DNA of 25,483 nt from positions 1-25,483 of the IMG/VR virus record IMGVR_UViG_3300046468_001813; one strand, given 5' to 3'. The notes below the pieces were generated by a model, which was not told the origin of the DNA, did not search any database, and worked only from the letters and a program-made list of their open reading frames with translations. Below are positions 1 through 25,483 of the stretch, one piece after another (the first letter of the stretch is position 1; each line of letters starts with the position of its first letter). The DNA is from a virus. The translations under genes were made by a program, and so were the position numbers.

Positions 1-436
1 CCTTATTCTTTGTCGCAGTCATTCCACCATGACCCTCTTTTTCTTCAAATGAATCAAGCCCTGCTTCTCTTTCAGATCTTCTTGCTTTCGAGCAGTAATA
101 GAAATCGTTATCCCCATCTGCAACAAAGATAGCGTCTCTTACTTCCAACCCTCTATCTTCCAATGCGATGACCCCATTGTATCCAATGTCCTCTGGTATG
201 AGGATAACATGAGCACCAGGAAGAAGAATACTGCTTATTAGTTTAGCCTCTTCTTCTGTTGGTTCTTCAAGTAGAATAATGCCATGTACTGATGGATTAT
301 GTATAGGGAGAATAGAAGCACCCTCTAAAGCCATGAAGCTGTCATAATCAATCTCAGAGGGCTTACCCACTAAGACGATAGGATCTTCAATTGGTGGGGT
401 TATCATTAATTTAAAGTAATCAATCATTTCTTTCAT
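1..436 (-). CDS. C-terminal piece of a split DNA amino-methyltransferase (3' end outside window)
   Basis: The first 145 residues are visible before the window ends. The segment around residues 75-112 (LLPGAHVILIPED, ALEDRGLEVRDAIFVADG), followed by YYCSKARRSEREAGLD, matches the part of phage and bacterial DNA N4/N6-methylases that lies between the target-recognition region and the HPTVKP/SAM-binding segment. That last segment would lie beyond base 1 and cannot be seen. The ATG shares one base with the stop of the preceding ORF (TAATG), which implies translational coupling. I infer that it completes the enzyme whose DPPY half is at 855-1424. It could instead be half of an independent methylase; the missing C-terminus would decide. 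Confidence 0.6.
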   Translation of the reverse strand, partial: MKEMIDYFKLMITPPIEDPIVLVGKPSEIDYDSFMALEGASILPIHNPSVHGIILLEEPTEEEAKLISSILLPGAHVILIPEDIGYNGVIALEDRGLEVRDAIFVADGDNDFYYCSKARRSEREAGLDSFEEKEGHGGMTATKNK

Positions 437-858
437 TAGTTATCTTCTTTCTTAAATTGTTTGAAGAACCGAGAAGCCCCCTCAACATCATTTTTAGGAA
501 TCAAAGCTCCTCTCCGAAGAGGTGTAATCAGTCCCGAATCCCCTACACGAGCATCCCCATTTCCTTTGCAACTAGGTCTTATACCACTTTGTTGGTCTAT
601 CTCTTTGATAGGATCATCTCCGACAAGAATAAAGTTAGCAGGCCACCTTCCTATAGTAGTCTTTCCTTCAAAATCTTTTTTAAATTTAGATTGAAAGACT
701 GTGCTTTTTTGTCTTTTATGGGAGCGGCCATTCTTAGATGTGTCTTGGACTATATCTCCAACCCTAGTGCCATCTATGTTTATAGCCCCACACCCATGTT
801 TAAGGGTGTTCTCAGTTACTGTCCCATCTAGGGGCTTTCTAAGTAATGTGATGATCAT
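436..858 (-). CDS. Target-recognition-like subunit of split methyltransferase (copy 1, 140 aa)
   Basis: In one-piece phage DNA methylases a segment like RKPLDGTV..NTLKHGCGAINID..RV, then GRWPANFIL, then GGASRFF follows the GTALKPAFEP block of the catalytic half. Here that middle segment is a free-standing ORF. Its ATG overlaps the stop of the catalytic ORF (ATGA) and its stop overlaps the next start (TAATG). Its first about 33 and last about 12 residues are nearly identical to the ORF at 1421-1939, whereas the parts on either side of GRWPANFIL are different. In beta-class amino-methyltransferases this position holds the target-recognition domain, so I infer a DNA-specificity subunit. It has no catalytic motif of its own. 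Confidence 0.65.
   Translation of the reverse strand: MIITLLRKPLDGTVTENTLKHGCGAINIDGTRVGDIVQDTSKNGRSHKRQKSTVFQSKFKKDFEGKTTIGRWPANFILVGDDPIKEIDQQSGIRPSCKGNGDARVGDSGLITPLRRGALIPKNDVEGASRFFKQFKKEDN
790..858 (-). repeat. Direct repeat, copy 1 (5' end of recognition-subunit ORF)
   Basis: These 69 bases match 1871-1939 at 67 positions. They encode the shared N-terminus of the two recognition-like ORFs. A shorter exact repeat (446-470 and 1434-1458, 25 bases) encodes their shared C-terminus. The conserved flanks surround diverged centres, as expected for exchangeable cassettes. Confidence 0.9.
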
Positions 859-1424
859 TGTTTAACTCCTATACAAACTGGTTCAAATGCTGGTTTAAGA
901 GCCGTACCCCACCCATCCCATTGTTTAGCCTCATCAGACACTAAAGCTCTGATTGGTATCATAGCGTTCTTTTGAACGATACCGACACCACCTCGTGCAA
1001 TACCCCCATGACCCTGTGAGTCCTCCACAGTGACTCCTGGCTTGTGGCCTATGATTTCTCCCTCAACCCCTATTTTCTTCTCAAACTGTTTGGCGAGGTT
1101 ATGAGATTTTGGAAAGCCAGAACCATAAGCCCATGCTTCTACCCGAAGTTCTGAGAAACCTATTTCTTCCATCATCGCTATTAAGTGATGGAATGTCCTC
1201 GATCCACTGAACGCTTTGAGGACTCCATTCGGTTTTAGGACTCTATGAGTCTCTGTAAGCCAACCCCTATGCCATTCTCTTTGTTGAGATCCATCTCCTA
1301 TATCATCCCAACCTTTAGACATAAACTTTAGTCCATAAGGGGGATCACAGATGATTGCATCTACAGAGTTATCTTCTAGGTCTTTGAGTCTGTCTGTGCA
1401 GTCTCCTATTTTAATCTCTATCAT
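855..1424 (-). CDS. Catalytic DPPY subunit of split beta-class DNA amino-methyltransferase (189 aa)
   Basis: Contains the amino-methyltransferase motif IV CDPPYGL at residues 26-32, followed by WDDIGDG, WHRGWLTETHRVLKPNGVLKAFSG, AWAYGSGFPKSHN and, at the C-terminus, KQWDGWGTALKPAFEP. This is the order seen in the N-terminal half of phage N6-adenine/N4-cytosine methylases. The protein stops right after GTALKPAFEPVCIG, exactly where a one-piece enzyme would run on into RKPL.GTV; that continuation begins the overlapping next ORF. It lacks the FxGxG SAM-binding and HPTVKP motifs, which in the beta class lie C-terminally, so it should need partner subunits. It overlaps both neighbours by ATGA. Likely role: modification of phage or host DNA against restriction. 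Confidence 0.85.
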   Translation of the reverse strand: MIEIKIGDCTDRLKDLEDNSVDAIICDPPYGLKFMSKGWDDIGDGSQQREWHRGWLTETHRVLKPNGVLKAFSGSRTFHHLIAMMEEIGFSELRVEAWAYGSGFPKSHNLAKQFEKKIGVEGEIIGHKPGVTVEDSQGHGGIARGGVGIVQKNAMIPIRALVSDEAKQWDGWGTALKPAFEPVCIGVKQ

Positions 1425-1939
1425 TGGTCATTGTCTTTCTTAAATTGTTTGAAGAACCTAGAAGCTCCACCACTATCTAACTCTTGAACTGGGCAACCCT
1501 CCACGCAAGCCCAATCAGATATAGTTTCTTTCCCATCTTTATCTGCATACCCTGCATACCCTGCTATACCCACAGGGTCAAAGTCACCATATGCTACACG
1601 CTTAATCTTGGTTTTATTATCTAAGATAGCAGTTCCCGATTTAACTTTCTTAGTTCCTATTAATTCACAACCCTCTTTATGGGTCAGAATAAAGTTAGCT
1701 GGCCATCTACCCTTTTCTTTATACATCTGTATATCAGAGCCAACTTGAGCAACATGACCAGACCAACCACTTTCCTTGTAGGAGGCTGTTTGTTGTCTTT
1801 GTCTTGCTTCAAAGTTGACATTTTCTTTCTCTTCAAAAGAAACCCTAGTTGCATCTATATTGATAGCTCCACACCCATGTTTAAGGGTGTTCTCAGCTAC
1901 TGTCCCATCTAGGGGCTTTCTAAGTAATGTGATGATCAC
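1421..1939 (-). CDS. Target-recognition-like subunit of split methyltransferase (copy 2, 172 aa)
   Basis: Second recognition-like ORF, upstream of the catalytic ORF. It shares the N-terminus (RKPLDGTVAENTLKHGCGA), the central GRWPANFIL and the C-terminal GGASRFFKQFKK with copy 1. The remaining sequence differs and is longer, with a GYAGYAD stretch and several cysteines. It starts with GTG inside a GTGA overlap with the chaperonin stop and ends in an ATGA overlap with the catalytic ORF. I infer an alternative specificity subunit for the same catalytic partner. It might instead be a decayed duplicate, but it is fully open and its conserved motifs are intact. Confidence 0.65.
   Translation of the reverse strand: MIITLLRKPLDGTVAENTLKHGCGAINIDATRVSFEEKENVNFEARQRQQTASYKESGWSGHVAQVGSDIQMYKEKGRWPANFILTHKEGCELIGTKKVKSGTAILDNKTKIKRVAYGDFDPVGIAGYAGYADKDGKETISDWACVEGCPVQELDSGGASRFFKQFKKDNDQ
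1871..1939 (-). repeat. Direct repeat, copy 2 (5' end of recognition-subunit ORF)
   Basis: Matches 790-858 at 67 of 69 positions. Homologous recombination between the two copies would loop out the catalytic gene, while exchange with other genomes could swap only the variable centre. Confidence 0.9.
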
Positions 1940-3315
1940 TTCTTACTCCTTACTATATAACCCACAGACCCTAAAGTTGTGGCTATTGATATGGATTTGT
2001 CTAATAACTCTATTAGTCTACCAACAGGGAAGGGTTCATAGAGTTCTTTCATATCCCATACGCTGGAGTCATTCTCAGCCTTGCCTAAGTTATGACATAC
2101 GATTTTAAAAGGTGCTTTCAACGCTCTGTCTAGGTAGTCGTTTCCAGTCTTGATGTTATAGAGAGTGGGGATCGCTCCTTTGACATAACCATTTGCCTTT
2201 GCGTCCATCATAGAAATCAAGGCTTTCTCGGCAAGAACCCTTCTCCACCTAGCTTCGGCTTCGGTTGCCCCCCCTACCCTTAAACGAACGAGCGTTCCGT
2301 TAAGGGCATTAGCTCTTTTGCGTAGTAAATCTTGTGTATGAGGGTGAGGACAAGTCTCTGCTTCTCTAAGTAGTTCATCTACTCGGTCTGCTGTTTTATC
2401 TACATGGTCATCATAAGGGTCTGTAATCATTTCTGTGTAGTTAAGGACGGAGTTAATAGCTGAACCATAGAAATCTGGCACAAACTTCTCGTACTTCTGA
2501 TCAACAACAGTAGCTCCTGTAAACGAGGCAAAGTCATCTAACCATCCTTTACCCCAAATCACTCTAGGGGCATCACAAGCGTACACTTCAAGTGTACCCT
2601 TATGATTGTTCATCTTGATTGCTTGTAGGGCTTTCCCCCCGACCATAGGAGCAATGATGACTAGCGGTCTACCCTCGAATGAACCCATGAGTTCCATAGC
2701 GTTGAGTACATGGTCTATTTCAAATACAGGACGGCTAAACAAAGCGAACATTGGACCTTTAAGATATGCTTCTTTATCGTGGTGTACCTTTAAAGAAGCA
2801 TGGAAGGACTCTGTTTCGACTACCTCGCACCCATTACCCTCCCATTTTTCAAGAGAAACATGAGAAGATAAAGACCCTGCGAGGTAAATTGCTTCTGAGA
2901 TTTTATCTATGGACTCCTCATTAAGCTCACTTTGGAGTCCTATTTCTTTTAGGATCTCTTGGTTGGAGTCATATCTCGGCACAGCATCTACAGCGATATT
3001 GACTGCTCTTTTAACCCCCTCTGTACTCTTAGGGTGGACTTCACCGTAATGACGATGAAAAGACCTCAATAGAGAAATAGTAATAAACGCACCGAGTTTA
3101 CATCCGTCACCAGATTTACACAGTTCTAATAAAGAGGTCTGAATGACTCTTGCTTCTAAAGGGGGGTGGTAAGCATTGATAATGGACTTAGCAGATAGAT
3201 TATTCCAAATCTTGTTGTTGCGAGAGAGTAGGACTGTTCCCCCATTGCTCGCATGACTCAAAACTAAAAGTGATGATAGTTCGTTTATTGTAGGTATAAA
3301 TAGAGATAACGACAT
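1936..3315 (-). CDS. Divergent GroEL-like (group I) chaperonin, 459 aa
   Basis: The apical-domain signature is clear: RPLVIIAPMVGGKAL, then GTLEVYACDAPRVIWGKGWL and DDFASFTGATVV correspond to GroEL PLLIIAEDVEGEAL, GTLKVAAVKAPGFGDRRKAM and EDIAILTGG.VI. Further on, RVDELLREAE..., LNGTLVRLRVGGATEAE and the C-terminal LDRALKAPFKIV follow GroEL order. At 459 residues it is about 90 shorter than GroEL. GroEL's GDGTTT becomes GDGCKL. The GroEL Asp398 position in EDALHAT reads EKALIS, and the ITKDG loop with Asp52 is not recognisable. ATP hydrolysis is therefore doubtful. It is the first gene of the methyltransferase operon. The start has only a weak ribosome binding site (GTGAG). Confidence 0.8.
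   Translation of the reverse strand: MSLSLFIPTINELSSLLVLSHASNGGTVLLSRNNKIWNNLSAKSIINAYHPPLEARVIQTSLLELCKSGDGCKLGAFITISLLRSFHRHYGEVHPKSTEGVKRAVNIAVDAVPRYDSNQEILKEIGLQSELNEESIDKISEAIYLAGSLSSHVSLEKWEGNGCEVVETESFHASLKVHHDKEAYLKGPMFALFSRPVFEIDHVLNAMELMGSFEGRPLVIIAPMVGGKALQAIKMNNHKGTLEVYACDAPRVIWGKGWLDDFASFTGATVVDQKYEKFVPDFYGSAINSVLNYTEMITDPYDDHVDKTADRVDELLREAETCPHPHTQDLLRKRANALNGTLVRLRVGGATEAEARWRRVLAEKALISMMDAKANGYVKGAIPTLYNIKTGNDYLDRALKAPFKIVCHNLGKAENDSSVWDMKELYEPFPVGRLIELLDKSISIATTLGSVGYIVRSKK
3278..3290 (+). promoter_or_regulatory. Phage promoter-like motif for the endolysin operon
   Basis: AGTTCGTTTATTG matches the core AGTTYRTTTATR found upstream of other genes here and lies 54 nt before the amidase start. 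It falls inside the chaperonin coding region on the other strand. A T4-late-like TATAAATA (3295-3302) lies just downstream and is an alternative. Confidence 0.45.
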
Positions 3316-3344
3316 GAATGAAACTCACAGTAGAAAGGTGAACA

Positions 3345-4292
3345 ATGTCCTCTATAGTTATACAAACAAGAGCTAACGCTTGCTCATATAATAAAAAAGC
3401 AAGTGTGTCTGTTGGTTGGGGGGGTCAAATACCTCAACTAGCTATTGAAGCCTACCCTAATTTAGCAAAAGAGGTTGACGATACAGACTTCGCTCTTGCA
3501 GTAGAAGCGTTCCAAGAAGACGCATTTGGTGCTGGTTCTAGTGTTGATGGGAAGATGGGTCGTGGAACATGGTCTGCCATGTTAAAGAGGTTTAATCGCA
3601 TTGAAGATGGTCAAGCATATTGGACGATCAATGATCGCAGAGTAGGTGTAGAAATAGACCCCGATGTTGAGATCGTAAATTTCGACCAAAAAGGGGGGCT
3701 TGATCTTCACAGGTTTGGACATTTTTCATCTCGTAGAGGGAAGAAGCCTACCATCATTGTTGTTCATTGGGGTGGCCTTGATCCTCACCATTGCCATAGG
3801 ATCTTCTCTAGTCCAGACAGGCAAGTTAGTTCACACGCAGGTATTGGTCTGAATAAAGAAGGGCAACCTGCTATTTATCAATACCTCGATCTTAACCACA
3901 AGTCATGGCATGGTGGATGGGCGAACTCATACTCAGTTGGTATCGACATCTGTCAGCAACCCTCACTCAAGTGGAAGAACCACTATGTAAAGAAGGGTTA
4001 TGATGTTCATGAAACAACTAACGATACAGGTCGTGGAGATAAGCGTATCATCTCCTTAGACCCAAATGTCGCTCTCGCTGTTCGTGAAGCTGTTAAGAGT
4101 CTCTGTAAGGCACTCGACATCCCTTATCAGTTCCCTTGTGGGTCAGACGGTCAGTCTTATGATGGAGATTTCTATCATGGGGTTGTTGATAAGAGCTATC
4201 TCACAGGCGACTTTACAGGAGTCATTGGACACCACCACATCACAGCTAAAAAATGGGATTGTGCTTGTTGGTGGGACACTCTTTTCGGATAA
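3345..4292 (+). CDS. Endolysin: N-acetylmuramoyl-L-alanine amidase with peptidoglycan-binding domain (315 aa)
   Basis: Residues about 45-85 (LAVEAFQEDA...VDGKMGRGTWSAM) form a PG_binding_1-type repeat. Residues about 130-310 form an Amidase_2 (T7 lysozyme/PGRP) domain, with IIVVHWGG, SSHAGIGLN, WHGGWANSYSVGIDI and GHHHITAKKWDCAC. The likely zinc ligands are the His of VVHWG, a His of GHHHI and the Cys of WDCA, the His-His-Cys set of T7 lysozyme. It should cut the amide bond between MurNAc and L-Ala at lysis. There is no signal peptide, so it needs a holin; none is obvious nearby, although the tiny ORF at 5017-5130 is hydrophobic. The start follows AAAGGTGAACA. Confidence 0.92.
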   Translation: MSSIVIQTRANACSYNKKASVSVGWGGQIPQLAIEAYPNLAKEVDDTDFALAVEAFQEDAFGAGSSVDGKMGRGTWSAMLKRFNRIEDGQAYWTINDRRVGVEIDPDVEIVNFDQKGGLDLHRFGHFSSRRGKKPTIIVVHWGGLDPHHCHRIFSSPDRQVSSHAGIGLNKEGQPAIYQYLDLNHKSWHGGWANSYSVGIDICQQPSLKWKNHYVKKGYDVHETTNDTGRGDKRIISLDPNVALAVREAVKSLCKALDIPYQFPCGSDGQSYDGDFYHGVVDKSYLTGDFTGVIGHHHITAKKWDCACWWDTLFG

Positions 4293-4295
4293 ACT

Positions 4296-4595
4296 ATGGT
4301 TTTACACTTGGTTTGCGATCTCAACCGAGCCTTAGAAATAAAAGCTCGGTTAGTCTGTCCTCATATTCACTTTATCATCGAAGAAAATTGTGGTGCATTT
4401 ACTACAAGTCTCGTCTGGATGGAAGTTCTGACGAGAGCGAGTGATCTTTGCTTTAAAGAGGGGTCATGCGTTGTTTCACACAGCGATCTATCAAGGCATA
4501 AAGACACACTTAGTGATGAGGACATCAAGATCTTACAAAAGATGCAAGCACAGTTAAATGAAAAGATGGCTCGTATTGAGGTTGTAAAAGTATGA
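4296..4595 (+). CDS. Hypothetical protein (99 aa) downstream of endolysin
   Basis: I do not recognise this protein. It starts 3 nt after the endolysin stop and its own stop overlaps the next start by ATGA, so it looks co-translated. The N-terminal half is rich in hydrophobic residues and Cys (MVLHLVCDLNRAL, LVCPHIHFIIEENCG). The last 35 residues are charged and helix-prone (LSDEDIKILQKMQAQLNEKM). It has no signal peptide or clear membrane span. The ribosome binding site is weak, consistent with coupling. A lysis role is suggested only by position. Confidence 0.7.
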   Translation: MVLHLVCDLNRALEIKARLVCPHIHFIIEENCGAFTTSLVWMEVLTRASDLCFKEGSCVVSHSDLSRHKDTLSDEDIKILQKMQAQLNEKMARIEVVKV

Positions 4596-5023
4596 AGTCA
4601 TGGGCTTACGAAGCGTATCAGATGTATATACAGGGCATAAACTACCCTCTGCTTGAAGAACACTTTGGTGTTAAGCAAAGTACGATCCGACACTATGTTA
4701 AGAAATATGCTTATACTAACAACCTAGTATACCCACGACTTAAACCAGATTATAAGTTAGCCTTTAATCTATACTACAATACAATGAGTGTCAGAGACAT
4801 TGCTCGATACTTAGGTGTCTGTAGATCCACAGTTAAAAACTACATTCGTAGATATTCCGAAATGAATGGCATCCCCACGACTCAATCTTATAATAAGGGT
4901 CAAGTAGCGTATACTCTCCGACAGCAAGGTTATACCTACGACAAGATTTCTAAAATGCTCGGATATGAAAACAGATCGAACTGCTATCGGGCAATCAAAA
5001 ACTACAAGGACAGATTATGTTAG
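4592..5023 (+). CDS. Triple helix-turn-helix DNA-binding protein (143 aa)
   Basis: Three successive HTH units of about 45 residues are visible: LLEEHFGVKQSTIRHYVKKY (about 19-38), VRDIARYLGVCRSTVKNYIRRY (about 67-88) and YDKISKMLGYENRSNCYRAIKNY (about 114-136). Each resembles the HTH_23/resolvase-like helix-turn-helix, and the spacing suggests tandem duplication. It is small, basic and lacks any catalytic domain, so it is probably a sequence-specific binder or regulator. It overlaps its upstream neighbour by ATGA. Position after the endolysin suggests late-gene regulation or a packaging-site binder, but neither is shown. Confidence 0.75.
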   Translation: MKSWAYEAYQMYIQGINYPLLEEHFGVKQSTIRHYVKKYAYTNNLVYPRLKPDYKLAFNLYYNTMSVRDIARYLGVCRSTVKNYIRRYSEMNGIPTTQSYNKGQVAYTLRQQGYTYDKISKMLGYENRSNCYRAIKNYKDRLC

Positions 5024-5130
5024 CCTTATTAATTTTCGTTGTCTTTTGTCGGACAGCACATAGACTCATTACTACTAAGATAACATCAGAAGAGATGACC
5101 GAGATGTTAGATAGCGATGGGTGGTATTAA
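5017..5130 (+). CDS. Possible 37-aa single-span membrane peptide
   Basis: The ATG lies 4 nt before the upstream TAG, so the ORFs overlap. The product begins MLALLIFVVFCRTAH, a short hydrophobic stretch, then a polar tail ending DSDGWY. Its stop overlaps the stop of the convergent gene. It might be a small lysis-related or membrane peptide, but length and coding evidence are slight. Confidence 0.4.
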   Translation: MLALLIFVVFCRTAHRLITTKITSEEMTEMLDSDGWY

Positions 5131-5558
5131 ACGATCTTTTTAATCTTTGAGTGGGCTACTTTCCAACACCTATTCGGTACAGAAACGCCCACTTCGGATA
5201 AAAGATAAAAATTGCTCCAAAAGTTTCGGGTGATAAAACCCTCTACTTTAAGGGTAGCCCCTTTCACCTCACACTCAAACTCGACTTTTTGACCACAGTC
5301 CCATTTAGGTTCGTGGCTCACCTGTTCATCACCCTCGACTGTGAACCGACCCTCTGCATTCTGCGTTTCGGGTTGGGTGATGTTATTAGTCTGAATCGCA
5401 AAGACATCTTCATTGTCAAGACGAAAGTCATTGAAGAGATTCCCCCCCTCATCTACAACTTGAAAACTTTGGTTGTGGATGAGGACACCAATGATCGTCA
5501 TCGTCTTTAGCGTTGTTTTACCAACTAGAAGTTGGTGTCCTACTCGGTAATCACTCAT
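5127..5558 (-). CDS. Hypothetical protein (143 aa)
   Basis: I do not recognise this family. The sequence alternates beta-prone stretches (YRVGHQLLVGKTTLKTMTIIGV near the N-terminus; GQKVEFECEVKGATLKVEGFI near residue 90) joined by an acidic, Gln/Asn-rich linker of about 25 residues. Two small SH3- or KOW-like barrels are possible. There is no signal peptide. Upstream lies AAGGATAAAGATAAGGATAAG, a tandem ribosome-binding-like repeat, and a promoter-like element at 5601-5618. Confidence 0.7.
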   Translation of the reverse strand: MSDYRVGHQLLVGKTTLKTMTIIGVLIHNQSFQVVDEGGNLFNDFRLDNEDVFAIQTNNITQPETQNAEGRFTVEGDEQVSHEPKWDCGQKVEFECEVKGATLKVEGFITRNFWSNFYLLSEVGVSVPNRCWKVAHSKIKKIV

Positions 5559-5600
5559 AACTTATCCTTATCTTTATCCTTATAGAGTTGTCCTACTATT

Positions 5601-5618
5601 ATATAAATAAGGGGTTAC
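5601..5618 (-). promoter_or_regulatory. Phage promoter-like element (GTAACCCCTTATTTAT)
   Basis: Read on the minus strand it is GTAACCCCTTATTTATAT, 42 nt upstream of the 5558 start. The same GTAACCCCTTRTTTA block occurs at 8119-8135 (minus) and 8183-8201 (plus), each time upstream of a gene. Confidence 0.5.
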
Positions 5619-5624
5619 GATGAC

Positions 5625-6209
5625 TTACCAACGAGGTTCTTTTCTACGAAAGTTCCCACGAGGTTGATTTCTATTATCATAGTGGGGATTATAGTGAGGA
5701 TTATAGTGTGGGTTATAGTGTGGGTTATAGTGTGGGGGCGGAGGCTGATTGTAATGCGGTTGGTTGTAATGGTGAGGACGCTTCTCTCGATACACATCTT
5801 TATCCCACCTCTTGCGTTGTTTTTGGATCACATGAGCTGGGACATTGTGTTCACACCTCTCAGTGAGCTGACGATCTGATAACCCTCCGTCATAGAGGTT
5901 GATGACCTGTACGAAATAGTCATTCTTATTCGCCATTTCCATGTAAGGGTCACACTCCCACTTTCGAGTGAAAGTGTTATGGACGACAATAATCTGATAG
6001 TCATCCCCCATAGCTTCAAGGCACTCTTTTTGACACCAAGAGTGAGCCTCTTTCAACGCTTCATGGTTAAAGTTATAAACACCATTGTCATCAACGAAGA
6101 AATCGTCAGCCGACACCATGATCCGATCTTCCAAATCTCCACAAATTGTCTCTGCTAGACTTGTTTTTCCCGACCCACTTAACCCTCGTACCAAAATCAG
6201 TTGTTTCAC
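5625..6209 (-). CDS. P-loop kinase-like protein with His-Tyr-Asn-Pro repeat tail (194 aa)
   Basis: A Walker A motif at residues 9-16 (GLSGSGKT), MVSADDFF near residue 31 and VVHNTFTRKWE near residue 75 match the AAA_33 / N4BP2-like nucleic-acid kinase family, whose polynucleotide 5'-kinase domain usually spans about 140 residues. The domain ends near residue 145. After it comes a tail rich in His, Tyr, Asn and Pro with repeated PHYN units and a basic end (RGNFRRKEPRW). Translation starts at GTG after GGAGATACA. Likely role: phosphorylation of nucleic-acid ends during repair, with the tail perhaps binding metal or RNA. The substrate is not certain. Confidence 0.8.
   Translation of the reverse strand: MKQLILVRGLSGSGKTSLAETICGDLEDRIMVSADDFFVDDNGVYNFNHEALKEAHSWCQKECLEAMGDDYQIIVVHNTFTRKWECDPYMEMANKNDYFVQVINLYDGGLSDRQLTERCEHNVPAHVIQKQRKRWDKDVYREKRPHHYNQPHYNQPPPPHYNPHYNPHYNPHYNPHYDNRNQPRGNFRRKEPRW
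5676..5735. repeat. Five 12-bp tandem units encoding the HYNP tail
   Basis: Five consecutive 12-bp units close to (a/g)ttatagtgtgg on the plus strand encode four-residue repeats on the minus strand. The two units at 5712-5735 are identical and the outer ones have drifted. The length is a multiple of three, so gain or loss of units keeps the frame. Confidence 0.85.
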
Positions 6210-6224
6210 TGTATCTCCATGCAG

Positions 6225-6386
6225 TTAAAGTTGTATGTCAATCACCCTTTTGGGTTCTCTGTGTTCTTCATTAGGCTTCGGTTTTATCTCTGGTTCTGAA
6301 ACCGGTAGCCAAAGTCTACGACTCGCCTCACGCTGTCTTTGCTGTTCCTTGAGGCTTTCTATCAAGAGAAGATCTATATCAATCAT
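6225..6386 (-). CDS. Small hypothetical protein (53 aa)
   Basis: The ORF begins ATG ATT GAT ATA and encodes a peptide starting MIDIDLLLIESLKEQQRQRE and ending RVIDIQL. It has a good ribosome binding site (AAAGGAGCGTGGT before ATG). It ends 15 nt before the kinase start. The N-terminal half is helix-prone and charged; the rest is Pro/Lys/Glu-rich. There is no recognisable family. Confidence 0.6.
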   Translation of the reverse strand: MIDIDLLLIESLKEQQRQREASRRLWLPVSEPEIKPKPNEEHREPKRVIDIQL

Positions 6387-6519
6387 ACCACGCTCCTTTC
6401 AAGACAATTCCTAAAATAAAGTGTATCCACAAGTCGGGCAGACACCAAACTCTTTTTATCCTTAACACTCCCTAAAGGCTTCAATCAGCTATTTTCCATT
6501 ATAGCTCTTAGCGACCCAC

Positions 6520-6933
6520 TTATCGCTTCTCAGTTAAGGAAGCGATACGAGTTTTTGTGTCCTTATCTAAGTCTTGAGCGTCTAGGTTAGGCTTGATTTT
6601 GAGCTGTGGCACAGGTTTAGTCTCGCTGTAGTCATCGACAAGGCTTGATGGGATGTCTCCCTTTAAGATCGCATTAGCGAACTTTTTACGATCCACCTTG
6701 ACTACCACTTCACCGATGGTAGTGGGGTCTATACCGAGCTTAATCAGCTCGGATAGTAATGCAGACTCATCATAAGATGTGCGTGATGCGTCCACATGAT
6801 TCACAGCCCCAAGAGGAGTCTCGATCTTTTCCCCTACAGGGATATACTGACGCAAAGATTTGATCTCTGCATCGAGTGCGTCTTTGAGAGCTTTGATACG
6901 ACAAAGGTTCTCTGCAATTTGTTGCTTATTCAT
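6520..6933 (-). CDS. Hypothetical protein with N-terminal coiled coil (137 aa)
   Basis: I do not recognise the family. Residues 1-30 (NLCRIKALKDALDAEIKSLRQ) look coiled-coil, followed by a compact mixed region containing VDASRTSYDE and VDRKKFANAILKGDIP, and a Lys-rich tail. The start is supported by GGAGAACAT before ATG. The same frame stays open 36 codons upstream of this ATG and looks protein-like there, but has no standard start codon. Two palindromes lie in the leader (6949-6964 and 6982-6994). Confidence 0.7.
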   Translation of the reverse strand: MNKQQIAENLCRIKALKDALDAEIKSLRQYIPVGEKIETPLGAVNHVDASRTSYDESALLSELIKLGIDPTTIGEVVVKVDRKKFANAILKGDIPSSLVDDYSETKPVPQLKIKPNLDAQDLDKDTKTRIASLTEKR

Positions 6934-6948
6934 ATGTTCTCCTAGTAG

Positions 6949-6964
6949 TGAGCTGAACAGCTCA
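6949..6964. promoter_or_regulatory. 16-bp perfect palindrome upstream of the 6933 start
   Basis: tgagctgaacagctca reads the same on both strands. Its near edge is 15 bases before the start codon. It could be a dimeric-repressor operator or an mRNA hairpin close to the ribosome binding site. Confidence 0.5.
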
Positions 6965-6981
6965 GTGATTGTTTGTTCTAT

Positions 6982-6994
6982 GGACTCGGAGTCC
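6982..6994. promoter_or_regulatory. 13-bp palindrome (6-bp arms) in the same leader
   Basis: ggactc-g-gagtcc is a perfect inverted repeat with one central base, 17 bp from the palindrome at 6949-6964. Role unknown. Confidence 0.4.
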
Positions 6995-7127
6995 GTTAAA
7001 GTGACTCTCCAAGCGTCTGTAAAGTCGGGTGCTTTTCTTCTTCAACAATGAGAGTCATAAGCTAGGGCATCTTCTCTCAATCTCTGACAAGGCGACTAAG
7101 AGCGTTTCAGTGTCTTGGTTTATATGA

Positions 7128-8057
7128 TTACCCGACCTCACGCATACAGACTTGCTCATCTGTTTCGTCTTGGATCTCGGTTTGGGTCATAAGCTCCATG
7201 ATGTCCTCAAGACTTACAACACCATCTGTTCCACCAAAGTCATCGACCATGACAGCAAGGTGGGTCTTGCTTGTAGTGAACTGTTTGAACATTTCCTCAC
7301 AGGTGATGTTCGATTCAACCTTGAGGACAGTACGAGTAAGTTCTTGGACAGTCGGGTTCTCATCCTTAGCGAGTGATTGGAAAGCGTCTTTAAGGAGCAT
7401 GATACCTTGTACATCATCTCGGCTCTTACCAAGTACGACAAGTCGTGAGTGCTGACTCTCAAAGAGAGAGGGCTTGATGTCCTCAAGACGCTCATCAGAT
7501 CGGACAGTGGTCATGTTGACTCGTGGAGTACCAACCTGCTCAACAGTCGTGAGTGAAAGGTTGTATGTACCCTCGTAGATCTTCTCAACGATTGCACTAG
7601 GCTCTGAACTCTTAAAACGAGCTGTGAGCTTTCCTATCATCCAGTTGATAGGAGTGAGTACCCATGACAGTAAAACCATCACAGGAGCGAATATACGACC
7701 CACAAAGAGTGGGTTATTCGTCCCATACGCTTTCGGGATGATCTCACTACAGATGATGATAGTGAAAGTGAGGATACCCATCACCAAACCAACATACTCA
7801 CTACCAAGCCACAGACCTGCATTTGTACCGACCACACCACTACCCATGATGTTGGCGATGTTATTACAGATCGTATTGGTGCTGATGAACGACTCTTTAT
7901 CATTCATCACCTTGTTCAAGGCACAAGATCCGAAGACCTTGTTCTTACAGGCAGACTTAACCTCTGCCTTAGATAGAGAGGCAACAGCCATTTCCCACGC
8001 ACTGTGGATAGCTGAAGCGATGATAGTGATGAAAAAAGCGGATAATGTGCTGATCAT
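7128..8057 (-). CDS. CNNM/CorC-type membrane protein: DUF21 plus CBS pair (309 aa)
   Basis: The N-terminal about 140 residues contain three or four hydrophobic segments (LSAFFITIIASAIHSAW, GLVMGILTFTIIIC, VMVLLSWVLTPINWMIG) and the DUF21 signature EIIPKAYG. The C-terminal part is a CBS-pair region with LAVMVDDFGGTDGVVSLED, matching the VDEFGGT.G.VTLEDILE hallmark of CorC/CNNM proteins, linked to magnesium transport or efflux. The usual C-terminal CorC_HlyC domain is missing. An in-frame GTG at 8138 exists, but I choose ATG 8057: it has GGAGAACCAAAC before it and the promoter-like motif lies between the two. A transport protein of this family in a phage is unusual. Confidence 0.88.
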   Translation of the reverse strand: MISTLSAFFITIIASAIHSAWEMAVASLSKAEVKSACKNKVFGSCALNKVMNDKESFISTNTICNNIANIMGSGVVGTNAGLWLGSEYVGLVMGILTFTIIICSEIIPKAYGTNNPLFVGRIFAPVMVLLSWVLTPINWMIGKLTARFKSSEPSAIVEKIYEGTYNLSLTTVEQVGTPRVNMTTVRSDERLEDIKPSLFESQHSRLVVLGKSRDDVQGIMLLKDAFQSLAKDENPTVQELTRTVLKVESNITCEEMFKQFTTSKTHLAVMVDDFGGTDGVVSLEDIMELMTQTEIQDETDEQVCMREVG

Positions 8058-8115
8058 GTTTGGTTCTCCGTTTGGGAGTGAGTTGATGAGGTCAATGTCA
8101 ACCTCGACATAATGC

Positions 8116-8135
8116 TCTAAATAAGGGGTTACAAA
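8116..8135 (-). promoter_or_regulatory. Promoter-like element for the CNNM gene
   Basis: On the minus strand it reads TTTGTAACCCCTTATTTAGA, ending 58 nt before the chosen start. It is the mirror image of the element at 8183-8203, so two divergent promoters appear to face away from each other. Confidence 0.5.
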
Positions 8136-8182
8136 CACCCTCTGCCAAAACTCAAACCCTTATAAAGTAAGATAAAGTTGGA

Positions 8183-8203
8183 TTTGTAACCCCTTGTTTA
8201 TGC
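8183..8203 (+). promoter_or_regulatory. Promoter-like element for the WGR-Sir2 operon
   Basis: tttgtaaccccttgttta followed by tgc matches the minus-oriented element at 8119-8135 as an inverted repeat in 16 of 17 bases. It ends 53 nt before the ATG at 8257. Confidence 0.5.
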
Positions 8204-8256
8204 CTTTATGTGAGGAACTACCACTCACCAACCCTCACTCACTAAAGGAGAACAAA

Positions 8257-8553
8257 ATGAATCACGATCTTAAAGAGAAGCTAGCAGAGGCTTTTGAGTC
8301 TGCTATCCTCTACGCATATGGAGATTGCACCACCACAGATGGGGTGGGGTCATGGGTCGGAGAATCATACTACTACGGAGGGTTCATCTCTGAGGGTGAA
8401 GATCGCCTTAACCCCAGAGGTAAATCTGAACTAAAGAAAGACACAGACTTAAAAGAGATGGGGATCTCAATCAGTCAGATTGAGACAAATAAAGACGAGG
8501 AGTACCTACGAGGTGAAATGGACATTCGTATTTACTTCACCTTAAACGCTTAA
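8257..8553 (+). CDS. Hypothetical acidic protein (98 aa), first gene of the sirtuin operon
   Basis: I do not recognise it. The start is chosen at ATG 8257 because AAAGGAGAACAAA precedes it; an upstream in-frame ATG (8194) would sit inside the promoter-like element. The protein is acidic, with a Gly/Tyr-rich stretch (GVGSWVGESYYYGGF) and a beta-prone C-terminus (GEMDIRIYFTLNA). The next gene follows after 14 nt, so it belongs to the same transcript as the WGR and Sir2 genes. Confidence 0.75.
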   Translation: MNHDLKEKLAEAFESAILYAYGDCTTTDGVGSWVGESYYYGGFISEGEDRLNPRGKSELKKDTDLKEMGISISQIETNKDEEYLRGEMDIRIYFTLNA

Positions 8554-8567
8554 ACAGGAGAACCAAC

Positions 8568-8813
8568 ATGGCTATAGACACTATCACACAATGTAATCTA
8601 TCACCCACTTTTCGACTCCGTTTAGAGCATAAGGATGGACACTACAAGTTTTGGGAGGCTACAGGTCGCCCAAATGGAGATGTCCTCATCCGTTATGGTC
8701 GTATCGGAGATTGGGGTCAGTCAATCATGAAGAACAGGGCTTACTTCGAGAAGAAAGCCCCACAAAAACTAGCCAAAGGCTACTTCGTAAAGGAGGTGAA
8801 CTTATCATGCTAA
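8568..8813 (+). CDS. Stand-alone WGR-domain protein (81 aa)
   Basis: The core KFWEATGRPNGDVLIRYGRI, then GDWGQ, then AYFEKKAPQKLAKGY fits the WGR domain, named for its Trp-Gly-Arg signature (here YGRIG) and known from the DNA-break-sensing region of PARP1-3 and from small bacterial proteins. The whole protein is one domain. It has a strong ribosome binding site (AGGAGAACCAAC) and its last codons overlap the start of the sirtuin gene. I infer nucleic-acid binding or an adaptor role. A diverged copy follows the sirtuin at 9601-9864. Confidence 0.8.
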   Translation: MAIDTITQCNLSPTFRLRLEHKDGHYKFWEATGRPNGDVLIRYGRIGDWGQSIMKNRAYFEKKAPQKLAKGYFVKEVNLSC

Positions 8814-9595
8814 ACTCAATCAAAACATCAGATAACATCTTAATCGTAACAGGTGCTGGAATAAGCACCTCATCGGGAATCCAAGCATGGAGAACAGGAG
8901 AGGATGCTGTGTGGGCTAATGATGTCCTTGAGAAAGGCACACAGGCATACTTCAATCGAAACCCAGCGAAGGCATGGGAATGGTATTTAGAAAAGTTCAA
9001 AGGTGTCTTTGCCCTTGAGCCTAATGACGCTCATAAAGCTCTCGTGGAGCTTGAAACATGGTGTGTGTCAGAAGGTAAAACCTTTGACATCATCACACAA
9101 AATGTGGATCACCTACACAACAAGGCTGGTTCACAAAATGTCATCGAGATACATGGAACGACTAACGCTGTGCGTTGCCCTAATCATGGGTGCGATCATG
9201 GAGAGCCGAGAGGTTCAATCCCGATGAGCGAGGTATGGGCAGACTATCAGAAGTTTGAACAGACCAAAGACCCGAACGATCTACCTATGTGTCCTAAATG
9301 CGATGTCCCACTGAGGACACACGCACTGTGGTTCGATGAGTTTTATGGTTCTCATGAGGACTATCGCTTAGATGATGCTATGGAAGCTATCGAGGAAGCC
9401 GATATGGTGATCTTTATCGGTACTAGCTTCTCTGTAGGGATCACAGCAATGGTGGTTCAAGCGGGTAAGCAAATGAGGAAGCCGATGTATATCATCGACC
9501 CTAGTCCTACCCAAGAGTCCAAGAGCTTCAAATACATCACTGAGAAGGCAGAGGAGTATCTTCCTAACTTAGTGCAACAACTGACTAAGAGGTAA
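8807..9595 (+). CDS. Sir2-family NAD-dependent protein deacylase (262 aa)
   Basis: All core sirtuin motifs are present: GAGIST at 16-21, TQNVDHLH at 97-104, catalytic His116 in IHGTT, a zinc site of two pairs (Cys124/Cys129 and Cys162/Cys165), ALWFDE near 173-178 and IGTSFSVG near 206. The family uses NAD+ to remove acyl groups from lysine, or in some members to transfer ADP-ribose. The PDFR segment of classic sirtuins reads QAWR. I choose ATG 8807 because AAAGGAGGTGAACTTATC precedes it; the longer in-frame ORF from 8651 only shadows the WGR gene. It sits between two WGR paralogues, suggesting that the three proteins act together, for example on NAD-dependent marks at DNA. Confidence 0.92.
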   Translation: MLNSIKTSDNILIVTGAGISTSSGIQAWRTGEDAVWANDVLEKGTQAYFNRNPAKAWEWYLEKFKGVFALEPNDAHKALVELETWCVSEGKTFDIITQNVDHLHNKAGSQNVIEIHGTTNAVRCPNHGCDHGEPRGSIPMSEVWADYQKFEQTKDPNDLPMCPKCDVPLRTHALWFDEFYGSHEDYRLDDAMEAIEEADMVIFIGTSFSVGITAMVVQAGKQMRKPMYIIDPSPTQESKSFKYITEKAEEYLPNLVQQLTKR

Positions 9596-9600
9596 GAGGT

Positions 9601-9864
9601 ATGGCTATTGACGCTGTAACACAATGTAATCTATCACCCTCATTCACTCTTCGCCTTGAGCATAATGACTTCACGAAGATGAGGATTATGGTTTGGGAAG
9701 CCAAGACCCTAGAGGAAGGTAAGGTTCTCATACGCTCTGGTAGTCTTGGCACTACCTATCTGAAAGAGGTCATCAAAGACAGAGCGTACTTTGAGAGAAA
9801 TGCTCCCCAAAAGATCGCTAAGGGTTATGTCGTAAAGAGGCTAGTCATAGGATCTGACGGATGA
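9601..9864 (+). CDS. Second WGR-like protein (87 aa), diverged paralogue
   Basis: It shares the N-terminus (MAID..TQCNLSP.F.LRLEH) and C-terminal half (DRAYFERNAPQKIAKGYVVK) with the WGR protein at 8568-8813. Short identical DNA stretches remain near the start. The signature itself has changed: YGRIGDWGQ in the first copy is SGSLGTTYLKE here, so the Arg and Trp are lost. It starts 5 nt after the sirtuin stop with GAGG very close to the ATG. Its 3' end overlaps the convergent kinase gene by 20 bases. I infer a partner subunit with altered or lost DNA contact. Confidence 0.75.
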   Translation: MAIDAVTQCNLSPSFTLRLEHNDFTKMRIMVWEAKTLEEGKVLIRSGSLGTTYLKEVIKDRAYFERNAPQKIAKGYVVKRLVIGSDG

Positions 9865-10414
9865 CATCTAGCCTCTGACCCTCATCCATGTCGTACCAAT
9901 CGAGCTTGATGTATTTAGTGTCTTTAGGGAGTCTGTCTGGTATTTGCATGACTTGAGCCTGTAGCTTATGCAGGTAAGACTCCTCGATACCCGACTCAAA
10001 TCCTCTCCCTCGTTTAGAAATCCTTTCCATAGCTTGTTCCACGCTGACATGGAGATGAATACAGACATCGACATGAGGGATATAAGGTGTGAGCATATTA
10101 AAGTGCTTCATGTACGAACTGTATTCATCTTCGGTAAGGACTCCATCATCTTTTAAGATGTTAGCAAAGCAAGAGTCTCCAAAAATTGAGCGATCAAGCA
10201 AGGTGTTTTCTGGAAGATGTTTTGAGAACCTGTCATAGAGGAAGTGCATTTGAAGCGTATACGCCCATCGGCTTGGGTCGTCCGAATAAAACTTTTCAAG
10301 GAAAGGGTTATCATCAACCGACTCATACATAGGGGTAAGGTTGAAGTATTTGCTGGCTTCTTTTGTGAATGTGGACTTACCGACACCGATAAGACCCTCT
10401 ACAATGATTCTCAT
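9845..10414 (-). CDS. Deoxynucleoside kinase, dCK/dGK-like (189 aa)
   Basis: It has a P-loop at residues 7-15 (GLIGVGKST), a DRS motif at 74-76 (LLDRSIFGD) and RISKRGRGFE near 135, corresponding to the substrate-site Arg and the RxRxxE lid of the dCK/dGK/insect-dNK family. Length is close to that of bacterial deoxyadenosine/deoxyguanosine kinases. It phosphorylates deoxynucleosides with ATP in salvage, supplying dNTP precursors for phage replication. The exact base preference cannot be read from the sequence. It starts after AAAAGGAGGTTCATTT, a strong ribosome binding site. Confidence 0.88.
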   Translation of the reverse strand: MRIIVEGLIGVGKSTFTKEASKYFNLTPMYESVDDNPFLEKFYSDDPSRWAYTLQMHFLYDRFSKHLPENTLLDRSIFGDSCFANILKDDGVLTEDEYSSYMKHFNMLTPYIPHVDVCIHLHVSVEQAMERISKRGRGFESGIEESYLHKLQAQVMQIPDRLPKDTKYIKLDWYDMDEGQRLDVIRQIL

Positions 10415-10432
10415 AAATGAACCTCCTTTTAT

Positions 10433-10444
10433 AGTTTATTTATA
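10433..10444 (+). promoter_or_regulatory. Promoter-like motif AGTTTATTTATA
   Basis: It ends 50 nt before the start of the tagged gene at 10495 and is followed by CCCCCC, like the copy at 23709-23722. On the opposite strand it reads TATAAATAAACT, which resembles a T4-type late promoter pointing at the deoxynucleoside kinase, so its direction is not settled. Confidence 0.5.
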
Positions 10445-10494
10445 CCCCCCGATAGACATGAACCATTCAACAATCTCATTTAAGGAGAAACCTT

Positions 10495-10842
10495 ATGAGA
10501 AGATCAGCTACTGAAATCCTAAGAAATCTTGAACTAAGGATCGCTCGGCTCGAAAAACAATCTGTCAAAGGATGGGAGTTGAGGAGAGGAGACTCAGTAA
10601 TGCTTATTACTCAATCGGAATGGGACAATGGTGGGCCGAGGATGCCCGCAACTGTGGAGGGAAAAATTAGTGAGATGAAAATAGAGATTTCATTAGGTAT
10701 GAGACTCGTGGTGGTTGACGCAAAAGACCTCATTAAAGCTACAGGAAACATACATGAAGACCTAAAAAATTGGGAAGAAGGTGAAAAGGCTCTGAGGTCT
10801 AGGAAACCTAAAAAACAAAAAGGATACTGGTTGGGAGATTGA
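10495..10842 (+). CDS. MRRSA-tagged protein 1 (115 aa)
   Basis: The first 22 residues (MRRSATEILRNLELRIARLE, then KQ) closely match the N-termini of the proteins at 22265-22615 and 23293-23661. The rest is unrelated: a beta-prone middle (GDSVMLITQSEW, MRLVVVDAKDL) and a Lys/Arg-rich tail (RSRKPKKQKGYW). The tag is a short amphipathic, coiled-coil-like helix. The ribosome binding site is inside a 5-bp hairpin, TAAGG-AGAAA-CCTTA (10481-10495). Function unknown; the shared tag suggests a common destination or partner. Confidence 0.75.
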   Translation: MRRSATEILRNLELRIARLEKQSVKGWELRRGDSVMLITQSEWDNGGPRMPATVEGKISEMKIEISLGMRLVVVDAKDLIKATGNIHEDLKNWEEGEKALRSRKPKKQKGYWLGD

Positions 10843-10857
10843 AACCTTACGATCTTT

Positions 10858-11193
10858 TTAAAGACCATGCCAGTGATCATAAGCCCTTCGTATAGTCTTT
10901 AAGACATCATTCCCAAAGACATGGTACTCGACATCACCTTCATAGGTTAGCGTCCATTTAGAGTGTTTATACGCTATGAGGTGATGCCACTTTTGTCTTC
11001 GGTCTAAGGTGATCAAGAGGGTTAGGTCTGTATCTTGATTATGAATAAAGACAATACCGTCATGATTTCTATCGTATGAAAAGCCACACTCGGACAACAC
11101 AGTGAAGATGTATTTAGGGTAGGAGATACCCTTGAAGTTTGCTTCTACACAAACCCTAATATCATCTTGTTTTTGTGTGTACGGATTGTTCAT
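10858..11193 (-). CDS. Hypothetical protein (111 aa) with hairpin over its start
   Basis: I do not recognise it. The protein is rich in His, Tyr and Trp, with a beta-prone core (GIVFIHNQDTDLTLLITLD) and a C-terminal helix ending YDHWHGL. It could be a small nucleic-acid-binding or enzyme-inhibitor fold, but nothing specific supports this. The ribosome binding site (GAGGG) and the ATG are both inside a 14-bp mRNA stem (11192-11228). It converges on the tagged gene with 15 bp between the stops. Confidence 0.7.
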   Translation of the reverse strand: MNNPYTQKQDDIRVCVEANFKGISYPKYIFTVLSECGFSYDRNHDGIVFIHNQDTDLTLLITLDRRQKWHHLIAYKHSKWTLTYEGDVEYHVFGNDVLKTIRRAYDHWHGL

Positions 11194-11228
11194 TGTCTAT
11201 ACCCTCTAATACATAGGGCATAGACAAT
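11192..11228 (-). promoter_or_regulatory. 14-bp mRNA hairpin enclosing the ribosome binding site and start codon
   Basis: Arms 11192-11205 and 11215-11228 pair over 14 positions with a 9-nt loop. The one non-Watson-Crick position (11201/11219) is A with C on the plus strand but G with U on the minus-strand mRNA, so pairing is complete only in the RNA of the gene it controls. Confidence 0.75.
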
Positions 11229-11235
11229 AAAAAGA

Positions 11236-11430
11236 TTACACTATATCACTGACATCCAATGGGAACTCTTCGACCTCATCACCACTTAAAGCGTTGATAA
11301 ACTCGAAAATCTCCCTTGCTGTAGTCAATATTTCTGTAATGGTAGGATATGCTTGATCTGAGTTCGAGGCATATTTGCGTGAGTGATACTCTTCAGCCAT
11401 TTTTAGAGCTTGATAGACGGACTCGTTCAT
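11236..11430 (-). CDS. Small acidic hypothetical protein (64 aa)
   Basis: The start is placed at ATG 11430 because AAGGAGATTACCCC precedes it; the upstream ORF extension crosses the regulatory hairpin. The product is mostly helical and acidic (AEEYHSRKYASNS, GDEVEEFPLDVSDIV). No family is recognised. Acidic small phage proteins can be DNA mimics, but nothing here shows that. Translation is probably limited by the hairpin at 11435-11486. Confidence 0.7.
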   Translation of the reverse strand: MNESVYQALKMAEEYHSRKYASNSDQAYPTITEILTTAREIFEFINALSGDEVEEFPLDVSDIV

Positions 11431-11434
11431 GGGG

Positions 11435-11486
11435 TAATCTCCTTGAAATGATGGAATTGATCCTTTATACCATCTCAAGGAGATTA
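11435..11486 (-). promoter_or_regulatory. Strong ribosome-binding-site hairpin (12 + 5 bp)
   Basis: taatctccttga (11435-11446) and tcaaggagatta (11475-11486) are a perfect 12-bp inverted repeat. An inner stem, gatgg (11450-11454) with ccatc (11470-11474), continues it past a 3-nt bulge. In the minus-strand mRNA the 3' arm contains AAGGAG and ends 4 nt before the ATG, so the ribosome binding site is buried. Confidence 0.8.
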
Positions 11487-11493
11487 TCAATCA

Positions 11494-11757
11494 TTACGGA
11501 GTGAAGACACCTGCGGCAATCTCTCTAAAGCTAACACAAGCATTGTCCATCATATCGGGAACACGCATTTCGAGTTCTAAGAACCTTTTAGCAAGAACTT
11601 GATAGATGACCAAAATGTCCTCGTCATCATATCCCTCATCTGATCTCTCTTCCTCGAAAGAGACAGAACCGATAAGTTTAGCGTGGCTAATCATATCCAT
11701 CATGGGGATTTGGTTGATGTAATCAACCCATTCTTCGATAGTAGCTAAATCTTCCAT
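11494..11757 (-). CDS. Small acidic hypothetical protein (87 aa) coupled to the giant helicase gene
   Basis: Its ATG begins one base after the TAA of the helicase gene (TAAGATG), with no clear ribosome binding site, which suggests translation by re-initiation. It is acidic (VSFEEERSDEGYDDEDIL), Met-rich and mainly helical. I do not recognise the family. As the 3' neighbour of a likely virion protein it might be a chaperone or packaging partner; this is only context. Confidence 0.7.
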   Translation of the reverse strand: MEDLATIEEWVDYINQIPMMDMISHAKLIGSVSFEEERSDEGYDDEDILVIYQVLAKRFLELEMRVPDMMDNACVSFREIAAGVFTP

Positions 11758-11758
11758 C

Positions 11759-14700
11759 TTATTTGTTCTTCCTTGCTCTTTGAGCTTGAATGAGATCGGG
11801 ATCTTCTTCGCCCTCGATCAACTCGGCAACGATTTGCCCTGCGTAGTTCTCAAGTCTTAACTTTTCCCAAATGGCTTGTAAACAAGGATCTTGAGAGTCT
11901 TCCCAAAGTCTATAGTCAGAACCTTTCAACTCTGATCCAAGTTTAACTCTCTGTTGCACATTCTCTGCACTGTATTCTTTATTAGCACTTTGCTCTTGAC
12001 CAACAGTCATGCTCTGACGAGCACGAAGATCTGGTTCAGGAGTTCTGTGTTCAGTTTGAGGATCAATCAAGCCATATTTCTTCATGTGTGCCTCGAAATT
12101 CTTTTCAGAACCTGCGAGTAGGGCAATCTTCTCACGAAGACCCTTATGTGCATACCATGCAGTACGATACGCTTCTGGATACTCACGAACAACATCAGTC
12201 CACTTGACCTTTTGACCCTTGACATAAACCTTGTCGATTTCTTGCTCCCAACACCAAGGATCTTCTGTGTTAAGGAGATCCAATGGGGAGTTGAGGAAAT
12301 CATTTACTTCAAGATTTGATTCAAGAGCCTTCTTCTTGAGATAAGCGTTAGCGATCTTCATAGATTTAGAACCGTCTTGAAGATTTAATCTCATAGTCGT
12401 ACCACTCCCATACAAGCCCCACAGTTTCTCACCAACAGCGACTCCGTACTCTGTTGACTCCTTCCCTTCTGGCTTCTGAGGGAGAGGGTTATCACTCTCA
12501 TACTCGGCATTTCTTAGATCCCATTCAGCCATCTCTTCTTGGATGGCTGTCGTATCTACACTAGGACGAGGTGTTACAAGGCTGATTAAACTAGTAGTCT
12601 TAGGGACACGGCTTGTAAAGCCATTATCAAGTTTAAACTCAACCAAATTATTATCAACACTCAAAACGACACCTTCCATGCCCATTAGACTAGGACGATA
12701 TGTTCTGACTTGATCGCCATCAGCTTTGATTCGATCACCAACTTCCCACCGCTCAGGAACTGGTATTACAGGTCGTGAACCAAGAGCATTATTCTTAGCT
12801 TCTTTCCATGCCTTTACCGCTCTTTGATAGGCATCAGCTTCTGGCTTTGGAACTTTCTTGGTTACAATGTCGGCAGTAATAACCAATAAATCTAATAGAT
12901 CAACTTGACCTGGATCCTCACCCATGATCTTTTTAACAGCTTGAGTATAAACATAGTTAGGGTTGTCTCTTCTAACTCTACCGAGCATTGATGTTAGGTT
13001 AACTCGTGTAGTGAAACCGAACTTAGGCCAAACTGCATAGCCACTATAGTTACCCGATCCTGCCTCTCCTGCGGCGAGGCATACAATATATTTTATGCCC
13101 ATGCGTTTTGCAGTAGCTATTTCTGCAAACAAGAACCTCGGAGAGAAACCTCTAGGAGCACATGGTTTAGCCTTAACATACCCATTGTTGATGTAGTCAG
13201 ACCCTATTTTAACATCAGCACTTGTAATGTACCTGTTGCTACCTATGTTGATCTTATCACGACTGACAAAACCCATTCCTTCATTCATAATGTAGTTGGC
13301 GATTTGAGGCCCACCCATAAGGTCTATGGTTTGCTTCTGCTTCTTAGTGAGACTAGAACCATCTGCATTGAACCTACCTGCCAACCATAGATCAGCATCA
13401 TCATAACGACCTGGATCAAAAGTGATGTGGCTTAGTGGGTTCGCATCGTACTCCTCAAGCTCTTTTTCAGCTCTGACGCAGTTCTCCTCTGTTGGATTAA
13501 GGACAGCCCTCATCATAGCAGGGGTTTTAATCGCAACACCTGTGTCAGAGACACGGGCATCAAGACGAGCAGTAAGGTCTGACTTCAAGCCATTAACGAT
13601 GATGTCTTGGAAGAAATCTTGATCTGCCTCATTAACCAAAGACTTGATTTGGTCAATAGAGAGCATATCAAAGTCATCTTTAACAGTAGCTCGCTCATTA
13701 ATGTCCATACCTTCTCGAAGAACGATCCTCTTAATAGGCTCTTCAGCACTTGAGAGGTTTACAGGATTAACATAACCCATAGTGTTGAATATCTCAGTGA
13801 GCTTGGCTTGAAGAATCCCTTCCTCATCTTCTTCGGTAGTGAATGTGAAAGTGTCTGAAAGAATCCAATCATCTTCGTCCCAAATGAATGTTTGATAGGT
13901 CTTACCCTCTTCAAGCTCTCTCCTCTCAAGAGAACGAGCATTTTTAAGATCAACTTTGAGTCCACGAGCATTATCACTGACAGTACCCTCAGAGTCAGAT
14001 TCTGGAGCGAATGTAGCGTCAATGTAGATTTCTTCTACTTGCTTACTTTGACCGCCACGATAAGCACGAGCTGTTCTCTGCTTCAAGAGTTCGGAATCAA
14101 ACCCTTTACCACGATCAAGGTGGATGACCTTAGTGAAGGTTTGAAAGTTGAAACCGCGAGCGTAGTTATCCGAGCAAACGGCACTCGCTAAAGAGTCATT
14201 CTCTCTGACATACTTCTTTGAGATGTCCATAGCCCATGTTGACTCTGTTTCAGTATCTTCCTCTTCTTCGGATGCCATCTTGCTGTAGATGCCTTTGTCT
14301 TCATATAGACCATCGAAAACATGAACACTCATGTTATCTTTATCTTCGACTTTAGCAACAACATCACCGTTCTTATAGAAGATGATTTCTTTAGCCCAAA
14401 GGACAGCATGAACTTTATCTCTACGGATCTTGCTGTTCTTCTTGATAAGAGACTCAGCAAGTTTAAAGTTCGAGCAGAAATAGAGGCACTTCTCTTGCGA
14501 GTTGTCTTTAAAGACCTTAGACCCAGCATCAGCTTTAAACATACCCTCAGAAGAAATCTTAATGAGCTTGTTTAGGGCTGTTTTTACTTTAGAGGTAGCT
14601 TTAGTGAGGTCTTGGTATGCCTTACTCTTTGTGCGATCAAAGAACTCACCATCAGTATCTTTCAAAGTGGCGAGTTTATGCCTAAGATCACGATACTTAG

Positions 14701-17700
14701 CCACCATTGCTTTAAGCTCACCCGAAATAACTTTGGCTTCCTCTTTGTACTTTCGCTGTATGGCACGAGGCATACGAGTAGTAAGAGTACGAGACTTGAG
14801 TTCCAAGAGTTTTGGTAGACCAACCTCTTGGTAATCAACACCCATAGAATCGTAAGAAATGTCCATCTTAGGTGCAAAGTAAGAGTTCTCTTTGACCCAG
14901 TTATGAAACTGCTCTTGTAGCTCCTTATTTGGCTTCAGTGCGACCATACGGCCTGCGAGAACAACACCATATTTGTTTGCAAAGGCTTTTTCACTCTTTG
15001 CTGTAGGAACTTTACCTTTAGCTAGAGTAGCGAGTCTATAAAGGTCAACAGGATCACGATCAAGTGCTGAAGCCGTTAAGAAAACTTTGCGAGGGTGTCC
15101 AAGAGAGGACACTGCATAGTTTTTGTCTTTACCCTCAGTACCCTTTTGGAAGATCTCATTGATCTCATCAAAGAAACAAGCATAGTATCTGTCCTGATAC
15201 TTCTTATTCAAAGCTGGAGAAGATTTAACCTTAGCTTCCTTCTTGAGCTTATTGAGCTTCCTACGAGACTTACTAAGTTCTTTTTTCTTTGCTTCCTTTT
15301 CAGAGGGTGATAGAGCAGGATAAGAAACGAGTTCTTGGATAGTCCTTACCTCATCACCACGAGAAGCTGTGCGAACAATAGTCGGGTCAATCAAGTTTCC
15401 GAGTTGGAAATCGACTTCTTTTCTTGAGACTTCTTGGCCATTTTTATACATAACTTCATAAGTGATTGTCGCTTCTTTTCCTTGATGCTTGTTTTCACGA
15501 GCAAGACGGCTTGTATCAGCAACAACCTCTTTACCGTTATCCATATCTAAGATGAGATCATCAATGCCTTCAGAACTCTTAAAGTCTGCAACAAAGTCCT
15601 CATAAGACATCTCATCAATGCGATCAAGCACGATCTTTTGCCAGTTAGGGGTTGTCTCAACTTTACCGTCAGCTCGAACAAAGTCATCTCCACCCTCGAC
15701 CATAAAGTTAAGCACTTCTTTTTTCAAGTTCCCAACAAGACTCTTAGGTGAAATATAGAGGAATCTACGATTTTCTCCTTCGCCACCCTCTTCCATGCCC
15801 TCATTGATTGCTTTTTTAATCGCAACAAGAGAGGTAAGAGTCTTACCAACACCTGTATCAAGAGCAACAACTCCCTGCATACCTGATGCTTCAAGCCAAG
15901 CGGCTGCTTCTTTTTGTTTGTTATTGAACTTGAACGGCTTATTATTTGGTAGCTTGCTAACAAAACCACCAAGAGCTTCGGGAGTGAAACGCTCTGTGTT
16001 TTCAACAGTTAGAGCGTTTTCTTTAGCTCTAAGTTTGGCATAATACTCATCCATAAACTTAGAGGCCGACTCACTTAACGCTACCGAACCAAGAGAGTCA
16101 CGAATAGTCTCAAAGTCTTCAGCAGAGAAAGTGAAGAAGGGATTTTTACCCATATGACCTTTAGGCAGTGTTGGATCTCTCAAGTCATTAATAGAAGAAA
16201 TCTTGGAGGCAAGATCCTTCATAATGTTTCGATCTGCTTTACTATCATTCCCACCTGGAATACCAAGAGTAAGAACACCTGTTTTTGGGTTGACCGTAAT
16301 GTAAGGTTCAATGAGCCTTTGCTTATAAGTCCAAGTGTTCCCATCTTGGATCTGATCTACAGTGCGAGCATTTCCCTTACCATCAAAAGCGATACGATCT
16401 GTTTCGACTTTAACTGAGCGTCCACCTTCTTTTTTGACATAGCCCCCTTCAAGAAAGCGACCCTCCATGTTCAAGATGGTGTCAAGCTCATACCCTGCAT
16501 ATCTACCAGCTACGATGATTTCTCTAGCTTTACCTTCAGAGTCTTTCAAAGTAACAAGTTGAAAAGTCTTAGTCAGACCCTCAGATCCTTTGATCTCTCT
16601 AAATGAGGGGGTCAGAACTTTATCTCTGAGGCTTGAATCGAGTTCGGGGTTTCTGCCTAAGTTGATACGGTTCAAGGCTTCCTGTAAAAGATCCTTGTGG
16701 TGAATTGGATTGTGTGATCTGCTCCCTACACTAGTAGGATACTCGAACTTAGCAATCTTAACTTTACGATCAGAATATACGACCTTTTTCCCATCCCAAT
16801 CGGGATAGTTTTTGACCGTTATTACCTCTGTTGAGATCTTAGGCTGTGCCAACCTCTTATTGAGTTCCTTCTTACGCTTATCAAGAACCTTCTTAGCAAG
16901 ATTTTCCATGTTATTAAAGCGTTTGTAGGTATTGCCAAGCTCATCAGTAAAGTCACTACTATAAACACCTTTAATAAGAGGTTTCATAGCGAGTCGGTAG
17001 TTATATACTTCCAGACTCTGAGAGGCTTTATTCTCGCAGATTGCTCTAAACTCTAAGAGCTTTTCAAACAATCTAACAGCCCTGTTGTAGAACTTAAGAC
17101 GAGACTTAGGTACAACATACTTAAATCTTGGTCTACCTCTTGAGTCATACCCTGCTTCTGGTTCTCCATTAGGGAGTCTGCCATACCCCTCTTTAAACTG
17201 AGGAACAGAGAACAATCTAGCTTTGATTTTAGCAGATGCAATCTGCCGAGTAATGAGTTCGTTCTTCTCTTTTTCACCAGGCTCATAAGAAAGGGTAGGT
17301 TTACCACTCTCATCCTTTTCGATTGAACACTTGGGTGCAACGAAAAATTCTTTTGGATCAGTATTAGATTCGTAGACAGTATCTTCAGTCACCAAGCTCT
17401 CTAAAGAAAGAATGACCTCTTTATCCCCCTTAGTGAAAGTAGGAGCTTTAGGCTTGTTTCGTGGCTTAGGTATCTTCGTTGCTTGTTGATCGTAAGCAAC
17501 AGTGAGGTACGCTACACCACCAGTCAAATAGACAGGCTGTGTCTCGACATGGTAGCCCTCTTCTAGCAAAGAAGATTTGAGCTTCGCATCTCTGAGTTTC
17601 TTCAGCTTTTGAGCTTTTGTGATCTCACTTGCGACCATTTCACTAGAGTTGGCGATCAGATCACTGATTTCATCCCCAACAGAGAACTGCACATACCGAA

Positions 17701-18298
17701 TGTTAAACTTAGGATTGCTTTTAACTTCGGAGATGACATTGATGCCGAGCATATTGAAGGCTTGTTTAATGAAATCGGCATAGAAACCGATTGTCCTTCT
17801 ATAATCGGTACTACTAGTAGCCCCTTTGAGCAGACCCAAGATCTTATTGATGTCAGTCCCTGTTAATGCACCAGCCAATCCTTTGTTGATGGCATTGTCG
17901 ATATGTTCGAGTCGAGCCTCAACTTTGGTTGCAAGCTGTCTTGTGCCTTTTGGTGCGTTCTTGGCATACTTTTGAAGCAAGAACCTCCAACTTTTCCCAA
18001 AGTCTTTACTGAGAGTTGCCATTGGGTAAGGGGGGTTGCCTGCTTTAAGACCCCCCTCATAAAGAACCTTAAAGTATTCATCCACAAGACAAATGTTATA
18101 GTAGATCTCAAATGCGTCAGTCACTTCTTTGCGTCTGACTTTGGCGATTTTACCTTTGATGGGATTACCATCTCCATCTGTCTGCTCAACCTGTTGCCCC
18201 TTTGCGTTTAGGACAGGTACATAAGCAAAGTTCTTGACCACCATATCATAGAGCTTCCCTCTATATGGTTTGACTATGCGATTTCTTCTTACAGCCAT
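11759..18298 (-). CDS. Giant SNF2-like helicase protein (2179 aa), possible virion-injected DarB-like factor
   Basis: The helicase core lies at about residues 790-1440: Walker A ALDTGVGKT near 810-818, SNF2-style FFDEINEI near 1044, motif III-like FLTASALDRD near 1070, and motif VI QRTARAYRGGQSK near 1405-1417. The first about 780 residues are unrecognised and Lys/Arg-rich. After the core, a region near 1745-1765 (LAAGEAGSGNYSGYAVWP, then KFGF) resembles the GYYTWPRLGF segment of N-acyltransferase-like phage modules, and an SH3/KOW-like strand set lies near 1860-1885. Phage P1 DarB is a similarly large helicase-containing protein injected with the DNA to block restriction. I see no DPPY methylase motif here. 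It has its own promoter-like motif and a good ribosome binding site (AAAGGAGAACACA). Confidence 0.85.
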   Translation of the reverse strand: MAVRRNRIVKPYRGKLYDMVVKNFAYVPVLNAKGQQVEQTDGDGNPIKGKIAKVRRKEVTDAFEIYYNICLVDEYFKVLYEGGLKAGNPPYPMATLSKDFGKSWRFLLQKYAKNAPKGTRQLATKVEARLEHIDNAINKGLAGALTGTDINKILGLLKGATSSTDYRRTIGFYADFIKQAFNMLGINVISEVKSNPKFNIRYVQFSVGDEISDLIANSSEMVASEITKAQKLKKLRDAKLKSSLLEEGYHVETQPVYLTGGVAYLTVAYDQQATKIPKPRNKPKAPTFTKGDKEVILSLESLVTEDTVYESNTDPKEFFVAPKCSIEKDESGKPTLSYEPGEKEKNELITRQIASAKIKARLFSVPQFKEGYGRLPNGEPEAGYDSRGRPRFKYVVPKSRLKFYNRAVRLFEKLLEFRAICENKASQSLEVYNYRLAMKPLIKGVYSSDFTDELGNTYKRFNNMENLAKKVLDKRKKELNKRLAQPKISTEVITVKNYPDWDGKKVVYSDRKVKIAKFEYPTSVGSRSHNPIHHKDLLQEALNRINLGRNPELDSSLRDKVLTPSFREIKGSEGLTKTFQLVTLKDSEGKAREIIVAGRYAGYELDTILNMEGRFLEGGYVKKEGGRSVKVETDRIAFDGKGNARTVDQIQDGNTWTYKQRLIEPYITVNPKTGVLTLGIPGGNDSKADRNIMKDLASKISSINDLRDPTLPKGHMGKNPFFTFSAEDFETIRDSLGSVALSESASKFMDEYYAKLRAKENALTVENTERFTPEALGGFVSKLPNNKPFKFNNKQKEAAAWLEASGMQGVVALDTGVGKTLTSLVAIKKAINEGMEEGGEGENRRFLYISPKSLVGNLKKEVLNFMVEGGDDFVRADGKVETTPNWQKIVLDRIDEMSYEDFVADFKSSEGIDDLILDMDNGKEVVADTSRLARENKHQGKEATITYEVMYKNGQEVSRKEVDFQLGNLIDPTIVRTASRGDEVRTIQELVSYPALSPSEKEAKKKELSKSRRKLNKLKKEAKVKSSPALNKKYQDRYYACFFDEINEIFQKGTEGKDKNYAVSSLGHPRKVFLTASALDRDPVDLYRLATLAKGKVPTAKSEKAFANKYGVVLAGRMVALKPNKELQEQFHNWVKENSYFAPKMDISYDSMGVDYQEVGLPKLLELKSRTLTTRMPRAIQRKYKEEAKVISGELKAMVAKYRDLRHKLATLKDTDGEFFDRTKSKAYQDLTKATSKVKTALNKLIKISSEGMFKADAGSKVFKDNSQEKCLYFCSNFKLAESLIKKNSKIRRDKVHAVLWAKEIIFYKNGDVVAKVEDKDNMSVHVFDGLYEDKGIYSKMASEEEEDTETESTWAMDISKKYVRENDSLASAVCSDNYARGFNFQTFTKVIHLDRGKGFDSELLKQRTARAYRGGQSKQVEEIYIDATFAPESDSEGTVSDNARGLKVDLKNARSLERRELEEGKTYQTFIWDEDDWILSDTFTFTTEEDEEGILQAKLTEIFNTMGYVNPVNLSSAEEPIKRIVLREGMDINERATVKDDFDMLSIDQIKSLVNEADQDFFQDIIVNGLKSDLTARLDARVSDTGVAIKTPAMMRAVLNPTEENCVRAEKELEEYDANPLSHITFDPGRYDDADLWLAGRFNADGSSLTKKQKQTIDLMGGPQIANYIMNEGMGFVSRDKINIGSNRYITSADVKIGSDYINNGYVKAKPCAPRGFSPRFLFAEIATAKRMGIKYIVCLAAGEAGSGNYSGYAVWPKFGFTTRVNLTSMLGRVRRDNPNYVYTQAVKKIMGEDPGQVDLLDLLVITADIVTKKVPKPEADAYQRAVKAWKEAKNNALGSRPVIPVPERWEVGDRIKADGDQVRTYRPSLMGMEGVVLSVDNNLVEFKLDNGFTSRVPKTTSLISLVTPRPSVDTTAIQEEMAEWDLRNAEYESDNPLPQKPEGKESTEYGVAVGEKLWGLYGSGTTMRLNLQDGSKSMKIANAYLKKKALESNLEVNDFLNSPLDLLNTEDPWCWEQEIDKVYVKGQKVKWTDVVREYPEAYRTAWYAHKGLREKIALLAGSEKNFEAHMKKYGLIDPQTEHRTPEPDLRARQSMTVGQEQSANKEYSAENVQQRVKLGSELKGSDYRLWEDSQDPCLQAIWEKLRLENYAGQIVAELIEGEEDPDLIQAQRARKNK

Positions 18299-18336
18299 TG
18301 TGTTCTCCTTTAGTGTTAAACTACATCCATAGAAGA

Positions 18337-18350
18337 GTTATAAATGAACT
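18337..18350 (-). promoter_or_regulatory. Promoter-like motif AGTTCATTTATAAC for the giant helicase gene
   Basis: It lies 38 nt upstream of the start codon in the 57-bp gap before the next gene and matches the shared core AGTTYRTTTATR. Confidence 0.55.
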
Positions 18351-18355
18351 ACAAA

Positions 18356-18607
18356 TTAGTCCTCTATGATGTAGCCTTGTCTCCTTAGTTTTATTGTTAG
18401 GTGAGCGAGTTTGATAGGATCGTTAGAACTGACCACAATCTTGTGGTCATCAATGATGCTTACATCCCAATCTTCTTTTTGGATGTTGCGTATAAACTTC
18501 TCTCCGAAAGGATACTCTTGAGGGTGGATCGTGATGTCATACTTCTGAGTCATTACTTGAGTGACCCATCTCTTTACGATGTCTTTGGGTAAGATCTTAT
18601 CCGTCAT
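18356..18607 (-). CDS. Hypothetical protein (83 aa)
   Basis: I do not recognise it. Its start overlaps the stop of the sigma-like gene (ATGA), so both are co-translated. The sequence has alternating beta and helix (DWDVSIIDDHKIVVSSND, LAHLTIKLRRQGYIIED), the pattern of a small ferredoxin-like fold. It is probably a minor partner in the transcription-factor operon, judged only by position. Confidence 0.7.
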   Translation of the reverse strand: MTDKILPKDIVKRWVTQVMTQKYDITIHPQEYPFGEKFIRNIQKEDWDVSIIDDHKIVVSSNDPIKLAHLTIKLRRQGYIIED

Positions 18608-19170
18608 AAGATCACTCTCTTCCGATCTACACTTTCAGGAAGGACTCTAAGGAGAGTGATGTTTTCACTTATCACTTTGAAAGTGTTGTAGACCTCATTT
18701 AATTTAGGTGATTGTTCCATCGCTTTTAAACACTTCAAGTACCTGTATCTGATCTTTCCTTGTGTGTCTCCTAAAATACGAGCCACATGGCTTTGGCTAG
18801 AGTAGATGTATAAAAGAACTAATACTTCAATGTCTTTATTGTCGATAAAGAATCCAGAGAGCAAATCTCTTAGCTCGGCTTCCTCATAAATAGTTATTTG
18901 TGCGTAGACCCTCAACCTATCTAAACCTCGATTAACCCTGTAATGGACATTTGGCTGAGTATACCCAAAGATTTTTCCAAGATATGCTTGGCTGAGTCCA
19001 TGCAATAGGTGTAGTTCAACCATATCAGCTTCTACAGGAGAAACTTTGCTCATATGTTCTAAAATTGAATGTATCTTTTCAATCTGATCATCCGAGACAT
19101 ACTTTGGAGTTGGACAAGTATGAAGTCCTTGTTCGTCCGAAAAAATCTGTTCCATTAACTTCTGATCCAT
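18604..19170 (-). CDS. Sigma-70 region-4-like transcription factor with two HTH units (188 aa)
   Basis: The segment at about residues 46-88 (MVELHLLHGLSQAYLGKIFG, then YTQPNVHYRVNRGLDRLR) has the spacing of sigma region 4, which contacts the -35 element and the beta-flap. A second, weaker copy lies near 117-152 (VLVLLYIYSSQSHVARILGD, then TQGKIRYRYLKCLKAM). No region 2 (-10 recognition) is visible, so this is not a full sigma factor. It may instead be a phage co-activator or divergent sigma. Genes for a NusG-like factor and a clamp loader lie upstream. It is a candidate reader of the promoter-like motif repeated across this window. Confidence 0.65.
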   Translation of the reverse strand: MDQKLMEQIFSDEQGLHTCPTPKYVSDDQIEKIHSILEHMSKVSPVEADMVELHLLHGLSQAYLGKIFGYTQPNVHYRVNRGLDRLRVYAQITIYEEAELRDLLSGFFIDNKDIEVLVLLYIYSSQSHVARILGDTQGKIRYRYLKCLKAMEQSPKLNEVYNTFKVISENITLLRVLPESVDRKRVIL

Positions 19171-19174
19171 TTGT

Positions 19175-19693
19175 TTAAGCTCCCTCTACAGATAGGCAAT
19201 CTATAGTGTGTATGATTTCCACACTTCTAAAAGACAGGTGGATAGCGTACATTCGCACATCCCCATCTCTCCAAGTCATCACAACATCCCCCTCAAAGCT
19301 CTTAAATGGACCTGATTTTAATCGAACCCTATCCCCTTGTTTGAAAGAACCCCCTAGATTATCTACTTGTTTGACCATTTTCTTCAAATCAGAGTCGGGG
19401 ATTACTCCCATACTCATAAGACCTGTACGACTATCAAGCTGAGAGATGATGTCTCTCACAAGGCCAGATTGCTTCAAGCTATAATACTCTACTGCACCAT
19501 AGCCACTCTTGATGAAGATGTATCCCTCCATTAACCAAATAGGTTCATGGTATCTCTGAACCATCAAAGGTATGTATACATCATCAATATTAAAAGCGGT
19601 GCTAGAAATGATTTTATCTTTAAGCGACCCTCTTAGGGCTTCATCTTCGCCTTTTGTTGAAAGCTCAAGGACAACCCACGAAGTTTCTCTCAT
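19175..19693 (-). CDS. NusG/RfaH-like transcription elongation factor (172 aa)
   Basis: An N-terminal NGN-like domain (TSWVVLELSTKGEDEALRGS; VYIPLMVQRYHEP; EGYIFIKSG) is followed by a KOW domain near 125-150 (FKQGDRVRLKSGPFKSFEGD). This is the layout of NusG, RfaH and phage homologues, which bind RNA polymerase and alter pausing or termination. I use ATG 19693; an in-frame TTG two codons earlier (19699) is possible. Only a weak GTGAG lies before it. A strong terminator-like hairpin ends about 15 bases upstream, so expression may depend on read-through. It lies directly upstream of the sigma-like gene and together they suggest control of host RNA polymerase. Confidence 0.82.
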   Translation of the reverse strand: MRETSWVVLELSTKGEDEALRGSLKDKIISSTAFNIDDVYIPLMVQRYHEPIWLMEGYIFIKSGYGAVEYYSLKQSGLVRDIISQLDSRTGLMSMGVIPDSDLKKMVKQVDNLGGSFKQGDRVRLKSGPFKSFEGDVVMTWRDGDVRMYAIHLSFRSVEIIHTIDCLSVEGA

Positions 19694-19708
19694 AGACAAC
19701 TCACAGTA

Positions 19709-19743
19709 AAAAGGAATGGTATTAAATAGATACCATTCCTTTT
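19709..19743 (-). terminator. Rho-independent terminator-like hairpin
   Basis: aaaaggaatggtat (19709-19722) pairs perfectly over 14 bp with 19730-19743 around a 7-nt loop; on the minus strand the 3' arm ends in a run of five T. It includes the stop codon of the clamp-loader gene and lies just before the NusG-like gene. Confidence 0.7.
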
Positions 19744-20915
19744 ACCATCTTGCTAAAGTCCGACAACGAAAGTTGTCTCTTTAAAGGGGGTTTATCTACT
19801 TGGGGTTCTGAAAAGGGGATTTTTTCTTCGATCTTTGCTTGAGGCACTTGGAGGGTTTGTACCCCCCCAATTTTCCATTTCAATAAATCACACTTAAACA
19901 TACCCCCTGTCGGTCTAATCGGACGACTCGCTAGACTGTCTGCTAGACTTAACAAAGGCATACCGTATCTGTCCCATATCTCCTGTAAGAGAGGTCTGTT
20001 CCAATATGGTGGTGGCACACCTGCCTTCATGCCAAGAGAAATCGCAAACATACACGCTGACTGCAACCTATCATAAGCAATACCTACAGGTGTCGATTGT
20101 AATAATTCATCGACCAAGCTCAAAGACTTAGAGTTATCACTTAATAAAAGCTGACAGATCACATCATTACGATCTACATGGAGATATGCCCTAACGCCAG
20201 GTAGACCTATCGTACCCTCATTTGACGAGGCTATACCTTCAATGGCTTTTAAAGCATCTCGAATATGACCCTCTGTAAAGTCGGCTATTAAGACCAATGC
20301 TTCACGCTCATACTCGAAACCCTCCCACTCACACACCTTTTGAAGTCGGTCTGCTATTTCTTCTGAATCCACATGGCGAATGATGAATGCAGGAGCACAT
20401 CGGGACAAAACAGTCTGTCTCATCTTCTCTGGCTCAGTGGTGGCGAAGATACAGACGAGCTTCTTATCGAAGCTACCCCGATCATTCTCTTCCATTGGTT
20501 TAAGGAGAGCGTCAAGTGCGTCCTTAGATAACTGATGAGACTCATCAAAGAGGTAGAGCTTCTTCTTACCCGAAAAGGAAGAATAACCCAACTCTTCCAA
20601 GAGCTTCTTTACATCAGCTTTCCCACTGTTAGTAGCCGCATCCACTTCGATAAATGAATCATGGCTACCCATTAACATCGCCTTGCAAGAATGACATTCA
20701 TCACAAGGCTCTCCATTTACAGGAGACTCACACAATAAAGCACGAGCCATGATCCGACCAAGTGTGGTCTTGCCCGAACCATAAGGGCCAGCGAATAGGT
20801 ACGACTGCCTCCAACCTGCGTCAGATTTAATAAAGCCTTTGAGCGTTTGGATGGTAGCCTTTTGACCAAGAACATCGCTGTATGTTCTCGGTCTGTATTT
20901 GGTGTCTAAAGACAT
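19722..20915 (-). CDS. DnaX-like DNA polymerase clamp-loader ATPase (397 aa)
   Basis: It begins MSLDTKYRPRTYSDVLGQ, the typical DnaX opening. Walker A is GPYGSGKTT at 43-51, a four-Cys zinc module follows (CESPVNGEPCDECHSC), then Walker B-like LYLFDESHQL, sensor 1 FATTEPEK and the SRC motif (LSRCAPAF). It loads the sliding clamp for the phage replisome. The C-terminal about 40 residues are Pro/Lys-rich and may bind polymerase. I use ATG 20915 because AGAGGAGAGAAG precedes it; a longer in-frame ORF reaches 21041 but crosses the divergent gene's start. T4-type phages use RFC-like gp44/62 instead, so a bacterial-type DnaX separates this phage from them. Confidence 0.9.
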   Translation of the reverse strand: MSLDTKYRPRTYSDVLGQKATIQTLKGFIKSDAGWRQSYLFAGPYGSGKTTLGRIMARALLCESPVNGEPCDECHSCKAMLMGSHDSFIEVDAATNSGKADVKKLLEELGYSSFSGKKKLYLFDESHQLSKDALDALLKPMEENDRGSFDKKLVCIFATTEPEKMRQTVLSRCAPAFIIRHVDSEEIADRLQKVCEWEGFEYEREALVLIADFTEGHIRDALKAIEGIASSNEGTIGLPGVRAYLHVDRNDVICQLLLSDNSKSLSLVDELLQSTPVGIAYDRLQSACMFAISLGMKAGVPPPYWNRPLLQEIWDRYGMPLLSLADSLASRPIRPTGGMFKCDLLKWKIGGVQTLQVPQAKIEEKIPFSEPQVDKPPLKRQLSLSDFSKMVKGMVSI

Positions 20916-20964
20916 CTTCTCTCCTCTCGTATAGGGTACACATACCCTTATACTATTTCGGAAG

Positions 20965-20992
20965 TTAATGGACTCGGTATCATTCATATAAA
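20965..20992 (+). promoter_or_regulatory. Candidate sigma-70-like promoter for the Rad50-like gene
   Basis: TTAATG (20965-20970), a 16-nt gap, then TATAAA (20987-20992), 22 nt before the ATG. The -35 box is a poor match. It differs from the shared motif used elsewhere in the window. Confidence 0.3.
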
Positions 20993-21014
20993 GGGGATAG
21001 GAGAAAAAGACACC

Positions 21015-22136
21015 ATGCAAGTCAAAATAGAAAACTACCAATCAATCAAACACGCTGAGTTTGAGGTCAAAGGTCTGACTGTCATTACAGGACCGAACAA
21101 CACAGGCAAGTCAGCTTGTGCTAGAGCTATTGCAGGTGCGTTTTCTAACGCTAGGGGTTATTCTCATGTTCGCAAAGGTGAGAAATCATCAAAGGTTTCT
21201 ATCGACTTTGATGATGGCAACTCGGTCATTTGGGAAAAGGGAAAAGGGGTCAACAAATATGAGATCAACGGACAAAAGCTAGATAAGGTAGGGTCAAAGA
21301 CTCCCGATGAGCTTGATGACTTGAACATCGTTTCAGTGGATGTCGATGGGAAAACTGTCTGGCCTCAAATCGCTCGTCAGTTTGAACAAATCTTCTTACT
21401 CGATATGCCACCTAGTGTCCTCTCTAGTGCCTTGTCAGAGGTGAAGACAATAGAAGCCCTAGAGAAAGCGTCTAGCTTCTCTAGGAGCGAAACTAAGAGC
21501 CTTAATCAACGCATTAAAGTAAAGCATGAAGACTTAGAGTATGAGCGTAAGCGTTTGCCAAAGTTCAATGAACTCTCGGACGCAGAAAACGCAATCAATC
21601 ATATAAATGACCTTGAGAGTTCGATAAAATCTCTTGAAGAAAAAGTAAACAAGTTAGAGGCAATCAAAGAAAAGAGAGAAAAACTTATGTTTCAAACACA
21701 GTTCGTATCCGCCTTGCAAAATGTAAAACTCCCACAGGTTAACTCACATGACTTCATGGGGATCAAAGATCTTGAGCGAATCCGTAAAGAAAAGAACCGA
21801 CTAAGAGTCATGGAAGGTATCGTTGGGGTTGGTTTAACATCATTCCCAACGATACCTAATGTGGAGGTTAAAGACCATTCCCCACTTGAGCGTGTCTTGA
21901 ATAAGCGTAAAGGTCTTGACCAAACAATTAAGTCTATCTCAATGTTAGAAGTCAGTTTACCAGAGGTAGACACCACTATAGAAAATGATCTCAAGATCGC
22001 TTCTGAACGCTTTGAACTATTCAGTCGTATCTCTCGCACTGAACAAGAGGTTGAAAGGCTTACAGGCGAACTTGAGGTGATCAAGTGCGAGATTGGTGAT
22101 ACTTGTCCTTTATGTGAACAAGGGATCGACCACTAA
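21015..22136 (+). CDS. Rad50/SbcC-like N-terminal half protein ending at a zinc hook (373 aa)
   Basis: Walker A is GPNNTGKS at 26-33 after the Rad50-like opening IENYQSIKHAEFEVKGLTVI. Residues about 165-230 and 320-360 are coiled coil. The protein ends with CPLCEQGIDH, a zinc-hook CxxC (Cys364, Cys367), nine residues from its C-terminus. Full Rad50/SbcC/T4 gp46 proteins continue with a second coil and the signature and Walker B motifs, absent here and not found downstream. It may dimerise through the hook and pair with a separate protein carrying the other half, or be a stand-alone phage ATPase. The ribosome binding site is GGAG, 11 nt before ATG. Confidence 0.8.
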   Translation: MQVKIENYQSIKHAEFEVKGLTVITGPNNTGKSACARAIAGAFSNARGYSHVRKGEKSSKVSIDFDDGNSVIWEKGKGVNKYEINGQKLDKVGSKTPDELDDLNIVSVDVDGKTVWPQIARQFEQIFLLDMPPSVLSSALSEVKTIEALEKASSFSRSETKSLNQRIKVKHEDLEYERKRLPKFNELSDAENAINHINDLESSIKSLEEKVNKLEAIKEKREKLMFQTQFVSALQNVKLPQVNSHDFMGIKDLERIRKEKNRLRVMEGIVGVGLTSFPTIPNVEVKDHSPLERVLNKRKGLDQTIKSISMLEVSLPEVDTTIENDLKIASERFELFSRISRTEQEVERLTGELEVIKCEIGDTCPLCEQGIDH

Positions 22137-22264
22137 CTTACACGACATCAGATCCTATATTCGTAGGTTCATCTGAATCACCCACCAACTACTCCCATGT
22201 CTGTAGCTTCGACCATATCCTCAACCCCCTGGCCCATTAGACTTATTCAATCTTTATCGAGGGT

Positions 22265-22615
22265 TTATCTCACACTCTTAAATTCTCTTTGTGCTTCTCT
22301 TAGACTCAAGATTTCTTTTTCCACTAAAACTTGCCTGTTATATCGCTGTGATACAATCATATATTCGGCATCTACCCCTGCGTCTTCACAACCGACTTCA
22401 ATGAGGATATACAACCCCTTGTCAACCCCCCCCTTTACACTTATTATCTTGTTGTAGCACCACTCACTATCCATACCCCACACATCCTCAATGTAATCAT
22501 TGATCTCATCTTTAATATTTTGTGCAAGTATGGCTTTTTGAGTACCCGATGACTTTTCGAGTCGTGCAATACGACCCTCAAGACCCCTAATTACTTCGCT
22601 GACTGTTCTTCTCAT
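22265..22615 (-). CDS. MRRSA-tagged protein 2 (116 aa)
   Basis: It begins MRRTVSEVIRGLEGRIARLE, the shared tag, then a body unlike the other two: a helix (AILAQNIKDEINDYIED) and a beta-rich part (GLYILIEVGCEDAGVDAEYM). I place the start at ATG 22615 after GGAGAACTATT; the ORF is open to 22645. Its leader resembles that of tagged protein 3 (ATAAGTGATCTC in both). The preceding 128-bp gap (22137-22264) holds nothing I can identify. Confidence 0.72.
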   Translation of the reverse strand: MRRTVSEVIRGLEGRIARLEKSSGTQKAILAQNIKDEINDYIEDVWGMDSEWCYNKIISVKGGVDKGLYILIEVGCEDAGVDAEYMIVSQRYNRQVLVEKEILSLREAQREFKSVR

Positions 22616-22655
22616 AATAGTTCTCCATTTGGTTAATGAGATCACTTATGAGGAG

Positions 22656-22668
22656 GCATAAACAAACT
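22656..22668 (-). promoter_or_regulatory. Promoter-like motif AGTTTGTTTATGC
   Basis: It lies 40 nt upstream of the start at 22615 and matches the shared core AGTTYRTTTATR. Confidence 0.5.
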
Positions 22669-22695
22669 ATTGATATCCACCCAAAGTTAACTATC

Positions 22696-23226
22696 TTAAA
22701 ATCTATACCCCATGCCATAGATCAAACCCCACACCAAATCACCATCTGGATTATATGGTGAGGTTGTCACCCCTGCATACATAGTGCTGTCCTCGTCTTT
22801 AACGAACTTCAAACGAAACGCACCCACAGGGAAGAACTGACCATTAAGCGTAATCGTGTGTCCGACTGAAGCACCAACATCAAGACCTAAACATTTCTTG
22901 TCGGAGATCTCATAGCCCAATAACTCATAACTCGCACCTAGCATAAGACTAGGTGGTGTCTGAGACTCTACAAGTAAACCTTCCTCTGTAAACCTTTTGT
23001 TAGAGGAGGTAGGTAGATTGAACACAACCCATAATGCAAAGCTCTCATACATCTTACGAGATAAGATGAATGTGGCAGAGTTCGTGGGTACAGGTATTGA
23101 ACCCTCTTTGTACCCACCTATGAACATTTGCGTTGTCCCTAAACTCACTTCCCAGTTATTCTCTTCAGCGTGAGAAATCGTAGAGGTGAGCAAGACAGAT
23201 AAGAGTAAAGCGATAGTAAGTCTCAT
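22696..23226 (-). CDS. Secreted outer-membrane beta-barrel-like protein (176 aa)
   Basis: A clear signal peptide (MRLTIALLLSVLLTSTISHA) with an SHA cleavage site after residue 20 is followed by alternating beta-strands rich in Gly and aromatic residues (SLGTTQMFIGGY; SLMLGASYELLGYE; GLDVGASVGHTITL). The last strand ends WGLIYGMGYRF, with the terminal Phe needed for recognition by the BAM complex. I infer export by Sec and insertion as a small, probably 8-strand barrel. Phage outer-membrane proteins such as Lom or receptor-masking lipoproteins can alter the host surface or block superinfection. The ATG directly follows a hairpin holding the ribosome binding site. Not capsid-related despite its location. 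Confidence 0.8.
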   Translation of the reverse strand: MRLTIALLLSVLLTSTISHAEENNWEVSLGTTQMFIGGYKEGSIPVPTNSATFILSRKMYESFALWVVFNLPTSSNKRFTEEGLLVESQTPPSLMLGASYELLGYEISDKKCLGLDVGASVGHTITLNGQFFPVGAFRLKFVKDEDSTMYAGVTTSPYNPDGDLVWGLIYGMGYRF

Positions 23227-23256
23227 GGTGTCTCTCCTTTATGGAGAAAAGACACC
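23227..23256 (-). promoter_or_regulatory. Hairpin over the ribosome binding site of the beta-barrel gene
   Basis: The 30 nt immediately before the ATG fold as GGTGTC...GACACC (6 bp) plus an inner TCTCC-ATAAA-GGAGA stem, burying GGAG. The promoter-like motif ends at its 5' edge, so whether the full stem is transcribed depends on the true start site. Confidence 0.55.
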
Positions 23257-23268
23257 TATAAAGAGACT
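23255..23268 (-). promoter_or_regulatory. Promoter-like motif AGTCTCTTTATAGG
   Basis: It lies 28 nt upstream of the beta-barrel start and is preceded by GGGTTTAATA, as is the copy at 24465-24478. Confidence 0.5.
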
Positions 23269-23292
23269 ATTAAACCCATCTCTTCGTAGAGA

Positions 23293-23661
23293 CTACAAAC
23301 TTCTTAAAACCTTCTTGGAAGCCTTTAGGAAGTCGGACTCAACAGGGTCATTCCCACCACGACCAATGTTTACTGCACCAACAGTTGTTGGTGTACCGTA
23401 CTCGTCTTCTTGAGTAAAGACGAAAGTGGTCTTTGGTCCATCATAGGTGATGTAAATCTCATCATCTCCATTTGACCACATAATCGCACCAGAGAATGAC
23501 TCCTCAAGCTCAAAGCCAAGTAGTTTAGTACCCTCAAGATCACGAACAGCTTGCATAGCTGGATGGTTGTAGTTTCTTGGTTCATCCCAACTTGATTGCT
23601 TCTCAAGTCGTGCGATTCTCATCTCAAGGTTTCTAATAGTTTCTGATGCTGATCTTCTCAT
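23293..23661 (-). CDS. MRRSA-tagged protein 3 (122 aa)
   Basis: It begins MRRSASETIRNLEMRIARLE, the shared tag, 17 of 22 residues like protein 1. The body is unrelated to the others: beta-rich (LLGFELEESFSGAIMW; DEIYITYDGPKTTFVFTQ) with a Gly-rich segment (VGAVNIGRGGNDP) and a C-terminal helix (FLKASKKVLRSL). The ribosome binding site is GGAGAAATATT. It has its own promoter-like motif and lies after a terminator, so it is a separate transcription unit. Confidence 0.75.
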   Translation of the reverse strand: MRRSASETIRNLEMRIARLEKQSSWDEPRNYNHPAMQAVRDLEGTKLLGFELEESFSGAIMWSNGDDEIYITYDGPKTTFVFTQEDEYGTPTTVGAVNIGRGGNDPVESDFLKASKKVLRSL

Positions 23662-23708
23662 AATATTTCTCCATTATGATTAAGGTTAAAGAGATCACTT
23701 ATGGGGGG

Positions 23709-23722
23709 GTCATAAATAAACT
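23709..23722 (-). promoter_or_regulatory. Promoter-like motif AGTTTATTTATGAC
   Basis: It lies 47 nt upstream of tagged protein 3, is preceded by TTAAT and followed by CCCCCC as in the copy at 10433-10444. Confidence 0.55.
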
Positions 23723-23739
23723 ATTAAGCCCAGGATACG

Positions 23740-23771
23740 AAAAAACCCCACCTCCCGAAGAAGATGAGGTT
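23740..23771 (-). terminator. UUCG-loop Rho-independent terminator for the 23787-24434 gene
   Basis: On the minus strand AACCTCATCTTC pairs over 12 positions (four G-U) with GGAGGTGGGGTT around a TTCG tetraloop, followed by TTTT. It lies just after the stop of the upstream gene and is a diverged copy of the terminator at 24495-24527. Confidence 0.85.
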
Positions 23772-23786
23772 CTTTCTAAGATCAAC

Positions 23787-24434
23787 TCAGACCTGTCGTA
23801 TTGTTGCTTGAGTGCGTCTGGTTACTTGATACCAACGAATACGGCCACCCTTAGTTTCAAGTACATTTTTACGAGGGATCTCGATCTCAAAAACCTCCCT
23901 ACCTCGATCATGGGCAAGACCTATGGCATCGCTATAATCAGAGGTAAGAAACAATCCTTTCTCTACATATCGGTTACGATCAAAACCTTTTGGTTGGGCT
24001 GTGAAAAGAGTAATCTCTGCTTTGGTCTTGGTTGATCCTGGATCTTTTATCTCGCTCACAAGATTTTGATAATCTTCCATCTCTTCAGAAGATGAGAAAT
24101 CTTGGAAATCTTCTAAGATGTCATCAATACGGTTTCCCCCCATGTGAGTAAATGAAGCAGACCCAACATAAATAGAGATAGACCATTCATATCCTTCATA
24201 TCCATCATATATGTCTGTGATAACCACATCTACTTTAGACCTGTTCCAACCTTCAACCCTAGATAAAGCAGGGGCAACAAGAGTTGACTCAACCTCTTTA
24301 AGATCATTGAGGGCAAACTCACTCAGACGCTCTGCCTCTGCTGTGATCTCATCCACGCTCATGTATTTCGACATTGTATTCAGAAGATGTTCCTCAATAC
24401 TGTCTATAATATCTCTCTTAGTCTTTAGTCTCAT
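23787..24434 (-). CDS. Hypothetical protein with possible ADP-ribosyltransferase-like C-terminal half (215 aa)
   Basis: The N-terminal half is helical and acidic. The C-terminal about 75 residues (EITLFTAQPKGF, GLFLTSDYSDAIGLAHD, REVFEIEIPRKNVLE, then GGRIRWYQVTRR) resemble, in order and spacing, the LYRAQP / TTS.EYA / VL..VPA pattern of ADP-ribosyltransferase-fold modules in phage polyvalent and portal-associated proteins. The match is by eye and partial; no complete catalytic triad can be assigned, so this is an inference. It is a single-gene unit with its own promoter-like motif, leader hairpin and terminator, beside the capsid gene. Confidence 0.55.
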   Translation of the reverse strand: MRLKTKRDIIDSIEEHLLNTMSKYMSVDEITAEAERLSEFALNDLKEVESTLVAPALSRVEGWNRSKVDVVITDIYDGYEGYEWSISIYVGSASFTHMGGNRIDDILEDFQDFSSSEEMEDYQNLVSEIKDPGSTKTKAEITLFTAQPKGFDRNRYVEKGLFLTSDYSDAIGLAHDRGREVFEIEIPRKNVLETKGGRIRWYQVTRRTQATIRQV

Positions 24435-24437
24435 GAT

Positions 24438-24465
24438 GTGTCTCTCCTTTATGGATAAGAGACAC
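24438..24465 (-). promoter_or_regulatory. Hairpin over the ribosome binding site of the 24434 gene
   Basis: 24438-24446 pairs with 24457-24465 (9 bp, one G-U), placing GGAG in the 3' arm, 3 nt before the ATG. The leader is a close copy of that at 23227-23256. Confidence 0.5.
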
Positions 24466-24478
24466 CGATAAAGAGAAT
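24465..24478 (-). promoter_or_regulatory. Promoter-like motif ATTCTCTTTATCGG
   Basis: It lies 30 nt upstream of the 24434 start, just after the capsid terminator, preceded by GGGTTTAAT as at 23255-23268. Confidence 0.45.
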
Positions 24479-24494
24479 ATTAAACCCTAGATAC

Positions 24495-24527
24495 GAAAAA
24501 ACCCCATCTTCCGAAGAAGATGAGGTT
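24495..24527 (-). terminator. UUCG-loop Rho-independent terminator for the capsid gene
   Basis: On the minus strand AACCTCATCTTC pairs with GAAGATGGGGTT (12 bp, one G-U) around TTCG, followed by a T run. This is a classic strong terminator about 60 bases after the capsid stop. Confidence 0.9.
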
Positions 24528-24544
24528 CTTTCTAGTACCTCTTA

Positions 24545-24562
24545 CACCTACCTAAGTAGGTG
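24545..24562. repeat. 7-bp inverted repeat after the capsid gene
   Basis: cacctac-ctaa-gtaggtg lies between the capsid stop and its terminator. It has no T run, so it is more likely an mRNA-protecting stem than a second terminator. Confidence 0.5.
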
Positions 24563-24586
24563 AAAGTAAAGCGAATATACTAGATA

Positions 24587-25465
24587 TTAACGCTGTACTG
24601 TAAGACGAGCAAGACCACGAGGGTTATAAGCACCAATACCCAAATTCTCAAATACTGAGAAGCCGATTGTACGAGCTTTTGGATCGTCAGCAGAGAGAAC
24701 GGTCAACTCAGTACGAACAGGAATACGACCGAACATCTCTGGCTCACAGCAGACATAAACAGTTCCAACAGGAACAAGTCGGCTAGTGATGATCTGAGCA
24801 CCCCAAAGGGTAGCCTGTAGACCAGTTTTGAGGAGTGCCGCTTGGCTCTCGATGTCGAGAATGTCTCTACCGAACTTACGGATGTCAGCGTAATCACGAG
24901 CGTTCATGAATACACGAGCAACACGAAGGTCGTGACGCTCAATGAGGCTGTATGCGTCAGCAAGAACAGCACCATTAAGAGGAGCGATAACAGGGAGATC
25001 AGCGTTAGTCTGACCTGCAACGCTATCAAATCCGTTTGCCGCAACTGCATCAAGAATAGCGAATACTCGCTCGTCTTCTGCCGCTTGGATCTGAGCACGA
25101 GCTAAATCTTGTGCCCTCTCGATAAGGTCAAACCTACGCTCCTTGATTTGAGTCAAAGGAATCTCTGGGTTTGAAGCAATCTCGAAAAGAGGGAAGATAA
25201 CCCTACGAGGCTTAGTGATTGCAAGGATGTTCTCACCCTCTTCACCAACTACGAAAGCAGTCACATCGGGATCTTTGTCATAAATAGGCAAAGCTCCGTC
25301 TGGTAGTTGCTCTACAAGGAAAGTCTTACGACCAACGCTTGTATAGTCTCTGCGTAAACGAAGGGGCTGAGTCATTGAAGCGGCTAGCTTCGCACGACCC
25401 TGTGGAGTCTTAATGTAGTCAGAAATGATCTTCTGTTTTACAGCGTTGTCTACTGAATTACTCAT
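24587..25465 (-). CDS. Major capsid protein, HK97-like fold (292 aa)
   Basis: The sequence reads as an HK97-type capsid protein: an N-terminal helix (AKLAASMTQPLRLRRDYTS), an E-loop-like part (GRKTFLVEQLPDGALPIYDK, AFVVGEEGENILAI), a long helix (FDLIERAQDLARAQIQAAED), the P-domain/A-domain pattern (ADAYSLIERHDLRVARVFMN, ARDYADIRKFG) and a terminal GIGAYNPRGLARL. Codon use is even and the terminator is strong, as expected for an abundant product. It has no visible prohead-protease propeptide. It starts after AAGGAAGAGTGATTTATT. A related structural protein with the same fold is possible but less likely. Confidence 0.78.
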   Translation of the reverse strand: MSNSVDNAVKQKIISDYIKTPQGRAKLAASMTQPLRLRRDYTSVGRKTFLVEQLPDGALPIYDKDPDVTAFVVGEEGENILAITKPRRVIFPLFEIASNPEIPLTQIKERRFDLIERAQDLARAQIQAAEDERVFAILDAVAANGFDSVAGQTNADLPVIAPLNGAVLADAYSLIERHDLRVARVFMNARDYADIRKFGRDILDIESQAALLKTGLQATLWGAQIITSRLVPVGTVYVCCEPEMFGRIPVRTELTVLSADDPKARTIGFSVFENLGIGAYNPRGLARLTVQR

Positions 25466-25483
25466 AATAAATCACTCTTCCTT

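Follow-up and report, generated by a model that had tools for sequence, protein, structure and literature searches.

Does a phage sirtuin whose gene lies between two small WGR-like genes work alone, or with one or both of its neighbours? The question is raised by a locus that a first-pass annotation took for a three-gene WGR–Sir2–WGR system, linked to NAD and possibly to ADP-ribose marks. The genes are designated here WGR1, Sir2 and WGR2 in their order on the DNA, and their coordinates are given in Table 1 with those of the surrounding features.

The phage group and its genomic setting

The 25,483-base window (the whole stretch of DNA analysed) covers part of a jumbo-phage genome, as deduced from its major head protein, which matches the 375-kb contig listed in Table 1, the 485-kb uncultured phage LR745208.1 (89% identity) and Tunturiibacter phage Tunturi_5 (46% identity). 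The closest relatives found are contigs of 23–375 kb, while a 312-kb contig and LR745208.1 are more distant and constitute the two nearest outgroups. The phage group considered below is defined as the six contigs that encode both WGR1 and Sir2, namely the window and five further contigs, all close relatives of one another. Since two of these five do not differ at WGR1/Sir2, five distinct versions are available, including that of the window.

Table 1. Positions of the locus genes, their flanks and other features in the window
Feature	Coordinates	Strand	Basis or remark
CNNM/CorC-like CBS-domain protein, left flank	7128..8138	-	NCBIfam GldE and CorC matches
Accessory ORF, 98 aa	8257..8553	+	Upstream of WGR1; no family match
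WGR1, single-domain WGR protein, 81 aa	8568..8813	+	7-base overlap of its stop with the Sir2 start
ATGCTAA overlap, WGR1 end/Sir2 start	8807..8813	+	Sequence; same register in 6/6 contigs
Sir2, NAD-dependent protein deacylase of CobB/SIRT5 type (predicted), 262 aa	8807..9595	+	Pfam, PHROG, motifs, fold
WGR2, 87 aa, paralogue of WGR1, divergent and not conserved	9601..9864	+	54% identity to WGR1
Deoxynucleoside kinase, right flank	9845..10414	-	Pfam dNK, 130.7 bits
MRRSASEIIRNLEMRIARLERQAS-bearing ORF	10495-10842	+	
MRRSASEIIRNLEMRIARLERQAS-bearing ORF	22265-22645	-	
MRRSASEIIRNLEMRIARLERQAS-bearing ORF	23293-23661	-	
Major head protein	24587-25465		99% identical to its counterpart in a 375-kb IMG/VR contig

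Other features of these genomes deserve mention. A sigma-like protein of the phage's own is encoded at 18604-19170, which makes a scan of positions 8050-10000 for sigma-70-like promoters uninformative: no site was found, and fewer than in shuffles. On the minus strand, a DNA methyltransferase appears split (436-1939), with a 189-aa N6/N4 methylase half (855-1424) between related ORFs of 140 and 172 aa, each overlapping by 4 bases; more copies occur in the 375-kb relative (G004), and swappable halves are possible. The same strand encodes a 459-aa divergent GroEL-like protein (1936-3315; PHROG 5725, E 2e-22), which scores below the cut-off of the NCBIfam GroEL models and has no Pfam match, and a P-loop kinase-like protein (AAA_33; 5625-6209) whose terminal HYNP repeats are retained in the relatives. 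In addition, otherwise unrelated proteins share about 24 residues at their N terminus, MRRSASEIIRNLEMRIARLERQAS. This peptide is found in about 34 ORFs of the 375-kb relative (G004), and the 312-kb outgroup contig (L171) has variants of it; a search of named phages gave no match. The peptide may be a sorting or packaging signal and looks like a strong finding in its own right.

The sirtuin and its WGR neighbours

The first-pass annotation saw in Sir2 a complete-looking sirtuin with its catalytic His and zinc cysteines, and this description holds. The protein matches Pfam SIR2 with 112.5 bits (E 3e-32; curated cut-off 24) and PHROG 2162 (phrog_2162), and the catalytic His116, the four zinc cysteines (Cys124/129/162/165) and the GAGIS, TQN(99)VD(101)HLH and GTS motifs are invariant in all six contigs. 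NCBIfam deacylase models match as well, but under their equivalog cut-offs. The nearest solved sequences in a PDB sequence comparison are Sir2-Af1 and SIRT5, and the predicted structure (pLDDT 89.8) has Sir2-Af1 (TM 0.80-0.82) and SIRT5 as its top folds. Judged by sequence, zinc module and fold, Sir2 is an intact, competent-looking deacylase of the CobB/SIRT5 type. The proposed link to ADP-ribose marks is not borne out, given this deacylase-type character and a Macro domain search of the six contigs that gave no match.

Bacterial relatives, at 39-46% identity, are found in genomes of Acidobacteriota, Myxococcota and Gammaproteobacteria and have the class-III acyl-pocket motif Tyr-x-x-Arg, whereas the phage enzyme has Tyr-x-x-Lys, with Tyr60 retained and Arg replaced by Lys63. 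The class-III motif is thus incomplete, which weakens any claim of desuccinylase activity and is still compatible with deacylation. In other words, the phage Sir2 shares with CobB, Sir2-Af1 and SIRT5 the fold, catalytic His, NAD motifs, four zinc cysteines and acyl-pocket Tyr, but differs from them in its YxxK pocket, its scores below the equivalog cut-offs, its jumbo-phage origin and its overlap with a WGR gene. We infer both the activity and the target of the enzyme, NAD-dependent lysine deacylation following from family knowledge and the intact residues.

The match of WGR1 to Pfam WGR is modest (23.9 bits; cut-off 22), and a Pfam WGR match is found in each of the six orthologues. In a profile comparison against a set made up of the strong WGR domains from these phages and a Klebsiella phage WGR-PARP, WGR1 reaches a probability of 96.9. 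The topology of the predicted model (pLDDT 90.3) is that of a WGR domain, and viral WGR models are matched at TM 0.70, two of them with an rmsd of 1.1-1.2; among the viral matches are WGR proteins of phages and a phage-encoded NAD ADP-ribosyltransferase that has a WGR domain. Searched against PDB folds, the model gave no match at E <= 0.001 and superposed poorly, with no WGR chain among the top 50 listed, and a PDB sequence search with WGR returned a chance match only. On its profile matches and predicted fold, WGR1 is a genuine single-domain WGR protein.

The fold suggests, by analogy, that WGR1 may bind nucleic acid (DNA or RNA). In the WGR domain of PARP1, residue Trp589 stacks against the DNA 5′ end (PMC6135609). 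WGR1 retains at this position an aromatic residue followed by Gly-Arg (Tyr43-Gly44-Arg45), and Y-G-R is found in all orthologues; the replacement of Trp by Tyr counts against the putative binding of DNA. The WGR fold and Gly-Arg signature are shared with MolR-like WGR proteins, PARP WGR domains and the WGR-PARP of Klebsiella phage 05F01, from all of which WGR1 differs by its Tyr and by being a single domain that lacks the PARP catalytic part. Unlike in WGR-PARPs, the NAD enzyme beside it is a separate sirtuin. The protein of phage 05F01 (L012 3980-5260) is a complete small PARP of 426 aa with WGR, PARP regulatory and PARP catalytic domains. Further WGR proteins are encoded by the phages of the group, namely long proteins of 573-584 aa (L022, L023, L024) with a strong WGR domain (48 bits) and, in the 375-kb relative (G004:281762-282496), a 244-aa WGR-like protein scoring 15.3 bits, under the Pfam cut-off. 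The MRRSASEIIRNLEMRIARLERQAS peptide recurs in both kinds, internally in the long one.

The downstream gene has a different status. That the two WGR-like genes are paralogous, as first annotated, is correct (54% identity, E 4e-30), but only WGR1 is recognizable as a WGR protein: WGR2 has no match to any Pfam family, the WGR model included, and the YGRIG of WGR1 has become SGSLG, so that the Tyr-Gly-Arg signature is lost (Ser-Gly-Ser). Among the six contigs, WGR2 is intact in the window only. The 226-kb relative has nearly identical DNA broken in frame by deletions of 38 and 7 bases, and the gene is absent from the remaining four contigs. The downstream WGR is thus dispensable, and the three-gene system has to be abandoned. 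The WGR2 DNA is almost identical in the window (9601-9864) and the 226-kb relative (L008 5790-6012), while dS in the adjacent Sir2 is about 0.5. As far as the sequences tell, WGR2 is a recent duplicate in the course of being lost, and its near-identity beside a diverged Sir2 is the mark of recent exchange between phages followed by decay. On the other side of the locus, the operon had been started at 8257, a position that takes in the additional 98-aa ORF with an orthologue in the 375-kb relative only; WGR1 itself begins at 8568.

The WGR1–Sir2 pair and its rival explanations

The overlapping start noted by the first-pass annotation is real, the Sir2 ATG at 8807 falling within the last codons of WGR1 and giving an overlap of 7 bases. 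Translational coupling of the two genes through this overlap is likely from its sequence. Gene order and overlap are identical in all six contigs; the deoxynucleoside kinase gene flanks the pair in each of them, and the CorC-like gene is present wherever the contig reaches that far. The small accessory genes between these flanks and the pair vary, and the pair stays. Ratios of dN/dS are low (WGR1, 0.05-0.17; Sir2, 0.06-0.14; dS reaching 1.6), indicating purifying selection and hence that both are functional genes. Neither Sir2 nor any WGR match was found in the 312-kb contig and LR745208.1. Retention of the pair beside changing neighbours, and the joint absence of both genes from the two outgroups, count in favour of a unit. 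The first-pass reading hinged on other genomes keeping the genes together; for WGR1 and Sir2, five further contigs do so. From these comparisons, it is plausible that the pair, and not the trio, is a unit, and from the conserved coupling we infer a physical partnership of the two proteins.

The explanation retained as the best, to which we give an even chance, is that a lysine deacylase is co-translated with a nucleic-acid-binding WGR protein that tethers or regulates it. WGR1 would be made from the same transcript just before Sir2, probably with translational coupling. The substrates of Sir2 would be host or phage proteins whose lysines bear acetyl or acidic acyl groups, and the NAD-dependent removal of these groups would release nicotinamide and O-acyl-ADP-ribose. 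WGR1, whose WGR fold would by analogy bind nucleic acid, would keep Sir2 near DNA, or tune its activity, during infection. A narrower version, in which WGR1, bound to DNA or RNA ends, would activate Sir2 allosterically or position it, would be the sirtuin counterpart of the WGR domain that helps activate PARP1; by this analogy it can be envisaged, but is unlikely.

The main rival is that the two genes are unlinked neighbours, an ordinary host-metabolism sirtuin (with, for example, acetyl-CoA synthetase as target) lying after an independent WGR protein in a compact early region, and this is quite possible, if not what we favour. Sirtuins are common in phages (985 phage records match the CBB Sir2), nearly always without a WGR neighbour, and a host-metabolism role has been proposed for the Vibrio phage Sir2 (PMC5107563). 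The window has at least five other same-strand gene pairs with a 4-base overlap, and since overlapping starts are common in this phage, the WGR1/Sir2 overlap alone proves little. The close kinship of the six contigs also counts against a unit. In the 375-kb relative, moreover, a further two WGR-like proteins, of 573 and 244 aa, are encoded at a great distance from Sir2, so that WGR1 may be one member of a phage-wide set of WGR proteins; that WGR1 is an independent protein is a weighty alternative. Against mere neighbourhood, the register of the pair is the same in each of the six contigs, whereas the other small genes of the locus turn over, and WGR and Sir2 are jointly absent from the outgroups.

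How far the pairing extends bears on the same issue. Conserved Sir2–WGR neighbourhoods are confined to the six contigs of one group. A WGR profile built for this analysis, which also recovered all five WGR1 relatives, found no WGR in the surroundings of 75 other viral Sir2 genes (about 3 kb) and of 31 bacterial Sir2 genes (flanks of up to 5 kb), which implies that Sir2 generally works without WGR. The WGR alignment retrieved no relative from GTDB genomes and the same five contigs only from IMG/VR. When whole records of 25 large Sir2-bearing phages were searched, any WGR was found in three. One of the three is Escherichia phage Ecwhy_1, where the WGR forms the C-terminal part of a 323-aa protein; its gene and Sir2 are about 5 kb apart on one strand, and the cluster includes Nudix and cREC genes. 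In the other two phages, the distance between WGR and Sir2 is tens to hundreds of kilobases. The Ecwhy_1 case provides an independent hint for the pairing, and both of its proteins are listed by Iyer and colleagues without being linked in the part of that work consulted (PMC7824862). The overall picture is suggestive of a link specific to one phage lineage rather than of a widespread neighbourhood.

Could the WGR1–Sir2 pair serve counter-defence, as when a defence protein is deacylated at DNA ends to counter an NAD-linked or DNA-sensing host system? The locus sits among accessory genes that turn over, and NAD-centred counter-systems are known in jumbo phages (PMC7824862), but PADLOC gave no match and searches of the relatives for NAMPT and macrodomains found none, making this role improbable. 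Nor did any PADLOC defence model match for the Sir2 NADase systems (DSR, ThsA, Sir2-HerA, Sir2-APAZ).

An RNA-end repair sirtuin acting like KptA, as proposed for jumbo and V5-like phages and for many phage sirtuins (PMC9503650), is very improbable here. Ecwhy_1 has its Nudix/cREC neighbourhood with a WGR protein nearby, but no Nudix, cREC, 2H or RNA ligase was recognized in the window or among the neighbouring genes of the relatives. The clade also differs. Although the known phage Sir2 genes (phrog_2162; Vibrio phages, GAP32/CBB, 121Q-like) likewise encode single-domain sirtuins, the CBB-type jumbo-phage enzyme has TANVD without zinc cysteines whereas this one has TQNVD with all four. Zinc cysteines are reported absent from the Vibrio phage and KVP40 sirtuins (PMC5107563), again unlike here. 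Furthermore, the closest relatives of this Sir2 are bacterial (40-46%) and not those phage genes, and no RNA-repair neighbours are seen beside it.

Least credible is a toxin module with ADP-ribosyltransferase or NADase activity, in which WGR1 would be the antitoxin or the trigger: the small overlapping gene before an enzyme recalls toxin–antitoxin layouts, and phages of the Annadreamy/Moab type carry Sir2–macrodomain pairs, but here the deacylase zinc module and catalytic His are intact, with neither a macrodomain nor a PADLOC match. These SirTM-like toxin–antitoxin modules of Streptomyces phages Moab and Annadreamy likewise consist of two overlapping or abutting genes, one of them a Sir2; the partner of the present Sir2 is a WGR protein, encoded upstream. 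In Annadreamy, the macrodomain protein directly follows Sir2 (L021 2995-4139; Pfam Macro 19.1 bits, just under cut-off), an arrangement resembling the sirtuin–macro pair of Moab, which has already been described (PMC9503650).

Literature searches on a WGR–sirtuin gene pair found no report, and the WGR1–Sir2 pair conserved in one jumbo-phage group is, in modest terms, a new pairing of known parts. Sirtuins are common in phages, yet in the literature found their targets are only proposed. A deacylase-complete phage sirtuin with a fixed small partner of DNA-binding type would offer a testable route to its target, namely whatever WGR1 binds. If WGR1 does control Sir2, a phage would have a connection between DNA-end sensing and the deacylation of proteins that lies outside the PARP family.
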